Positions 1 to 64,000 of a stretch of DNA of 64,000 bases are shown in pieces. The notes beneath the pieces were generated by a model. It searched no databases. It was not told the DNA's origin and saw only the letters and a list, made by a program, of their open reading frames with translations. This stretch comes from Pyrinomonadaceae bacterium (GTDB lineage: Bacteria > Acidobacteriota > Blastocatellia > Pyrinomonadales > Pyrinomonadaceae). Each line of letters begins with the position of its first letter. The first letter of the stretch is position 1. The translations under genes and the position numbers were made by a program. The DNA lies in contig JACMJZ010000029.1 of NCBI GenBank assembly GCA_014380365.1, forward strand, positions 186,001 to 250,000. The letters are read 5' to 3'.

Positions 1-27
1 GAAGGCTTTGAATGAGCCCACCCGGAT

Positions 28-1218
28 TTAAACTGCTACCTCGTTTGGTTCGCCAACTACGACGAGTTCGCGAACGCGCTCGCGCAAGGCGCCTTCGAAT
101 CGACGTGCCTCCTCTACCTCCGAGAACGAAAGGGCGCGTAACTCCTGTTCGATGCGCCGTCGATAATCAGAGACCAGCGAGTCTGACACTCCTAAAACCG
201 CGGCAACTTCAAGTTGCGTTGATTGCTCCTGGCTCAAGTAGCAGTGCCACAAGACACCTAGTATGCGGTTGTATTGCTTGAGTTTTCCCCGCACCGTCTC
301 TTGCAAGCTGCTGAGAAAGTGGTCCACGAATCCTGCCGCTTCGTTTTCCGATTCACGTCGCATCAGGCCTTGTTCCGGATTCTCCTGCCGGTCTACAGGC
401 TCAAAATGATTACCGTCGTCGTTGTCGTCGCCATCGAGCGGGACGAGGTAGATGTCCATTACGGGCAGCCGCGACATGACCAGACTGCGCAGAGTCCTGA
501 CGTCAACGGGCGAATCGACTGCGTCCAACACGGAGACAATCAAGTCTTCAAGATCTGAATTGCTGATCACCACCTGGGAGTCGCCAGTGCATCCGACCAT
601 GCGCGTATCACGCGGGCGGACGGGAATAATGTGGACGCGCTGCTCAACGTCGTGCGAGTCGCGACGGCGTTTTCCGTCGGCCCACTCGCTGAGTCCATAC
701 ATTCGATCCGCCAGACGTCGATGGGGTTCATCTCCGCTTCCGCTCGTATCAAACCGACGGAAGTTTGAGCTTGACTGAATCAAGGTGGAAATACGACGCG
801 CCAATCGGTAGCTTTCCGGGTGTCGCTTCCTCAGTTCGGCGGTGAGAAGATTTGTGAGCTCGATCTGGCCAATCTCGCATTCGATTTCGTAGTCAGTCAT
901 CTCGGTATCGAGATAATGCTCGAAACGATTCTTGCTCAATAGTTGAACGAAGAGCTCCTGAGTCAGGTCTGTGTGGGCACTACCTGCACCCTCTTCAACC
1001 AAGAGACCAGCGCTCCGCGATGCCCTCACCAAAGGATGATGTGAAACAATGCGGTGCAATTCCGACCATAGGCGATTGACGTCTGAACTGCGAAGGCTTT
1101 CAATCCATTTGCCGCTCTTCGCGATCCGCTCTGCAGTGCGTTTCGCGCGGGCTGGTTGAAGTCCTCCACCTATGGCTCTTGGCTCAGCTTCTTTTGCTAC
1201 TTGGTTTAGGGATTTCAC
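28..1218 (-). CDS. Sigma factor-like protein with C-terminal helix-turn-helix
   Basis: A 396-aa soluble protein with no signal peptide or membrane segment. Residues 85-160 are helical (for example LTQELFVQLL at 85-94 and ESYRLARRIS at 135-144). Residues 255-295 form an acidic, low-complexity linker rich in D, N and E. Residues 296-360 look like a sigma-70 region 4: helices followed by an HTH at about 335-358 (VAAVLGVSDSLVSDYRRR). I infer a DNA-binding, sigma-like transcription factor; no studied homologue is recognised. It diverges from the small HxxxCxxC gene at 1801 across a 580-bp gap. An ordinary HTH regulator is the alternative. Confidence 0.6.
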   Translation of the reverse strand: MKSLNQVAKEAEPRAIGGGLQPARAKRTAERIAKSGKWIESLRSSDVNRLWSELHRIVSHHPLVRASRSAGLLVEEGAGSAHTDLTQELFVQLLSKNRFEHYLDTEMTDYEIECEIGQIELTNLLTAELRKRHPESYRLARRISTLIQSSSNFRRFDTSGSGDEPHRRLADRMYGLSEWADGKRRRDSHDVEQRVHIIPVRPRDTRMVGCTGDSQVVISNSDLEDLIVSVLDAVDSPVDVRTLRSLVMSRLPVMDIYLVPLDGDDNDDGNHFEPVDRQENPEQGLMRRESENEAAGFVDHFLSSLQETVRGKLKQYNRILGVLWHCYLSQEQSTQLEVAAVLGVSDSLVSDYRRRIEQELRALSFSEVEEARRFEGALRERVRELVVVGEPNEVAV

Positions 1219-1768
1219 AGGAATTATTTGGGGGTAGGCGGTTTAGATGAAATTCAGTTTCGGTGGGCACTTCACAAGGTATGTCTGGCACCTTAGAGTG
1301 AAGCAGGTTCAAGAAGATCTACTGCTCAATGAAAGCGAGACGCCTGAGGTAAGGCAACGGATGGGGGTTTTTCCGAAGCAGCGGGCTCTGATTGCCCTTG
1401 ACCTATCAATGGGTAATCGCTGATTTAGTCATTTTGGAGGTGCCCGGTCTATCCTGCGGAAACAGGTGGGCTGCCCTGGAACGAGCGTCAAAGAGCAGGA
1501 GCTCTCTGACTTGACGCAGGCATCTTAGCAACATTCCCCGGAATGAGCAACATGTTTTTACAATTCCGGCAAGTTATTGATTCCAGACTACAAAAGACGG
1601 CTAGGAAGTAAGAAAGTTATGGAACTGGTAAACAATTAACTCTATTAAGTTGATGAACAAGTCGGATAACTGTGCTGGTTCTGGATTTGCAGATAACAAG
1701 CAAACTTGCCCCCTTGCTGTTTCTCATTTCTCCTGGCAGGACTGTACTCAAAGAAACTACTCGAGAAG
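1219..1768. other. Long gene-free stretch between divergent genes
   Basis: No convincing gene here. The few short ORFs lack a ribosome binding site and protein-like composition. It separates two divergently read genes, so it probably holds their promoters and leaders. I could not pick out a clear -35/-10 pair. Confidence 0.4.
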
Positions 1769-1800
1769 CCTGGTGGCCCGCGCCACCAGGGGGCAAATAG
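1769..1800 (+). promoter_or_regulatory. Hairpin overlapping the Shine-Dalgarno of the 1801 gene
   Basis: CCTGGTGGC (1769-1777) and GCCACCAGG (1782-1790) form a perfect 9-bp stem with a 4-nt loop. The ribosome binding site AGGGGG (1788-1793) starts inside the 3' arm, and the ATG follows at 1801. The stem should hide part of the Shine-Dalgarno sequence, as in thermosensor or protein-controlled leaders. The role is inferred; the structure is visible. Confidence 0.45.
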
Positions 1801-2121
1801 ATGAAAGCATCGAGCGCAAAATCGTTTAGCAAAAAACTGTCCTGCCCGTCTTCAACCCTCCTGCTCTCCTTTCGCCTCCAAGTGCTGGCCCCTGAAATCA
1901 GTTTCCTGGTGAAGCACCATCTGGGAGGATGTGATTTTTGTTATTGCGAGCTTTCTTTGTTGGCTTTGTACACGACGCCGCTCAAGGGTGAGTGTCGTAC
2001 TCCGGACTTGCCGATCAATTTAAGGGTTCTGGCAGAGTCGATTCTGGGGCAGTTGAAATCGGGAAAGGCTATAGGAGAGAGTTCTGATGGCCCGAAAGGC
2101 CTCAGTTTCATCGATGTGTGA
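1801..2121 (+). CDS. Small protein with HxxxCxxCxC putative metal-binding motif
   Basis: A 106-aa protein. Residues 39-50 (HHLGGCDFCYCE) place H40, C44, C47 and C49 in a spacing like the zinc-binding HxxxCxxC of zf-HC2/anti-sigma proteins. No membrane segment is evident. The start is chosen because AGGGGG lies 7 nt upstream of the ATG. It is divergent from the sigma-like gene at 28-1218, so a sigma/anti-sigma type relation is possible but inferred only from motif and position. Confidence 0.5.
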   Translation: MKASSAKSFSKKLSCPSSTLLLSFRLQVLAPEISFLVKHHLGGCDFCYCELSLLALYTTPLKGECRTPDLPINLRVLAESILGQLKSGKAIGESSDGPKGLSFIDV

Positions 2122-2181
2122 GGGTTAGCCTGTAAGTTAAACTCTTGCTGAGGTTCGTCCCGCCAAGGTTCGTCAACACAA

Positions 2182-4044
2182 TCACGAATAGAGATCTTCG
2201 ATCACACTGCCAAACTTCTGATCTATCACTCGTCTCTTAACCTTGAGTGTTGGGGTGAGTTCACCGTTGTCGATCGTGAATTCATCCGGCAACAACGCAA
2301 TTCGGCGGATCCGCTCGTAGTCTGCAAGTTCCCGTGTGAGTGCTGCCACGTCACTTTGAACCAGCTTGATAGCCGCCGGAAACTTTGCGAGACTTGCCCG
2401 GTCACTTGGAAACTTTTCCCCGGCTTCAGTAAGGGCTTGCCTGACGGCTTCCCACTCGGGAACAACGAGGGCGGCCGGCTGTTTGCGACCAGTACCCACG
2501 ACTACTGTCTGACTGACAAACTCGCTTTGCTTAAGGAGACTTTCGATCTGCTGTGGCGCAATGTATTTACCGTTGGAAAGCTTGAACAGATCTTTCTTTC
2601 GATCGGTGATGTAAAGTCGGCCTTTCTTATCCAGATGGCCGACATCACCGGTGGCGAACCACTCATCTTTCAAAACAGTGGCTGTCTCTTCAGGATGGCC
2701 ATAGTAGCCCCTCATCACGTTGGGTCCGCGTAACATGATTTCACCGTCGTCGGCGATGGCAATTTCGATCCCCTCGAAGGGCGAGCCCACCGAGCCAACC
2801 TGATTATCATCAGGACGATTTGCAGTGACGATACATGTTTCGGTGGCGCCGTAGCCCTGCAGAATTGGGATCCCTGCGGCCATGAAAGCGTAGGAAAGTA
2901 CGGGTGAAAGCGGCGCGCCTCCTGACACGAAATATCGCAAACGCCCTCCAACACCTTCACGCCACTTCGAAAACACCAGCCGGCTCGCTACTTTTTGTTG
3001 CAGCCGAAGCTTCGGCCCGATAAGTTTGCCTTTGTCCTGCAACTCAGCATAGCGCTGGCCGACCTCCAACGATCGCACGAAGACCCGGCGTTTCCAGCCC
3101 TTTTGCGAAAACCCTTTCTTAACGATGCGGTGGTAGACCTTCTCAAATAAACGCGGGACTGCAGTCATCACGGTAGGTCTAACTTCGCGCAGATTTTCAC
3201 CCACCTGATCAAACGACGCTGTGTAGTACACGGAAACGCCGTTGTAGCAGAAGATGTAAAAACCGGTGCGCTCAAAGATGTGTGAAAGAGGCAAAACAGA
3301 AAGAGCAATATCCGTGGGTCCAATAGGCAATCCGGCTGTAATAGCCAGGACATTGGAGACGAAATTCGCATGCGTTAGCATTACGCCTTTCGGTTCACCA
3401 GTCGTTCCCGAGGTATAGATTATGGTTGCGAGATCGGTTTGCCTCACAGCTTTGAGGTAAGCATCAAAAGCCGCCGGATTGTTGCGAGCACGTTCCGCCC
3501 CGCTCCGTTCCAGAGCTGCAAGCGTGGTAGATCGATCCATAGCGTCGCCGGCTTCTTCGTCGAAGAAAATAATCTTCTCAAGAAAATCCAACCCTTCCAA
3601 CGCTTTTCGAGCATGCTTGAAGAGCTTTCTGTTGGAGACAAAAATTGCGCGTGCTCCAGAGTCAGTGAGAATGAAACGGATTTGATCAACTGCCTGCGTC
3701 GTGTAGATGGGAACGTTAATGGCGCCCAGACTAAGGATCGCAAGATCTACAATCGACCACTCAGGTCTGTTTTCCGAGAGCAGCGCCACCCGGTCTCCGG
3801 GTCTAATCCCAACGTCAGCTAAGCCCAACGCCACATTGCGCACACGCTCTACGACTTGAGCTGCCGATATATTGATCCAATCGCTACCAATCTTGTGGTT
3901 GAGGGCGTCGGTCTTCGCATGTTTCAGCGTGGCCGCAAGACAGAGTGCGGGTACCGAAGACGCTGCGGCAGAATCCATCACTTTGTTCACTTTTGTTTGA
4001 GCAGCTGAAGCCAAATCAGTGAGTCTCCTGATCCGAGTATTCAA
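2182..4044 (-). CDS. Long-chain fatty acyl-CoA synthetase (AMP-forming)
   Basis: A 620-aa member of the ANL superfamily, expected to activate long-chain fatty acids to acyl-AMP and then acyl-CoA at the inner membrane. The phosphate-binding loop YTSGTTGEPKG is at 210-220. The adenylate motif GYGATE, the ATP-binding TGDVG and the hinge DRKKDLFKLSNGKYIAP are all present in order, and the length fits FadD/long-chain ACSL proteins. There is no N-terminal signal. The hinge sequence and length are close to those of the second copy at 13683. Family assignment is secure; chain-length preference cannot be read from the sequence. Confidence 0.93.
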   Translation of the reverse strand: MNTRIRRLTDLASAAQTKVNKVMDSAAASSVPALCLAATLKHAKTDALNHKIGSDWINISAAQVVERVRNVALGLADVGIRPGDRVALLSENRPEWSIVDLAILSLGAINVPIYTTQAVDQIRFILTDSGARAIFVSNRKLFKHARKALEGLDFLEKIIFFDEEAGDAMDRSTTLAALERSGAERARNNPAAFDAYLKAVRQTDLATIIYTSGTTGEPKGVMLTHANFVSNVLAITAGLPIGPTDIALSVLPLSHIFERTGFYIFCYNGVSVYYTASFDQVGENLREVRPTVMTAVPRLFEKVYHRIVKKGFSQKGWKRRVFVRSLEVGQRYAELQDKGKLIGPKLRLQQKVASRLVFSKWREGVGGRLRYFVSGGAPLSPVLSYAFMAAGIPILQGYGATETCIVTANRPDDNQVGSVGSPFEGIEIAIADDGEIMLRGPNVMRGYYGHPEETATVLKDEWFATGDVGHLDKKGRLYITDRKKDLFKLSNGKYIAPQQIESLLKQSEFVSQTVVVGTGRKQPAALVVPEWEAVRQALTEAGEKFPSDRASLAKFPAAIKLVQSDVAALTRELADYERIRRIALLPDEFTIDNGELTPTLKVKRRVIDQKFGSVIEDLYS

Positions 4045-4115
4045 GCGTTCGACAGACGGCGCGGAATCATAACACCACTACATTGCGCTTCCCTCTTGTC
4101 TGTTAAGGAGTCATT

Positions 4116-5591
4116 TCAAGCAGTGGCGGTGGATTCACCACGATCGCGCTTCTTTTGGCGTGATTGCACCTCCTCCACGCGTCCGTTAACGGTCGCCAGC
4201 GCAGCCAGCACCAGAAAGAGAAGCGCGTTGGAAGGCGTATGAAGCGTGAAGTCGAAGAAACTGTGAACCAGCACGCCAAAGCATCCCGCCAGGGCGCCCG
4301 TCGCGACACCTCGCCGGAAGTCATCACGAGAATCTCTGCGAGAGAAACCAATGCGAAATAGACTAATCACGAAAAACAATCCAATCACGGCGCCCACGAT
4401 ACCTGCGTCAGATAAGAGCTGGAGGTAATCGTTGTGCGCTTGCTCCAGCCGGTAAAGGCCGTTGCGAGAATCGTAGCCCGTGTACACCACTCCAAAAGCC
4501 CCAAGGCCAGTGCCTATCAGGGGATGATTCTTGATGATATCTACTGTGACGCTCCAAAAATGCGCACGTCCAGTTGTCGGATCGTCTGTATTGACCGAAC
4601 CCACAATTCGAGTCAACGCCTCTTCTCCTCCTAACAAAACTACCCCACCGAAAAGTGCTACCACCAATGCCAACGCCAACCCGGCTTTGGTTGCGGCGCT
4701 CTTGATTCGCGGCCTACTCACAGATGCTTCTCGCTTCTTCTTGTGATGGCGTCTGAAACCCATAGTCGCCGCCAGGAAAAGAATCTCAGCCACCAGGCTG
4801 ATAAGTCCGCCGCGAGAATTGGTCATGACGAGAGCCACAGCCATTAGGCCCGCTACAAAGAGGTAGATGAACCTTTTCTCTTTCGCGACAGCGCCCGAGA
4901 AAAGGAGACCGAGCGGGAGAGCTAACGTTAGCTCCATGTATCCGGCAAAGTGGTGGCGATTGATGAACGGTCCGAAGGCCGTGCTTTGGCCCAACTCCCG
5001 GATCCAGTAGACCTTGGTAGGACTAATAATCGACTGGGTCAAACCAAAGATAGCCAGAAAAAATCCAAAGATAGTAATCGTTCTGACGAGCAGATGCAGG
5101 CGTTTCGGAGTATCGAGGAAAACCAGGGTGGCGACGAAGTAAAGCAGCAATGACGTCAACTGAATAACCACGAGCCGCGTCGAGTATGGATCCAACGACA
5201 GACTACTAGTCAAAGGCGTCTGCAGGGCTCCTGCGTTACCCGGCGTCCGGAGAGGAAGAAGCTGGACCAGGCCGAGGACCAACATCCCCAGCAACGGCAA
5301 CTGCAAGATATTGCGGCTGAAACGAAATGATCCCAGGATCCAGCTATCAATCAACCACAGCGTTAGGATGGCCACCGCGCCGAGAAAGAAGACGGCCTGG
5401 GCCCAATAGTGGACCGTACCAAAGGCAAGAGCTGAAAGTATGATGGCGCCGCAAAGAATCAGAAACGCGAACCGGCTCGGCAGCGTGTGCTTGATGCGAT
5501 AAGACGTGTACCCGGAAGACTTGATAGGCTGAACTTCAACAGCCTCGGGAACCAACGCGCTATTTTCGGGGCTTAAGATCGAAGTCGTCAT
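4116..5591 (-). CDS. O-antigen ligase family membrane protein
   Basis: A 491-aa polytopic protein with about 10-12 hydrophobic segments. The Wzy_C-type signature lies in the large loop: GTGLGAFG followed by HNDYLQLLSDAGIVG. Members join or ligate polysaccharide chains at the periplasmic face (WaaL or Wzy type). I chose the ATG at 5591 rather than the GTG at 5642 because it cuts the overlap with the upstream TPR gene to 32 bp. It is third in a same-strand run after the WecA-like fusion and the TPR protein, so it likely acts in one surface-glycan pathway. Ligase and polymerase cannot be told apart here. Confidence 0.83.
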   Translation of the reverse strand: MTTSILSPENSALVPEAVEVQPIKSSGYTSYRIKHTLPSRFAFLILCGAIILSALAFGTVHYWAQAVFFLGAVAILTLWLIDSWILGSFRFSRNILQLPLLGMLVLGLVQLLPLRTPGNAGALQTPLTSSLSLDPYSTRLVVIQLTSLLLYFVATLVFLDTPKRLHLLVRTITIFGFFLAIFGLTQSIISPTKVYWIRELGQSTAFGPFINRHHFAGYMELTLALPLGLLFSGAVAKEKRFIYLFVAGLMAVALVMTNSRGGLISLVAEILFLAATMGFRRHHKKKREASVSRPRIKSAATKAGLALALVVALFGGVVLLGGEEALTRIVGSVNTDDPTTGRAHFWSVTVDIIKNHPLIGTGLGAFGVVYTGYDSRNGLYRLEQAHNDYLQLLSDAGIVGAVIGLFFVISLFRIGFSRRDSRDDFRRGVATGALAGCFGVLVHSFFDFTLHTPSNALLFLVLAALATVNGRVEEVQSRQKKRDRGESTATA

Positions 5592-6858
5592 ACCAAACAG
5601 TTCCAAAAATCGGACAAACCGCACTTTCGGCACAGGAATCACGGAGGATCTTGACCCTCACAGCCTCCGTCTTCGCACCTGTCTTGAAGGAGATTGCGAC
5701 ACGCTGCCAGTTGTTGTTTCCATCAGGCGCAGGCGCCGAATTTGATAGCACGGCTTCGTCAGCAGCATCGACGATCGCAACATACGGAGTACTCCCGCTC
5801 TCAAGTCGCTCCGTCCTTACATAACACTCAAAGTCGTATTCTTTATTAGGGGACAACGGGACCAGTTGGGAAACATTAATACCGTCAAGGCGCGAGCGTA
5901 CCTGGAAAAACAACCGCAGACTTCGCTGTCCTTCGTGCCCCACGCCGGCGTCGATCCCAATTTGCACCTGATTTTGAGATTGTACTTGCCAACCGAAAAC
6001 GGCATCCGGTCCGTGAGCTACATTATCTTCAAAACCCCGGTCAACCAGACGGTCGCGGACCACGCGGTAAGGCGCACCGGGCGCAACTTCATTCCAAACG
6101 TCAGCTGCCTGGTGAAAACGCTTATTCGCGAGCAGCGCCGCAATAATAGGATCGGCAGCGTATCGGCGGGTTCGTTTTTCCGTCTCAGTCAACGTATTCC
6201 AAAGCCGCTGCCCTTCGTCGAACCTGCGCCGATCGAATAGATACCTGGAAAACTGTGCCCGAGCGTCAGGCGTATCGCCAATCGCCGTCTTAAGCGCCTC
6301 GAAGTCGTCTTTGTAAATCTGCCAGGCAAGGTTGAACAACTGCGACTGCAGTTCACCGTTTGCCTGGCTCGCTCGCTGCAACTCCGGAAACGCTTCCGTG
6401 TAGCGGTCCATACGAATCAGCAGGTTTCCCAGGTGCCAACGCGGATAAGCGTAGGCCGGGGCAAGCCTGACCGCTTCCCGCAAGGCCTTCTCTGCTTTCT
6501 CGGTCTCGCCCGCCTGCTCCAGCGCCTGCCCTAAACTCATCCAGAACCTGTAGTCATGGGGCGCGAGACTTACTGCTTTCTCGTATGCAGCTACGCTTTG
6601 AACTATCTGGTCTGGCGGGAGTTCCTTTTCGATGAGATTGCCGAGTCGCCAATACGGTAGAGGATCTTTGGGCGCCAGCGACACCGCCATCCGGGCCGTT
6701 TCCAGACGGTTCTCCTCCAGCGCGAAGTGTTCGGCAATCGTATTGCCAATGTACCAGCGAACCACGAACCACGAAGCCAGGAACGCCAGCGAAAGAACAA
6801 GCAGCATAGAGAGTTTCGCGGGCACGCTGGCTCTTAAATGCATTACTTGATCAGGCAT
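5560..6858 (-). CDS. Membrane-anchored TPR protein with C-terminal carbohydrate-binding-like domain
   Basis: 432 aa. One N-terminal membrane segment (about residues 16-34) is followed by TPR units (about 45-190; for example AVSLAPHDYRFWMSLGQALE and the next unit ending LAPAYAYPRWHLG). The C-terminal 150 residues look like a beta-sandwich of the carbohydrate-binding type (GQRSLRLFFQVRS, YDFECYVRTE). It sits between the WecA-like fusion and the O-antigen ligase and overlaps the latter, so I infer a periplasmic scaffold or glycan-binding helper in polysaccharide assembly. The function of the sandwich domain is a guess from pattern. Confidence 0.72.
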   Translation of the reverse strand: MPDQVMHLRASVPAKLSMLLVLSLAFLASWFVVRWYIGNTIAEHFALEENRLETARMAVSLAPKDPLPYWRLGNLIEKELPPDQIVQSVAAYEKAVSLAPHDYRFWMSLGQALEQAGETEKAEKALREAVRLAPAYAYPRWHLGNLLIRMDRYTEAFPELQRASQANGELQSQLFNLAWQIYKDDFEALKTAIGDTPDARAQFSRYLFDRRRFDEGQRLWNTLTETEKRTRRYAADPIIAALLANKRFHQAADVWNEVAPGAPYRVVRDRLVDRGFEDNVAHGPDAVFGWQVQSQNQVQIGIDAGVGHEGQRSLRLFFQVRSRLDGINVSQLVPLSPNKEYDFECYVRTERLESGSTPYVAIVDAADEAVLSNSAPAPDGNNNWQRVAISFKTGAKTEAVRVKILRDSCAESAVCPIFGTVWYDDFDLKPRK

Positions 6859-6894
6859 AAAACTACTGGTGTTTGCGAGCTTGCTTGTCGTTAC

Positions 6895-8724
6895 TCAGTC
6901 TGAGAGGTCTTCGATCGTTATCCGCATGCGTTTGACTGCAATGTTCTGATTCCGGCAGATCTCCTTGATCTTCTCGAGACGCTCCTCCGACATCATTGTG
7001 CTGGAGATCAACAATTCGTCCACATCCGTCTTGCGACAAACCGCGGCTAGATCGCCGTTACCGTTGTAGACCTTGAGACCGTGAATCAGCTTGCCTTGCT
7101 TCGCTGGATCGTCGTCTAGAAATCCGACCGGCGAATACTTGAGTGCACGATTGTTCAGCAGTTCTCTCAACAACAGTTCGCCGCCATCGCCGGCGCCATA
7201 GATGAGAACTCGCCGGCCCTGCGCGCTATGTGAGACTGGAAGCACCTGGCGAAACAAGCGAAAGGCCATGCGGCTCCCGGCCAGGAATATAAACATAAGT
7301 AAGGCATCGATGATGAAAATCGAGCGAGAGAACCCTTCAAAGCGAAAAGCGAAAAGCACTGCCAACACGCTCAACACCGAGCTAATGATTACCGCCTTAA
7401 CAAACACGATTAGATCGTCAAGACCCGTATAACGCCAGATGCCGCGATAAACGCCCATGACTAAAAACGACGCCATCTTTACGAAAACCAACACCGGCAG
7501 CGTGCGCAGAAACAGGTTCCACGCGTTGCTTCCGGACAGCGCCCCAAACTTCACCGCGTAGGCACACCAGTACGCGAGCAGAATCAGAACGACGTCCAGC
7601 AGTACCTCGAAGATGCGCCGCTTGTAAGAGAGATCGACGAGAAAGGCGTAGGGAGAATTATCTCGCTGGGCGATAGCTTCGTCGGTGTCGTCGTAAACCT
7701 TAACCCCGGCCAGATAGACCCCAAGCAACGTCAGCAGAATCGTGAACCCGGCAATCGCGGCCAAACTAACGTCGAGGTTTACACGCTGAACCAGCAGCGC
7801 CAACAGGCCTGAGAGAGCGGCAAAGCCATAGAGCATCCAGACCGCGTGACGTTCCGACATACCCAATGCCACCAGGCGGTGCGACGTGTGGTCGCGTCCA
7901 CCGTGAGAAACAGCACGGCCTGAAATCTTCCGCAGGATAGTCACGAACGTCGTATCGAAGATGGGTATGAACAAAACCAGGATCGGCACTGCAAGCACGG
8001 GTAACAGACTCCGCGAACGTCCTCCGGCGACGTTGACCAGTGCCGCGCTGGCCAGGAAAAACCCAATGAACATTGAACCCGAATCCCCCATGAAGATCGT
8101 CGCGGGATTGGAGTTAAAAACCAGAAAGCCGATGAGCGCGCCAGCGAAGGTCAGCAGCATCAACGCCTCGAGAGGCTGATTTGCGCTGATGAAGCTGAGC
8201 GCAAGAAAGGCCGAAGCTATCGCCGCTATCCCGGCAGCCAGTCCATCCATGTTGTCGAGCAGGTTTACGGCGTTGGTAATTCCAATCAACCAGAAAATCG
8301 TGATCACCATGTTAATGGGACGGGAGCTGGTCCAGGGCAGGCTTAAGCCGTAATAGATCACGAAGGCCGACCCCATTATTTGTCCGATTAGTTTCTGGTA
8401 GGGCTTCGAGTGGAGCAGGTCATCTGCCAGGCCCACCAAAAACAAAAACGTGCTGGCAAGGATAACCGCATCCAGATACGAACTCGGAAAGTGGCCCCAA
8501 CCCTGGACCGTGTGTGGTCGGACAAAAATGAAGTAGCTGATAATTACCGATAGCCAGATGGCCACGCCGCCCATCATTGCCGTGGGCGCCTTGTGCCAGC
8601 GGTCGGTCTTTGGCTTGGCCACCATGCCGAAACGCCTCGCCAGCACTCGCACTATGGGAGTCAGTGCGACCGCAAGGCCCGCGGACGCGGCAACAGCCAG
8701 AAGATTGAGCGAACTAAACGGCAT
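6895..8724 (-). CDS. WecA/MraY-like phosphoglycosyl transferase fused to CapD-type N-terminal module
   Basis: 609 aa. Residues 1-340 are a polytopic GT4/MraY-WecA family transferase, which moves a sugar-1-phosphate from UDP-sugar to undecaprenyl phosphate. Visible motifs are the Asp pair D101-D102, NLLDNMDGLA at 154-163, FMGDSGSMF and the histidine loop GGRDHTSHRL. Residues 365-490 add a second membrane bundle. From about 500 there is a Rossmann-type domain (VLIYGAGDGGELLLREL), as in the N-terminal CoA_binding_3 part of WbpM/PglF proteins; the catalytic SDR half of those enzymes is absent. It probably begins lipid-linked glycan synthesis for the two genes downstream. Confidence 0.88.
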   Translation of the reverse strand: MPFSSLNLLAVAASAGLAVALTPIVRVLARRFGMVAKPKTDRWHKAPTAMMGGVAIWLSVIISYFIFVRPHTVQGWGHFPSSYLDAVILASTFLFLVGLADDLLHSKPYQKLIGQIMGSAFVIYYGLSLPWTSSRPINMVITIFWLIGITNAVNLLDNMDGLAAGIAAIASAFLALSFISANQPLEALMLLTFAGALIGFLVFNSNPATIFMGDSGSMFIGFFLASAALVNVAGGRSRSLLPVLAVPILVLFIPIFDTTFVTILRKISGRAVSHGGRDHTSHRLVALGMSERHAVWMLYGFAALSGLLALLVQRVNLDVSLAAIAGFTILLTLLGVYLAGVKVYDDTDEAIAQRDNSPYAFLVDLSYKRRIFEVLLDVVLILLAYWCAYAVKFGALSGSNAWNLFLRTLPVLVFVKMASFLVMGVYRGIWRYTGLDDLIVFVKAVIISSVLSVLAVLFAFRFEGFSRSIFIIDALLMFIFLAGSRMAFRLFRQVLPVSHSAQGRRVLIYGAGDGGELLLRELLNNRALKYSPVGFLDDDPAKQGKLIHGLKVYNGNGDLAAVCRKTDVDELLISSTMMSEERLEKIKEICRNQNIAVKRMRITIEDLSD

Positions 8725-8855
8725 AACGGGTTATTGGAACGATTAGGACTGGACAGTGTAAGAGGAAACCTAATCGATAGCCGGAATCAAATCAAGTCAG
8801 GAACCAACATTAGTTCAGCTCGGCGTCTACAGGCAAAAAGAATCAACTGGAACGC

Positions 8856-8988
8856 TGGGACCGCAGGCGTCACGCCCGCAATGGGCGCCCAGCGCGAACC
8901 AGGCAGAAGCCCGACCGTTAGGGAAGGCTCAGATGCGGCCAGAATGTCCGGGTTCCCGGAAGATGCGGGCGAGACGCCCGCGGTCCCA
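8856..8988. repeat. Palindromic intergenic element, GCGGGCG type, with nested fragment
   Basis: The two ends (8856-8879 and 8965-8988) are inverted copies matching at about 22 of 24 positions. Each end is itself a hairpin such as GCGGGCG-AGA-CGCCCGC. The middle (about 8905-8932) carries AAGCCCGACCG, the core of the element at 58867, suggesting one element inserted in another. It fills most of the 311-bp gap between the polysaccharide genes and the S9 peptidase. The rest of the gap (8725-8855) shows nothing clear. Confidence 0.8.
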
Positions 8989-9035
8989 GTCAAATCGCTT
9001 GATGAACGCCCCCAGGATTGGCGATCTGAAGATCG

Positions 9036-11213
9036 CTAGTCGACCGAGGTGGGCGTCGTGGGCTCACCCAGATACTTCCTCAGCCAGGCGTGGACTTCCT
9101 GGTAGAAAAACTTGCTGTTCTCGCCTTTTAGAATCCAGTGGTTTTCGTCGGGCCACACAATTAGCTTACTGGGGATGCGCAGGCGTTGCAGCACGCTCCA
9201 GTTCTCAAGCGTCTGATTGAGCGGTACGCGAAAATCGTTTTCGCCGACGGAAAGCAGGATCGGCGTGCGAAAGTTCTTCGCCAGCCGGATCGGATTCTGT
9301 TCGCGCCAGATAGCTGCCTGCTCCCAGACGGGGCCGCCGTTGCTGACTTCACGAGAATAGATCGTGTCGCTGGTTCCCCATTGCGACTCCAGGTTGATCA
9401 GCCCCGCATGGCTGATCAGCGCTTTGTAACGAGTGGTGGTTCCCTGCAACCAATTCGCGAGATGTCCGCCGTAGCTGGCGCCGGCCGCAGCCTGGCGCGC
9501 GCTGTCAACAAAACGATAAATACGAATCGCTTCATCCGCGCCTTCGTTGATCTCGTTCGCCGGTCCTCTGAAGGGATCGCCCTGGATACTCTGCGCAAAC
9601 GCTTCGCCGAAGCCGGTTGAACCAGAATAGTTGGTAAGGAGAACAACGTAACCGGGTCGCGCCAGCATGTAATAGTTCCAACGCAATCCCCAGTTGTCCC
9701 GCCACATGCTGTACGGACCGCCGTGCATCACAACCAGCAAAGGATATTTCTTCTTCTCCTCAAAATTCGGCGGCAGCGCAACCATGTTGTGAATGCGTTT
9801 ACCCGCCTTGCTGGTGAACCAAAAATGGCGCACGGGTTGCCAGTCGATCTGCGTGGTGCGCTCGGCATTAAAAGTAGTCAACGCATGCTGGGTCTTCTCG
9901 TTCAGGTTAAGGCGAAAAATCTCGGGAGGGTTCATCGCGCTTTCCCAACTGGCGATGACCGTCGTCGACGAAGCCTTTTTCGGAATCCTGAGATTCGTGT
10001 AGACGCCGCGCGTCATGTCCATTGCCAGCCGCACCTCGCCGCCATCGGCGGGAAGCGTAAACAACTTTTCGTTGCCTGCTTCTTCAGCCAACAGGTAAAT
10101 CGACTTGCTGTCGGGCGTTAGCGCATAGCTGCCGACGGAGCGATCGAAGCCGGCCGTTAGAAGGGTGGCTTGACCAAGATTGGGCCACGAGAATCGCGCT
10201 AAACGATCGAGGTTGTAAACCTTGCCGTTGCTGCCTTCGCTATTTGCAATCGCATAAAGCGCGCGACCGTCTGGACTGAAAGCGGGGCGACTGAAACTGT
10301 CCGCTCCGGCGGTCACCTTAACGGGCTCGCCACCCGATGCGGCAACTTTGAACAACGCCGAGTTGACGTTTGCATAGGCAGCGCTGTTTCTTGCGGTCGT
10401 CGCCACAAAGACAACCGCCTCGCCATCCGGCGTCCAAAGCGCGTCAAACTCTTCTCCCGAATCGGTAACGCGGCCAGCGAAGCCAGGCTCGTTCAATAGC
10501 TTCGCGCCCGCCAGGAGATCTTTGGCCTTCGCTCCCGGCTCAAGGCCCTGGACAAACAAATGTGCCTGCGTGTCCTCCAGCCACTTGTCCCAATTCCGAA
10601 TCGGGAAGCGCTCGTAAACACGCGCCTTGTATTTCAGCGCCTTGCGTTCGGCGGCAATTTTCTTGTTGGCCTCCTCGTCAGCAGCGCCGGGAAAAACTGT
10701 GCTGGTAAAAAGCAGAGCGTTGCCGTCAGGCCGCCATTCGGGCGTGCGTGCGCCGGTTGAAAGTGTAGTCACGCGCACCGCTTCGCCACCGCCGATCACG
10801 TCCAGCACGTAGATTTGCGCAACTTCATCTCCCTCGCGTTTGGCCGAGAACGCAACACGCCGGCTGTCCGGACTCCACGACATTCCCGACTCGCCGCTTT
10901 TCGTGAACGTCAAACGCCGCGGCTGCGCGCTCCCATCTGCCGGCACAATCCACAAATCCGCGACCTGGTCCTTTTCGTCGTAGGCGGGTTCGACTAACGA
11001 AAAGACAACCCACTTACCGTCAGGACTCGGGTTCGGCGCGCCCACGCGCTTCATCATCCACATCGCTTCATGCGTCAGCGGAACTTTGCCGGCCGTCGCC
11101 TGGGCACTGACGCGAAACGTCAAACTTAACGCCGCGCTGAAAATGATTACCGAAGCGATAGACAACATAGCGGATCGAGAGGGATAGTTGGCTTTAGCCG
11201 TGCTGGAAATCAT
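9036..11213 (-). CDS. Secreted S9 family peptidase (prolyl oligopeptidase/acylaminoacyl-peptidase type)
   Basis: 725 aa from the chosen start. A signal peptide (about 13-38, ending RVSAQA) points to export. A beta-propeller follows (repeats such as PSPDGKWVVF, WSPDSRRVAF, FSPDGRALY). The C-terminal alpha/beta-hydrolase domain has the nucleophile in GASYGG (about residue 580), Asp in ENDFRVP and His in DENHWILKG. The family cleaves short peptides. A longer frame runs upstream to 11360, but AGGAGAA sits just before the ATG at 11213, and this start gives a normal signal peptide. Confidence 0.92.
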   Translation of the reverse strand: MISSTAKANYPSRSAMLSIASVIIFSAALSLTFRVSAQATAGKVPLTHEAMWMMKRVGAPNPSPDGKWVVFSLVEPAYDEKDQVADLWIVPADGSAQPRRLTFTKSGESGMSWSPDSRRVAFSAKREGDEVAQIYVLDVIGGGEAVRVTTLSTGARTPEWRPDGNALLFTSTVFPGAADEEANKKIAAERKALKYKARVYERFPIRNWDKWLEDTQAHLFVQGLEPGAKAKDLLAGAKLLNEPGFAGRVTDSGEEFDALWTPDGEAVVFVATTARNSAAYANVNSALFKVAASGGEPVKVTAGADSFSRPAFSPDGRALYAIANSEGSNGKVYNLDRLARFSWPNLGQATLLTAGFDRSVGSYALTPDSKSIYLLAEEAGNEKLFTLPADGGEVRLAMDMTRGVYTNLRIPKKASSTTVIASWESAMNPPEIFRLNLNEKTQHALTTFNAERTTQIDWQPVRHFWFTSKAGKRIHNMVALPPNFEEKKKYPLLVVMHGGPYSMWRDNWGLRWNYYMLARPGYVVLLTNYSGSTGFGEAFAQSIQGDPFRGPANEINEGADEAIRIYRFVDSARQAAAGASYGGHLANWLQGTTTRYKALISHAGLINLESQWGTSDTIYSREVSNGGPVWEQAAIWREQNPIRLAKNFRTPILLSVGENDFRVPLNQTLENWSVLQRLRIPSKLIVWPDENHWILKGENSKFFYQEVHAWLRKYLGEPTTPTSVD

Positions 11214-11395
11214 TCTCTTCTCCTGGGAACTGATGGTTGGCGGCGAAATAATACCGTAGCAATGACGATGCGGGAAGCTGCCAGTTTTCTTGCAAAAAGA
11301 AGCGGGCAACAGAAGTCCCATTAGCATTGACCTGCGCTGGCGCTTTGTGCAAAATTCCAAGTGCCGGTTTGATGGCAGTCAGCTCAATAGCACCC

Positions 11396-11653
11396 ATGCC
11401 CTTGAAGAAAAAACCAGTTGCGAAAAAGTCAACACGGCATCGTGTAACAAAGCTGTTGCAAGCCCCTCCGGAATGGACACTTGGGTTACCAGGTGAACAG
11501 GCTGGTTCAAACGGTACGCAGTACGAGTACCAGCATGTTAGAAATCCCCAAACCGCCGAAGAGCGAGAAAAATGGCTTGCAAAAAGAGATAAGTTGACCT
11601 TGCGAGCTTTTGAAATAGCTTACAAGAATCATCGGTCCCGCAAATCGTCCTGA
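11396..11653 (+). CDS. Small basic protein upstream of PIN toxin, candidate antitoxin
   Basis: 85 aa and very basic (MPLKKKPVAKKSTRHRV at the start). It belongs to no antitoxin family I know. Its TGA stop overlaps the ATG of the PIN gene (TGATG), so the two are translationally coupled like many toxin-antitoxin pairs. The start is uncertain: ATGs at 11327 and 11372 are in the same frame and no ribosome binding site decides. The antitoxin role rests on position alone. Confidence 0.5.
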   Translation: MPLKKKPVAKKSTRHRVTKLLQAPPEWTLGLPGEQAGSNGTQYEYQHVRNPQTAEEREKWLAKRDKLTLRAFEIAYKNHRSRKSS

Positions 11654-12099
11654 TGCCGTACTTCACTTACGACACATCAGTAATAATCTCTAGAAAGATG
11701 GCAGTCTTGCCGGGTCGGACGGGAAGTTTTCTCATGTCTGGAGTAGTCTTGCTGGAATTGACGGCAAGCGCGCGCGACGATTCTCAGCGAAAAATCTATG
11801 AGCGCATGTTTCGAGACTACAGGGAGGACAATTCTCTAATCATCCCTAACGAGGATGATTGGCTTCAAGCATGCAAAGTTCTCTATTGGCTGAGCCAAAG
11901 TCGCCGAAGAACTCATGGAGGTAGACTAAAGCGTCTTCACTCTGGCGCATCGCAACGCATGGCGCTCGACGTGCTCATAGCAGTGAGCGCTCGGCGATGG
12001 AGAGCTACAGTTGTAACCGAAAACTGGGATGACTTTAAGGTAATCGAGCGCTACAGCAGAACCAAGCTAGTAAAGGCATCTGCATTCTTCAAACCTTGA
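11653..12099 (+). CDS. PIN-domain protein, VapC-like toxin
   Basis: 148 aa. PIN features are visible: an N-terminal YDTSV with acidic D7, a conserved Glu in LLELTAS (about 35), and the C-terminal LDVLIAVSARR...VVTENWDDF carrying the remaining acidic residues. PIN ribonucleases of this kind cut tRNA or rRNA when freed from their antitoxin. Coupled by TGATG to the small basic protein before it. The target RNA cannot be read from sequence. Confidence 0.78.
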   Translation: MPYFTYDTSVIISRKMAVLPGRTGSFLMSGVVLLELTASARDDSQRKIYERMFRDYREDNSLIIPNEDDWLQACKVLYWLSQSRRRTHGGRLKRLHSGASQRMALDVLIAVSARRWRATVVTENWDDFKVIERYSRTKLVKASAFFKP

Positions 12100-12134
12100 T
12101 TCATGCTGAGGATTGCAGTGAAGTCCAGTCGCTT

Positions 12135-12821
12135 TCAGTAGTTTGTCAGTATCGCCTCCGGCGCGAAGCCCATCTGCCCGAGGCGGCCGCGCGTCTGCTC
12201 GATCATCTCCGTTGAACCGCAGATGAGCGCGACCGGAGACTTCAAGTGCGGCAGCACGTGGTCGAGCAGCGACTGCACGTAGCCGGTTGGCCCTGACCAG
12301 TCGTGACCGTCAGGCTTTGAAATAACCTGCCGCAACTCCACGCCGGCCTCTTTCCAACTATCCGTCTCATCACGAAAACAAAAGTCGTCCGGCGTGCGGG
12401 CGCCATAGAGCACCACAAACTGTCCAAACTCATCCCTGCGCTTCAACACGTGCCTTAGCGCGGATCTGAGTGGCGCCACGCCCGTACCCATCGCCACAAA
12501 CACCAGGTCTTTGCCTCGCTGTCCATCGAGCGCGAAGCCATGGCCAGTGACCTCAAGCAGATTAATTTTGGAGCCAGGCTGCATCTCGAAGATCAAATTG
12601 CTGGCGCCCATCTTTTGCTTAACGAGTACTTCCAAATCCGGATCTTCGGGCGCGCTGGCAAACGCGAAGTAAGCCGGCGCCTCGCCAGCTACTTCCAGCA
12701 CCGCCACCTGGCCCGGAATAAACGCGACGCCGTGCGTGCCACTCGCGCCTTCTGGCATCAGATCGAATGAACGCACCGCGCGCGCTTGCTCTCGGACGTT
12801 GGTTATGATCAGTGAAGGCAA
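12135..12821 (-). CDS. FNR-like FAD/NAD-binding oxidoreductase
   Basis: 228 aa. The N-terminal FAD-binding barrel (10-95; the YFAFASAP region stands for the usual RxYS flavin motif but lacks its Arg) is followed by an NAD(P)-binding domain with GTGVAPLRSAL (about 112-122) and CGSTEMIEQT near the end. There is no cysteine cluster for a 2Fe-2S centre, unlike hydrogenase gamma or dihydroorotate reductase subunits. The electron acceptor is unknown. It stands alone, convergent with the PIN gene. Confidence 0.78.
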   Translation of the reverse strand: MPSLIITNVREQARAVRSFDLMPEGASGTHGVAFIPGQVAVLEVAGEAPAYFAFASAPEDPDLEVLVKQKMGASNLIFEMQPGSKINLLEVTGHGFALDGQRGKDLVFVAMGTGVAPLRSALRHVLKRRDEFGQFVVLYGARTPDDFCFRDETDSWKEAGVELRQVISKPDGHDWSGPTGYVQSLLDHVLPHLKSPVALICGSTEMIEQTRGRLGQMGFAPEAILTNY

Positions 12822-13021
12822 TGCTGACTTGTCTCCGCGCTTTTGACTGGACGAACCAATGTTGAATCGCCTGGCTTCAGTTTTCTCTGTGCGTCTAAAC
12901 CGCGAGCGACTCCACCGAGTTTACCAAACATCGACCCTGGATTGGCCATCCAGTGTTACAATGAATCGCTTCCCAGCCGCAAATCCAAACCCGATTATTT
13001 GTTCTACACGAAAGGCCCAGC

Positions 13022-13669
13022 ATGTCCAGCAGATCGAAACTTCTGCGTACCCTCGCCACCACCCTGGCAATCGGCTTCGCCCTAAGCTGCTTATCAACTG
13101 CCCACGCGCAGTCGGGCAGACGCGCGCCCGGGTCGAAATCGGTGCCTACGCCAACCGCCGAACCGGACCCAATGCCTGCTCCGGCAAGCTCCCGCCAGAC
13201 TTCGCAGCCGATACTAAAATTTATTCTTGGGGTGGACCGGTACGATAGTTTTACGAACGTGTCTCTCAGTTCGATCAGTGGCGTCAGGAGAAACTGCGCC
13301 CAAAGGCTCTCCGAGCCGGGATGGATCAAAGTCGACTCCACAGAAAGGGACATGTCCCGTAGCGACGCAATCAAGCTGGCGAAAGCCGAGAAGGGTTCTT
13401 ATGTGGTTTGGTTGCGAGTCCGCGATGATGGGATGAGTGGCAAACAGTCTGGCACTTCTGACAATCTCTACATTGAGTACGCAGTCTTTGCTCCGCTCAC
13501 GGCAAAGATAGTGACCTCAGGTTCAACTTATCCCAGAAATCGAAACAGCGTCATTCCGGGGCGCCCAACTTCCACCATGGAAGGTGATTATTATTTGAAC
13601 AGAGCAGCGCGAGAGGCGGCCGACCGAATCCTGACGAAGTTTAGTCTTCACGCTCCGCGACGACCTTAG
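13022..13669 (+). CDS. Secreted protein of unknown function
   Basis: 215 aa. A clear signal peptide (residues 1-30, cleavage near STAHAQS) is followed by a Pro/Ala/Thr-rich linker (about 35-60) and a folded domain of about 150 residues (KGSYVVWLRVRDDG, LYIEYAVFAPLTAKIV) that reads as mixed alpha/beta. No catalytic signature is recognised. It converges on the acyl-CoA synthetase gene, only 13 bp away. Location outside the cytoplasm is supported; function is not. Confidence 0.7.
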   Translation: MSSRSKLLRTLATTLAIGFALSCLSTAHAQSGRRAPGSKSVPTPTAEPDPMPAPASSRQTSQPILKFILGVDRYDSFTNVSLSSISGVRRNCAQRLSEPGWIKVDSTERDMSRSDAIKLAKAEKGSYVVWLRVRDDGMSGKQSGTSDNLYIEYAVFAPLTAKIVTSGSTYPRNRNSVIPGRPTSTMEGDYYLNRAAREAADRILTKFSLHAPRRP

Positions 13670-13682
13670 CCGACGCACCGGA

Positions 13683-15698
13683 TCAGTTTTCCGAGTCCGC
13701 GTAGAGCGCGTCGATCACATTGCGATACTTCTCATCAACTACGCGGCGCTTGACCTTCAAAGTTGGAGTCATCTCGCCACCTTCGATAGTTAATTCATTC
13801 TCCAGGAGCGCTACTTTCTTTACTCGCTCATACTGCGCGATATCCGGCATCAGTCCGGCCACTTGTCGCTCAAACAGATCCACGATTCGCGGATGATTGC
13901 AGAGTTCCGCGCGGCTGGAGGCTTTAATTCCTTTCAATTGCGCATACGACTCCACGTGCGCCCAGTCGGGGACAATCAGGGCCGCCGGAAACTTGCGGCC
14001 ATTGCCGATCAAGACCACCTGACTCACAAAACGCGAGCCTTTGATCATCTGCTCGAGCGGTTGGGGCGCGATGTATTTGCCGCCTGAGGTCTTGAAGAGT
14101 TCCTTCTTCCGATCCGTGATGCGAAGAAAACCGTCTTCGTCGATCGTGCCAATGTCGCCGGTCTTAAACCAACCATCGTCTGTAAACACGGCGCGGGTTT
14201 CCTGCTGTTTGTTGTAGTAACCCTGCATGATGTTTGGACCGCGGGCTTCTATCTCCCCGTCGGCTGCAATGCGGACTTCGACGTTATTGATGGGCTTGCC
14301 TACAGTCCCGACGCGATTCTGTTCCACTATTCCCGCGGTGATCACCGGCGACGTTTCCGTCAACCCGTAACCCTGAACGATAGGAATTCCGGCGCCAATG
14401 TAGATAAGCGCGAGTTCCTCAGGCAGGGCCGCGCCGCCGGAGACCAAAAGCCGAATTCGTCCGCCCAGCGCCGCGCGCATTTTGGAAAAGATGAGCTTGT
14501 CCGCGATCTTGTGCTTCAAGCCTAGCAGGGCCGGAATCTTCTGATGACGGATGGCCAGCTTCGCGTATTCCTTGCCGACGTCCACCGCCCAATTGAGAAT
14601 GCTGACGTTGAGCCGACCCTTCTCAGCAGTCTTTTCTTTTACCCGCGCGAAAATTTTCTCAAAAATGCGGGGAACACCAACGAAGATTGAAGGTCTCACC
14701 TCGCGCAGGTTGATGCCAATAGCTTCGAGAGACTCGCCGAAGTAGATTGCCATCCCGTGATAGAGGTACATGTACATCGCCATGCGCTCCAGCACATGCG
14801 AGAGAGGCAACACCGAGAGCGCGCTGTCCTCCTTGCTGAACAGGAGATGGCCCGACGAGTCGACCAGATTTGAAACCAGGTTGGCGTGCGTGAGCATCAC
14901 GCCTTTCGGTTCGCCGGTTGTGCCCGAGGTGTAGATGATTGTGGCCAGGTCATCTGGTTTGATCTCATGCGCTATGTTGGTGATGAGGTCAGGCTGTTGT
15001 GCTTCTAATTCGCGGCCGCGTTGTTCGAGGTCAGCCAGGGAAATGCTGGGGGTGCCGTCGCTAGTCGCTTTTTCGAAGAACACCAGTTGCTCTACCGCCG
15101 GGCACTCCGAGAGTATCTCGCGCAGCTGAAGGAACTTATCTTCGTTCGCCAACACCAGAACTCGGGCGCCGGAGTCTTTCAAAATATAACGGACCTGCTG
15201 GGGCGTCAGCGTGGGATAAATCGGGACGTCGATTGCGGCTGCAAACATGCAACCCGCATCCGTCAGAGTCCATTCAGGTCTGCTCTCGGAGAGGATAGCC
15301 ACGCGGTCCCCCCGACGAACGCCAAGAGAATAGAAACCATTTGCGATATGCCGAGCCCGACTGAGCGTTTCATCTGATGAGATGGGTACCCAGCGCTCAT
15401 CGCGTTTGTAGTTGATCGTGTCGGGACGCCGGTGGACGCGCGCTACATACTCAAACACCTCAACCAGGGTGGTGGGCTCGTCCGCGCTCAATGGCATTCG
15501 TTTCGGAGCGTCCGATGCTGGGAGCGCAGGCATCCTGCCTGCATCTTCCTCTTCAGCCGGGAGCGCAGGCATCCTGCCTGCATCTTCCTCTTCAGCCGGG
15601 AGCGCAGGCATCCTGCCTGCATCTTCGTCCCCTGGAAGCGCAGACTTCCTATCTGCATCTTCCGCTTCGACGAAGTCAGTTGGGGGGGTCACATTCAC
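13683..15698 (-). CDS. Long-chain acyl-CoA synthetase with repeat-derived N-terminus
   Basis: 671 aa from the GTG at 15698. Catalytic motifs are complete: YTSGTTGEPKGVMLTH, GYGLTETSP, TGDIG and DRKKELFKTSGGKYIAP. The GTG overlaps the TGA of the TetR gene (GTGA, 15695-15698), so translation is probably coupled. An upstream ATG at 15782 would overlap TetR by 88 bp and is less likely. Residues about 18-66 are an added tail with three tandem copies of AGRMPALPAEEED, encoded by a 39-bp repeat identical in core to intergenic palindromes elsewhere in the window. The core enzyme begins near TLVEVFEYVARVHRRP. Confidence 0.92.
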   Translation of the reverse strand: MNVTPPTDFVEAEDADRKSALPGDEDAGRMPALPAEEEDAGRMPALPAEEEDAGRMPALPASDAPKRMPLSADEPTTLVEVFEYVARVHRRPDTINYKRDERWVPISSDETLSRARHIANGFYSLGVRRGDRVAILSESRPEWTLTDAGCMFAAAIDVPIYPTLTPQQVRYILKDSGARVLVLANEDKFLQLREILSECPAVEQLVFFEKATSDGTPSISLADLEQRGRELEAQQPDLITNIAHEIKPDDLATIIYTSGTTGEPKGVMLTHANLVSNLVDSSGHLLFSKEDSALSVLPLSHVLERMAMYMYLYHGMAIYFGESLEAIGINLREVRPSIFVGVPRIFEKIFARVKEKTAEKGRLNVSILNWAVDVGKEYAKLAIRHQKIPALLGLKHKIADKLIFSKMRAALGGRIRLLVSGGAALPEELALIYIGAGIPIVQGYGLTETSPVITAGIVEQNRVGTVGKPINNVEVRIAADGEIEARGPNIMQGYYNKQQETRAVFTDDGWFKTGDIGTIDEDGFLRITDRKKELFKTSGGKYIAPQPLEQMIKGSRFVSQVVLIGNGRKFPAALIVPDWAHVESYAQLKGIKASSRAELCNHPRIVDLFERQVAGLMPDIAQYERVKKVALLENELTIEGGEMTPTLKVKRRVVDEKYRNVIDALYADSEN
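15520..15670. repeat. 39-bp tandem repeat inside acyl-CoA synthetase gene
   Basis: Units begin at 15520, 15559 and 15598 (period 39 bp), with a decayed fourth at 15634. Each opens with GGGAGCGCAGGCATCCTGCC, the same core as the ends of the intergenic elements at 40021 and 41648. The unit length is a multiple of three, so the frame stays open. It is not a CRISPR array: there are no spacers. Confidence 0.95.
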
Positions 15699-16309
15699 TT
15701 CGCCGTCACTCCGTTCAAGAAAATGTCGAGCACTTGATCGGCCATTGGGGCCAACTTGTAGCGACGTTTGGAGAGTATCCAATTCGTAGCCATTTCGTCC
15801 AAAGCGCCAAAAAGTATTTTCGCAACTACCTTAGCATTGAGTTCAGCCCGGAACACCCCCGCGCTTTGGCCGTCTTCAAAAGTGGACCGAATTAGCTTGA
15901 GATACTCTGCAAAGCCAGCGGCTGAAAATTCCTCCATGAACTTCGTAGAACCGCGCAGCTCCACCTGAAACACAACCGCCAGATCGCGATTCGCCCCGAG
16001 CCGGTCGAGGTGCATGTGGGCAATGGTCCGCAAACGCTCGCGGGGGTCACTAATCTTCTCCATCCGTTGGCGTCCGTCGGCAATCGCTTCTTCCATGCTG
16101 CGATCGAAGATGGAATGAAGGATCTCTTCTTTACTCTTGAAGTAAAGATAGACCGTGCCATCCGCGACTCCGGCTTCGCGCGCAATGTCGGCCACCTTCG
16201 AACTGAAATAACCATTGTGAGCAAAGATGCGAATTGCCGCCCGCAGAATTGCTTGGCGTTTGTCGGCCACGATTGGCCGATCGGGACTCAATGAACGAGC
16301 GGAACGCAT
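15695..16309 (-). CDS. TetR/AcrR family transcriptional regulator, likely of fatty acid metabolism
   Basis: 204 aa. The N-terminal HTH is typical: ILRAAIRIFAHNGYFSSKVADIAREAGVADGTVYLYFKSKEEIL. The ligand-binding C-terminal domain resembles FadR-type TetR proteins of Bacillus and Thermus (inference). The ATG at 16309 is chosen because the longer frame to 16435 adds residues with no family match. It is coupled by a GTGA overlap to the acyl-CoA synthetase, its likely target, and acyl-CoA is the likely ligand. Confidence 0.87.
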   Translation of the reverse strand: MRSARSLSPDRPIVADKRQAILRAAIRIFAHNGYFSSKVADIAREAGVADGTVYLYFKSKEEILHSIFDRSMEEAIADGRQRMEKISDPRERLRTIAHMHLDRLGANRDLAVVFQVELRGSTKFMEEFSAAGFAEYLKLIRSTFEDGQSAGVFRAELNAKVVAKILFGALDEMATNWILSKRRYKLAPMADQVLDIFLNGVTAK

Positions 16310-16481
16310 TTTCGAAATGGCCTTGGTGACAACCGTGCTAATTAACTGTTTGTGTTTGCTGTTTGCCGGACACTGAATGAACAGCCACTCAGTTCCGCAC
16401 CGCGTTAGCCTACCGTTTGTTTCAAGGTTCTGCAATCAACGCTGGAAAGTGTATCCGGTAAAGCACCGGCTGAAATCGACC

Positions 16482-17438
16482 TTAGGAGGTTCGATCCGAT
16501 GGCACCTTCTCCGGGGTTCCAATATTGGCGGGTTCAGGACGCATGCGAAACTCGGTAGTAGGATATGGGATTTCAATGCGGCGCTCACGAAAGAGCCGCC
16601 AGATGCGATAGTTGATGTCGCTTTTGATTTCCAGATGACGCCGCGGCTGAACGCTCCACACCAGTAGACGAAAGTCGAGCGACGAATCGCCAAATTTCAA
16701 GAACTGCACCCGGGGCGATGGATCCGTGAGCACGTTTTCCACTCCTGCAGCAGCCAGGATCAGTGTTTCGGTAACCAGTTCCACATCCGCGTCGTAGGCG
16801 ACGCCCACAGGGATAGCTATGCGCGCGCGTGGATCGCCATAGGACCAGTTGATCACGCGCTGGCTCACCAGTTTCGAGTTGGGCACAATGATTGAGATGT
16901 TGTCGTTTGTCGTCACCAACGTCGTACGCAGGTTAATACTCTTAACGTCTCCTTCGTCCTCGCCAATAGTGATGCGATCACCAATCCGGACTGGCCGCTC
17001 GAAGAGAAGAATAAAACCGGAAGCGATGTCAGCGGCGATGTACTGCAGACCAAAACCAATCCCGACGGAGAGCGCTGTGAAGACGATTGCGATTGAAGTC
17101 AGATCGAGTTTGAACGCTTGGCTTAGAACTGCCAGTATTCCCAAAGTGACCAGTAGATACCTGAGTAGCCGAGCTATGGTGTAGCGAATCCCCGGATCAA
17201 TGTTGGCACGCTTGGCGATGCGCTGATCGAGAAGTGAACTAAATCTCCCCGACAGATAGAGCACCAGTATCAGCATAGCTGTACCGATTACTAGTCGGGC
17301 AGGAGAGACTGCCAAGGTGTCAGAATCGACGAAACGATAATTGAGGTAGTACTTGATGCGCCTGAGGGGGCTGTAGAAATCCTGAAGCATTCCCAAGCCT
17401 GCAGCCACGTGTGGGTAGTTGGAAGTTAGTGGGTCCAA
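16482..17438 (-). CDS. MscS family mechanosensitive ion channel
   Basis: 318 aa. Three membrane segments (about 45-65, 88-108, 112-135) end in the pore helix ALSVGIGFGLQYIAADIASG. The MscS beta domain follows (RPVRIGDRITIGEDEGDVKSI, then TTLVTTNDNISIIVPNSKL) and an alpha/beta C-terminal part. The size matches small MscS channels that release solutes on osmotic downshock. The C-terminal tail after RRIEIPYP is short and polar. Confidence 0.93.
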   Translation of the reverse strand: MDPLTSNYPHVAAGLGMLQDFYSPLRRIKYYLNYRFVDSDTLAVSPARLVIGTAMLILVLYLSGRFSSLLDQRIAKRANIDPGIRYTIARLLRYLLVTLGILAVLSQAFKLDLTSIAIVFTALSVGIGFGLQYIAADIASGFILLFERPVRIGDRITIGEDEGDVKSINLRTTLVTTNDNISIIVPNSKLVSQRVINWSYGDPRARIAIPVGVAYDADVELVTETLILAAAGVENVLTDPSPRVQFLKFGDSSLDFRLLVWSVQPRRHLEIKSDINYRIWRLFRERRIEIPYPTTEFRMRPEPANIGTPEKVPSDRTS

Positions 17439-17633
17439 GTCAGATTCTCCGCCGAGGCCGAAACGTAGTTTCTACCATAAAGGCTTGCGGAACGTCATTC
17501 ACAAATCTCAACGCGGCCCTTCACCGACAAGCTAACTCAGAGTTGAATGGGTTGGACTTGAGGGGTCACTTCGTCGGCGTGCGCCTACCGCAGGACTTTA
17601 GTAGTGCGTCGGTGAACGTCGCGGGAAAAACGA

Positions 17634-17719
17634 TGGCGGAGGGGACAGGACTCGAACCTGCATGACCTTTCGGTCGGCGGTTTTCAAGACCGCTGCACTA
17701 CCAATTATGCGACCCCTCC
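17634..17719 (-). tRNA. tRNA-Ser(UGA)
   Basis: 86 nt including an encoded CCA. The acceptor stem is GGAGGGG/CCCCTCC, discriminator G. The anticodon stem GCGGT/ACCGC encloses the loop CTTGAAA with anticodon TGA. A long variable arm GACC-GAAA-GGTC marks a type II tRNA, as serine requires. The T arm is GCAGG-TTCGAGT-CCTGT. Read on the minus strand between the MscS and nucleotidyltransferase genes. Confidence 0.96.
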
Positions 17720-17749
17720 GCTTTGAGAACTATAGCTTAGCTGAGCGAA

Positions 17750-17782
17750 GCTCTCAAGAGGCTCTCAAGAGGCTCTCAACAG
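17750..17782. repeat. Three 11-bp tandem repeats at the end of the nucleotidyltransferase gene
   Basis: GCTCTCAAGAG occurs twice in a row and a third time as GCTCTCAACAG. The array spans the gene's stop codon, so its copy number could alter the last residues. Confidence 0.8.
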
Positions 17783-18820
17783 GTGTCTTAAGAAAACACC
17801 CGAGCGATGCAGGGAGTTGCCGATCTGAAACGGGAGGCGGGGAAAATTGTTGAAGGGACCGCGCATCGTCGTGGTCGCCTCGATCGGATTAGGCCAACGA
17901 TGCCCGAGACCATTCAGCACCTCACGCCTGAGCCGCAGGTGCGACAACATCGGCACTGCTTGTCTGCTTGGCATTGAAGGCTTGGGTGATCCCCACTCTT
18001 TAAGAACCGTAGGAACCAGCCATCGTGGAGTCTCGAGGAACCGATGCTTTTCGGGCATGGCGTCGATTTTCGCTCCCAGCAGAATGTGGGCCAGGTTAAT
18101 TGCGTTGACCACGGGCCGGGCTTGTTGTTTTTCACCGAAACAATAGTCCCAGTCGAATTCCGGCACGCGAGCTTCGAGGGCGGCTGCAACGTCCACCAGC
18201 CAGAGGGGCCGCCAGGCGCCTTCCCGCATGAGGTGATAGGAAACCACTCGCAGATGATCCTCCGGACCGAGAATCCGCACATCGGTTTCCCCAAGTCGAA
18301 CCAGCTCTGAGCGGGCGTATAAATCCTCTTCGTGCGTTAACCCAAACTTCGCAAAACCCGAGTGGAGATCAACTTTGAATTTCAACGGATCCAAACTCGC
18401 CAGCGCGCGGCGAGCGGTCTGGGAGTCGTGCTGGCGAACACAAATGTCGATGTCACCGGCAGGCCGGAGGCCAGGTTCGGGGTAATAACGCGCGGCAGCC
18501 CAGCCTTTGACGAGAATTCCCTCCACGCCAAAGGAGCGGAGCAACGCGAATACTTTCTCTACTCGGGAATTGCTGAGACGAGAGTCGAGTCTGTAAAGTC
18601 GATAGGCCTGATGAAACTCGTCCGCAGCTATAGAGCCCCGCAACTCACTCTGGCAAACTCGCCACCACCCAATCGCACCGGCGCCCGTGCGCATCAAGAG
18701 CGGGGCAATCGTTTCAAGTTCGGCTGCTGAGATGTTGGTCGCGGGAGGTTTTGGCCGCCACGCGCCTGCCAGGAACGCGGCGACCAACTTCCCAGTTGCT
18801 TTCGCAGAGGTGGCCTTCAT
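17765..18820 (-). CDS. Nucleotidyltransferase-fold protein (PF14907-like)
   Basis: 351 aa from the ATG at 18820, 37 bp after the PqqD-domain gene; a start at 18916 would overlap that gene. The core GILVKGWAAARYYPEPGLRPAGDIDICV has the G-x(n)-DxD pattern of nucleotidyltransferase-fold proteins of the 'uncharacterised nucleotidyltransferase' family. Members often sit beside PqqD-like and HPr-kinase-like genes in peptide-maturation-like loci (established pattern); no kinase gene is next to it here. Substrate unknown. Confidence 0.78.
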   Translation of the reverse strand: MKATSAKATGKLVAAFLAGAWRPKPPATNISAAELETIAPLLMRTGAGAIGWWRVCQSELRGSIAADEFHQAYRLYRLDSRLSNSRVEKVFALLRSFGVEGILVKGWAAARYYPEPGLRPAGDIDICVRQHDSQTARRALASLDPLKFKVDLHSGFAKFGLTHEEDLYARSELVRLGETDVRILGPEDHLRVVSYHLMREGAWRPLWLVDVAAALEARVPEFDWDYCFGEKQQARPVVNAINLAHILLGAKIDAMPEKHRFLETPRWLVPTVLKEWGSPKPSMPSRQAVPMLSHLRLRREVLNGLGHRWPNPIEATTTMRGPFNNFPRLPFQIGNSLHRSGVFLRHLLRAS

Positions 18821-18857
18821 TGTTGTTAGGTCGAGCGTAACTCTGGTTGCTGTGAAA

Positions 18858-19358
18858 TCACAGCTCGGGTCCACACACTCCCTCGTTGCAGTTTTGCGAG
18901 TCGCACTGGCTGTCAATGTTGCAAGAGCAACCTAGACCCCCGGGATTGGCGATACAAGGGTCGGGGGGGCCGGATCCGGCCTGGGCCGCTGCCGGCGCCG
19001 AGATGGACACGATTAGCGGCAGAGCCAGCGCGGCTGTCAATCCCAGGTTCTGAATTAACCTGCGGCGAGATAGATGTTCCCGTCGTGGCCCGGCAGCGAC
19101 TTCTTTTAGCAATCCAAAGCCGGCCAGCTCTTCTAATCCGAGCGTGACGACCTGGTTGGGTATTGGAGACTTGAGCTCGCGTTGAAGTACCGCGGCGATG
19201 TCGCCCTCAGCTTTTTTGCCATCGCAGTTTTTCCAGATCAGCGCCGCCGTCTTATTGAGACAGTGAGCTTTGTCAGTGTTCAAGTCATAAACCAAAACTT
19301 CGTCCGGTAGTTCTTCCACAATCAGGCCCTCCCGGCGGGCAGTAGGAAACAATGTCAT
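18858..19358 (-). CDS. PqqD-domain protein fused to Tat-like signal and six-cysteine tail
   Basis: 166 aa. Residues 10-88 are a PqqD-like winged-helix domain (VLVYDLNTDKAHCLNKTAALIWKNCDG), the fold that binds precursor peptides in RiPP maturation. Residues 97-127 read as a Tat-type signal: SRRRLIQ, a hydrophobic stretch, then APAAAQA. The last 35 residues carry six cysteines (135, 144, 146, 152, 157, 162), in the last part spaced as CNIDSQCDSQNCNEGVC. AGAGGA precedes the chosen ATG; the frame continues upstream to 19487 without family match. A chaperone-like domain ahead of an exportable, possibly disulfide-rich peptide is unusual. Confidence 0.8.
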   Translation of the reverse strand: MTLFPTARREGLIVEELPDEVLVYDLNTDKAHCLNKTAALIWKNCDGKKAEGDIAAVLQRELKSPIPNQVVTLGLEELAGFGLLKEVAAGPRREHLSRRRLIQNLGLTAALALPLIVSISAPAAAQAGSGPPDPCIANPGGLGCSCNIDSQCDSQNCNEGVCGPEL

Positions 19359-19645
19359 TCGCTTGTCCTCTTTCGATGTTGGTTTGACTAGCTCTGTCAC
19401 GCGATGGGCAAGATCGCGACTCATGGTGGGGCGGACTCTAGAAACTGCGAGAACCTTGTAATACCTCCAGCCTCCTAAGTCAATCACTAAACCACGAAAG
19501 TGGTATTGCGTATCCGCTGGACTTCACTGCTCATGTTCGTTTGCGATTTTCTCCTGAAACGTGCACGATCTTTGCGAGCCAGCAGGTAGCGAGCACTCAT
19601 TTTGGAGAGTAGCGAAAGAGCAACGTCGCCGGACGAACCTTGCAG

Positions 19646-21307
19646 ATGCGCGTCACAGTCGGACAAATAAATACAACCAACGGCGATTACGAAACTAATA
19701 CTGCCGGGATCATCCGAGCGATCGAACAGGCCCGAAAGGACCGTTCTGATATCGTCGTGTTGCCGGAGGCCGCCGTCCAGGGCTACACCTCGCTCGACTG
19801 GTTCCTCGATCGCGACGTCGCGCGGTGCGCCCTGCAACCGCTGGAAAAGATCATTGAAGCCACCAAAGGATTGACCGCGATCGTCGGGACGATAAGGCCC
19901 AACGATCTTCCTACGGGCCGCAGGCTCTACAACTCCGCCGCGATAATACGCGATCAGAAATTAATCGGTTTTGCCGATAAAACACTGCTGCCCGAGTATG
20001 ACGTCTTCGACGATCCTCGTTACTTCGAGCCATCACGCGAACGCCGTCTGTTTACCGCGGGCGACTGCAAACTCGGCGTCGCCGTTTGTGAAGATTTCTG
20101 GAACGATAAGACGTTTTGGAAGGAGCGACTCTACCACCAGGACCCTGCCGACGAACTGATTGCGATGGGCGCCGAGATCCTCCTCTCGATAAACGCTTCG
20201 CCATTCAACAAAGGAAAGATGGGTCAGCGTTGCGCGATGGTTTCTCACCGCGCGCGAACGTCAAAACTTCCCATCGTCTTCGTCAATCTTGTCGGGGGAA
20301 ACGATGGGATTATTTTCGACGGCGCGAGCATTGTGGCGGACTGCGAAGGAAAGATAATTCTCCAGGCGCCACCTTTCGAAGAGTTCTTCGGCACAGTTGA
20401 TCTCGAGTGTGGAGTCGCGGACGAACGCTGTTTGCCCGGCGATGACATGGAAACAGTTCGCAGCGCACTGGTGCTTGGGATCCACGACTACGCTCGCAAG
20501 AACCGGTTCACGAAGGCTGTGCTCGGGTTATCGGGCGGCCTGGATTCGGCGGTGGTGGCGGCGCTGGCGTGTGAAGCCCTGGGCGCGAACAACGTGCTCG
20601 CCGTCATGATGCCCTCGCCCTATTCTTCGCGTTCGAGCACTGACGACAGCGTCGAACTCGGACGCCGGTTGGGGATGAAAGTTATCGAACACCCGATAAC
20701 GAAACCGTTTGAAGTGATGCTTGACGAACTCAAGCTCCCCCCCCCGTCGGCTGGTAATGGTTCACACGCGACTGAAAACCTTCAGTCGCGGCTGCGCGGA
20801 AATATGCTGATGACGATCTCCAATGCGGAAGGTCGTCTGCTGCTTTCGACAGGCAACAAATCGGAACTCGCTTTGGGCTATTGCACCCTTTACGGTGACA
20901 CCAACGGCGGGTTAGCGGTAATCGGCGACGTTTTGAAGACGGAGGTTTATGCGCTCGCACGCCATCTCAACAGGGACCGCGAAGTTATCCCCACCTCGAT
21001 CATCGAAAAGCGTCCATCCGCCGAACTCGCGCCCGGACAGTTTGACGATCAATCTTTGCCGCCTTACGACAAACTCGATCCCATTCTACAGATGTACTTT
21101 GAAGACAAGGCAACTCCCGAAGAGATCATCGCGGCGGGGAATGACTCGACGATGGTCTACGATATCTTGAACCGGGCTGAGTCGCCGGCAAACGAATTCA
21201 AGCGCCGGCAGTTGCCGCCCACCTTGATCATCTCGCGCAATGCAATTGGCATCGGTCGGCGTCGTCCAGTGACCCATCACTACCGGCGCGATCCTTTGAA
21301 GTGTTAA
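19646..21307 (+). CDS. nadE: Glutamine-dependent NAD+ synthetase
   Basis: 553 aa, two domains. The N-terminal nitrilase-type glutaminase has the triad in LPEAAVQGYTS (Glu), DKTLLPEYDVFDD (Lys) and VCEDFWND (Cys). The C-terminal synthetase has the PP-loop GLSGGLDSAV and the tail motifs STGNKSELALGY and EKRPSAEL. It makes NAD+ from deamido-NAD+ using glutamine-derived ammonia. The ATG at 19646 is preferred to the in-frame TTG at 19640. Confidence 0.96.
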   Translation: MRVTVGQINTTNGDYETNTAGIIRAIEQARKDRSDIVVLPEAAVQGYTSLDWFLDRDVARCALQPLEKIIEATKGLTAIVGTIRPNDLPTGRRLYNSAAIIRDQKLIGFADKTLLPEYDVFDDPRYFEPSRERRLFTAGDCKLGVAVCEDFWNDKTFWKERLYHQDPADELIAMGAEILLSINASPFNKGKMGQRCAMVSHRARTSKLPIVFVNLVGGNDGIIFDGASIVADCEGKIILQAPPFEEFFGTVDLECGVADERCLPGDDMETVRSALVLGIHDYARKNRFTKAVLGLSGGLDSAVVAALACEALGANNVLAVMMPSPYSSRSSTDDSVELGRRLGMKVIEHPITKPFEVMLDELKLPPPSAGNGSHATENLQSRLRGNMLMTISNAEGRLLLSTGNKSELALGYCTLYGDTNGGLAVIGDVLKTEVYALARHLNRDREVIPTSIIEKRPSAELAPGQFDDQSLPPYDKLDPILQMYFEDKATPEEIIAAGNDSTMVYDILNRAESPANEFKRRQLPPTLIISRNAIGIGRRRPVTHHYRRDPLKC

Positions 21308-21329
21308 TTATGACGGCCGGTCCTGCCTG

Positions 21330-21442
21330 TCCCCCTTGTCAGTTCATCACAGACAGGATCAACAAGGTGAATAAGATCAGAGATCAAAGGCCTGCTCTTT
21401 CGTTTCAATTGCATCCTGTGAATCCTGTCAATCCTGTCCATG
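21330..21442. repeat. Intergenic CCTGTC/AATCCTGT-type repeat
   Basis: Direct and inverted copies of short units (ACAGGATCAACAAGGTGAAT on one side, TCCTGTGAATCCTGTCAATC on the other) fill the gap between two convergent genes. The pattern is typical of dispersed low-complexity intergenic elements. Confidence 0.55.
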
Positions 21443-21443
21443 G

Positions 21444-22334
21444 TCACGAGGCGTATCGCGCGTAAACGGATTTCACCTTCTCCAGAAAATCGGTTCTGTC
21501 GACGATGTGATACAGAGTGACGTTGCCTGCGCCTCCCGAAAGCGTCTCGATTAACTTCTCGAAAATCTCAAACTGATCCCCATTTGAAATCTCCTTCGCG
21601 TCGAGGTAACCACCGTGACGTAAACGACGGATCAGATCCTGCAAGGTGAGCCGGCCTTCAAGCGTGCGGCCGCCGTGAACGTGAGAACGGCTAACCAGGT
21701 ATTGCACGATCAAAATCTCGTTGTAGATAGCAGGGGTCAGAAAAAGTCGAGCGCCGTCTCTCTCCCAACCCTCTGACAGTCGGTTGGAACGACGAGCCGC
21801 GCGGAGGCCATCGAAAACTTCCGCCCAGTCAGTCTTCGGCTCCAAACGCTCGAGGTAAGCGCGCGCAGTTCCAAGCAGCCAGGCATCGTCAAGGTCCAGG
21901 TTTTGGTCGAGGGTATCGAGCCAGTTGAAAAAAACCGTGCGTTTGTCAGTCTTCGCTTCGATGACCTGGAATTGGTTGTCCTTCTGCGGAAGGCTTTTGA
22001 TTAGTTTTCTACGAGCCAGGTCGCTCGCCTTGCCCCCGTCGATCCGAAAGGTGTCGAGGCGCGCATGCCACCGCTTGGCCGCGTTGCAGTAGGGACAATG
22101 CGGGTTCTTCTCTTCGCTATCAAAGAATGGAGGTGACGCTTGCGGCGCGGTCAGCTCCGCTATCGTCGGCGAGTACTTTTTGATTTCCGAATAAGCGGTG
22201 CGCGGCGCCAGGCCCAACTGGGTGGTGAAAATATCGAAGGTGCAGGCGAGACAGACTAGCGTTGAGTATTCGGTAACAGTGCCTGCCGGGAAAGCGCTGA
22301 GATCCAGTTCACGTTTCTTCTTTGCTGTTGACAT
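21444..22334 (-). CDS. Protein of unknown function with two CxxC pairs
   Basis: 296 aa, soluble. CLAC (about 28-31) and CPYC (about 79-82) could hold one zinc ion. The rest is helical and charged, without enzyme signature. No signal peptide. It lies upstream of nothing obvious: convergent with nadE and behind ttcA on the same strand. Likely a real gene from length and codon pattern; function not assigned. Confidence 0.65.
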   Translation of the reverse strand: MSTAKKKRELDLSAFPAGTVTEYSTLVCLACTFDIFTTQLGLAPRTAYSEIKKYSPTIAELTAPQASPPFFDSEEKNPHCPYCNAAKRWHARLDTFRIDGGKASDLARRKLIKSLPQKDNQFQVIEAKTDKRTVFFNWLDTLDQNLDLDDAWLLGTARAYLERLEPKTDWAEVFDGLRAARRSNRLSEGWERDGARLFLTPAIYNEILIVQYLVSRSHVHGGRTLEGRLTLQDLIRRLRHGGYLDAKEISNGDQFEIFEKLIETLSGGAGNVTLYHIVDRTDFLEKVKSVYARYAS

Positions 22335-22376
22335 ACTAAATCAGCAGTCCGCAGATCAGAGTCATCTCCTTTCGGT

Positions 22377-22445
22377 TGTCCTCTGTGTCCTCTGTGGTCA
22401 ATAAACCGGCTTCGAAAGATCACCACAGAGACACAGAGGACACGG
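22377..22445. repeat. Inverted repeat of CCTCTGTG units
   Basis: GTCCTCTGTGTCCTCTGTGG is mirrored by CCACAGAGACACAGAGGACA after about 28 nt. It sits between two same-strand genes, right after the ttcA stop and upstream of the 21444 gene. Confidence 0.8.
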
Positions 22446-22464
22446 AGTTAGCACAGAGCCTGGG

Positions 22465-23322
22465 TCACATAATCGAGACTAGCGCGGGCTGCAGTCCTTC
22501 ATCCGTATGACCCAACGCCAAATCGAGTTCTGATTCGACATCGCCGCTCGCCGCCTGAAGTTTCTTAAAGTCGAAAAGCTGATGATCCAATAAGTGTGAT
22601 GGGACTGCATTGCCCAGCGCCGTGAGCATCGAGCTGCGAATGTTGGGAATATCTTTCTCCAAATCTGTAACCAACCGATTGATGCGCGCGCGTTGGAGAT
22701 TGGGTTGCGAGCCGCAGAGGTCGCACGGGATGATGGGAAACTTTCGCAACCCCGCGAACGCCGTGATCTCGGATTCGCGACAGTATGCGAGCGGCCGGAT
22801 GACGGTGTTGCGGCCGTCCGTCGAACGCAGGACGGGCGGCATTGCCTTGAGTGAGCCGACGAAGAAAAGATTCAGTAAGAAAGTGGTGATGATGTCGTCA
22901 GCATGATGGCCGAGGGCAATCTTGTTGCACCCCTCTTCGACAGCAAGGTTGTAGAGAATTCCACGCCGCAGGCGCGAGCACACTGAACATGAGGTTTTAC
23001 CCTCCGGAACCAGACGCTTCACGATTGAGTAGGTATCGCGCTCGATGATGCGAAACGCCACGCCGCGATTCCGAAGATAGTTGGGTAACACTTCGGCAGG
23101 AAATTCTGGCTGCTTCTGATCGAGATTGACCGCCAGCAGATCAAACCTGACTGGAGCTCGTGGCTGTAGATCCAACAGAAGCTCCAGCATCGTGTAGCTG
23201 TCCTTGCCACCCGACAGACACACCATGATGCGGTCACCGTCTTCGATCATACCGAAGTCTTCGATCGCGTTGCCCATGCCGCGAAGCAGTTTCGTTTTTA
23301 GTTTGTTTTCTGAAGTCATCAA
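22465..23322 (-). CDS. ttcA: tRNA 2-thiocytidine biosynthesis protein TtcA
   Basis: 285 aa. The PP-loop SGGKDS at 37-42 binds ATP. Two CxxC pairs (C112/C115 and C200/C203) are the TtcA signature for the iron-sulfur cluster. LGHHADD matches the family too. The enzyme thiolates cytidine 32 of certain tRNAs. Length and motif order fit the group I TtcA type. Confidence 0.95.
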
Positions 23323-23512
23323 GGTTGAAATTATTCTAGCATTCTCTGGGTTTGCGGCTGAACCCTTGAAGATTACGGGTCGCCTGTGCTACCGTGCGCG
23401 CAATCAAGGATTATCGTTCCGTTAATAGGCGTCGCCCTAATTAGTCGCAATCGCCAGTTTTACCTCCCACAGCATCGTCCCAAAGTCGGTATAGATGAAC
23501 GGGGAGCAGTGT

Positions 23513-24070
23513 ATGCTCGAAGTCGAGACTCCGGTAATAACCAAACAATATTTCTCCGAGTCGCGGAAGATTCAGCGAGCTGACGCTGCGGGTCAGACGT
23601 CGCCTGATGCTGCATTCGATCCGGAAATTTACTTCGATCGATGGCTCGCGGACGTACAGCGAAATGGTCAGCGACTCGCCGCGGAACCCGGCCCAGGCGA
23701 GGAGATTTACTTCGAGTCAGCACGAGGATCAAAGTGCGAAGTGACTTTTGAAGGCGTCTTACATTTTGATGGGTATACCGTGGGAAACATTAGATCTCCG
23801 GAAGGCACCCTAGTCCTTGCGAAAGCGGGACGAGTGGATGCGGACATTGATGTGGGGAGAGCGGTAATTAGTGGTTCGGTCACCGGAAACATAAATGCAC
23901 CCGAGGGTGTCATTCTCGACAGCGATGCGCGAGTCACCGGACAGATTCACACTCGGATGCTTTCGGTGAGGGTGGGCGCGCTTTTTGAGGGCGATTGCCT
24001 GTTCACTGCGGCCCCCGGCACCCACGGTATCGAAGAATCATCGGGCGTTGAATGGCTCGACAAGCACTGA
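23513..24070 (+). CDS. Bactofilin (polymer-forming cytoskeletal protein), first copy
   Basis: 185 aa. The central domain (about 65-165) is the bactofilin beta-helix: repeated G/V-rich strands such as VGNIRSPEGTLVLAKAGRVDADIDVGRAVISGSVTGNI. Bactofilins polymerise without nucleotides and scaffold cell-wall or envelope machines. The ATG at 23513 is preferred over 23495 because GGGGAG lies 7 nt before it. A second bactofilin follows on the same strand after a 210-bp gap that holds an 8-bp stem-loop (24103-24127). Confidence 0.88.
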   Translation: MLEVETPVITKQYFSESRKIQRADAAGQTSPDAAFDPEIYFDRWLADVQRNGQRLAAEPGPGEEIYFESARGSKCEVTFEGVLHFDGYTVGNIRSPEGTLVLAKAGRVDADIDVGRAVISGSVTGNINAPEGVILDSDARVTGQIHTRMLSVRVGALFEGDCLFTAAPGTHGIEESSGVEWLDKH

Positions 24071-24280
24071 CGCTCGTCACGGTTACATTTTCATTGCGAG
24101 GCTAGACACCGAAGGCTTTGGTGTCTATTATGGCTCCCCCATTTCTCGGTGGTTACCCATTCTGAAGTGGCCAAGCCAAGAGGTTAATCCAACAAACACA
24201 AAGGTACGCGCGTCGTTTTGTTACTACCGTCTCGATGGCACCTGTGACTTAATCCCGCGCCCCCAACAACGGAGGCTACT

Positions 24281-24937
24281 ATGCTTAGGATAGGAAAAAA
24301 CCCAAAAGATTCGGTAGAGAATGAAGTTTCCACCGACAAACCGGAAGCGCCCTATACCACCCCAAAACCGTTCTCTCCGTACCAGGGAACGACGACTGAA
24401 ACCAAGTCGCAACCGGACTACAATTCTGCAGCTCCCCGGGCAATGACAGAAAATGAAACAGTCGCGCGCGAGTTGAAGGAAGGCAATTTGAGTGGCTTTG
24501 TAGGCAGCGGCACGGTGGTTACCGGCGAGGCCAACTTCAAGGCGTTGATGCGCGTCGACGGACACCTGTCAGGACGGATCTCCTCAACGAGCGGGACCTT
24601 AATTGTGGGCGCAAACGGTAAGGTCGATGCCAACATTGAAGTGGCCGTGGCCACGATTCAGGGTACGGTCAACGGCGATATTATTGCCTCTCAGCGACTC
24701 GAAATTGGGCGCGCTGGCAAAGTGAGTGGAAACATTCAGACTCCCTGCCTGGTGATCGAGCAGGGTGCACTCTTCGAAGGTAGCTGCAAGATGGCGAAGA
24801 TGAGTGCGGATTCGAGCAAAGGCAAAAGTAATGGACGTGATGAGCAGCCGCTCGATACCACCAGCATGAAACCCGTTAACGCCAACTCAAACACCACGCC
24901 AACCAAGGTCGCGGACGTTTCGAGCATAGCGAGCTAA
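24281..24937 (+). CDS. Bactofilin, second copy
   Basis: 218 aa. Unstructured N-terminus (1-60) and C-terminus (185-218, Ser/Thr/Asn-rich) flank the bactofilin core (about 65-175: SGFVGSGTVVTGEANFKALM, then DGHLSGRISSTSGTLIVGANGKVDANI). GGAGG precedes the ATG and a strong terminator follows at 24964. The tails are longer than in the first copy, which may set partner binding. Confidence 0.9.
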   Translation: MLRIGKNPKDSVENEVSTDKPEAPYTTPKPFSPYQGTTTETKSQPDYNSAAPRAMTENETVARELKEGNLSGFVGSGTVVTGEANFKALMRVDGHLSGRISSTSGTLIVGANGKVDANIEVAVATIQGTVNGDIIASQRLEIGRAGKVSGNIQTPCLVIEQGALFEGSCKMAKMSADSSKGKSNGRDEQPLDTTSMKPVNANSNTTPTKVADVSSIAS

Positions 24938-24963
24938 CGATTCCCATCAACCGAAAGTTCTCT

Positions 24964-24997
24964 GGCGCTTCGCCCACGCGGCGAGGCGCCTTTTTTT
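24964..24997 (+). terminator. Rho-independent terminator after the bactofilins
   Basis: An 11-bp stem GGCGCTTCGCC/GGCGAGGCGCC (one G-T pair) with loop CACGC, followed directly by seven T. Confidence 0.93.
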
Positions 24998-25034
24998 GTT
25001 CCATCCTCCCTGCTGAGTTATTCGGCGAAGTTCG

Positions 25035-25130
25035 GCTTTGCGTTCTTTGCGGTATCTTTGCGTTCTTTGCGGTTTACGAAGTCGTTACCGCAATGAGCGC
25101 GAAGGGACCGACCGCAAAGGTCCGCAAAAA
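25035..25130. repeat. CTTTGCG-type intergenic repeat
   Basis: Two CTTTGCGTTCTTTGCGG units on one side and an imperfect inverted CCGCAAAGGTCCGCAAA on the other. Same family as 37645 and 57272. It occupies part of the 360-bp gap between the bactofilin terminator and the HEAT-cyclophilin gene; the rest should hold that gene's promoter. Confidence 0.7.
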
Positions 25131-25298
25131 AAGAATACAACTTGGTAAAGCGTATATAAGCGCCTCGGCCACACTCGCCTTGACAGAATCCACGTGCCTC
25201 CCTGATACATAGAGGCGTAGCCCCAGCCAAATCTCCAAAATAGGTTTTCGCTCCTTTATCAGCCGATGCCCAAAACCGACATTGACCCAATCATAAGT

Positions 25299-27557
25299 AT
25301 GGTTTCATCTCGTCTCCACTTCGCTCTCAGCGCCCTGATGCTTGCCGCGCTGTTGACCATTTCATCATCCAGCGCTTTTCCGCAAAGTCGCAACAGGGCC
25401 TTGGACGCTTCCTTCTCGGCTGACGCGATTCCGAAAAATACTCTGCTCCGCATCGTGCGTGCCGAAGATGAACGTCGCTGGGATGGCGACCTGCGAAGTT
25501 TGTTGTCCGACCGTAATGCTGCTGTGCGTAAGCGAGCCGCGCTCGCCGCCGGGCGAATCGGCAATGAAACCTCCGTTGCGGATCTAGTTGTTTTGTTCCG
25601 TCAGGATCGGGAAAGGGACGTGCGCGAAATGGCCGCGTTTGCCCTCGGCGAAGTCGAATCTGCTTTAGGGGCCGACGCGTTGCTCGCAACCTTGAAGGAG
25701 TCTGAAGATCCTCCTTTGCGCGCCCGAGCTATCGAAGCGCTGGGCAAGATCGCCGCCGCGTTGCCAAAGGAACAGGAAGTGCGCTCGCGGGAGTTGGGCG
25801 GTGTAATTCTTGAAGCCTTGAGCCTCGAAGGAAGCCGGCGTTCCGCTGCGGATGAGTTGATGGTGCTACTGGGATTAACGGCCGTGCTACGCGCCAAACC
25901 CGCCAACGCCGGACCGGTCGTTGCCCGGTTTTCTCATTACTCCGATCCACGCATTCGCGCCGACGTCGGGAACACGCTCGCGCGCCTCAAACTGAAGGAC
26001 GAAAACGTTTACTTGCGCAAACTTCTGCTGACCGATCCGGACCCAGTGGTGCGCGCCAACGCCGCCCGCGTGCTGGGTGCGACGGAAGACAAATCTTCTT
26101 TCGAGGCGCTGTTGAATCGAGCCTTGAAGGATCAGGATTCGCGGGTGCGCGTCAGCGCGATAAGAGCTCTGGCTTCGTTAAGAGATGCGCCTGCTACTGT
26201 TCCGCTCCTCCAACGCGGCGCCACTCTGCTCCTCGCCGCAACCAGTGAAGCGAAAGATACGCCACGCGTCCATCAAGGCGAAGTCAATGAATTACTCGAG
26301 ATAGCTTCGGCGCTAGGACGTCTCAGGCAAAACTCGAACGACTCCCGCACATATCAATGGCTGCTAGAAATTCGACCGGTCACGGGTATTGCGCCCGAGG
26401 TGGAAATCGCCCTGGCGCGGATTAGCCCGGGCAACTATCTGTCTGGAGTACTGACTCCCGCTCAGGAATCTATGCTAACTGATTGGCGGGCAGCCTCCAG
26501 CTTCGCTCAGGCATTGGGCGAAATGGCAGCCCTCGCTCCTGGCTCAAGGCAAAATCTCGCTCCTGGCTCAAAGGAAAACAATGAGATTCGCGGAGACGCC
26601 CAGAAGATATTGCGTGCAATGCTCGACTACCGAAACTCCGGCCTCACTATCAACACCCTGGTTGCGGTTCATTCCGAATACGCCGTCCCCGATGTGCTCC
26701 GAGCTTTTGCTGCCTTCAAGCCAAAAGACCTGTCTGAGGTGTTGCGCCAACATTTGAAAGAATCCGATGTGATCATTCGCGCCACTGCGGCCGAACTGCT
26801 GGGTGAGCTGCCCCTGGATTCAACCAACACCGAAGTACTCCGCGACGCCTTGAAGGTAGCCCTGCAAGACAAAGAGTTAAACGACGCCGCCCTGGCTATT
26901 ATCGATGCGCTTGCAAAACAGAAAAACAGAAACGCTAACCTCGCGATGATGCCGGCGTTGGATTCATCGGATCACTTGATTCGACGCAAGGCCGTCGCTT
27001 CCTTGAGAACAACCGGCGCGGGCGACTTCTCGGCGCGCATCGGCACTGTCCAGACGCGCAATACCACCGCCGACTACGAGCGTGCCATTGCACGAATTGG
27101 TAAGAGCGTCCAGGCGGTCGTCTTGACCAGCAAGGGTTCATTCACAATTGAACTCTTGCCGGAAGAGGCCCCGCTGAACGTGGACAACTTCGTCCAGCTT
27201 GCCAAGCGCGGCTACTTCAACGGCATCACTTTTCACCGTGTCGTTCCAAACTTCGTCATTCAGGGCGGCGATCCGCGCGGCGACGGAAACGGCGGTCCTG
27301 GTTATTCAATTCGTTGCGAAATCAATGAAGTGCCCTACGAACGCGGCGCAGTCGGGATGGCGCTTTCAGGAAAAGACACTGGCGGCTCGCAATGGTTTGT
27401 GACTCATGCGCCCCAGCCACACCTCGATGGCGGCTACACGGTGTTCGGTAATGTGGTAGCGGGCATGAGCGACGTGGACAATATCGTCAGGGGCGATGTC
27501 ATTCGTTCAATTTCAGTTAGGGAAACTAGTCGCCGTCTCCCAGTACGTCGCCGGTAG
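25299..27557 (+). CDS. Secreted HEAT-repeat protein with C-terminal cyclophilin peptidyl-prolyl isomerase
   Basis: 752 aa from the ATG at 25299, which gives a normal signal peptide (1-29); an ATG at 25266 adds 11 polar residues. Residues about 60-600 are HEAT-type helical pairs (VRKRAALAAGRIGNETSVADL, VRANAARVLGATEDKSSFEAL). The last 150 residues are cyclophilin: FHRVVPNFVIQGGDPRGDG, GSQWFVTH and LDGGYTVFG carry the active-site Arg, Phe, Gln and His. I infer an extracytoplasmic folding factor whose repeats bind clients. A short duplicated stretch (LAPGSRQNLAPGSK) lies in the middle. Confidence 0.9.
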   Translation: MVSSRLHFALSALMLAALLTISSSSAFPQSRNRALDASFSADAIPKNTLLRIVRAEDERRWDGDLRSLLSDRNAAVRKRAALAAGRIGNETSVADLVVLFRQDRERDVREMAAFALGEVESALGADALLATLKESEDPPLRARAIEALGKIAAALPKEQEVRSRELGGVILEALSLEGSRRSAADELMVLLGLTAVLRAKPANAGPVVARFSHYSDPRIRADVGNTLARLKLKDENVYLRKLLLTDPDPVVRANAARVLGATEDKSSFEALLNRALKDQDSRVRVSAIRALASLRDAPATVPLLQRGATLLLAATSEAKDTPRVHQGEVNELLEIASALGRLRQNSNDSRTYQWLLEIRPVTGIAPEVEIALARISPGNYLSGVLTPAQESMLTDWRAASSFAQALGEMAALAPGSRQNLAPGSKENNEIRGDAQKILRAMLDYRNSGLTINTLVAVHSEYAVPDVLRAFAAFKPKDLSEVLRQHLKESDVIIRATAAELLGELPLDSTNTEVLRDALKVALQDKELNDAALAIIDALAKQKNRNANLAMMPALDSSDHLIRRKAVASLRTTGAGDFSARIGTVQTRNTTADYERAIARIGKSVQAVVLTSKGSFTIELLPEEAPLNVDNFVQLAKRGYFNGITFHRVVPNFVIQGGDPRGDGNGGPGYSIRCEINEVPYERGAVGMALSGKDTGGSQWFVTHAPQPHLDGGYTVFGNVVAGMSDVDNIVRGDVIRSISVRETSRRLPVRRR

Positions 27558-27564
27558 TGCTGTG

Positions 27565-27640
27565 ACCAGAAAACGATCAACAAAATCACACGAGCTAACA
27601 CGAAGTCTTTTTCGTGTCCTTTCGTGGAATTTCGTGGGTC
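27565..27640. repeat. TTTCGTG-type repeat at the junction of two genes
   Basis: CACACGAGCTAACACGAAG faces TTTCGTGTCCTTTCGTGGAA, an imperfect inverted pair like other dispersed elements here. It lies between the cyclophilin stop and the likely GTG start of the M1-like gene. Confidence 0.55.
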
Positions 27641-29397
27641 GGTTCCTCATCATCGGTGCTGTCCTGGTGCTGGCAATAGGAGTGGTTAGCGCGCACCCCC
27701 GCAAAGGGACGACGGACCGCAACCGCTACGAGATCAAACTTACGCTCAATTTCGATGAGCGTTCATACACCGGTTCGGAACGCGTGCGCTGGGTCAATCG
27801 CAGCGATCAGTCGTCCTCCTTTCTTTACTTTCATCTCTATTCCAACTTGCGCGTTAACACGCCCGGCGCTGCCCTTAACACGATCTCCCAGCCCGCGGAC
27901 CCTGAGGAACCTCGCATTCAGATCACGGAAGTTCGATCCGCCGCCAGCAATACACCGCTGGTGTTCTCGATCGACGATCAGGGTACAACTCTGCGCGTTA
28001 ATCTGCGTGAAGCCGTTCCCGCAGGTCAATCAGCCGAGGTTGTAGTTGCGTTTAAGGGCAGTGTGCCCGAAGTCGATCCCGACGAAACCAGTCTGACTGC
28101 GCACGTCGTGAAGCAAGTCAGCTCAGCTCTGCGCGACGAACGGGAAATGCGGCGAGCACGGGATCTAAACTTTCGCTGTCGCGGTGTGATGTTGCTCGGC
28201 ACCTCCTATCCCGTGCTCGCGGTGCACGACGGGGACGAATGGGTGCGCAAAGTAGAACCTGGAGTCGGTGACCTGGTTTTCAATGAGGTCGCGGATTACG
28301 ACGTAAAGATTACGGTTGATGAAGGCGTTTCTGTGTTCACCTCCGCCCCCGCGTTGGGTAACGCTGTGCGCGAGCCTGAGAACCGGCCCGCTCAGTTCGC
28401 AACGAGCTTTTCAGCAAGTAGTCTACGAGATTTTGCGATTGTAGCCGGCCGCAACCTGCGTTCTGAACAACTACAGGTCGGAGACACAACCGTCAGATCC
28501 ATTTTCGTTCCGGAGCACGAGCGAATGGGCAAGCGGGTGCTGGGAATGGCCGGCGATTCATTGCGCGTTTTCACAGCCAAGTTTGGACCCCTGCCGCTCA
28601 AGACGATCAACATCGCGGAAGTCCCATTGGTTGCTGGTCTCGGCAGTACTGAATTCGCGGGACTCAGCGTCATTGCCAGCGCCTTCTATGTTGATTTCGA
28701 TTCGCCCTCCATGCGCAATCTTCCGGGGCTTATTCGCGAGCAGCGTCCGGCGGTGGAAGAGAGTCTTGAATGGAGCGTGGCACATCTGATTGCCCATCAA
28801 TGGTGGGGTGCGGCTGTGGGTAACGATCCGGCGCGAGAGCCGGTGTTGGACGAGGCGCTGGCAAGCTGGTCGGCGTTGCAGTATTTCATGGAGCTCTACG
28901 GCGAAAACAAAACAGCGGCCGTGCTCGAAGATCAGTTACGAGGAGTTTACCGCGTCTATCGTACGCTGGGCGGCGACGACATGGATGCGAACCGTCCCTC
29001 TCGAGACTACAAAAACACTTTTCAGTACACGGCTGTGGTCACGTCGAAGGGCGCGCTGATGTTCGTTCAGTTGCAGCGGGTTCTGGGCGATGAAAAATTG
29101 CTGGTGGCTCTGCGCAACTATTATCAGGCAAATCTCTTCGAGATAGCTCAACTCAATGACCTGCGAGGGGCGTTGATTGCCGAAGCTCCTGTCGAACAAA
29201 GGAGAGTAATCACGCGTACCTTCGATCGCTGGTTGGCGAGCAGGAAAGGCGATGAAGACATTGCTAAACCCGACCAGGAGCTGGCCACGTCGCTGGGACT
29301 GCCGACCAAGCCGCCACAAAAAGGTGACCGTAGCCCACTAAACGCTTTTGCGCGCCTGGGAAAATTCTTTTGGCAGCAGATGACGCGAATCCGCTGA
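27634..29397 (+). CDS. M1 aminopeptidase-like protein lacking the catalytic glutamate
   Basis: 587 aa from a GTG at 27634 that starts a signal peptide (VGRFLIIGAVLVLAIGVVSA). An ATG at 27496 is in frame but overlaps the previous gene by 62 bp and runs through a repeat. The N-terminal half has the M1 beta-sandwich look (YTGSERVRWVN). The zinc site reads HLIAHQWWG followed by DEALASW: both His and the downstream Glu are kept, but HExxH has become HLxxH, and no GAMEN motif is seen. The reading CAT CTG ATT GCC CAT is unambiguous. Either a pseudo-enzyme or a different chemistry. Confidence 0.82.
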   Translation: MGRFLIIGAVLVLAIGVVSAHPRKGTTDRNRYEIKLTLNFDERSYTGSERVRWVNRSDQSSSFLYFHLYSNLRVNTPGAALNTISQPADPEEPRIQITEVRSAASNTPLVFSIDDQGTTLRVNLREAVPAGQSAEVVVAFKGSVPEVDPDETSLTAHVVKQVSSALRDEREMRRARDLNFRCRGVMLLGTSYPVLAVHDGDEWVRKVEPGVGDLVFNEVADYDVKITVDEGVSVFTSAPALGNAVREPENRPAQFATSFSASSLRDFAIVAGRNLRSEQLQVGDTTVRSIFVPEHERMGKRVLGMAGDSLRVFTAKFGPLPLKTINIAEVPLVAGLGSTEFAGLSVIASAFYVDFDSPSMRNLPGLIREQRPAVEESLEWSVAHLIAHQWWGAAVGNDPAREPVLDEALASWSALQYFMELYGENKTAAVLEDQLRGVYRVYRTLGGDDMDANRPSRDYKNTFQYTAVVTSKGALMFVQLQRVLGDEKLLVALRNYYQANLFEIAQLNDLRGALIAEAPVEQRRVITRTFDRWLASRKGDEDIAKPDQELATSLGLPTKPPQKGDRSPLNAFARLGKFFWQQMTRIR

Positions 29398-29434
29398 AGG
29401 GTCTCGTGCGGCTTGGCCGCAACTTTTAGAAGCG

Positions 29435-29977
29435 ATGGAAAAGCCTTACAGAGTCGACGAGCGAAAACGCCCTAGCCAAATGCTGGATCGACGAGAACGA
29501 TCGGTAAAGATCGACGAAAGTCTCGAACGCCTGAGTTGGCTGATGGACGACCTGATCAAGATTCCCGGGTTGAATTGGCGACTTGGACTGGACGCACTCG
29601 TGGGTCTCATCCCTGGTTTTGGAGATACTGCGACCACGCTCGTGTCGTTTTACATTCTGGCTGCGTCGGTGCGTTATGGAGTGCCGAAAATAACGATGCT
29701 CAGGATGGGCCTGAACCTCGGTATTGATTATGTGGTGGGCTCGCTGCCTTTGGTTGGAGATCTCTTCGACGCCTGGTGGAAATCGAATCAGCGAAACGTT
29801 ACTTTGCTGAGCGAGCGCGCCACCGTTTCTGCCAGCGAAGTGCGGCAAGGCAAGTTAAGCGATTGGCTTTTTGTCGGGTTGATAATGCTCTTGCTGGCTG
29901 GCTTGGCCGTGGGCGCGGCGGTGGTGAGCATTTACCTGCTGCTGCTTATCGCGAATCAACTATCAACCGTCTTCTGA
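29435..29977 (+). CDS. DUF4112 family membrane protein
   Basis: 180 aa. The domain core IPGLNWRLGLDALVGLIPGFGDTATTLVSFYI followed by GLNLGIDYVVGSLPLVGDLFDAWWKSN is the DUF4112 pattern, with two membrane-inserting segments; a third lies at 147-172. Function is not known for the family. It follows the M1-like gene by 37 bp and may be cotranscribed. Confidence 0.88.
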   Translation: MEKPYRVDERKRPSQMLDRRERSVKIDESLERLSWLMDDLIKIPGLNWRLGLDALVGLIPGFGDTATTLVSFYILAASVRYGVPKITMLRMGLNLGIDYVVGSLPLVGDLFDAWWKSNQRNVTLLSERATVSASEVRQGKLSDWLFVGLIMLLLAGLAVGAAVVSIYLLLLIANQLSTVF

Positions 29978-29990
29978 GTGCCATTCGATC

Positions 29991-30125
29991 AGCGGGGGCA
30001 AGCCCACCTTCCCAACCTGGAGACTTCGATCAGACATTCCCAAATGTTGGTGGAGAGACTTTCAGTCTGGTTCTCACGTTCAACTGTAAACAGCTCTGAG
30101 TTGGGAAGGCGGGCTTGCCCCCGCT
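29991..30125. repeat. Palindromic intergenic element, GGGGGCAAGCCC type
   Basis: Ends AGCGGGGGCAAGCCCACCTT and AAGGCGGGCTTGCCCCCGCT are inverted copies 135 bp apart outside to outside. Same type as 46951-47087. It lies between two convergent genes and ends 8 bp before the stop of the thioredoxin-like gene. Confidence 0.92.
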
Positions 30126-30132
30126 CTGTGCC

Positions 30133-30612
30133 CTATGAAGCTGCGGTCAACTGAGTCTGATTCATCACGCGATCGAGAGTCGCCTTAAGCAAATCCAAAC
30201 CGCGTTCACCAGCCGCAAAACTGCGCAGCTTTCCCTCGGCGTCGAAAAGATAGTAGGCCGGCACATAGCCCTGCTCGTTCTGAAAGGCGTCTTTTAACTT
30301 GTGCTCATTATCAATCGCGCAGGGCTCCGTCATGTTGATGGTGCTGATCATCGCGCGCACGCCTTCGATGTCAGTATCTGCCTCGTAGCGAGGCATGTGG
30401 ACGGCAATCACGCGTAGGCCCTGCTCTTTCAGTCCCTCACGCCACTCCGTAATTCGCGGCATGCTTTCTTTACAAGTCCCGCAGCTGATCGACCAAAAAT
30501 GCACCAGCGTCGGATGCCCTAAAGCTTCGCTTTCAGCATGAGCTTGCGTTGCGCCAAACCACTCGGTGGCGCCGTCAAGCGAAGGCATCGGTGTTCCAAT
30601 TCTCATTCCCAT
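30133..30612 (-). CDS. Thioredoxin-fold protein (TlpA/redoxin-like)
   Basis: 159 aa, no signal peptide. The active site CGTC at 44-47 (SISCGTCKESMPRI) sits after a beta strand as in TlpA/ResA proteins. The rest follows the redoxin fold (AYYLFDAEGKLRSFAAGE). It is likely a cytoplasmic thiol reductant. Same strand as and downstream of the peroxiredoxin and Fur-type genes, so I infer a role in reducing the peroxiredoxin or other oxidised thiols. Confidence 0.85.
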   Translation of the reverse strand: MGMRIGTPMPSLDGATEWFGATQAHAESEALGHPTLVHFWSISCGTCKESMPRITEWREGLKEQGLRVIAVHMPRYEADTDIEGVRAMISTINMTEPCAIDNEHKLKDAFQNEQGYVPAYYLFDAEGKLRSFAAGERGLDLLKATLDRVMNQTQLTAAS

Positions 30613-30630
30613 AGTTTTAATCCGACCGGC

Positions 30631-30688
30631 GACGGACGACCGGTGACCGATGAAATCTTCCTCGATCTTCGGTCGCCAGTCGTCCGTC
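30631..30688. repeat. Inverted repeat between redox genes
   Basis: GACGGACGACCGGTGACCGA and TCGGTCGCCAGTCGTCCGTC pair almost perfectly around an 18-nt loop. It separates the thioredoxin-like gene from the peroxiredoxin gene and could attenuate or process their shared message. Confidence 0.85.
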
Positions 30689-30699
30689 CTCTGTCGTTC

Positions 30700-31269
30700 T
30701 TACGCATTCAACGTTTTCTGACCCGGCTTCCATTCCGCCTGGCAGAGTCCGCCAGTCTGCAACGCCTGGATGACGCGCAGCGTCTCCTCGGCCGAGCGTC
30801 CTATGTTTAGATCGTGAACGACCTTGTAACGCAGGATCCCTTCCGGATCGATAATGAAAAGTCCACGCAGCGCGATACCTCGATCTTCAATCAGCACGCC
30901 ATAGTCGCGCGAGACAGTCTTGGTTGCGTCAGCGGCCAACGGATATACCAATCCTTCCACACCGCCTTTGTCGCGTGGCGTCTTAATCCAGGCGCGATGC
31001 GAGAAAACCGAGTCGGTCGAGACACCGATGATGTCGGCGCCAATACCCTGAAACTCCTCATAACGATCGCTGAATGCGGTCAGCTCCGTGGGACAAACGA
31101 AAGTGAAATCCAACGGATAGAACAAAAGCACCAGCCATCGTCCCTTGTAATCTTCAAGCTTTACACCCTCGTTCAGTTTCTCAATATTCTTGGTTGAGGC
31201 CATATCGAAATCCGGCGCGGGCTGGCCCACCATCGCCCTCTCTGCTGCTGTTGCTGTTGCTGCTGTCAT
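30700..31269 (-). CDS. Typical 2-Cys peroxiredoxin (AhpC/TSA family)
   Basis: 189 aa. The peroxidatic cysteine is C59 in FTFVCPTE; the resolving cysteine is C176 in GGLCQAEWKPG. Arg in the active site and the C-terminal tail fit the AhpC/Prx1 type, which reduces hydrogen peroxide and organic peroxides. It lies 25 bp after a Fur/PerR-type gene, the usual arrangement for peroxide-controlled expression. Confidence 0.94.
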   Translation of the reverse strand: MTAATATAAERAMVGQPAPDFDMASTKNIEKLNEGVKLEDYKGRWLVLLFYPLDFTFVCPTELTAFSDRYEEFQGIGADIIGVSTDSVFSHRAWIKTPRDKGGVEGLVYPLAADATKTVSRDYGVLIEDRGIALRGLFIIDPEGILRYKVVHDLNIGRSAEETLRVIQALQTGGLCQAEWKPGQKTLNA

Positions 31270-31294
31270 GAATCCTCCGTTTTGGTTAATGATT

Positions 31295-31795
31295 TTAAGC
31301 CTTAGGTCCGGCTTTTCGCTGTCTTACTTTTCTGTCTGCTCTCGCTTTGAGACTGAGGCTGTCGGCCCCGGCCGTGGCGTCTGGCTCCAGACAATCAGGA
31401 CAAATGCCCCTGAGTGTCAGGTGAACTGACGCCGGCTGAAATTTTGACCTGCGTGCGGCTGCCCGCATCAAGTCCGCTGCCTGTGGCAACTCGAAATCGA
31501 CGAGTTTGCCGCAACAATTACAGATTGCATGATCGTGTCGACCAGTCTCTCGATCGTAACGGCTGGCGCTATCGCCAAATTTAATCTCGAGCACGAGTCC
31601 GGCCTCTTTCAAGAACCGAAGCGAGTTATAGACGGTTGCATAGCTAATCCCCGGCAAGCTCAAGCTCGCCGCCTGAAAGATTTCGTTCGCGGTGGGATGA
31701 TCTTCCCGGCCGCGAATCACTGTCAGAATCGCCTCACGCTGGCGCGTTAGGTTTACCTCAGGTTTTGATTCTTTGGTTCCTGCCGACTTAGCCAT
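31295..31795 (-). CDS. Fur family regulator, PerR-like
   Basis: 166 aa. The winged helix (8-75) is followed by the dimer domain with HDHAICNCCGKLVDF (H87, H89, C92, C95) and CPDC (C132, C135), which form the structural zinc site. Position before the peroxiredoxin suggests a PerR-type peroxide sensor; the sequence alone does not exclude Fur or Zur. The C-terminal tail (140-166) is a basic, low-complexity extension. Confidence 0.9.
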   Translation of the reverse strand: MAKSAGTKESKPEVNLTRQREAILTVIRGREDHPTANEIFQAASLSLPGISYATVYNSLRFLKEAGLVLEIKFGDSASRYDRETGRHDHAICNCCGKLVDFELPQAADLMRAAARRSKFQPASVHLTLRGICPDCLEPDATAGADSLSLKARADRKVRQRKAGPKA

Positions 31796-31837
31796 GGACT
31801 TAGACTAATTCTAAATTGGGGGACTTGTCAACTCGCC

Positions 31838-31895
31838 AGGACAGGCATTCCTGCCTGTCTGTTTAATGTCGGAGAGGGACAGGTATGCCTGTCCT
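31838..31895. repeat. Palindromic intergenic element, ACAGGCA type
   Basis: AGGACAGGCATTCCTGCCTG and its inverted partner GACAGGTATGCCTGTCCT. The left half is itself a hairpin ACAGGCA-TTCC-TGCCTGT. It lies between the Fur-type gene start and the SDR gene end. Confidence 0.88.
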
Positions 31896-32967
31896 ACTTC
31901 AGCACGGGATGGCGGGCGGCGTAGTCGACGATGGCGCCGACGTAGCTCCGGAAAGCCGGGCAGGAGATCCCGCGTGGCTCGAGTAAGGTTCTGGCCTGGG
32001 CCGTATCGTATGCCTGCTTTAGGAAAAAATAAGGGACTCCAGTGTGTGGTAAACCAGTAAGCTTTGGCGAGACCGACATCATGAGCGACGACTCCACGAG
32101 GGATGCGGGAAGCGTCAGCAGCGCTTCTCTGCCGGCGAGCGTGCGCGCGATTTCGTTGAAGAGTTCCTGAGTTGTCAACGGAGCTGGGTCGGCAAGTTGA
32201 ACTATCTTGCCAATTGCCAGCGGATCCCGCGCCAGCGCCGCCATTGCGTTCACGACAAAATCAACCGGAACAAGATTCAAGCTAACCGCGCTATTCCCGA
32301 TGTTGAATGCTGAAAGCAGAGCGGGCCATTTCAGCAGGTAGCGGATTAAATAATAGATGCCGTCATACTTCACCGTTTCACCAGTCCTGGAATCGCCGCA
32401 CACAACCGAGGGGCGATGAATCGTGATTGGCAACTCCGACTTCAGCTCGTCCACTTCAACCTCAGCCAGGTATTTAGTTTCTTCGTAGTAATTGCGGAAA
32501 CCGGCGGCGTGTCGAAGCTCGTTCTCGAAAATAACGCCGGTGCGTTTTCCGGCGACGTAACAAGTCGAAACATAGTGATAATGGCGCAAGCGCGGCAACG
32601 AACGAGCAAACTGGTTAACGTTGCGCGTGCCTTCCACATTCACGCGCATGCCGACTTCACGAGTGACTGCCAGGTCGTAGATGGCGGCGAGATGAAAGAC
32701 GGTTGTCGTTTCGGCGCGAGCGCGCTCGATGTCCCTCTCAGACATTCCGAGGTTAGGTTGTGTGATGTCACCCTGTAGGACGCGAAAATCGGATATCGGC
32801 TTATTCGCTTCTTCGGCAATTCTTATTAACTCCGCCTCAGCGCGCTTGGCGAAGACTGGCTGCACGAGCAAGAGGTAACGGCCACTTTCCCTCGCCAAAC
32901 GCCGGAGCAGGCGGCTCGCAATGAAACCGGGAAAGCCCGTGAGAAAAACTGTTTCGTCTGTAGCCAT
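31894..32967 (-). CDS. NAD-dependent epimerase/SDR, fatty acyl-CoA reductase-like
   Basis: 357 aa. The cofactor loop reads TGFPGFIASRLLRRL (10-24), a TGxxGFxG-type Rossmann motif. The active-site YxxxK is YYEETK, after the Ser-containing VSTCYVAGKR. The overall layout matches extended SDRs of the NAD_binding_4/male-sterility type that reduce acyl or carboxyl groups. The substrate is not evident. The gene stands alone between two palindromic elements. Confidence 0.82.
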   Translation of the reverse strand: MATDETVFLTGFPGFIASRLLRRLARESGRYLLLVQPVFAKRAEAELIRIAEEANKPISDFRVLQGDITQPNLGMSERDIERARAETTTVFHLAAIYDLAVTREVGMRVNVEGTRNVNQFARSLPRLRHYHYVSTCYVAGKRTGVIFENELRHAAGFRNYYEETKYLAEVEVDELKSELPITIHRPSVVCGDSRTGETVKYDGIYYLIRYLLKWPALLSAFNIGNSAVSLNLVPVDFVVNAMAALARDPLAIGKIVQLADPAPLTTQELFNEIARTLAGREALLTLPASLVESSLMMSVSPKLTGLPHTGVPYFFLKQAYDTAQARTLLEPRGISCPAFRSYVGAIVDYAARHPVLK

Positions 32968-32982
32968 AAGGCGCGCCCGGGT

Positions 32983-33090
32983 CGGACAGGCATTCCCCGG
33001 GGTCCCCAGCAGGGCACCCCCGCTGGGTGGTCAGGCCTGTCCACCATTCATTTCGCAATCCAAAAGGATAGACAAGAATGTCTGTCCTAC
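32983..33090. repeat. Palindromic intergenic element, GGACAGGCATTC type
   Basis: CGGACAGGCATTCC at one end mirrors GACAAGAATGTCTGTCC at the other. Two further hairpin-like segments lie inside (CCAGCAGGG...CCCGCTGGG). It occupies the divergent promoter region between the SDR and 5'-nucleotidase genes. Confidence 0.75.
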
Positions 33091-33166
33091 TCCAGTATCG
33101 CTTCGATTCTCGGGCCGAGTATAATTCACGCGCCGAGCGTCGCATACCAATCAATCAGGAGAAAAC

Positions 33167-34738
33167 ATGAGATTCAATCGCACTGCGTCACGAATTGCGC
33201 TGTCGTTCAGCCTGGCGCTTAGCTTTGTTCTTCTCGCCGTCGTTCACCCGTCCGCGCAGCAGAAAGCGGATTGCCTGGTCCGGGTCACGCTCCTGCAGGT
33301 TAACGACGTCTATCAGTTTGCTCCGGTCGATCTCGGCAAGCGCGGCGGGCTCGCGCGAGTCTTAACCTTGAAGCAAGCGGTGGAGAAAGATTCACCTAAC
33401 ACGCTCTTCCTGCTTGCCGGAGATACGATTTCTCCTTCCGTGGAATCAATAACCTACAAAGGCGCGCAGATGATCGATTCATGGAACGCCGCTGGCCTGG
33501 ATTACGCAGCTTTCGGGAACCATGAGTTCGACTTTGGCCCGGATGAGCTGCTCAAGCGAATGAAGGAGTCCAAATTCAAATGGTTGGCCGCAAACGTAAT
33601 CGACAAGAAAACGGGCAAACCGTTCGGCGGCGCGCTGCCATTCGTCATTCGCGAGTTTGATGGCGTAAAGGTTGGAATATTTGGGCTGACTTTGGAGGAA
33701 ACTCGAACCACGTCGCGGCCGGGTGCGGATGTTGAGTTTCTCAATCCCTGCGAAACGGCAAAGAAAATGGTGACGGAGCTTCACGCTCGTGGCGCGAAGG
33801 CTGTGGTTGCCCTAACGCATCTCTCGATGAGCGAGGACAAGGAGGTTGCGCGTTGCGCTGATGTGGATGTGATCATCGGCGGTCATGAACATTCGTTGTT
33901 GGAGTCGGCTTCCGGCGGGGCGCCCATTTTCAAGATGACTGCAGACGCGCGGGAGTTGGGCCAGATCGATCTTAACATCTCGAAAACCAGCGGAGCGGTG
34001 GAGAGTATCGACTGGAAGGTGATCCAGGTAACCGACAAAACGAAAGACGACCCACGCTTCGCTTCCATCAATCGTAAGTATGGGACGATCTTGAAGGAGC
34101 TGGCGAAACTGGTTGGCCGCACCAGCGTCGAGCTCGATGCGCGAAGCGCGAGCGGCCGCACGCATGAAACTAACGTGGGAAACTTTATCGCCGACGCGTT
34201 TCGTACGGCGACCGGGGCCGACGTGGGATTGATGAATGGCGGGTCGATTCGCGCGGATGAACTAATTCGTCCCGGGCCCTTAACAAACAGAAGCGTGCTC
34301 TCAATTCTTCCGTTCAAAAACAGAGTGGTGAAGATCGAATTGGATGGCGCAACCCTGCGGCAGGCACTGGAGCACGGCGTGGCCCGAAGCGCGGAAGACG
34401 CCGAACCGGGACGCTTTCCTCAGGTATCGGGCATAAGGTTCACGTTCGACGCCACGCGCCCGGCAGGTTCCCGAATCGTGAATTTAACAGTGAACGGGAA
34501 ATCGCTTGACCCCAGGAAAAAATACTCCGTCGCCACCACCGACTATCTGGCCATCGACGGTGGGGACGGGTACGCAATCTTAAAGGGTTCACGGTTGATG
34601 ATTCCCCGCGAACAAGCGAAATTCGACTCTGACGTGCTGGGAACAGCAATCGCCTTGAGGAAAACCATTGCGCCCGTGGTCGAAGGACGCATTAAGCGTC
34701 TGGATCAGACACGCAAGCAGAACAAAGACTGTGATTAA
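33167..34738 (+). CDS. Secreted 5'-nucleotidase/metallophosphatase (UshA-like)
   Basis: 523 aa. A signal peptide (1-31, HPSAQQ) leads to a metallophosphatase domain: LLQVNDVYQF, LAGDTISPS, GNHEFDFGPD and GGHEHS give the metal ligands. The first motif has NDVY where E. coli UshA has NDxH, a variant known in one bacterial/eukaryotic subfamily. The C-terminal substrate domain follows (MNGGSIRAD, DYLAIDGGDGY). It hydrolyses nucleotides outside the cytoplasm. AGGAGAA precedes the ATG. Confidence 0.93.
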   Translation: MRFNRTASRIALSFSLALSFVLLAVVHPSAQQKADCLVRVTLLQVNDVYQFAPVDLGKRGGLARVLTLKQAVEKDSPNTLFLLAGDTISPSVESITYKGAQMIDSWNAAGLDYAAFGNHEFDFGPDELLKRMKESKFKWLAANVIDKKTGKPFGGALPFVIREFDGVKVGIFGLTLEETRTTSRPGADVEFLNPCETAKKMVTELHARGAKAVVALTHLSMSEDKEVARCADVDVIIGGHEHSLLESASGGAPIFKMTADARELGQIDLNISKTSGAVESIDWKVIQVTDKTKDDPRFASINRKYGTILKELAKLVGRTSVELDARSASGRTHETNVGNFIADAFRTATGADVGLMNGGSIRADELIRPGPLTNRSVLSILPFKNRVVKIELDGATLRQALEHGVARSAEDAEPGRFPQVSGIRFTFDATRPAGSRIVNLTVNGKSLDPRKKYSVATTDYLAIDGGDGYAILKGSRLMIPREQAKFDSDVLGTAIALRKTIAPVVEGRIKRLDQTRKQNKDCD

Positions 34739-35307
34739 TGTCAGAACCCCGATTCGTCGGGGTAGCGGGCGGGCCCACTTCACAATCGATTGCTGTAATG
34801 AACGACGACGTATACGAAACTGACGCTTCGCCGGCTAAGAAGTACGAAGCGAAGCAGCTTTTCCATGAGGCTTACCAAGCCCAGCTGGCGGAAAACTTCG
34901 AAGAAGCGATCGAGCTTTATAAGCGTTCAATCGAGACGTACCCGACCGCCGAAGCCCACACGTTTCTCGGTTGGGTTTACAGTTTTCAGAATCGTTACGA
35001 CGAAGCGATTGAGGAATGCCTGGAGGCGATCCGCGTCGATGAGACTCTGGGAAATCCTTACAACGACATCGGCAGCTATCTTTTAGCCAAGGGCGATGCC
35101 TACAGCAGCGTCCGTTGGTTCAAACGCGCACTCTTCGCGCCGCGTTACGAGTCTTACGCGTTTCCACATTTCAACCTTGGCCGCATTTACGAAAAGCGGC
35201 ATAAGTATCTGGAAGCAGCCAGGCACTACGGCAAAGCCCTCGAGCAACAACCCGGCTTCACCGAAGCCGCCACTTCCCTTCACCGCATCCAAGCGCGCCT
35301 GAACTAA
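34738..35307 (+). CDS. TPR protein coupled to the nucleotidase
   Basis: 189 aa. Its ATG overlaps the nucleotidase stop (TAATG at 34736-34740). About four TPR units cover residues 40-185 (YKRSIETYPTAEAHTFLGWVY, FNLGRIYEKRHKYLEAARHY). No signal peptide, so it stays in the cytoplasm; an ATG at 34798 would trim 20 residues. Partner proteins are unknown. Confidence 0.85.
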   Translation: MSEPRFVGVAGGPTSQSIAVMNDDVYETDASPAKKYEAKQLFHEAYQAQLAENFEEAIELYKRSIETYPTAEAHTFLGWVYSFQNRYDEAIEECLEAIRVDETLGNPYNDIGSYLLAKGDAYSSVRWFKRALFAPRYESYAFPHFNLGRIYEKRHKYLEAARHYGKALEQQPGFTEAATSLHRIQARLN

Positions 35308-35427
35308 ACGACCGTCCACTTCATGATTTCGATCTGGAGCGCAAACGCTTCTTTAACTCAGGTAAGGGTATCGAGGAACCACTACCGCGAACCTTGACGC
35401 GCCCGCGCTTCAAAGCTAATTTGAAGC

Positions 35428-35676
35428 ATGAAGGAGATCATTCTAAAAATCGACGATGACGCTTATCGGCGCGCGGAAGGCATTGCAAGTGCCCGAAAGA
35501 TTTCGGTGAGCGCCCTGGTTGAGGAGTTGGTCGAGTCGGCGACCAGCGAGCCTCAGCCTAGCTCTGACGGACTCGAAAGCCTCTTCACCGCGCTAGACAA
35601 GGGCCGCAATACCGAGCCCATAGGTCATCTCAAACGTCAAGAACTCCATGACCGCCAAGTACTTCATCGACACTAA
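35428..35676 (+). CDS. Ribbon-helix-helix-type antitoxin
   Basis: 82 aa. The N-terminal MKEIILKIDDDAYRRAEGIA followed by ISVSALVEELVE is a typical RHH DNA-binding start. It overlaps the PIN gene by 29 bp in another frame, the usual antitoxin-then-toxin order. Expected to neutralise the PIN protein and repress the pair's promoter. Confidence 0.82.
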   Translation: MKEIILKIDDDAYRRAEGIASARKISVSALVEELVESATSEPQPSSDGLESLFTALDKGRNTEPIGHLKRQELHDRQVLHRH

Positions 35677-36073
35677 CATTCTGCTTTACGCCGGGTCTGG
35701 CGCCGCTGAGGATCAGCCGAAGAAGGCTGTCGCAAGACAGGTGCTTGCCCAGGCTGATATCGGTTTCTCGGCGCAGGTGATGCAGGAGTTTTACTATGCG
35801 GCAGTGCGTAAGGAACGGCTGAAGATAACGCCCGATGAAGCATTGCTTATCCTGGAAGCGTTAACTCCCTTTCCCGTTCTGCCGATCAATCGGGAGTTGG
35901 TTCTGGAAGCTGTTGCACTAGGTGTTCGGTTTCGTATTTCCTATTGGGACGCTGCCATCATTGTCGCGGCACGAAGGCTTGGCTGCCATATTCTCTATAG
36001 CGAAGACCTCAACCACGGGCAGGACTATGACGGGGTCAAAGTAGTAAATCCTTTTGTAACCCAATCCTCTTGA
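35648..36073 (+). CDS. PIN-domain toxin, VapC type
   Basis: 141 aa. The motifs are canonical: YFIDTNILLY (D8), the Glu in VMQEFYYA, and SYWDAAIIVAARRLGC with SEDLNHGQ. VapC ribonucleases cleave tRNA or rRNA. Paired with the overlapping RHH antitoxin. Confidence 0.9.
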   Translation: MTAKYFIDTNILLYAGSGAAEDQPKKAVARQVLAQADIGFSAQVMQEFYYAAVRKERLKITPDEALLILEALTPFPVLPINRELVLEAVALGVRFRISYWDAAIIVAARRLGCHILYSEDLNHGQDYDGVKVVNPFVTQSS

Positions 36074-36127
36074 CCGCTGACTTCGCGTCCCAAATCCGGA
36101 TAGGGCGGCAGGTGGATTGGATCCCGG

Positions 36128-37483
36128 CTATTCAGCCTTCGGCTTGTAAATCACGCCGTTCTTCATCACGAACACGACCTTCGCCATTGCGTGGATGTCT
36201 TTGAGCGGATCACCGGAGACGGCGACGATGTCGGCCCATTTGCCGGGCGCTAATGAGCCTGCGTTCTTTTCCCAACCCAGCAACGTGGCGGCGTTCATGG
36301 TGCCGGCCTTGATTGCATCCATGTTACTCATGCCGCCCCATTCGACCATCAGGAAAAACTCGCGCGCGTTGGTGCCGTGCGGAATTACACCCGCGTCAGT
36401 TCCCAGGGCGAGTTGAACTTTATTAGCCACCGCGATCTTGATTGCTTTGCGCATGGCCGCAGCTGCCGCCAAAGCCTTCTCAGCGCGAAGGCCTTTGATG
36501 ATGCCGCCTTTGGCTGCGCGCTCAACCGCCTCGCCGGCCATCAGCGTCGGCACCATGAACGTTCCGCGTTCGGCCATCAGACGTGCGCCCTCTTCATCAA
36601 GAAATGATCCGTGCTCAATCGATGCGACGCCGGCGCGCGTCGCAATCTTGATGCCTTCGGTGCCGTGCGCATGCGCGGCCACCTTCCGCTCGTGTTGCGC
36701 AGCTTCATCGACCATCGCCTTCATTTCTTCAAAGCTGTATTGCGTGGTTCCGACCGCGTCTCCTTCCGAAAGCACGCCACCCGTAGCGCAGGTCTTGATC
36801 ACGTCCGCACCATACTTGACCTGGTAACGCACCGCGGCGCGAATCTCATCCGGGCCGTTTGCGATACCCTCAGCGATTGAGCGCTCCAGCAACCCCGGTC
36901 GAAAGCCGTTGTTATCACAGTGGCCGCCCGTAATTCCCAGCGAGTGGCCGGCGGTTACCATACGGGGCCCGGGCGTCCAGCCTTCGTTGATTGCTTTGCG
37001 TAGAGCGATATCATTGAACGGACCCGAGGCACCGACGTTTCGCACGGTGGTGAATCCGGCCATCAAGGTATTGCGCGCGTGGCCCACGCCGAGTATTGCG
37101 CCAAATGCTTCGTAGTCTCTTACCGCAGCCATGTCGCCTTCCGGGTCACCCAGCACACGACCGATGAGATGCGTGTGCGCGTCGATAAAACCGGGCAGTA
37201 AAGTGACGTCGCCAAGTTCGATAACCTTCACTCCGGAAGGGATGCGAACCGTTGTGGCATCGCCAACTACGGAAATCTTGTTGTTAGCGACGATGATGAT
37301 TGCGTTACGAACCGGCGGCGCTCCGGTGCCATCAATCAAACGCGCGGCGCGCAACGCAACCACGCCCTTGCCCTCGGGCGGCTCGGGCCGGATTCCCGCT
37401 GGCGCAGGATTCTGCGCTAAAGCGGAAACGCATAGACAATGGATCACAATCAGTGTGGCGAGAGATAGTCTGCAGCTTCTCAC
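36128..37483 (-). CDS. Secreted amidohydrolase family protein
   Basis: 451 aa. A signal peptide (1-23) is followed by the amidohydrolase barrel: DAHTHLIG (first metal pair), a Lys in VKYGADVIK, AHAHGTEGI, SIEHGSFLD and GTDAGVIPHG. The motif order matches imidazolonepropionase-like/prolidase-type amidohydrolases common in soil bacteria. The likely substrate is a cyclic amide or dipeptide, not predictable. Confidence 0.9.
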   Translation of the reverse strand: MRSCRLSLATLIVIHCLCVSALAQNPAPAGIRPEPPEGKGVVALRAARLIDGTGAPPVRNAIIIVANNKISVVGDATTVRIPSGVKVIELGDVTLLPGFIDAHTHLIGRVLGDPEGDMAAVRDYEAFGAILGVGHARNTLMAGFTTVRNVGASGPFNDIALRKAINEGWTPGPRMVTAGHSLGITGGHCDNNGFRPGLLERSIAEGIANGPDEIRAAVRYQVKYGADVIKTCATGGVLSEGDAVGTTQYSFEEMKAMVDEAAQHERKVAAHAHGTEGIKIATRAGVASIEHGSFLDEEGARLMAERGTFMVPTLMAGEAVERAAKGGIIKGLRAEKALAAAAAMRKAIKIAVANKVQLALGTDAGVIPHGTNAREFFLMVEWGGMSNMDAIKAGTMNAATLLGWEKNAGSLAPGKWADIVAVSGDPLKDIHAMAKVVFVMKNGVIYKPKAE

Positions 37484-37644
37484 TTGGGCTCCTCGGCTTG
37501 GGTTGGACTCGGATTCTTAGGCGTTAGTTGACGCATTCTAGTTGAAACTCAAGAAACGCGCCAAGATATCATCGGGCGTGCGGCGGTCTGCAAGCAGATA
37601 ACAAACGCACGAACTGGTGCAACTTGCTCGATTGAACATGTCTT

Positions 37645-37738
37645 TCTTTGCGATTCTTTGCGTCCCCTTTGCGTCCTTTGCGGTAAAACAACCAACGAAG
37701 CCGCAAAGCGCGCAAAGGGGACGCAAAGAATCGCAAAG
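37645..37738. repeat. CTTTGCG-type inverted intergenic element
   Basis: CTTTGCGATTCTTTGCGTCC mirrors GGACGCAAAGAATCGCAAAG almost perfectly around a core holding GTAAAACAACC. Same family as 57272 and 25035. It fills the middle of a 345-bp gap; the remainder includes the GCAGGAGG ribosome binding site of the next gene. Confidence 0.93.
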
Positions 37739-37828
37739 CTAACTGCAAAGTACCCGCTTTACAACTTTATTGAATCCTGCGCATTGCTCTGCTACATTTC
37801 GCGCTCGAATTCCGCAGGAGGAACGGTA

Positions 37829-38896
37829 ATGAAACACTTCGTCTCGAAAGCTTGCATTTTTCTTCTAGCGCTCGCGTTTTCCGCCGCTGCAGTAGCAGGA
37901 CAAAGACGTGTCGGAGTTCCCAGACCGAGGCCGAATCAGCCGAGCCAGCCGACCCAGCCCTCATCGCCGGCGCCGGCGACAGTTCCGACTGACGGCTCAC
38001 GGCAAACTGTCGAGCCACCTGCGTCAGGTTCGCAGCCGTACAAGCCTGCCATTGAATACCAGTTCCTGATGGAAATGCGTTTCTACGAAAACCAGGGCGG
38101 ATTTCTGGTAGAGGATCTGGAGGTAGTCTTTCCGCCGGCTGGTCTTAAGAAAGCAACTTTTGTCGTCTCCCGAGCCAACGGCGGTGTCGTCACCCAAGTG
38201 CCGTTGCGCCTGGAAACACCGCTGGCAAGTTACACCGCGTTCGGAATGTTAAAGCCAGACGCGGTGGCCGGATTGGCTCCCATTGGCGAGGCCGGCGACT
38301 ATGTCTTGTCGGTCCAGATCGACGGCCAGCCAATCACCAGTTTGCCGTTCAGCATGAAGCGCGAAGCGAGCAACGATCCATTCAATCCTAAAAACACTTT
38401 CGTGCGGGAAGGACCGTGGCGCGACCTCGCCCATTTTTCCGTGGTAACTGATGAGCCCGATAGCCATCTCGAGTTCAGTTGGTGGACAAGTCTGAGAGAG
38501 CTTCCGCCCGGCACAAAAAGCCCGATGGTCACGTTGCATGTGCTCTATGGCGGCCAGGAGATCGCGGCCACCAGGAGTCCGGTAGTACCGACGCAAACTG
38601 ATTGGCAGTTTCTCCGTCAGGAATTTCATTTTCCGACCGAGAAGCAGGTTCGATGGATGACGATGGCGGATATTACGAAGAGAGATGGGGAGTACACGGT
38701 GGTCGCGAAGGTAAATGGAAAACCGTTTAAGAGTTACAAAGCAGAGGTCAGAGGCGGCCAGCTTCAGCGGCACCCGAGAAACGCCATGAACATGGAACCG
38801 CACACTGCTTTCATCTCGCCGCGACAAGTGGACACCTCGTCGCGTACAAGCTCGCGCTATTCGATGCGCGATACCTATTGGCTCAGGAAGAATTAG
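37829..38896 (+). CDS. Secreted protein of unknown function with Pro/Gln-rich linker
   Basis: 355 aa from the ATG at 37829, with GGAGG 6 nt upstream; the frame upstream of it runs through the CTTTGCG repeat and is not coding. Signal peptide 1-24, then a low-complexity stretch (PRPRPNQPSQPTQPSSPAPA) and beta-rich domains of about 100 residues each (YQFLMEMRFYENQGGFLVED; DWQFLRQEFHFP). No enzyme motif. An extracellular or periplasmic binding or structural role is a guess. Confidence 0.75.
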   Translation: MKHFVSKACIFLLALAFSAAAVAGQRRVGVPRPRPNQPSQPTQPSSPAPATVPTDGSRQTVEPPASGSQPYKPAIEYQFLMEMRFYENQGGFLVEDLEVVFPPAGLKKATFVVSRANGGVVTQVPLRLETPLASYTAFGMLKPDAVAGLAPIGEAGDYVLSVQIDGQPITSLPFSMKREASNDPFNPKNTFVREGPWRDLAHFSVVTDEPDSHLEFSWWTSLRELPPGTKSPMVTLHVLYGGQEIAATRSPVVPTQTDWQFLRQEFHFPTEKQVRWMTMADITKRDGEYTVVAKVNGKPFKSYKAEVRGGQLQRHPRNAMNMEPHTAFISPRQVDTSSRTSSRYSMRDTYWLRKN

Positions 38897-39099
38897 AGAT
38901 TTACTATTCGCTGGTTACGTTTTATTATCTGGCGCGTTACCGATTGGCTCACGACTCTGCACTTCAGCTTTTTCTCGCATGAGTGAGCCAAAGTTTATCA
39001 GCACTATTCCAGGGTTTTCCTCGCGTCGTCCCACACTGGTTAGGTCGCTCCTGTGGCGGGGCTCTTCCTTACCCTTGCGACCGCAAAGGAGGAATGCGC

Positions 39100-39279
39100 A
39101 TGCTCACTAGAGTCGCTGCCGTTTGGATAATCATCGTAGGAGGCTTGATGATTATCCCCTACGACGGAGGTATCATCGTCGAATGCATCAAGTGCGGCCT
39201 TCTGTTCACCCGCTTACTGGGCTTGGTTTCAATAGCGCTTGGCCTGGGCTTACTATTTGCCGGACGCCGCGCCGGATAG
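39100..39279 (+). CDS. Small two-helix membrane protein
   Basis: 59 aa with two hydrophobic segments (6-21 and 34-53) joined by DGGIIVECIKC. AAAGGAGG lies 8 nt before the ATG chosen; an ATG two codons earlier is too close to it. Function unknown. Confidence 0.6.
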   Translation: MLTRVAAVWIIIVGGLMIIPYDGGIIVECIKCGLLFTRLLGLVSIALGLGLLFAGRRAG

Positions 39280-39287
39280 CGGCTAGG

Positions 39288-39328
39288 GCCTTTCGTGCGG
39301 CAGGGAGTCGCCCTTCCGCACGAAAGGC
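39288..39328. repeat. Strong inverted repeat after the small membrane protein
   Basis: GCCTTTCGTGCGG and CCGCACGAAAGGC form a 13-bp perfect stem, with a second AGGG/CCCT stem inside the loop. No T-tract follows, so it is unlikely to be an intrinsic terminator. The rest of the gap to 39537 shows only the AGGAGA ribosome binding site of the next gene. Confidence 0.8.
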
Positions 39329-39536
39329 GGCCCAATGAACGTCGTACACGCGAATCACGGACGGTGCGCCGGTTTGCCTTAGCTAGCGGCTCAGTCCTGG
39401 CCGCCTAATCAAAAACCCTATCGTTGGCTATTCCATCAAGCGTCTTCGGGTCGGCAGAAAGATCGACCGAAGCCGAGCCTCGTCCGTCAAACAGCTTGTG
39501 CCCAGGACTGAATATGAAATTTGAACAGGAGAAAAG

Positions 39537-40016
39537 ATGAAAAGAGTTTCACTATTGGCTTCGGTGGTATTGCTGGCCGTGGGCGGTTTTGGCTTTTTGA
39601 CGCCGGCGACGGTTGCCGCCCAGGGAACCCACAAAGGAAGTTTTTACACGAAGGCGGACGTTGAGCAGATCATCAGGCGCGTCGAGGAACGCAGCGACGC
39701 TTTCCGGAAAGTTGTTGACCGCTCACTTGATCGCGGCGCGCTTAACGGCACCAATCGCGAAGACAACATTAACCAGCAAGTGAAGGAACTGGAGAATGCG
39801 ATTGATCAACTTCGCAAGAATTTCGATCGCTCCCAGACCTGGGAGGACTCTCGCTCGCAAGTGCAACGCGTGATGAACGAAGCTGACGAGGTCAATGCTA
39901 TGGTGCGTCGCGGACGCTGGCGCCGTGGCGGACCAGTGAAGGCTGAGTGGGCACTGGTGCGCGCCGACCTCAACAAGCTGGCCGGCATTTACAACCTTCG
40001 TTTGTTGATAGCTTGA
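39537..40016 (+). CDS. Secreted helical protein of unknown function
   Basis: 159 aa. Signal peptide 1-29 (VAAQG), then an all-helical, charged domain (VEQIIRRVEERSDAFRKVVDRSLDRG, KELENAIDQLRKNFDR) that may form a helical bundle. GGAGAAA precedes the ATG. Its stop lies 5 bp before a palindromic element. Confidence 0.7.
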   Translation: MKRVSLLASVVLLAVGGFGFLTPATVAAQGTHKGSFYTKADVEQIIRRVEERSDAFRKVVDRSLDRGALNGTNREDNINQQVKELENAIDQLRKNFDRSQTWEDSRSQVQRVMNEADEVNAMVRRGRWRRGGPVKAEWALVRADLNKLAGIYNLRLLIA

Positions 40017-40020
40017 TTTG

Positions 40021-40149
40021 CTGGGAGCGCAGGCATCCTGCCTGCAAACGCGAGTACAGCTCGCGAAGATGGTTAGAAAGGCGCGACCTAGGTACAACAG
40101 CCTATTCGCGCTAGCGCGCTCATTGCAGGCAGGATGCCTGCGCTCCCAG
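40021..40149. repeat. Palindromic intergenic element, GCAGGCA-TCC-TGCCTGC type
   Basis: Outer arms of 26 bp (40021-40046 and 40124-40149) are perfect inverted copies. Each arm holds the hairpin GCAGGCA-TCC-TGCCTGC next to GGGAGC. This core is the one expanded in the acyl-CoA synthetase gene at 15520. Confidence 0.97.
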
Positions 40150-40157
40150 GTCCCAGC

Positions 40158-40538
40158 TTACGGTTTTTTGATTTTTGTCTTCTGCCGTTGCTCGTCAACG
40201 GCTACGTAAACAACTTCCGCTTCCGTTACTCGTACCCGTTCAGTTCCCTCTCCTACTCGTTCCGCCTCAACGATCACCCGGACGGTTATCGAAGTGTTTC
40301 CAATGCTTACAGTTTCCGCGTAGAAGCTCACCAGGTCTCCAACAAACACCGGCTTATGAAAGATCACTTCGCGCATCGCGACGGTAACGAATCGCTCCAT
40401 TCGCGTGCGACGATGCGCCTCTATTGCCCCGGCCATATCGATATAACTCAGAATGACGCCGCCGAAGATTGTGCCTGCGGAGTTGGTGTCACGCGGCAGC
40501 AGCGCGATGCGTATGGCAGGGTCGGTATAGGAATTCAT
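40158..40538 (-). CDS. Acyl-CoA thioesterase, hotdog fold (YciA-like)
   Basis: 126 aa from the ATG at 40538; the frame to 40604 lacks family match. Motifs fit the YciA/BFIT group: [31 protein letters not shown] includes the catalytic Asn/Asp region, and [12 protein letters not shown] follows. It hydrolyses acyl-CoA thioesters, chain length unknown. The two acyl-CoA synthetases in the window suggest active fatty acid turnover. Confidence 0.88.
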
Positions 40539-40672
40539 AGCACCATCGTAAGTGTGCGAAGACGAATCGCAAAGTCGCGACGGCACGTCCCGGCAAGGGA
40601 ACAAACGTGCTTCGAGTCGTGTCTAAGTAACGGCTGGCCACCCAACTGACTGCCAAACGAAAGGCTATCGCC

Positions 40673-40900
40673 ATGCTAACGATTTTGACATTCATGTATG
40701 ACCTCTATCTGTTTTCGATCCTCTTCGTACAGGAAGCTGAAGCCGCCGATTTCGACGATCTGGGCAAGATGTTGTTGGGAGGTTTCGCTCTGGCAATAGC
40801 AGTTGCAGTTTTGTTGGTATTTGTGAAGCTACGGTTACGTGAGAAGAACCCTAAAAAAGCCGACTTCATTTCTATTAGCCACGTCTCCGACAGGAAATAG
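40673..40900 (+). CDS. Small single-helix membrane protein
   Basis: 75 aa. One clear membrane helix (about 34-54, MLLGGFALAIAVAVLLVFVKLRL) followed by a basic segment. An ATG at 40694 could be the start instead. Function unknown; plausible as a gene because the membrane helix with flanking charge is well formed. Confidence 0.5.
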   Translation: MLTILTFMYDLYLFSILFVQEAEAADFDDLGKMLLGGFALAIAVAVLLVFVKLRLREKNPKKADFISISHVSDRK

Positions 40901-40914
40901 CTTTGGGAAAACAA

Positions 40915-41559
40915 TCAATCTAGCTGGCGTTTCGTCCAACCGGTGATCTCCTGTTTCAACTCGTCCAGATGTCCTTCAAAGAAATGCCCTGAACCTGCGA
41001 CTACACGCAGTTCAACGGTCGTGTTGTGTTTCTTGATTTCATCCACTAAATGCTGTAACCCGGGAACAGATCCAAACTCATCCTGGTCGCCATGAACAAA
41101 GAGAATCGGCTTGCGGCACGCTTTCAGAAAACTGAAGTCATACTTGTCGAGTGGCGTGCCGATACTAATCAATGAACGAACCCGGTTGTCTAACATTCCT
41201 ATTTCCAACCCCACCCGCGCGCCAAAAGAGAATCCACAAAGCGTGACCGGCTGACCCGGATAGTTTTCTGCGAGGTAATCCAGCGCCGCTTGTACGTCTT
41301 CGAGTTCCCCGCGTCCTTCATCGTGTTCGCCGGTGCTTTGGCCCACGCCGCGAAAGTTTATCCGCAAGGTAATCAGTCCCACATCATTCAGGGCGCCGGA
41401 AGCGCGGAAAATCACCTTGTTGTGCATTGTGCCACCGCCGAGTGGATGCGGATGAAGCACGAGAGCCACTCCCTTGATCGCAGCCTCTCGGGGTTCCTTG
41501 ATGATTGCCTCGAGCCGGCCGTGTACTACTGCAATGAAAAGATTGCCTGCGGGGTACAT
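40915..41559 (-). CDS. Alpha/beta hydrolase, dienelactone hydrolase-like
   Basis: 214 aa. HPHPLGGGTMHNKV gives the oxyanion region; the nucleophile is Ser in CGFSFGAR, Asp is in HGDQDEF and His in GSGHFFEG. Members of this 'HPHP' group hydrolyse esters or thioesters. No signal peptide. The physiological substrate is unknown. Confidence 0.87.
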   Translation of the reverse strand: MYPAGNLFIAVVHGRLEAIIKEPREAAIKGVALVLHPHPLGGGTMHNKVIFRASGALNDVGLITLRINFRGVGQSTGEHDEGRGELEDVQAALDYLAENYPGQPVTLCGFSFGARVGLEIGMLDNRVRSLISIGTPLDKYDFSFLKACRKPILFVHGDQDEFGSVPGLQHLVDEIKKHNTTVELRVVAGSGHFFEGHLDELKQEITGWTKRQLD

Positions 41560-41647
41560 TGGTTAAGAGAATGACAGATTTGCGATCCAAAAACCAAACC
41601 TGCTGTACTTGACGAACGAATCCCGCGGTGCCATGAGGTCGGCAAGG

Positions 41648-41778
41648 CTGGGAGCGCAGGCATCCTGCCTGCAATGAGCGCGCAGCGCGAACCTGGCTCT
41701 ACTAATCGTCAACGTCCATTGCGGAAGCGGTTTCGCGAGCTGTGCTCGCGTTTGCAGGCAGGATGCCTGTGCTCCCAG
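41648..41778. repeat. Palindromic intergenic element, GCAGGCA-TCC-TGCCTGC type
   Basis: Arms CTGGGAGCGCAGGCATCCTG... (from 41648) and the inverted copy ending at 41778 match except at one base. The interior differs from the copy at 40021 except for short shared pieces (GCGAGCTGTGCTCGCG). It occupies a 345-bp gap ahead of the hybrid kinase, whose promoter should lie in 41779-41904. Confidence 0.96.
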
Positions 41779-41904
41779 CCTCACTCGAACGAAGTGTGAA
41801 GTTTGACTTGGAAACCGCGAAAGATTAGTTTGACCGGACTCAACTGTCGCGCTTCGGGATGCTATTCTCGCGGCACTCAGTTTGGCGCATAAGCATGGCA
41901 ACAA

Positions 41905-44541
41905 ATGTTGGAAGACAATTCACTGACTAACCCCGCAGGGCCCTCTAACGTCGACTTTCGAGATAACGTCGAAAGCACGCGCATCATTGCCGAGACCGCT
42001 TCGGACGCCATCATCACCATTGATGAAAACAGCCGCATTCTCTTCGTCAACCGCGCGGCCACAAAAATCTTCGGCTATGCAACGGAAGAAATGCTTGGCG
42101 GCGAGCTGACGATGTTAATGCCCGAATATCTGCGGCACCTCCACCGCGCGGGTCTCAACAACTATGTGGCGACGGGACAGCGGCATATCCCATGGGAGGC
42201 GGTGGAACTTCCCGGGCTTCACAAGAGCGGCCGGGAAATTTTGCTCGAATTATCGTTCGGCGAGTTTCACGCCGACGGCAGGCATTACTTCACCGGTGTT
42301 GCTCGTGACATTACCAGCCGAAAGCGTGACGAGCACCGGCTCGCTCTGCAGCACGCGGTAACCGGAATACTCGCCGAGGCTCCTTCACTCGATGACGCAG
42401 CACCAAACCTGCTCAGCGCTATCTGTACTCATCTCGAATGGCAGCTAGCGGCATTCTGGCAGGTCGACACTGGACAAACCGAACTGCTACACGTTTGCGA
42501 TTGGCGCGATCAATCTGACGGCACGGGCGCGGAGTTCGAAGAGGTCAGCCGAGAGCTGCGCTTTCCACGCGGCGAGGGATTTCCGGGAGAGGTTTGGGCC
42601 CGGAACGAGCCCGTCTGGATCAGCGAGTTTGGAGAGGATCAGTATCTCCGCTCAGCGATCGCCTCGCGCGAAAACCTGCACTCAGCTTTTGGATTTCCCA
42701 TCGTCATGGGCAAAGAGGTGTTTGGAGTGATTGAGCTCTTTAGCAGCCAGACCAAGGAGCCCGATCCGGCGTCGCTGGATACCCTGGCTGCAATCGGCAG
42801 CCAAATCGGACAATTCATCGAGCGCAAGAATAATGAAGCCGAACGCATCATGGCTCTCGCGCGCGCGCATGAGGCCCGGCTCGAGGCCGAAGCGCTTACC
42901 CGGCGGCTCTCCGCGCTGCAAAGAGTGACCGACGGGGCACTCGCCCACCTGTCGGTCGAGGCAGTGATCTCAGAGTCGCTCGACCGGACGCGCGAGGCCC
43001 TGGGCGTGGACACCGCATGTATCCTGTTACTTGAAACCGAAGCAGACGAACTCGTCGCCTGGGCCGCGCAGGGCCTGGAAGAGGAGGTTGAACTCGGTAT
43101 TCGCATTCCGGTGGGCAAGGGTTTCGCGGGAAGGATAGTGGCCGAGGTGCGACCCTTGATCATTCCCGACGTGGAACAGGCGGATCTTTTCAATCCCCTG
43201 CTGCGCGAGAAGGGTATCAAGTCGTTGCTTGGGGTTCCGCTTCTGGTATCGGGCCGGCCGATTGGAGTGCTCCACGTGGGAATGTTGAAGCCCGCCCAGT
43301 TTACGGAAAACGATGTGCATCTCCTGGAGTTGGCAGGCGATCGGATTGCCATGGCCATCGAGAACGCACGCCTTTTCGAACTGGAAAAAACTGCTCGCGC
43401 CAGTGCGGAAGACGCCAACCAGGCCAAAGACGAGTTTCTCACAATTCTTTCACACGAGCTGCGCACACCGCTCACCCCGATTATCGGTTGGGTCCACATG
43501 ATGCTGAACGGCATCCTGCCGGAGTCCGAATTCCCGAAGGCGCTGTCAGTAATTAATCGAAACGCCTATAGCCTCAAGCGGTTGATAAATGATCTGTTGG
43601 ATATGTCGGCCATCTTGAGCGGCAAGATGGTTTTTGAAGAAGCGTCGGTCCCGCTCGCCAGCGTCCTCGAAGAATCAGTCGAGACAATGCAGTCCTACGC
43701 AAAGGATGCAAACGTCCAACTGACCTTGAGAATCAACGCTGAAGCCGCACGGATAAATATTAAAGGCGACAAGATTCGTCTAACTCAGTCCTTCTGCAAC
43801 GTGCTTCACAACGCAATAAAGTTTTCTCCCGAAGGCGGGTTGGTGGAAGTAGCCTGCGAAGCCACTCCCGCAGAAGCTGTAGTTCGAATCGCGGATCATG
43901 GCGATGGAATTCCGGCTGAGTTTTTGCCTCACGTCTTCGAGCGCTTCCGCCAGGCAGACGGTTCGCGCACGCGCGCTTACGGAGGCCTGGGCCTCGGGTT
44001 GGCGTTAGTGAAGAGCTTTGTGTCGGCACATGGGGGAACGGTGGAAGGAGAAAGCGAAGGCCAGGGTGAAGGTAGTGTCTTCACGTTTACGCTGCCTCGC
44101 GAAGTCCCGCTGCCCGCAGTTTCCTCCAAGCCAGGACAAGTGGGAGCAAACTCGGCCGACGGAAAGCGTACGCGCCTTCTCATAGTCGAAGATGAACCGG
44201 ATACTCTGGAAATGCTGGTCGCGCATTTCCAGGCCCGAGGATTTGAAACATTGAGTTGCGCGTCAGCGACAGAAGCGCTGCTCGTTGCCGACCGCGAGAG
44301 TTTCGACATCCTGATTTCCGACATTGCGATGCCGGGAATGGATGGATTGCAACTGATCACGGCGATGCGTCAGAGAGATGTTTTTCAGAAGATTCCTGCA
44401 ATTGCCTTGACCGGATACGCCTCGCAGAAAGACGTCGGCGCCGCAATTGCCGCCGGCTTCGACCTCCATCTTCCCAAGCCTGTAGATCCAGGTGAACTCG
44501 CGGCGGCAGTCGAGCGTCTGGTTGCTGCCCGCGACAATTAG
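41905..44541 (+). CDS. Hybrid sensor histidine kinase (PAS-GAF-GAF-HisKA-HATPase-REC)
   Basis: 878 aa, no membrane segment. PAS about 25-140 (ITIDENSRILFVNRAATKIFG), GAF about 155-305 and 335-490, HisKA with phospho-acceptor H517 in SHELRTPL, HATPase about 610-725 (GGLGLGLALV), and a C-terminal receiver with phospho-acceptor D806 in ISDIAMPGMDG. A soluble sensor of an internal signal. A stand-alone receiver follows 130 bp downstream and is the probable output or phosphorelay partner. Confidence 0.95.
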   Translation: MLEDNSLTNPAGPSNVDFRDNVESTRIIAETASDAIITIDENSRILFVNRAATKIFGYATEEMLGGELTMLMPEYLRHLHRAGLNNYVATGQRHIPWEAVELPGLHKSGREILLELSFGEFHADGRHYFTGVARDITSRKRDEHRLALQHAVTGILAEAPSLDDAAPNLLSAICTHLEWQLAAFWQVDTGQTELLHVCDWRDQSDGTGAEFEEVSRELRFPRGEGFPGEVWARNEPVWISEFGEDQYLRSAIASRENLHSAFGFPIVMGKEVFGVIELFSSQTKEPDPASLDTLAAIGSQIGQFIERKNNEAERIMALARAHEARLEAEALTRRLSALQRVTDGALAHLSVEAVISESLDRTREALGVDTACILLLETEADELVAWAAQGLEEEVELGIRIPVGKGFAGRIVAEVRPLIIPDVEQADLFNPLLREKGIKSLLGVPLLVSGRPIGVLHVGMLKPAQFTENDVHLLELAGDRIAMAIENARLFELEKTARASAEDANQAKDEFLTILSHELRTPLTPIIGWVHMMLNGILPESEFPKALSVINRNAYSLKRLINDLLDMSAILSGKMVFEEASVPLASVLEESVETMQSYAKDANVQLTLRINAEAARINIKGDKIRLTQSFCNVLHNAIKFSPEGGLVEVACEATPAEAVVRIADHGDGIPAEFLPHVFERFRQADGSRTRAYGGLGLGLALVKSFVSAHGGTVEGESEGQGEGSVFTFTLPREVPLPAVSSKPGQVGANSADGKRTRLLIVEDEPDTLEMLVAHFQARGFETLSCASATEALLVADRESFDILISDIAMPGMDGLQLITAMRQRDVFQKIPAIALTGYASQKDVGAAIAAGFDLHLPKPVDPGELAAAVERLVAARDN

Positions 44542-44674
44542 GGTCCTTCGTTTCAGTTTTCTCTGTGTCAAACTAGGACTAGAATTCCTAGACAGTGATC
44601 CATTTTTGGGCTACATTACATTCCCCCCGTCCCTATTAAGAACATTTCTGAACTGAGTACTGCGAGAGGTTTGG

Positions 44675-45175
44675 ATGATCGCGCCAGGCAACAGTCCGGT
44701 TGACTTCGTTAATCCCTGCATTCTGAGTCATCTTTCAAGTCAATTTATGCCCTCGGCGCGCGACCTCTCCAGTGTGCCTATGGAGGCGGAGCACTCGTCA
44801 ACTGGGGTTCGCGAGAAAGGTCGCTCGGTGCTGGTAATCGACGATGTGTCCGATGTCACCGAGATGCTGTCGGTGTTGTTGACGCATGCGGGCTACGAAG
44901 TTTGCGCTGCCTCTTCTGCTCAGGAGGCGATTGCTTTGGCGCTGGACCACCATTTCGACATGATCATTTCGGACATCGGCATGCCCGACATGAATGGCTA
45001 CGAACTCGCCGAGATCTTAAGATCAAAACCGGGTTATGCGGCGGTGCCCATGATAGCAGTGACAGGTTTCTCGATGTTTGACGATCGCAATCGTTCGTTG
45101 ACGGCTGGCTTCAATGCACATGTGACGAAACCAATTGATCCGCGCAGCTTCCTCGACCTTATCGAACAACTGTGA
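44675..45175 (+). CDS. Single-domain response regulator
   Basis: 166 aa. The receiver (about 48-166) has VLVIDDVSDVTEM, the phospho-Asp in ISDIGMPDMNG, and the conserved Thr and Lys in AVTGF and HVTKPIDP. Residues 1-47 are an unstructured lead; a start at 44747 would remove half of it. There is no output domain, so it likely acts by protein contact or in a phosphorelay with the hybrid kinase. Confidence 0.92.
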   Translation: MIAPGNSPVDFVNPCILSHLSSQFMPSARDLSSVPMEAEHSSTGVREKGRSVLVIDDVSDVTEMLSVLLTHAGYEVCAASSAQEAIALALDHHFDMIISDIGMPDMNGYELAEILRSKPGYAAVPMIAVTGFSMFDDRNRSLTAGFNAHVTKPIDPRSFLDLIEQL

Positions 45176-45261
45176 GAAGACGCGACCGCGACCGCAGCCG
45201 GCGGCACGGCGATATTACCCGGCGGGATGAAAGTGCCTCTCGCGAAACAGTTGCCCGGTAG

Positions 45262-46947
45262 ATGAAAACCCTTCCCAATCTTCGCCGTTTTCTGCAATCC
45301 GAGTTCGCGTTGCGCAGTCTCCAACTTTGCGTCGGGGCCATTGCCATCGGCTTGATCTTCTGGAAACTTCAATACTCAACTCAGGCGATCTGCTGCGGTG
45401 ACTTCGACGGCTACTATCACATCAAGTGGAGCCGGATGCTCTGGGAATCCCTGCGACATGGCGGTTTCCCTCCGCAGTTCACCTGGCTGCCGTTAACTAC
45501 ACTCGATCCCAAAAACTACGTAGATCACCACCTGCTCTTTCATGTTTTCCAAATACCCTTCACCTGGTTTGGCGATTTGCGAGTGGGTGCAAAAATCTCC
45601 GCGACGATCTTTGGCAGCGTCGCAGTTTTCTCTTGCTACTGGCTGTTGGTCCGCTATCGCATCCGTTACCCACTCGTCTGGCTCCTCGCCCTGCTGGCTT
45701 GTTCAGCGCCATTCCTGTATCGACTCAGCATGGCCAAGGCGCCGCCATTCGCCATCATCTACCTCGTAATCGGCATTTATTTCCTGTTCACCAGAAAGTA
45801 TTGGCCGCTGGTTCCCCTCGCTTTTATTTTCGCTTTGACTTACGACATGTTCGTATTGCTAATCCTGGCAAGCTTCATCTGGACGGCAGTCATCGGATGG
45901 ACTGAACGCCGATTTGAATGGCGACCCATTGCCTGGGTCCTCGCGGGCACGGTTGCGGGGCTCGTCATCAATCCTTACTTCCCCACCAACCTCCAACTCT
46001 TTTACGAGCATCTGCGAATAAAGATCACGGCTTCTGATTTCTCCACTAAAGTCGGGAATGAATGGTATCCCTACGACTCATGGGAATTCATCGGCAATAC
46101 CCTGCTGGCTTGCGTCGCCATGTTCGTTGGTTACCTCAGTTTCGATCCGTCGGATCGGAAACGGTCTCAGCACTCATTGTTCTTCCTGGTTCTGGCGACG
46201 GTGCTGATGATCATGACGGCGCGCTGGCGGCGCATCGCGGAGTACTGGCCGCCGTTCGCCGTGATGTTTGCCGCCTTCGCGCTCCAGGCGCGGCTGATGG
46301 GAACGCGTTCCATGCTGAAACGGTCACTCGATACTCCCAAGCAGTTGGAGTTGCTTCCTGACCCGCCTCCATCCGTCTTCACTAAAGAGGTGGAACTGAA
46401 GGAAGTCTTACAGACCATGGGTGTCGCTGTTATCGCGGTTCTCATCGCCGTAGTTCTATTCTTCAACGTCCAGGCCATGAGCAAGGACATTGCAACGAGT
46501 GCGCGCCACGAAACCTACAAGGCCGGGGCTGAATGGATGCGCGCGAATGTGCCGGCCGGCGAGCGCGTGTTCAATACGGATTGGGACGATTTCCCCCGAC
46601 TGTTCTACTACGACCCTGCGCACAACTATGTCTCCGGACTCGATCCGACCTACCTCTACGACCGAGATAAGGAGCTTTCAGAACTCTACGACAGTATCAC
46701 CTTGGGCAAGGAAGAAGATCCGGGCCCGTTGATTCGCGATCGCTTCGGCGCGCGCTATGTCTTCTCCGACAACTCTGACCACGACGACTTCTTTTTCAAG
46801 GCCAGGGAGAGTGGTTGGTTTGATATCGTCTACGAAGACCGCGACTGCACGATCCTTTACATTCGCGATCAGAAGCAGGAACCAGAAGCTGAGGAACCAG
46901 ACACTGGCGAAGCTGAGAGGAGCGAGCCTCAGCAGGACAACCGCTAA
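45262..46947 (+). CDS. GT-C membrane glycosyltransferase, STT3/PMT-like
   Basis: 561 aa. About ten hydrophobic segments fill residues 20-320 and one lies near 385. The first loop has CGDFDGYYHIKW and the next YVDHHLLFH; these acidic DxD-like and DHH motifs resemble those of oligosaccharyltransferase STT3/AglB and related GT-C enzymes. The C-terminal 150 residues form a soluble domain (FNTDWDDFPRLFYYDPAHNY). It likely transfers a lipid-linked sugar outside the membrane; acceptor unknown. Confidence 0.75.
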   Translation: MKTLPNLRRFLQSEFALRSLQLCVGAIAIGLIFWKLQYSTQAICCGDFDGYYHIKWSRMLWESLRHGGFPPQFTWLPLTTLDPKNYVDHHLLFHVFQIPFTWFGDLRVGAKISATIFGSVAVFSCYWLLVRYRIRYPLVWLLALLACSAPFLYRLSMAKAPPFAIIYLVIGIYFLFTRKYWPLVPLAFIFALTYDMFVLLILASFIWTAVIGWTERRFEWRPIAWVLAGTVAGLVINPYFPTNLQLFYEHLRIKITASDFSTKVGNEWYPYDSWEFIGNTLLACVAMFVGYLSFDPSDRKRSQHSLFFLVLATVLMIMTARWRRIAEYWPPFAVMFAAFALQARLMGTRSMLKRSLDTPKQLELLPDPPPSVFTKEVELKEVLQTMGVAVIAVLIAVVLFFNVQAMSKDIATSARHETYKAGAEWMRANVPAGERVFNTDWDDFPRLFYYDPAHNYVSGLDPTYLYDRDKELSELYDSITLGKEEDPGPLIRDRFGARYVFSDNSDHDDFFFKARESGWFDIVYEDRDCTILYIRDQKQEPEAEEPDTGEAERSEPQQDNR

Positions 46948-46950
46948 GCG

Positions 46951-47087
46951 AAGAGCGGGGCAAGCCCGCCTTCCCGACCTGAGAGATGTTCTAGTTTACT
47001 CACTAATCAGCCTTAGCGATTTCGAAGGAACCGAAATTCAACTCGTAGTAATCTCCTGGTCGGGAAGGCGGGCTTGCCCCCGCTCTT
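46951..47087. repeat. Palindromic intergenic element, GGGGCAAGCCC type
   Basis: Arms AAGAGCGGGGCAAGCCCGCC and GGCGGGCTTGCCCCCGCTCT match as inverted copies. Same type as 29991. It starts 3 bp after the GT-C stop codon. Confidence 0.95.
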
Positions 47088-47136
47088 TCGAATGTTCAAT
47101 TCCTAACTTCAGGAGTTTGGATTAAACTAAATCGCT

Positions 47137-47529
47137 ATGGCTAGAAAATTTCCAACCACGAGCCTGATCATTCTCGCGACGCTCATCGCCGGACTTTCGC
47201 TGGTCTCATGCGGCAAGAGCTCAAACTCTTCGTCTGATGCTACGTCCACGCAGTCGTCCCCAACTCCGCCCAAGGTCGGCTTCGAAGCGGATCTGGAATA
47301 CGTGCGCAAGGGTCAGTACACCTATGTTTGGGTTTTCTCACGAAAGGACGGCAAGCCTCTCGACAAAGATGACGGCGCCTACTTGAGGACCAATGCTCAC
47401 CAGGTGGTTGATTGGGTTACTACCGATCAGGGCAAGAAGGTGATCGCGGGAACAAACTTCGATCTGGCAGAGGGCAATCTCGACTTGCTCAAGAAGCGCT
47501 TTGTGGTCGAAGACTACACCAGCAAGTAA
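47137..47529 (+). CDS. Lipoprotein of unknown function
   Basis: 130 aa. Lipobox LSLVSC (Cys 27) after a hydrophobic signal, then a Ser/Thr-rich linker and an alpha/beta domain of about 80 residues (EYVRKGQYTYVWVFSRKDGKPL). No known motif. Anchored to a membrane by lipid, periplasmic or surface side. Confidence 0.78.
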   Translation: MARKFPTTSLIILATLIAGLSLVSCGKSSNSSSDATSTQSSPTPPKVGFEADLEYVRKGQYTYVWVFSRKDGKPLDKDDGAYLRTNAHQVVDWVTTDQGKKVIAGTNFDLAEGNLDLLKKRFVVEDYTSK

Positions 47530-47538
47530 AAGACAGTG

Positions 47539-47562
47539 GGCAGTCGGCAGTCGGCAGTCGGC
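47539..47562. repeat. GGCAGTC tandem repeat
   Basis: Three to four 7-bp units (GGCAGTCGGCAGTCGGCAGT) just after the lipoprotein gene, followed by a loosely complementary GCCT/CTGCC-rich stretch. Confidence 0.75.
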
Positions 47563-47628
47563 AAAATACTGGCGGTTTTCCTTTCTGCCTACCGCTCCTG
47601 CCGTCTGCTCCTGCCCTCCTGCTTTCCC

Positions 47629-50412
47629 TCACTTCGCGGGCGGATGCTTCGCAAAGTCTCCAGCCTTAATGATCGTTATCTTCGAGGGATCCATGTGCCG
47701 GCGCATCGCGGCGTTGACCTCTGTCGGCGTGAGCGCCTTGAGCTTCTCGTCGAGGTCGCCGTCCCACTGCAAGGTGCGCTTGAGGAACAGGTACTGGTTC
47801 AAACGACTCGCCAGCTCATTGTCCTGCGCACGGCTCACCTGGCGTGATTGCAAGTAACCGGATTTGGCGGCTTCAACTTCCTCAGCCGTGAAGCCATCCT
47901 TGAGCATGCGAGCGATCTCTTCCTTGAACGCAGCTTCGAGCTTTTCGACGTTCTGCGGTGCATAGATCGCATTGGCGGTAAAGCGCCCGTACTCATCCAG
48001 CGCGCTGATATTGATGCCCGAGCCGACACCGTAGCTCAACCCATCCTTCCCGCGAATACGCGAAGCGAGGCGCGAGTTCAGGAAGCCGCCGCCAAGCATG
48101 TAATGGCCGAGCAGGAGCGCCGGGTAGTCGGGGTTATCGTCACGAATTTTCAGATTGAAACCGGCGACGAAAAATGCGTTGGCCTTGTCGGGCGCCGGGA
48201 ACGATTGGTTGGTCGCAGCAACGTCCTTGTACAACGCCGGAATACGCACATAAGTCTTCGGACTCTTCCAGTTGCCAAATAGCTCGCCGGCGAGTTTGCT
48301 GATCTGTTTATCGTCGAAGTCTCCAACGACGGTCAGCTGCGCGTCGGAAGCGCCGTAGAAGTCCTTGTAGAACAGCTTGGCTTCATCGAGAGTGGCGGAC
48401 GTCAAGTCGGCGATATCTTCTTCAGTTGTCGTGACGTAGCGCACGTCGCCCTTTGGGTACGGGCTGAGGTGGCGACCGAATGCTGTGAAGGCTATTTGCG
48501 TCGGTTCGCTTTTCTGTTCCTCGATGGCCGCAAGACTCTCCTGCTTGAGCAGCTCAAACTCGTTCGCCGGAAACACAGGCTCACGCAGAATCTCGGCGAC
48601 GAGACGCATCACGGCCGGCAAGTTCTCGCGCGTGGTTTCAATGGAAACGCCGGCCTGCGTCGAACCACCGAAAACGAAGGCCCGTGCCTTAAGTCGATCT
48701 AGCTCGTCACGAATCTGCTGCCGCGTGTGTTTCGCCGTGCCGCGCATTAGCATGCTGCCGGCCATTCGAGCAGCGGTTGCGCGATTCGTCAGACTCTTCT
48801 CGTCACCGTAGCGCAGGGTCATCTGCGCCACCACTTTGCTGCCACGCGTCTTCTTTTGCAGCAACGCCAGCTTTATTCCACCCGCGTCGCTGCGCGCAGT
48901 GCGCGATTCGATGTTTGCAGGTGACGGATCAAACGCCTCGCCTGCCGCAACGCTGGCATCGCCCTTGTAGTCTTTTAGGGCCGCGGCCAAGTCCGTCGTT
49001 GCCGGAATCTCCGCCCGATCAGGTTTAGGCGTTGGGATGAACAGTCCAACCGTTCGATTCGCAGGTTTGAAATACCGCGACGCTACCTGGGTAACTTCTT
49101 CAGGTGTAATCTTGCGCAAGCGGTCGCGGTGCAGAAAGAACAAACGCCAGTCGCCGGCCGCGATAGATTCGCTCAGTGTTAGCCCGACTTGGTCAGAGTT
49201 GTTCAGCACCAGATCGATGTTCTTCAAGAGTTGGGCGCGGGCCCGGTCGACTTCTTCTTTAGTCGGCGCGTTTGTGCCAATGCCTTCTATGGTCTGGGTG
49301 AGAGTGTCGCGGGCCGCTTCAAGCGAGTCGCCCTGCCTGACTTCGGCGCCGAAGATGGTCAGCGTAGGATCACGCCACTGAAAATCAAAACCGAAAATAG
49401 AACTCGCCTTTTTTGATTCGACCAGTGTCTTGTGTAGTCGACCGGAAGGAGTGTCGGCCAGGATCTGCACGATCAAATCAACGCCGGCATAGTCAGGATG
49501 TGAACCGGCAGGCACATGATAGAGGGCTTGCACCAACTGCGTGTCGCCTACGCGGCGGAGCGTGACTGTGCGCTCGCCGTCCTGGGTCGGCTCGGACGTG
49601 TAGATTTTTTGCAGCACCCGGGTGGGGCGTGGGATGGGCGAGAAGTATTTGTCCACCAGCGCGAGCGTTTTTGGTTCGTCAAATTTGCCCGCAATCAACA
49701 GCACTGCGTTATCGGGCTGGTAGTAGTTTCGGTAGAAGGCCTGGAGGCGATCAATCGGTACATTCTCTATGTCGGAACGCGCGCCTATGGTTGTCTTGCC
49801 GTAGTTATGCCAGATGTAAGACGCGGCCATTGTGCGACTGAGCAGGACCCCGAAAGGGCTGTTCTCGCCTAACTCAAACTCGTTGCGCACGACAGTCATC
49901 TCGCTGTCGAGATCCTTCCTGGCTATGTGGGAGTTGACCATCCGATCCGCTTCCAGATCGAGGGCCCAGTTGAGGTTCTCGTCCGTCGCGGCAAAGGTCT
50001 CGAAGTAGTTGGTGCGGTCGGTCCAGGTAGTTCCGTTCGGACGCGCCCCGTGTGCCGTCAGTTCCTGCGGTATGTTCGAATGCCTGGGCGTGCCCTTGAA
50101 CACCAGGTGTTCGAGCAAGTGGGCCATGCCCGTTTCGCCGTAATTCTCAGTGGCCGAGCCAACCAGATAAGTGATGTTTACCGTAATCGTCTGTTTAGTT
50201 TGATCGGGGAAGATGAGAACGCGTAGGCCGTTAGCCAACCGGTACTCAGTGATACCCTCGACTGAGGTTACTCGCTCAATGCCTTTAGGGAGCGCGGGCG
50301 CGGCGGCCGTGGCCGTGGTGTTTTGAGCAGCGGCATTGAAAGGGGATGCCACCAGTCCCACGAGTAGCGCCAGCGTAAGCCAGACGCGAGAATTATCTTG
50401 ACGTAAGTTCAT
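47629..50412 (-). CDS. Secreted M16 family zinc metallopeptidase
   Basis: 927 aa. Signal peptide 1-29. The N-terminal M16 unit has the inverted zinc motif HLLEH at 98-102 and the distal Glu in LEADRM. A second M16 pair (about 510-920) lacks HxxEH, as in pitrilysin-like proteins where it forms the lid of the clam shell. Degrades peptides in the periplasm or outside. A long, complete gene that stands alone. Confidence 0.94.
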   Translation of the reverse strand: MNLRQDNSRVWLTLALLVGLVASPFNAAAQNTTATAAAPALPKGIERVTSVEGITEYRLANGLRVLIFPDQTKQTITVNITYLVGSATENYGETGMAHLLEHLVFKGTPRHSNIPQELTAHGARPNGTTWTDRTNYFETFAATDENLNWALDLEADRMVNSHIARKDLDSEMTVVRNEFELGENSPFGVLLSRTMAASYIWHNYGKTTIGARSDIENVPIDRLQAFYRNYYQPDNAVLLIAGKFDEPKTLALVDKYFSPIPRPTRVLQKIYTSEPTQDGERTVTLRRVGDTQLVQALYHVPAGSHPDYAGVDLIVQILADTPSGRLHKTLVESKKASSIFGFDFQWRDPTLTIFGAEVRQGDSLEAARDTLTQTIEGIGTNAPTKEEVDRARAQLLKNIDLVLNNSDQVGLTLSESIAAGDWRLFFLHRDRLRKITPEEVTQVASRYFKPANRTVGLFIPTPKPDRAEIPATTDLAAALKDYKGDASVAAGEAFDPSPANIESRTARSDAGGIKLALLQKKTRGSKVVAQMTLRYGDEKSLTNRATAARMAGSMLMRGTAKHTRQQIRDELDRLKARAFVFGGSTQAGVSIETTRENLPAVMRLVAEILREPVFPANEFELLKQESLAAIEEQKSEPTQIAFTAFGRHLSPYPKGDVRYVTTTEEDIADLTSATLDEAKLFYKDFYGASDAQLTVVGDFDDKQISKLAGELFGNWKSPKTYVRIPALYKDVAATNQSFPAPDKANAFFVAGFNLKIRDDNPDYPALLLGHYMLGGGFLNSRLASRIRGKDGLSYGVGSGINISALDEYGRFTANAIYAPQNVEKLEAAFKEEIARMLKDGFTAEEVEAAKSGYLQSRQVSRAQDNELASRLNQYLFLKRTLQWDGDLDEKLKALTPTEVNAAMRRHMDPSKITIIKAGDFAKHPPAK

Positions 50413-50657
50413 AAAAATTTCTCCCGGATTGTTTGTGTTAAAGGTGAGCGCAAAGCTTAGAGTTAGCTGCCGAATCCACCCACGGGCGTCGACGTCGGAT
50501 GTGGCCCTTCGTCATTAACGGCCAAGCCACGATACCTCGCAAAAGCGCAAAAACAACGAAGGTGAAGCACTCTAACCAGATATGCGCTGGTTCTTACGGA
50601 TTAGAGATGCAATTGGTTTCCGGTGTGGTGGGGAGTTTTTCCAGCCGGAATTGTTCG

Positions 50658-51686
50658 TTACGGAACGAGCACTAGTTTACCGAACTGCGCCCGATTCTGC
50701 ATCAATTCGTGAGCGCGACGCGCTTCAGCAAGCGGTAAAGTTTGATCGACCACCGCGCGAATCTTGCCGCGCTCGACAAACTTCATCGCTTCCAATAGCT
50801 CAGCTTTCGATCCCATGAACGATCCGAGGATTGTGAGATGCTTGTAAAAAACGAGTCGCAGGTCCGTCTGCGCAGCGAACCCGCTGGTTGCACCACACGT
50901 TACCAGCCGTCCATTGCTTTTTAACGAAGCAATCGAGCCGGGCCAGGTAGCGGCGCCAGTATGTTCGAAAACGACGTCGACGCCTTTTCTGTTTGTCAGG
51001 CGTTTCACTTCTTTGGGCCAGCCCTCGTCGCTGTAATTCACCACTTCATCCGCGCCAAACTCCTTCGCCTTCGCAAGTTTTTCGTCCGAGCTTGCGGTTG
51101 CGATGACGCGCGCGCCGCGTAGCTTTGCGACTTGAATTCCTATCGACCCAACGCCGCTGCCCGCCGCATGAATCAGCACGTCTTCGCCCGGCTGTACCAC
51201 TGCGCGCGTCACCAGCATGTGCCAGGCCGTCACGGTTACCAGCGGCAGGGCGGCGGCTTCTGCCCAGCTCAAGTTCTTCGGCTTCGGGATGACATTGACT
51301 GCGGGCGCGGCCACGAGTTCGGCGTAACCTCCATCGCGTCGATAGCCGAGCATGTCGTAATCGCGGCAGAGATTGTCGCGTCCGGCCAGGCATTCAGCAC
51401 AATGCCCGCAGGAAACGCCGGGATGAAGCATCACTTCGTCTCCAGCGCTCACCCACGAAACCAAGGCGCCCACTTCGCGAACGACTCCGGAGACGTCATT
51501 GCCGAGTATGTGCGGCAAAGGAATCTTAATTCCCGGCATTCCTCCGCGCACCCAGATGTCCAGATGATTCAACGCGCAGGCGCGCACCTCGACCAGCACT
51601 TCGTCGGCCTTGATCGTCGGGTCAGGCACGTCGGCGTATTGAAGCACCTCCGGTCCGCCATGTTGGTTGAAGATTACAGCTTTCAT
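50658..51686 (-). CDS. Zinc-containing MDR alcohol dehydrogenase/quinone oxidoreductase-like
   Basis: 342 aa. Catalytic domain with GNDVSGVV and a structural zinc set of four Cys in SCGHCAECLAGRDNLC. The cofactor domain has HAAGSGVGSIGIQVA. The combination of structural zinc Cys and a QOR-like body is common in bacterial MDRs of broad specificity. Substrate unknown. Confidence 0.9.
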   Translation of the reverse strand: MKAVIFNQHGGPEVLQYADVPDPTIKADEVLVEVRACALNHLDIWVRGGMPGIKIPLPHILGNDVSGVVREVGALVSWVSAGDEVMLHPGVSCGHCAECLAGRDNLCRDYDMLGYRRDGGYAELVAAPAVNVIPKPKNLSWAEAAALPLVTVTAWHMLVTRAVVQPGEDVLIHAAGSGVGSIGIQVAKLRGARVIATASSDEKLAKAKEFGADEVVNYSDEGWPKEVKRLTNRKGVDVVFEHTGAATWPGSIASLKSNGRLVTCGATSGFAAQTDLRLVFYKHLTILGSFMGSKAELLEAMKFVERGKIRAVVDQTLPLAEARRAHELMQNRAQFGKLVLVP

Positions 51687-51729
51687 AGCTTGCTAAATCC
51701 AGAGCGACACAGGCTACCCAATACTCCTC

Positions 51730-51765
51730 AAAAAGAGAAGGCCGCTCGAACAGCGGCCCTCTGAA
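51730..51765 (-). terminator. Intrinsic terminator of the 53082-51842 operon
   Basis: On the minus strand a GGCCGCT/AGCGGCC stem with loop GTTCG is followed by TTCTCTTTTT. It lies 77 bp after the stop of the small lipoprotein gene. Confidence 0.75.
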
Positions 51766-51841
51766 GTCTGCAGTTCAAAACAACGGGCCATTCGGCCTAA
51801 AGGTTGAAGCTACACCATGCTACAGCATTCGATTGAATCGT

Positions 51842-52108
51842 CTACGCAACCGGATACTCGGGCATAATTATCACCCTGATGATGCCGATGCTCGCGCAAT
51901 CGACCGAGGAATCTACGCCGGGAACATCGAAGGTTGAGCCTGTAGCTTCAAATTCCCCGATTACTGCATTTCCGTCGCTATCGTAATAACCATACTGGTA
52001 GGTTTGATTTGCCGTCAGGCCGGTAGCTGTACAGGTATGTGTTCCACTGCAGCCGGGGATACCGGTCAAGACGATAAGCAGAAGCGCCATTAAGATTGTC
52101 GTTCTCAT
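51842..52108 (-). CDS. Small lipoprotein with FN3-like strand pattern
   Basis: 88 aa. Lipobox TGIPGC (Cys 20) after a hydrophobic signal. The rest (TYQYGYYDSDGNAVIGEFEA) has the alternating pattern of a small beta domain, with two more cysteines that could pair. It is coupled to the preceding gene by an ATGA overlap. Function unknown. Confidence 0.68.
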   Translation of the reverse strand: MRTTILMALLLIVLTGIPGCSGTHTCTATGLTANQTYQYGYYDSDGNAVIGEFEATGSTFDVPGVDSSVDCASIGIIRVIIMPEYPVA

Positions 52109-53082
52109 GATGCGCTCCTTTCCTGAATATGATCCAGCATGCGATTGATGGTCTGCTCGTCAAAGACAAGATCGAGCGGGGTAGACGTTATGTAGCCGTT
52201 TACACCGTAGGCCAAGTGGCCCTCGGGGCTCGGGTACCTCTCGCCGTTGATCCGAGTCAATCCGGCCTGATTACCTTTCATGCGCTTAGTAAGATTCGCT
52301 TCCGAGTCACTCAGAAGATCCGAGCTGGCCACCGAGTAAGCAATCAATACGGCTTGGAGGGGGGTAACGCCCCTGTCGCCCTCCCTGTCGTTGGTCGTGT
52401 CCCAGGCGCCGACAAACTTTTCCGGTACCGCCTCGCTCAGGTCCCTGATCCGCCGGTGCACGTTTCTTTGGACCTCCCGATGCGTAGCGGCTTTTAGCAC
52501 TTGGCCCAGAAGTGTGTTGGTTTCGGCTCTCATAGCTTTGACCTGTTCCAAAAACTCGTCTCTTGAAATCAGCACACCCCGACCGGGCAAATGGATCACG
52601 CGCCGTGTATATCTCTTTGGAAGATCAGGGGCGTTGAATCCCCGAAGGTTATCGTCTATATGCAGGATTTCTTCATCCGTAAGTCTACCAAGCCGCTCAA
52701 AAGCTGTAGCAGTTAGCACGTCATTAAGCTCGCTAACAGTTAGCCGCCTGGCCTCGCCGTTAAGCGTGCGCTGCTCCATCTCGGCAATACGATTCTTTGT
52801 GGGACCGCTGAGCTTTACACCCGAGCGTTTGAAAATGAAGTTGTCAACTGAGTTAACCGAGGAGCGGATAAGTCCGGGAGCATCTCCCGGGGAAGCAAAC
52901 TGGACTTCGCGGCCGACCCCGTCACGAATCCGCGCGTGATATTGGCGTTTTCCCTCAGCCTCTTCGTCAGTCTTCAATGCCGACGACCGCCACGTGCTTA
53001 TTGCGGCGGCGGAAATACCGAGAAGGCCGAGTACGAGCAAGAAAAATCGCGCCCGGCGGAATAGCAAGAGCAAATGTTTCAT
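52105..53082 (-). CDS. Membrane-anchored protein of unknown function
   Basis: 325 aa from the ATG at 53082 with GGAAA upstream; the frame to 53205 is non-coding lead. One N-terminal membrane segment (12-28), then a large, mostly helical, highly charged domain. No motif recognised. Its TGA overlaps the ATG of the small lipoprotein (ATGA, 52105-52108), and a terminator follows, so the two form a complete two-gene operon and probably act together outside the membrane. Confidence 0.68.
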   Translation of the reverse strand: MKHLLLLFRRARFFLLVLGLLGISAAAISTWRSSALKTDEEAEGKRQYHARIRDGVGREVQFASPGDAPGLIRSSVNSVDNFIFKRSGVKLSGPTKNRIAEMEQRTLNGEARRLTVSELNDVLTATAFERLGRLTDEEILHIDDNLRGFNAPDLPKRYTRRVIHLPGRGVLISRDEFLEQVKAMRAETNTLLGQVLKAATHREVQRNVHRRIRDLSEAVPEKFVGAWDTTNDREGDRGVTPLQAVLIAYSVASSDLLSDSEANLTKRMKGNQAGLTRINGERYPSPEGHLAYGVNGYITSTPLDLVFDEQTINRMLDHIQERSAS

Positions 53083-53246
53083 GGGAGTTTCCTTTCGTTG
53101 AGGTACCTGAGTAATCCTATCGCTTGGAGGATTGGGTTGATTGCTGGCAAGCCAGGAAAGGCTGCCAACTAAAGAGTCAGCGATAAGCGGGATTCTGGGC
53201 GCCACTCACCGGAAGAGTCAACCCTTTTCGGTGGCGGTTCTGTCTA

Positions 53247-54179
53247 CTAAGTTACATACGTTCTTTCATTGTGATCGGATGGCGCCTCAGCTTGTTGTCG
53301 CGCGTGATAGGAGGACCTGGTGAGCGGACTCGATTCGACGTGCTTGAAACCCATCTCCATACCTATCTCGCGCCAGCGATCAAACTCTGCCGGAGTGACA
53401 AAACGCTCGACCGGCAAGCGCCGCGCGTGAGGTTGGAGATACTGGCCAATGGTCATGATGTTGCACGAGACAGCGCGCAGGTCGCGCATCAACTCTACAA
53501 CTTCTTCAAAAGCCTCGCCGAGTCCCACCATGATGCCGCTCTTCGTCAACATGCCTCGCCCTTCGCGATCTCTTCGCTCGGCGGCGCGACGCAGTAGAGT
53601 TAGCGTTTGTTGATAGTCCGCGTCCGGACGAACCCGCCGGTAAAGCCGCGCAATAGTCTCGGTATTGTGATTCAGAACGTCAGGCTGCGAATCGAGCACT
53701 GCATTGAGCGCATTTTCGTCGCCGTTGAAATCTGGAATCAAGACTTCAACCTTGCATTCAGGATTGAGTTTGCGCACCTGCAAGACAGTCTCAGCCCAGT
53801 GGGCGGCGCCGCCATCCGGCAGATCGTCGCGGTTAACTGAAGTGATTACAGTGTGGGCCAGGTTGAGTTGTCGGACGGCCTCGGCGACGTGGCGCGGCTC
53901 ATCCGCGTCGAGCGAACCGGGTTGTCCTTTTCCCACCGCACAAAAGCCACAGTGACGCGTGCAGATGTCGCCGCCTAACATGAAGGTTGCGGTGCGATCA
54001 GACCAGCATTCAAAGATGTTTGGGCAACGCGCCTCCTGGCAAACGGTGTGCAGGTTTAGCCCCTCGATCAACTTGAGTACATGATTCTGATTGACCGGAT
54101 CGCCAAGCCGAATCTTTAACCATTCGGGCTTGGGTACTCGAGGTTTCGGGTTGCTGATTACGGTAAGTTCGCGCGCCAA
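53247..54179 (-). CDS. lipA: Lipoyl synthase
   Basis: 310 aa. The auxiliary cluster cysteines are C47, C52 and C58 (CQEARCPNIFEC); the radical-SAM cysteines are C73, C77 and C80 (CTRHCGFC). The closing RSSYHA motif binds the auxiliary cluster through Ser. It inserts two sulfurs into octanoyl groups of lipoate-dependent enzymes. Length and all motifs are normal. Confidence 0.97.
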   Translation of the reverse strand: MARELTVISNPKPRVPKPEWLKIRLGDPVNQNHVLKLIEGLNLHTVCQEARCPNIFECWSDRTATFMLGGDICTRHCGFCAVGKGQPGSLDADEPRHVAEAVRQLNLAHTVITSVNRDDLPDGGAAHWAETVLQVRKLNPECKVEVLIPDFNGDENALNAVLDSQPDVLNHNTETIARLYRRVRPDADYQQTLTLLRRAAERRDREGRGMLTKSGIMVGLGEAFEEVVELMRDLRAVSCNIMTIGQYLQPHARRLPVERFVTPAEFDRWREIGMEMGFKHVESSPLTRSSYHARQQAEAPSDHNERTYVT

Positions 54180-54250
54180 ACGTGTTCTCCTTAATTAGTG
54201 AGGGCATTCTAACATCGCCCAAACGGATTCGGCACTTCAGGCGTTGGAAG

Positions 54251-54297
54251 TGGCACGGGCGTCCCCGCCCGTGAAGACGCGCAAGATGCGCGTGCCG
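54251..54297. repeat. Paired hairpins, CACGGGCG-TCCC and ACGCGCA types
   Basis: GGCACGGGCGTCCCCGCCCG folds as CACGGGCG-TCCC-CGCCCGTG, followed by a second GACGCGCAAGATGCGCGT hairpin. It lies upstream of lipA, between divergent genes. Confidence 0.8.
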
Positions 54298-54422
54298 CAA
54301 GCAAACTAACAGTTTGCGTTACCCGAAGTTGGGCTATACTGCTGCTCGATTGGAAGCCATTCACGCAAGCGGAGCCGCTGCTTGCAAATCTTGTTGCCAA
54401 AATTTTCGGAGGTATTCCCGCC

Positions 54423-55025
54423 ATGAAACAAACGAACCGAATACTCAGTGTCTGCGCTCTTGTTTTGGTGTTAGCCACAGCGACGCCGATTTACGCCGAC
54501 ATCGCGCGACCATCTACGCCGGAGAAGCCCCGCGTTGTGCTCCATACAAGCATGGTCGTCACGACCGATGCCAAAGCCAACGACGCGCGTTTGCAAATCT
54601 CGCAAGAGAGTTTGAATGAACTGCGCGCCGCACTCGGCGAGATCCCTGGCGACGGCTCGGCGGCACAAACCGGTGGATCAATATCGCAGCGGCTAACCGG
54701 CAGTTCGACCCGTACCTTGATGGCGGGCCTGTTGATGTTTTTGTCGCTTTCGTTTGGCGGAATATGGCTAGCGCGTTCGGTGCAAACCCGCGGACAAAAA
54801 ACCGTCGCCGCGTTTCTGCTGTGTACGGCAGTGATCGGTGCAGCCGCGATCATTACGCAAGCAAACGCCGGACCCCCACCTTCGTTTCGATGGCGCAAAC
54901 TGTCAGCCAACCTGACTCAAGGCCGCCCGACCTACGCCAGCGTGAACATTGAGATCGTTCAGGAAGGCAACGGCATAAAACTAATTGTCCCCGTAACGCC
55001 GAGCGATAAGCCAACGGACGACTAG
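54423..55025 (+). CDS. Secreted/membrane protein of unknown function
   Basis: 200 aa. Signal peptide 1-25 (IYADI), a soluble part (26-95), two membrane helices (about 98-117 and 128-146), then a C-terminal beta-rich tail (SVNIEIVQEGNGIKLIVPV). GGAGG lies 9 nt before the ATG. No family recognised. Confidence 0.68.
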   Translation: MKQTNRILSVCALVLVLATATPIYADIARPSTPEKPRVVLHTSMVVTTDAKANDARLQISQESLNELRAALGEIPGDGSAAQTGGSISQRLTGSSTRTLMAGLLMFLSLSFGGIWLARSVQTRGQKTVAAFLLCTAVIGAAAIITQANAGPPPSFRWRKLSANLTQGRPTYASVNIEIVQEGNGIKLIVPVTPSDKPTDD

Positions 55026-55035
55026 ATGCGGGTGT

Positions 55036-55106
55036 GGCACGCGCATCCTGCGCGTGGCTGATGGCCGGCCATCGATGTCACAGACTCACGGGTGGGGCGC
55101 CCGTGC
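55036..55106. repeat. Paired hairpins, CACGCGCA-TCC type
   Basis: GGCACGCGCATCCTGCGCGT folds as CACGCGCA-TCC-TGCGCGTG. A second hairpin ACGGGTGGGGCGCCCGT closes the element. Between convergent genes. Same plan as 54251 with the stems in the other order. Confidence 0.8.
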
Positions 55107-55119
55107 TGTTTCTAATATT

Positions 55120-55986
55120 TCAACTCGACACAAATGACTTCAGCATATTCAAGTTCTGAAGATCGGCGCGCGGGTCGTCGTAGGGCGTTTCCAGGATGAA
55201 CGCAGCGTGGGCCAGCCTGGGATGCTGGGCCACGCGCCGGAGGGCATCCTCACCAATATGGCCCTGGCCGATGTGCCAGTGGCGGTCAACCCTCGAATTG
55301 TAAACGGCGCGCGAATCGTTGAAGTGAATCGCCCTCACGTTCTTTGTCTTCACCGTACTCTCAATTTTCTGAATCAGAGCTTGTAGACCGTCGTCTTCGC
55401 GGATGTCATAACCCGCGGTGAAGGCATGCGCCGTATCAAAGCAAACGCCGAGCTTTAGCGTCGGACAGGCATCCATGATTTCTCGCAAGTGTTCGAACCG
55501 ATGTCCAATGCACTCGCCCTGCCCCGCGGTATTCTCCAGCAGGATTCGCAGCTTTCCCATTTCTAAACCGCGGCAGGCAGCGTTCAGGCTCGCGCTGCAA
55601 GTCGTGATGCCCTCGGCTTCACATGATCCGCGAGCGCTGCCCGGGTGGACGACCAGGTAGTCAACGCCTAACAAAATCGCACGCTCCACTTCTTCGCGAA
55701 AAGAAGCGCGCGACTTTTCGAGCATCAACTCGTCGGCTGCGGCGAGGTTGACGAGGTAATTGCAATGGACAAGAACGGGTCTGATTTTTGTGAGCCGGCG
55801 CGTTTTGCGGAACGTTGCGATATCGCTTTCGGTAAGCGGTTTAGCCATCCAGCCGCGAGGATTTCGGGAAAATATCTGGACAGTATCGCAGCCCGTGTCT
55901 TTCGCGACGATCAGCGCCTCGTGAAGTCCGCCCTTGATCGGTGCGTGGAAACCAACTCGAGGCCTGGGATTGTTAGATTTCTTCAT
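55120..55986 (-). CDS. nfo: Endonuclease IV (AP endonuclease)
   Basis: 288 aa. The AP endonuclease 2 barrel with metal ligands in VHPGSARG, LENTAGQG, CFDTAHAFTAGYD, HFNDS and VDRHWHIGQGHIG. It cuts DNA at abasic sites during base excision repair. Length matches the family. Confidence 0.95.
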   Translation of the reverse strand: MKKSNNPRPRVGFHAPIKGGLHEALIVAKDTGCDTVQIFSRNPRGWMAKPLTESDIATFRKTRRLTKIRPVLVHCNYLVNLAAADELMLEKSRASFREEVERAILLGVDYLVVHPGSARGSCEAEGITTCSASLNAACRGLEMGKLRILLENTAGQGECIGHRFEHLREIMDACPTLKLGVCFDTAHAFTAGYDIREDDGLQALIQKIESTVKTKNVRAIHFNDSRAVYNSRVDRHWHIGQGHIGEDALRRVAQHPRLAHAAFILETPYDDPRADLQNLNMLKSFVSS

Positions 55987-56045
55987 TGTCTCAGGCCTGA
56001 GTAATCATCGGGATTAATGAGTCAATGAACCAATGAGTAAATGGA

Positions 56046-57224
56046 TCAATTCTTTTCCATCGCTTCCATGACGCGCAGCATGTTGCCGCCAAGAATCTTC
56101 TCTATGTCGCCGGCGGTGTAACCGCGCCGAAGCAACTCGCGCGTGAGGCTTGGCAACTCGGAAATGTCGGCCAGATCGCTCAACGTTGACTGCACACCAT
56201 CAAAGTCGGATCCGATTCCGACATGATCGATACCTACAAGCTTCACGACGTGATCGATGTGATCTACCAAACGCGTCACACCCACCGGAGGAAGGCGTTT
56301 GGCATACTCCTCAGTTCTCACGCGGTCGCGCGCCAGCTTCTTATGCGCCACTTCGCCCGGCTCTGCTTCCGAAGCACGTTGCACCTTCGGAGCGATCTCG
56401 CCATCCACCGCCTTCTTCTTCTCGCTCCAACCGGGTTCAAGATGCTCCGGATAGAAGATGACGTTGACTACCCCGCCAGTCTTCGCCAGCGCCTGGATCA
56501 TTTCATCTGTGAGGTTGCGTGGCACGTTGGCGATCGCACGACACCCGGAGTGGGTGGCGATCACCGGCTTCGTCGAAGTGTTAACTATGTCCCAAAACGT
56601 TTTGTCCGAAACGTGTGACACGTCAACCATCATCCCTAACCGATTCATCTCGCGAACTACCTGTTTGCCGAAATCGCTTAACCCACGCGTTCGACCTGCC
56701 TCGTCGCCCGACGATCCCGCCCAGCTGGTGCTGACACTCCAGGCCGGCGACATGTAGCGCACGCCCATGCGGTGATAGCGCTCGACGTTTGCCAACTCAT
56801 CGTCAATTGCATAGCCACCTTCAAGCCCTGTTAACGCCGCTAATTTACCTTCGCCAACGATGCGACGAATGTCAGCGGCCGAGGTGGCAAAAGCCCATGT
56901 CTCTGGGTGCTGTTCAGCCAGCGCGTGCACGGCGGCGATTTGATCGTCGGCCCGTTTCATCGCCGTCTTTCCGCCACCGCCAAACAACTGCGGCTCCACC
57001 CAAATGGAGAAAAACTGCGCGTCGAGTCCGCCTTCGCGGGCGCGCACTGAATCAAAGTGGCCATCCTCCAGACGCTCTTGCAGGTTCACCAATTCATCCA
57101 GCAGACGCTGGGGCGTATCAGCGTGCATATCGATTGCAATCGCGCGCCGGTGGATGACAATCGGATTGTCCAGTTCTTCGTTGACTACTTTCTGATTGGG
57201 TTGGGTTTCGGTTGTTTTGGTCAT
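56046..57224 (-). CDS. Membrane dipeptidase, peptidase M19 family
   Basis: 392 aa from the ATG at 57224. Metal ligands in IDMHADTPQ, the bridging Glu in GLEGGYAI, THSGCRA and the Asp in GSDFDG match renal-dipeptidase-like M19 enzymes. Upstream, the same frame reads LIFLLLVFCSSC, a lipobox-like run; a TTG start at about 57257 would make it a lipoprotein, but the run abuts a CTTTGCG repeat, so I keep the ATG. Confidence 0.92.
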   Translation of the reverse strand: MTKTTETQPNQKVVNEELDNPIVIHRRAIAIDMHADTPQRLLDELVNLQERLEDGHFDSVRAREGGLDAQFFSIWVEPQLFGGGGKTAMKRADDQIAAVHALAEQHPETWAFATSAADIRRIVGEGKLAALTGLEGGYAIDDELANVERYHRMGVRYMSPAWSVSTSWAGSSGDEAGRTRGLSDFGKQVVREMNRLGMMVDVSHVSDKTFWDIVNTSTKPVIATHSGCRAIANVPRNLTDEMIQALAKTGGVVNVIFYPEHLEPGWSEKKKAVDGEIAPKVQRASEAEPGEVAHKKLARDRVRTEEYAKRLPPVGVTRLVDHIDHVVKLVGIDHVGIGSDFDGVQSTLSDLADISELPSLTRELLRRGYTAGDIEKILGGNMLRVMEAMEKN

Positions 57225-57271
57225 ACGGCAACTAGAACAGAATACTAGGAGCAGAAATATCAACGCTGCAT

Positions 57272-57366
57272 CTCTTTGCGTTTCTTTGCGCGATCTTGGC
57301 GTCCTTTGCGTTAAAACAACCGGCCCAACCGCAAAGCGCGCAAAGTAGACGCAAAGAGTCGCAAAG
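57272..57366. repeat. CTTTGCG-type inverted intergenic element
   Basis: CTTTGCGTTTCTTTGCGCGA mirrors CGCAAAGAGTCGCAAAGG, with the core TTAAAACAACC shared with 37645. It lies upstream of the M19 gene. Confidence 0.92.
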
Positions 57367-57686
57367 GCAAACTGCATCAGTACCGGAAAGCGAAACGGAT
57401 TGACTGTCTTTGTTATTTGCAGGAACGTTTTGATGGTACTCGTCGGAACCTAATCGAATCAAGCGCGCGCCTTGCCAAGCAAACTAAATCTACTGTATCG
57501 TGCGATTTTCCAGAACCGCTCCGGTTAGCAAACGTTGCCCCTTTTCCTGATAGGACGCGAATGGCAGTGGAATTGACGTTCTTCCGATAGCGTTGGCTTA
57601 CAAGTTCCGTTTGGATTTAGTGTGAAATCCAAGCTTCCTCGCCGGCCTGTTTCTCGAGACTGATTTTCCCGAAGGAGTAGACCAAA
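57367..57686. other. Leader region before ilvE
   Basis: No gene or clear structure is seen. AAGGAG at 57673-57678 serves ilvE. The divergent promoters of the M19 gene and ilvE should lie here. I found no T-box or leader peptide pattern. Confidence 0.4.
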
Positions 57687-58778
57687 ATGTTTTCAAACGA
57701 AGGCAAAGCGAAAGATGTGAAGACACCGCGGATTTGCGACGTCGTCTGGCACGATGGCGAGTTCATCAAATGGAATGACGCGCGCGTGCACGTGATGTCT
57801 CACGTTCTTCACTATGGATCGAGCGTTTTTGAGGGCATTCGTTGTTATGCAACTGAACGCGGGCCGGCGGTCTTTCGTTTGAAGGAGCACATGCAGCGCT
57901 TCCTGAACTCGGCAAAAATCTATCGCATGGATCACGACTTGAATCTCGATCAACTGTGCGATGCATCGGTCGCACTAGTGGAGCGTAGCGGCCTCGATCA
58001 ATGTTACATCCGCCCGATTCTTTTTCGCAGCCTCGATGAAGAGAGGCCGGCCTTTGGTGTGAATCCGTTTCCCAACCCGCTCGCCTGCTACATCGGCGCC
58101 TGGGACTGGGGCAAATATTTGGGTGATGAAGCCATTGAAAAAGGCGTGGACGTCTGCGTTTCCACCTGGAACCGTCTGACGCCAAACTCAATGCCGGCGA
58201 TGGCCAAGAGCGGCGCGAATTATATGAATTCGCAACTCATCAAGATGGAGGCCCTACTAAACGGCTTCGCTGAAGGCATCGCGCTGGATGATCGTGGCTA
58301 CGTTTCCGAAGGGTCGGGCGAAAACATCTTCGTAGTCAATGGCGACATTGTTCTAACTCCTCCGCTCTCGTCTTCCATTCTGGCGGGAATCACACGCGAC
58401 AGCGTGATTCAGATTTGTCATGAATTAGGAATCACGGTAAAGGAGCGAAGCATTCAACGCGCAGCGCTCTACGTCGCCGATGAAGCTTTCTTCTCCGGCA
58501 CTGCCGCCGAGATCACGCCAATCCGCGCCGTAGATCGCATAACGGTGGGTGCTGGCGGGCGTGGGCCAATCACGGAAAAGATTCAGAAGGCCTTCTTTGA
58601 AATTACCAAAGGCGAACGGAAAGCTCCGGGCGAGTGGCTGACGTATGTAAAAGCAGCCAAAGCTTCACAACCAGGCAACAACGGCTCGCAGCCGGAAGCG
58701 GCGACGGACGTAAGCGTCAGGAATCAGACTGCCGAGCCCGCCATGAAGTTTCAGACAGCGGCGAATGCGCCTGACTAA
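57687..58778 (+). CDS. ilvE: Branched-chain amino acid aminotransferase
   Basis: 363 aa. A fold-type IV PLP enzyme: HYGSSVFEGIRCY, the PLP lysine in MAKSGANYMNSQL, EGSGENIF and the loop GTAAEITPI. The body matches the IlvE group I type (about 310 residues). The C-terminal 50 residues (SQPGNNGSQPEAATDVSVRN...) are a disordered extra tail. It makes or degrades Leu, Ile and Val. A strong terminator follows at 58806. Confidence 0.95.
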   Translation: MFSNEGKAKDVKTPRICDVVWHDGEFIKWNDARVHVMSHVLHYGSSVFEGIRCYATERGPAVFRLKEHMQRFLNSAKIYRMDHDLNLDQLCDASVALVERSGLDQCYIRPILFRSLDEERPAFGVNPFPNPLACYIGAWDWGKYLGDEAIEKGVDVCVSTWNRLTPNSMPAMAKSGANYMNSQLIKMEALLNGFAEGIALDDRGYVSEGSGENIFVVNGDIVLTPPLSSSILAGITRDSVIQICHELGITVKERSIQRAALYVADEAFFSGTAAEITPIRAVDRITVGAGGRGPITEKIQKAFFEITKGERKAPGEWLTYVKAAKASQPGNNGSQPEAATDVSVRNQTAEPAMKFQTAANAPD

Positions 58779-58805
58779 CCCATTACTCGTTTCTAATACT
58801 GAATG

Positions 58806-58840
58806 CAGCGAGCAAGGCAACTTGCTTGCTGTTTTTTTTT
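58806..58840 (+). terminator. Rho-independent terminator after ilvE
   Basis: An 11-bp stem CAGCGAGCAAG/CTTGCTTGCTG (one G-T pair), loop GCAA, then nine T. Confidence 0.96.
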
Positions 58841-58866
58841 AAACTGCATGCCTCGAAGCACCAACT

Positions 58867-58949
58867 GGGGCATTAGCCCGACCGTCAGGGAGGGCTCCGA
58901 TATTCAATGTTCTCGTTTGAGCCCTCCCTGACGGTCGGGCTAATGCCCC
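58867..58949. repeat. Perfect 31-bp inverted repeat, GCCCGACCGTCAGGGAGGGC type
   Basis: Arms 58867-58897 and 58919-58949 are perfect inverted copies around a 21-nt loop. The core also appears, decayed, inside the element at 8856 and as 16 identical bases in the kinase gene at 61441. The remaining gap to 59149 shows nothing else. Confidence 0.97.
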
Positions 58950-59148
58950 GCTCCGGCACACAACTCTGTGACAACAGCTCAAAAACGTCACCGTTGACGC
59001 TGATCGTTCGCAAAGGCTATTATTCCTGAGCGTCACGGGATTGCCCCAGAGTGATGCGCCCCGCAAGTTTTCAACGCCCCTTCCGGCGCAAATCAAGAAA
59101 CCACCCGTTCCTAGTTTTGTTAAGTCTTCGAAAGGTCTGTCCTTTACT

Positions 59149-60315
59149 ATGTCCGTAAAAATTGACGATCTGCTGCGAATCGCTAACGGCCATGTCGCGT
59201 CCGACCTGCACCTGAAGGTCGGCGCGTTTCCAGTCATGCGTATCGGCGGCGAACTTCGCCCCATCGCTGATGCTCCCCGCCTCAAGCCGGAAGACACGCT
59301 CGACATGGCTTTTGCCATGATGTCTAACCGGCAGAAACAGCGCTTCAAGGAAGTCTCCGAAGTGGACATTGGTTACAGCGTCTCCGGACTCGGCAGGTTT
59401 CGCGCCAATATTTTTCAACAACGCGGCACGGTAAGCATGGTCCTGCGCGTCATCCCTGACCAAACCCGCAGCACGGCGGAATTGGGAATGCCACCCGTAA
59501 TCGATCGCATTGCCGACGAGCGGCGTGGGCTGATCCTGGTGACCGGCGCCACCGGCTCCGGCAAGTCGACCACGCTAGCGGCGATGATCGACCGGATAAA
59601 CGCCCTGCGCAGCGGCCACATTGTAACTATCGAGGACCCAATCGAATTTCTGCACCGCGATAAGTTGTCGTTTGTCACGCAACGTGAAGTTGATGTTGAT
59701 ACACGTTCGTTTTCCGAAGCACTGCGCGGCGCGTTGCGCCAGGATCCGGACGTCATACTCGTCGGCGAAATGCGCGATCACGAAACCATCGAGACCGCTT
59801 TGACCGCGGCCGAGACCGGACACCTTGTGCTCTCCACGCTTCATACGCTCGACGCGACGGAAACTATCATGCGTATTGTTTCTTCGTTTCCGTCGCATCA
59901 ACAGAAGTCTGTGCGTATTCAGCTCGCCGGAATTCTTAAGGCAGTTATCTCGATGCGACTGGTGCGCGCGGCCAAAGGCGCCGGGCGCGTGGCCGCGGTC
60001 GAGGTGATGGTCTCCACGGCTTTGATCCGCGACTACATCGTTCACGAAGAAAAGACTTCTTTGATTCGAGAGGCGATTGCGGCGGGAGCCTCGCAGTATG
60101 GTATGCAGACTTTCGATCAGTCGCTGTTCCACCTGCTTCAGTCGGGACTTATCTCAATGGAAGAGGCACTGCACAACGCGACAAACCCGGATGAATTCAG
60201 AATGCGAACCGCCGGAATCTTGTCATCGGACCAGGCGATTGCCGGCACGCAACGAGAGCCGGCCCAGGAGAGATCCTCGCCCACGGACGAGCGCTCGCTG
60301 ATCGTGAAGCACTAA
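59149..60315 (+). CDS. pilT: Type IV pilus retraction ATPase (PilT)
   Basis: 388 aa from the ATG at 59149; the frame from 59041 adds a non-homologous lead. Walker A GATGSGKS at 133-140, the Asp box TIEDPIEF, Walker B ILVGEMRDHET and the His box STLHTLDATET are all present. LIREAI stands where PilT proteins have the retraction motif AIRNLIRE; the match is partial. It is a hexameric motor that pulls pili back at the inner membrane base. No other pilus gene is in the window. Confidence 0.93.
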   Translation: MSVKIDDLLRIANGHVASDLHLKVGAFPVMRIGGELRPIADAPRLKPEDTLDMAFAMMSNRQKQRFKEVSEVDIGYSVSGLGRFRANIFQQRGTVSMVLRVIPDQTRSTAELGMPPVIDRIADERRGLILVTGATGSGKSTTLAAMIDRINALRSGHIVTIEDPIEFLHRDKLSFVTQREVDVDTRSFSEALRGALRQDPDVILVGEMRDHETIETALTAAETGHLVLSTLHTLDATETIMRIVSSFPSHQQKSVRIQLAGILKAVISMRLVRAAKGAGRVAAVEVMVSTALIRDYIVHEEKTSLIREAIAAGASQYGMQTFDQSLFHLLQSGLISMEEALHNATNPDEFRMRTAGILSSDQAIAGTQREPAQERSSPTDERSLIVKH

Positions 60316-60343
60316 ATTTGAGGACGGCGTCCATCGTTTGCTA

Positions 60344-60405
60344 CGTTTAGAGGCGGGCACCGCCCGCCGTTTCAAGTCACGCGGGGCGGTGCCCCGCTCT
60401 AAACG
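60344..60405. repeat. Palindromic intergenic element, GGCGGGC type
   Basis: CGTTTAGAG and CTCTAAACG close the element. Inside are two hairpins, GGCGGGC-ACC-GCCCGCC and GCGGGGC-GGT-GCCCCGC. It lies between convergent pilT and the kinase gene. Confidence 0.93.
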
Positions 60406-60420
60406 GAGCGGTTGTCTGTG

Positions 60421-62520
60421 CTACTTCCCGGCGCCGCCCGCTAGGGTTGAGAGCGCTGGTGTCTGAAGCCCAAAAGTCTCGGGGTTCTCACCGATAATCG
60501 CCGCCGCAATAAAGTTCGGCACGTAGTAAGCGCTTTCCCGGCGGAAACTTTCGTCCAGCCGGTCGCGGTGGGCGAAGAGCGTCCAAAAATTTCTTTCGAA
60601 ACCATCTGTGTCTCGTAGTTCGCGCAGCGCGTCTCGCACCGAACCAGCGCCGCGGTTATAGACAAGCAAGACGAGAGTCATGCTTTCCGCATCGTCGCCA
60701 AGTTCGGCCATGTGGTCCGCGATATAAGCAGCTGCGGCGGGCGCCATTTTCTCAGCGTCGCACATCTCCTCGCGTGTGACTCCGTAGTGTCTCGCAGTCT
60801 CCGGCAGGAACTGGAAGAGCCCCCGAGCGCCAAAACTACTCTCAGGGCAGGGGTGATAAGCCGACTCGATCATCGGTAGATAAATACCGATGATCACCGG
60901 AACCTTGCGCGCAGCAAACGAACGAGCAATCAACGGTAGGTAGGGCGCGGCTCGTCCGTACTTAATGCTTAACTTCTCCTCACCTGGGCGAGTCCCGTCG
61001 CGAGCGACATAACGATCAACAAATGCCTTAATCATGCGCACCGCCTCGTCGGTCAGCTTTACGGGACGATCACCCATCATCGCTGAAATTCGCTGTTCTT
61101 GTTCGCGAATGAACGCAAGCTGCTCCGTCTCGCTCATCCGAGGGTAGAGCTTAGTGTTTGACGCCGTAGCTTCCGGCCCGGCCGTGGCTATTTGCGACGG
61201 CACGACCGAGTGTCTGTAAATGTAAGTGCCCGCCGCGACCGCCAAAAGCAAAGCGACAAGGCATAAAGACAGTACCGCAGTACGGCGCGAATTCTTTTGC
61301 CCGCGATGGCTGATCACCGGAATGGCGAACTCGTTCTGTTGATGGAATCGCGGTTGGGCAGGGTTCTGCGTGGCGAGGAGCCGCGTTTCTGAAGTGCGCA
61401 AGGCAGCCACACCGGCTGTATTCTTCAACAACGGCGCCAGGCCCTCCCTGACGGTCTTCAAGTCTGCCGCCAACTCCAGCGCGCTTTGATAGCGTTCGTT
61501 TCTTTCCTTGCTCAACGTCTTTCCAACAATTCGTCTTAGCGCCACGACCTCGGCAATTGAGTCGTCGCTGGAAGCGAAAAGCGGCGGTGGGTCACGTTCA
61601 AGGATCGCCACCATCGTGTCCATTCGCGTCTCGCCTGCGAACGGCGCGCGCTGAGCGAGCATTTCATGGAGCACCACGCCCAAACTCCAAATGTCCGTGC
61701 GCTCGTCAACAGTCAGGCCGCGTGCTTGTTCCGGCGACATGTAACCGGCCGTGCCCATCACTACGCCAATCTCAGTGTGTGACTGAGTGACGCTCGACAA
61801 CTCACCTGAGAATTCAGCCGATCGTTGCTCCATCAGTTTGACGATACCGAAGTCAAGAATCTTCACGAGGCCATCGGCGCGCCGCATGATGTTCTCCGGC
61901 TTGATGTCCCGGTGCACGATGCCCGCGGCATGAGCCGTTGCCAGCGCCGAGGCGACCTGCTCGGCAACATTCAGAGTCTCCGCGATAGACAGAGTCGAGT
62001 GCTCTATTGATTCGCGAATCGTTTGCCCATCTATGAACTCGGTCGCGATGAACCAAAGGTCGTCGTGCTGGCCTACCTCGTGGATCGTCAAAATGTTCGG
62101 ATGATTTAGGGCGGAAGCAGACTGCGCTTCCCTTTGAAAACGCCGCAGACGCATGTCATCTGAAGCAAAAAAGGAAGGCAGAATCTTTAGCGCGACGCGC
62201 CGATTCAGCCTGCGATCCTGCGCAAGGTAGACTTCGCCCATGCCCCCGGCGCCCAACCGCTCGAGAATCGTGTACGCGCCAATGTCACGTCCGATGTTGT
62301 TATCCAAAGCGTCGACCAGTACCCGCGCGTCTTCGGTGACGGCGGGTTGCTCGATGAAGTCGCCCGCTTCGTCATGGGCGTTAATCAACGAAGCAGCTTC
62401 GCGCTTCAACCCATCGTCGCCGGCGCAGGCTTCATCGAGAAAAGACGCACGGTCCTGCGGCGAGCGATCAAGCGCCGCCTGCAAAACCTCGTCCACTTTT
62501 TGCCATCGCTCAGGAGTCAT
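60421..62520 (-). CDS. Ser/Thr protein kinase fused to an extracytoplasmic lytic transglycosylase domain
   Basis: 699 aa. Residues 1-78 resemble the N-terminal region of acidobacterial kinases. Kinase domain about 83-345: GAGGMGEVY (90s), K112, catalytic HRDIKPEN with D205, DFG with D223, activation segment and MSPEQARG. A membrane helix lies at 413-434. Residues 485-680 are an SLT/GH23-like domain: catalytic E552 in YLPMIESAY, GARGLFQFLPETA, and YNRGAG near 621 for the usual AYN motif. All catalytic residues I can check are kept in both halves. The sensor half resembles the secreted protein at 63488. It sits 82 bp after an ECF sigma gene on the same strand, so I infer control of that sigma. 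Confidence 0.93.
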   Translation of the reverse strand: MTPERWQKVDEVLQAALDRSPQDRASFLDEACAGDDGLKREAASLINAHDEAGDFIEQPAVTEDARVLVDALDNNIGRDIGAYTILERLGAGGMGEVYLAQDRRLNRRVALKILPSFFASDDMRLRRFQREAQSASALNHPNILTIHEVGQHDDLWFIATEFIDGQTIRESIEHSTLSIAETLNVAEQVASALATAHAAGIVHRDIKPENIMRRADGLVKILDFGIVKLMEQRSAEFSGELSSVTQSHTEIGVVMGTAGYMSPEQARGLTVDERTDIWSLGVVLHEMLAQRAPFAGETRMDTMVAILERDPPPLFASSDDSIAEVVALRRIVGKTLSKERNERYQSALELAADLKTVREGLAPLLKNTAGVAALRTSETRLLATQNPAQPRFHQQNEFAIPVISHRGQKNSRRTAVLSLCLVALLLAVAAGTYIYRHSVVPSQIATAGPEATASNTKLYPRMSETEQLAFIREQEQRISAMMGDRPVKLTDEAVRMIKAFVDRYVARDGTRPGEEKLSIKYGRAAPYLPLIARSFAARKVPVIIGIYLPMIESAYHPCPESSFGARGLFQFLPETARHYGVTREEMCDAEKMAPAAAAYIADHMAELGDDAESMTLVLLVYNRGAGSVRDALRELRDTDGFERNFWTLFAHRDRLDESFRRESAYYVPNFIAAAIIGENPETFGLQTPALSTLAGGAGK

Positions 62521-62531
62521 TTCAATAAAGA

Positions 62532-62624
62532 ATGAGGGCGGAGGGATGAAGGATGAATGAAACGGTACAGTCGGCCACCGCCTCCGTGAATCTGTTCATC
62601 CCTCATACTTCATCCCTCATCCTT
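62532..62624. repeat. GGATGA-type inverted element spanning the sigma gene stop
   Basis: GGAGGGATGAAGGATGAATG on one side mirrors TCATCCCTCATACTTCATCC on the other. The right arm reaches into the sigma gene and supplies its last codons and TGA at 62603. Confidence 0.8.
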
Positions 62625-63196
62625 CTAAACAGCCACGCTTTCGCGGCACGCCAATCACGGCGCACGGTCATCAATGAAACTTGCAAGACGTCCGCCGTCT
62701 CTTCGAGGGTCAGGCCTCCGAAGTAACGCAACTCAACCACCTGGCTTTTGCGAGTATCCAGTTTCGCAAACTCCTCGAGCGCTTCATCGAGCGCGATGAG
62801 ATCCGCGGCTCGTGCGGGCGACATCAGCGAAGCCTCAGTCGCCGCGCTATCAAAAGGAACGCGTTGCAGCCCGCCGCCGCGCTTGGCGTAGTGACTTCGG
62901 CGGGCGTAATCAATCAGGATGTGGCGCATAACCCGAGCCGACACCGCAAAGAAATGCGAACGGTTTTCCCATGTGACTTGCTGAAAACCAGCCAGCCGCA
63001 CATAGGCCTCATTGACGAGCGCGGTGGTTGCAAGCGTGTGGCCGTCTCGCTCACGCCGCACGTAACGATGCGCGATGCGCCGCAGCTCGTCGTAAACTAT
63101 CGGAGTCAACTTATCGAGCGCAGCTTTGTCGCCCTGCCGCCACTCAATGAGCAACCCCGTCAGGTTGTCGGCTGTTACTTTCGTTTGCGTCGTCAT
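62603..63196 (-). CDS. ECF sigma factor of the kinase-linked type
   Basis: 197 aa from the ATG at 63196; the ATG at 63214 adds six residues. Region 2 covers about 12-95 (DELRRIAHRYVRRERDGHTL; HFFAVSARVMRHILIDYAR). Region 4 covers about 125-190, with HTH LTLEETADVLQVSLMTVRRDW. The pattern matches the TIGR02999/PF07638 ECF group common in Acidobacteriota, where a Ser/Thr kinase gene usually follows in place of an anti-sigma gene. The last residues (RRMRDEV) come from a repeat. Confidence 0.94.
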   Translation of the reverse strand: MTTQTKVTADNLTGLLIEWRQGDKAALDKLTPIVYDELRRIAHRYVRRERDGHTLATTALVNEAYVRLAGFQQVTWENRSHFFAVSARVMRHILIDYARRSHYAKRGGGLQRVPFDSAATEASLMSPARAADLIALDEALEEFAKLDTRKSQVVELRYFGGLTLEETADVLQVSLMTVRRDWRAAKAWLFRRMRDEV

Positions 63197-63218
63197 CCGC
63201 GCCGATTCTAGCATCGCT

Positions 63219-63285
63219 TGTCCGACAAACTTCAGTTTGTCGTGGTTTGATTCTCAGCAGTCGACAAACTGAAGTTTGTCGGACA
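63219..63285. repeat. Paired 20-bp palindromes between sigma and lytic transglycosylase genes
   Basis: CGACAAACT-TC-AGTTTGTCG (63223-63242) and CGACAAACT-GA-AGTTTGTCG (63262-63281) are inverted to each other with 24-bp perfect arms. They lie 5 to 90 bp upstream of the sigma gene start, and could be a dispersed element or a regulatory site for one or both divergent genes. Confidence 0.9.
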
Positions 63286-63487
63286 TTTGATGAACACTTT
63301 CATGGTGTTTTCTCGCTTACCGTTTTTCTGTGAACATTTCTTTGGTCGCTTCTCGCTAAACAAGTTGAGGATGGCAGTGCAACTACATAATTGCCTTCCT
63401 CTGAGGGTTTCGACAGACTCAGTCGGACCCCAAAGCAAACTGCGATAGTTAATTCAATCTTGATGAAATGTAAGGAAACAGCAAAAA

Positions 63488-64000
63488 ATGAAACTTCCAA
63501 AGATTCTTACGGTGTTGATGGTCATATTTTTCTTAACCGCGGGCGCGATTCACGTCCCCGCTCAACCCAACCCAGGCAAGACATATGAACAAATGTCTCC
63601 AGCCGAACGACTCGTGTTTGTCGGCGAACAAGCCCGCCGCATCGCACGGGAGATGTCCGGGAGCGAATACGAGTTCACGCCGACGTTCGAGGAGGACATT
63701 CAAAAGGCCGTCACCCAATACGCGCAGCGCAGCGTCAAGAGCGGCGACAACAAAGGAAAGCGTGTCCTCCCATCAGTGTTCGAGCGGGGACAGGCCGAAG
63801 CGCCGAGGCTGATTGCAGCATTCAAGGCACGCAGGGTCTCGCCGCTCGTCGGACTCTACATCCCTTGGATTGAATCCGCATACGTCAACATTCAATCGCC
63901 AAACTCGATGGGCGCGGTAGGAATGTTTCAGTTTTTGCCGAAGACCGGCGAGCACTTCGGCCTTTCCGTTGACGACTTGCTGGATGTGGAAAAATCTGCC
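63488..64000 (+). CDS. Secreted lytic transglycosylase, cut by the window end
   Basis: At least 171 aa; the 3' part is outside the window. Signal peptide 1-25. The SLT/GH23 region starts near 100: YIPWIESAY with the catalytic Glu at 129, then GAVGMFQFLPKTGEHFG. It cleaves peptidoglycan glycan strands to anhydro-muropeptides. It is divergent from the sigma-kinase pair, and its domain aligns over about 100 residues with the sensor half of the kinase, so the two look like paralogues with linked roles. Confidence 0.88.
   Translation, partial: MKLPKILTVLMVIFFLTAGAIHVPAQPNPGKTYEQMSPAERLVFVGEQARRIAREMSGSEYEFTPTFEEDIQKAVTQYAQRSVKSGDNKGKRVLPSVFERGQAEAPRLIAAFKARRVSPLVGLYIPWIESAYVNIQSPNSMGAVGMFQFLPKTGEHFGLSVDDLLDVEKSA

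Follow-up and report, generated by a model that had tools for sequence, protein, structure and literature searches.

An acyl-CoA synthetase gene of a Pyrinomonadaceae bacterium carries in-frame tandem copies of a REPIN arm in its N-terminal tail

The synthetase gene and its repeat array

The DNA analysed here (the window) is a 64,000-nucleotide stretch of contig JACMJZ010000029.1 of a Pyrinomonadaceae bacterium, whose genome, G000, amounts to 4,977,406 bases in 34 contigs. A gene for a long-chain acyl-CoA synthetase (AMP-binding) lies on the minus strand, downstream of a TetR-family regulator gene that forms its coupled partner (Table 1). The regulator gene ends in GCG AAG TGA, and the GTG start of the synthetase overlaps that TGA. 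The protein read from this GTG begins VNVTPPTDFVEAEDADRKSALPGDEDAGRMPALPAEEEDAGRMPALPAEEEDAGRMPALPASDAPKRMPLSADEPTTL.

Tandem Repeats Finder described positions 15520-15668 as a tandem repeat with a period of 39 and 3.9 copies. Each repeat carries a 23-bp arm, GGGAGCGCAGGCATCCTGCCTGC, which was found three times as an exact match within the gene, 39 bp apart and in frame. This agrees with the first-pass annotation of the window, which had reported three 39-bp tandem units in the N-terminal tail. The annotation had also noted a decayed fourth unit. A diverged arm is indeed present at a spacing of 36 bp, but the word decayed is perhaps less apt. This arm differs from the main arm at five positions and from the GAC/GTC subtype, which has nine exact copies among 120 arms of G000, at only three, so it may descend from another arm subtype. 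The lead-in GAAGAT is common to all four arms, the diverged one included. Measured on the minus strand from the GTG, the arms start at offsets of 42, 78, 117 and 156. All of these are divisible by three and lie in one phase, and the spacings of 36, 39 and 39 keep the reading frame. The same 39 bases recur at offsets 78 and 117.

A structure prediction made without an alignment gave a mean pLDDT of 36.0 and a pTM of 0.24, and a tblastn search of plasmids with the tail returned no match. Since the genome is a draft of 34 contigs, the repeat number of the array could be an assembly error.

Table 1. Features of the window discussed in the text
Feature	Coordinates	Strand	Remarks
Paralogous acyl-CoA synthetase gene, no repeat tail	2182..3954	-	upper end approximate
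Long-chain acyl-CoA synthetase gene (AMP-binding)	13683..15698	-	GTG start at 15698; ORF list, PF00501 and PF23562
Predicted tail peptide of the synthetase, example			DAGRMPALPAEEE
Exact 23-bp REP arm	15520..15542	+	minus strand encodes AGRMPALP
16-bp linker	15543..15558	+	minus strand GGCTGAAGAGGAAGAT, encodes AEEED part
Exact 23-bp REP arm, second	15559..15581	+	
16-bp linker, second	15582..15597	+	same sequence as first linker
Exact 23-bp REP arm, third	15598..15620	+	
Diverged fourth arm	15634..15656	+	encodes ADRKSALP
TetR-family regulator gene, upstream coupled partner	15695..16435	-	ORF list, Pfam
Intergenic REPIN	40020..40149		two exact arms, head-outward, 40023-40045 and 40125-40147
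Intergenic REPIN	41647..41779		arms 41650-41672 (exact) and 41754-41776 (one mismatch)

The 23 bp of the unit had been equated with the arms of two intergenic elements in the window, and this holds for both, apart from one mismatch in the second. The interior of the second element starts AATGAGCGCG, resembling the arm that flanks the transposase gene described below. A paralogous synthetase, 47% identical over the aligned part, had been said to lack the tail; no such tail was found there.

The palindrome family and its transposase gene

G000 contains 119 copies of the arm with at most two mismatches, and a reversed-pattern control gave none. The stretches analysed held 107 arms with at most two mismatches, about 12 fewer than the whole genome, and 120 with at most four; these were grouped into 83 clusters: 53 single arms, 25 two-arm clusters and 5 larger ones. 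Every one of the 25 two-arm clusters is arranged head-outward (><) and none in the opposite sense (<>), and 23 compact pairs were left after one overlapping self-match and one pair 345 bp apart had been dropped. Some of the 53 single arms may be pairs with a decayed partner. In the arm, the head GGGAGC is followed by the stem GCAGGCA/TGCCTGC. The extended arm starts GCTGGGAGC; neither the GTAG (GT[AG]G) foot tag nor the CGTC tag is present in it, and it does not fit the description of CGTC-tagged REPs or of RPE-4 and RPE-6. No predicted gene is overlapped by 65 of the 83 clusters, while 18 overlap one and 16 lie inside one. With its constant head, dispersed copies, head-outward pairs and mostly extragenic location, the palindrome is a REP/REPIN.

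On contig C33 of G000, a Y1-transposase ORF lies between two exact arms, inside an inverted repeat at least 30 bp long; both its left and right flanks contain GCTGGGAGCGCAGGCATCCTGCCTGCAATG. The ORF matched PF01797 and scored 88.3 bits against NF047646, the NCBIfam model of the REP-associated tyrosine transposase (cut-off 80). It is a RAYT-family Y1/HuH transposase gene beside REPs. By our reading, GGGA-headed palindromes stand on both sides of the gene at 8 of 15 homologous RAYT loci of relatives, or at 9 of 15 if G027, with one altered head base, is counted too; the stem sequences differ between genomes. The remaining six loci have other repeats, one-sided repeats or none.

A second RAYT-like gene was seen in G000 (L122, C5:503987-504511). 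Its open frame begins DRHSCLS...EDRQECLS, which resembles another palindrome family read through. The RAYT homologues of G049, G053, G038 and G045 lie within stop-free frames of 1252 to 1811 codons, which may reflect fusions or simply open DNA.

The arm and the synthetase locus in other genomes

With at most one mismatch, the arm was found in 26 of the 115 genomes of the relatives set, the source genome included. The copies numbered 93 in G000, 0 to 2 in each of 15 congeners and 36 in G020, a member of another genus. Exact arms occurred in 5 of the 396 genomes of a phylum sample, and in that sample no tandem exact arms were found outside the window's own genome. A tandem pattern search of genome contigs matched two stretches. 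The identical 23 bases also occur in a Chloroflexi genome and in a Candidatus Obscuribacterales genome, with 11 and 12 copies respectively at up to one mismatch. A search for homologues of the C33 RAYT found a match in just one of these two genomes, and a weak one, with 29% identity over part of the query. The Chloroflexi genome (G115, L128) was excluded from the coding counts because several long open frames overlap where its arms sit. The same-direction spacings in one long open frame there are 200 and 55 bp, neither a multiple of three; should this frame be a gene, they would count against the frame-keeping pattern.

A match to the synthetase was found in all 59 genomes searched, the own one included, although some matches were only distant. 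The 28 homologous loci examined in relatives were free of arms even when four mismatches were tolerated; one locus, L061, whose match begins at query residue 184 at a contig edge, was dropped from the homologues. By our count, 24 of the 28 loci have an in-frame start that overlaps the stop of the upstream ORF. The closest homologue, which is 79% identical, has a short plain tail and reads MNVITQPQAQPAVETRKRMPATPDEPTTL, which places the array after the start and before the KRMP...DEPTTL that the two proteins share. Relatives with the same tail and no intergenic repeat would make the match a coincidence; none was seen. The 28 relatives have N-terminal tails of differing lengths and sequences, partly alike in close congeners, and the idea that the tail is a conserved part of the synthetase family was rejected on account of this variation.

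Arms inside other genes

Gene prediction used an in-house codon-usage caller, for which the window served as training sequence, together with Pfam, and the in-gene status of a cluster rests on both. The 16 in-gene clusters were obtained from the 18 overlapping ones by excluding the ORF at C1:215619, which lies between arms, and the partial overlap at C5:40069. The element had been described as one usually kept between genes. This is borne out by the 65 extragenic clusters, but the synthetase event is not exceptional, because 16 of the 83 clusters (one of them doubtful) lie inside predicted genes. The notion that the event is unique in G000 was rejected for this reason.

Pfam-backed hosts include DnaX, a LigB-AMMECR1 protein, a GH94-type protein, a VWA protein, a PKD protein, an Lhr helicase, DAO, an alpha-2-macroglobulin, a histidine kinase, CoaX, an Fe-S protein and MutS2. 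No Pfam family was found for the hosts L107 and L116, and L020 has a weak one below the cut-off. The CoaX case (L112, contig C27) is doubtful because the CoaX domain begins at residue 17 and the called ATG, which is in frame, stands at the edge of the arm. The arm, directly before coaX, may encode a short N-terminal extension or may be untranslated, upstream of the true start.

In the alignments of mutS2 and L020, several congeners either lack residues at the place of the arm peptide or have another sequence there; at the L020 site, G012 and G004 carry a partly similar stretch. The open frame of L020 runs through an entire small REPIN, the two arms as well as the interior. The dnaX gene holds one forward and four reverse arms with spacings of 54, 48, 51 and 54 bp, a second in-gene array with charged linkers. 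Insertion and replacement are indistinguishable in dnaX, where a variable linker of comparable length is present in the congeners. Taken together, the alignments point to in-frame insertion into conserved genes whose frame was kept open, most clearly in mutS2 and L020. Several in-gene copies are single arms with flanks unlike the interior of the element, and other in-gene arms sit mid-protein in the same phase as those of the synthetase.

The Candidatus Obscuribacterales genome (G116) has two long open frames with two phase-0 arms each, 48 and 39 bp apart, which give tandem in-frame GSAGILPAS units. A third tandem pair in G116 (L286), whose phase-0 arms are 42 bp apart in an open frame of 134 codons, did not enter the count. 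All eight same-direction spacings counted inside genes are multiples of three: 36, 39 and 39 in the synthetase, 48, 51 and 54 in dnaX, and 48 and 39 in G116. Those outside predicted genes in G000 are 83, 41, 54 and 147 bp, two of the four being multiples of three.

In the mutS2 loop that reads AGSAGILPA in G000, G012 (L199) and G009 (L203) carry the inserts AQTSVCDSGQTQTQVC and EQTSVCGPHS...ETKVC. These resemble a different palindrome read in frame, and such elements may have landed in this loop repeatedly. A RAYT gene, reduced to a fragment in G006, adjoins an orthologue of L020 at G004:C35, G012:C184 and G006:C253, and L020 itself is the gene that holds an in-frame REPIN in G000.

Reading-frame bias

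Phase 0 was found in 14 of the 16 in-gene clusters of G000. Its peptides are GSAGILPA for forward arms and AGRMPALP or DRMSALP for reverse ones, and it is the only cysteine-free phase of the arm in either orientation. The two exceptions are L107, a 127-residue ORF with no family, and L005 (C2:172566-174047), a good LigB-AMMECR1 gene in which an arm between the two domains is read in another phase as SRQDACAPS. L005 is thus the sole well-supported exception to the frame rule. In-gene clusters are fewer in the stretches from other genomes, 7 of 82, and six of the seven are in phase 0, the exception being a 107-residue ORF. No in-gene cluster was found among the 22 of G020 or the 19 of G055, where six gene-edge overlaps (four and two, respectively) were scored as partial. 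For this count the single loci L135, L142, L151-L154, L157 and L158 were replaced by larger stretches of the same genomes, L155 (G103) and L156 (G061) were left out, and most of the listed places of G061 and G066 lie outside it. In G116, two putative genes have an arm outside phase 0: a 362-codon stop-to-stop open frame, and a 511-codon one that continues through its arm and terminates shortly beyond it.

Against an expectation of one third, the binomial tail was 1.2e-5 for G000 (14 of 16) and 1.6e-7 with the other genomes added (20 of 23). Leaving out CoaX gave 3.1e-5 (13 of 15) and 4.2e-7 (19 of 22). All of these values presuppose that the events were independent and the gene calls correct. 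The bias is present in both orientations. The 23-bp arm is free of stops in all six frames, and the full left arm has a TGA in one of the three forward frames, right after the 23 bp. The likeliest cause of the bias seems to be selection on the peptide. A broader proposal, which we regard as doubtful, is that the palindrome repeatedly supplies a ready-made linker, GSAGILPA or AGRMPALP, to unrelated proteins. The arm sequence would then have to serve two ends at once, recognition of its hairpin by the transposase and a harmless translation product, and in-frame amplification would be a general route to new linkers and tails.

Origin of the synthetase tail

The arm family, the arm-flanked RAYT gene, the repeat-free homologues in relatives, the in-frame copies and the identical inner units were all observed directly. 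They are probably best explained by the entry of a REPIN arm of the RAYT system into the synthetase tail, followed by amplification in frame and toleration of the product. The first-pass annotation had likewise proposed that an intergenic element entered after the coupled start and was amplified in frame, and this appears to be the best reading because the arm flanks a RAYT gene, forms REPINs throughout the genome and is missing from all 28 homologous loci.

The repeat unit of the synthetase carries a single REPIN arm, REPINs being non-autonomous palindromic elements of a RAYT system. The putatively mobile arms would have been copied about the genome, most plausibly by the C33 RAYT that the same arms flank. 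Copies inside genes would persist only where the protein tolerates extra residues, in linkers, loops and ends. They would be kept almost only in the cysteine-free GSAGILPA/AGRMPALP frame, a bias seen in the counts and here attributed to selection. In the synthetase, an arm presumably inserted into the N-terminal tail, which is variable, downstream of the GTG start coupled to TetR. Arm and acidic linker would then have been duplicated in tandem, perhaps via slippage at the hairpin, into the four in-frame copies of the array. The last duplication was probably recent, because two 39-base stretches are identical. The resulting tail is most likely a tolerated, near-neutral appendage.

The array might instead be noncoding, with the synthetase translated from a downstream start, for example the ATG of KRMPLS, and the hairpins acting in the tetR-synthetase mRNA. 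The minus-strand RNA of 15480-15730 folded better than all 200 shuffles (z -3.52), so the region may have a role in the mRNA. The closest relative likewise has Met at KRM, the CoaX case looks like a wrong start call, and the sections of PMC3733652 on intragenic REPs suggest that N-terminal REPs are often perhaps extragenic through such calls. Nevertheless, we consider this alternative improbable: the overlapping coupled start is retained in most relatives, the spacings preserve the frame, and the arms in the middle of other proteins have the same phase, where an alternative start is no help. It is still less probable that the tail was adopted for a function, as a charged, proline-containing linker tuning the localisation, partner binding or stability of the synthetase, with its amplification favoured. 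The recent identical units, the second amplified array in dnaX and the tandem units in the two Candidatus Obscuribacterales frames are consistent with adoption. However, the tail varies among the relatives, and the same peptide recurs in unrelated proteins, which fits tolerance better.

For the family as a whole, the single frame could reflect a preference for certain insertion sites, or stops in the full-length element, rather than selection on the peptide. The TGA of the full left arm points this way, whereas the openness of the 23-bp arm in all frames, the single in-gene arms with unrelated flanks and the bias in both orientations argue against it. This origin of the bias seems somewhat unlikely, and it is compatible with the explanation preferred for the synthetase gene. 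We give practically no credence to a chance match or a plain low-complexity expansion of a native tail. The N-terminal tails of the synthetase family do vary, but the gene holds three exact 23-base matches to a 119-copy family, and the arm had 0 matches in 100 dinucleotide shuffles of the window, which refuted a chance match at the level of sequence.

Relation to known systems

Palindromes inside genes have been described before. The parts of PMC3733652 on intragenic REPs report GTAG- and CGTC-tagged elements, single, paired or grouped, in genes of Opitutus terrae, Thauera, Rickettsia conorii and others. Many of these lie in DNA synthesis and repair genes, and clusters in Thauera and R. conorii code for 43 to 82 residues. 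Like them, the G000 arm is a short palindrome found inside genes; unlike them, it has a GGGAGC head and neither tag. A preferred reading frame is not described in the main-text parts of that paper on intragenic REPs.

According to passages of PMC2229807, PMC10969869 and PMC3733652, the Rickettsia palindromic elements (RPE), 105-146 or about 150 bp in size, are fused in frame into conserved proteins, and the CGTC type, which includes RPE-4 and RPE-6, is reported without association to transposase genes. The product of gmk with an RPE insert was translated and active, as told in part of PMC2229807. RPEs so described and the G000 arm are both in-frame palindromic elements in conserved proteins, the translation of the G000 copies being predicted, but the arm is 23 bp long and flanks a RAYT gene. 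The REPIN-RAYT systems or REPtrons, as outlined in portions of PMC3116915 and PMC6006769, resemble that of G000 in their inverted REP pairs, REP-flanked Y1 HuH transposase and genome-wide copies. By the same accounts G000 differs in that the head is not GT[AG]G, the class 3 foot CnGA (PMC6006769) was not seen, and about a fifth of the counted clusters lie within predicted genes. The letters of the peptide and the arm gave no relevant match in the literature searched.

In-gene REPs and RPEs are thus already known; the synthetase case is a well-traced addition, and the frame bias is worth following. The case offers a traceable passage of mobile non-coding DNA into protein-coding sequence, in which the intergenic source, the arm-flanked transposase gene, the repeat-free homologues and the amplified in-gene copy are visible together. 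The frame bias makes the survival of selfish palindromes inside genes countable across genomes.

Elsewhere in the window, the ORF at 17765-18916 has at its 3' end a tandem 11-bp repeat, GCTCTCAAGAG, which spans 17750-17783 in 3.1 copies.
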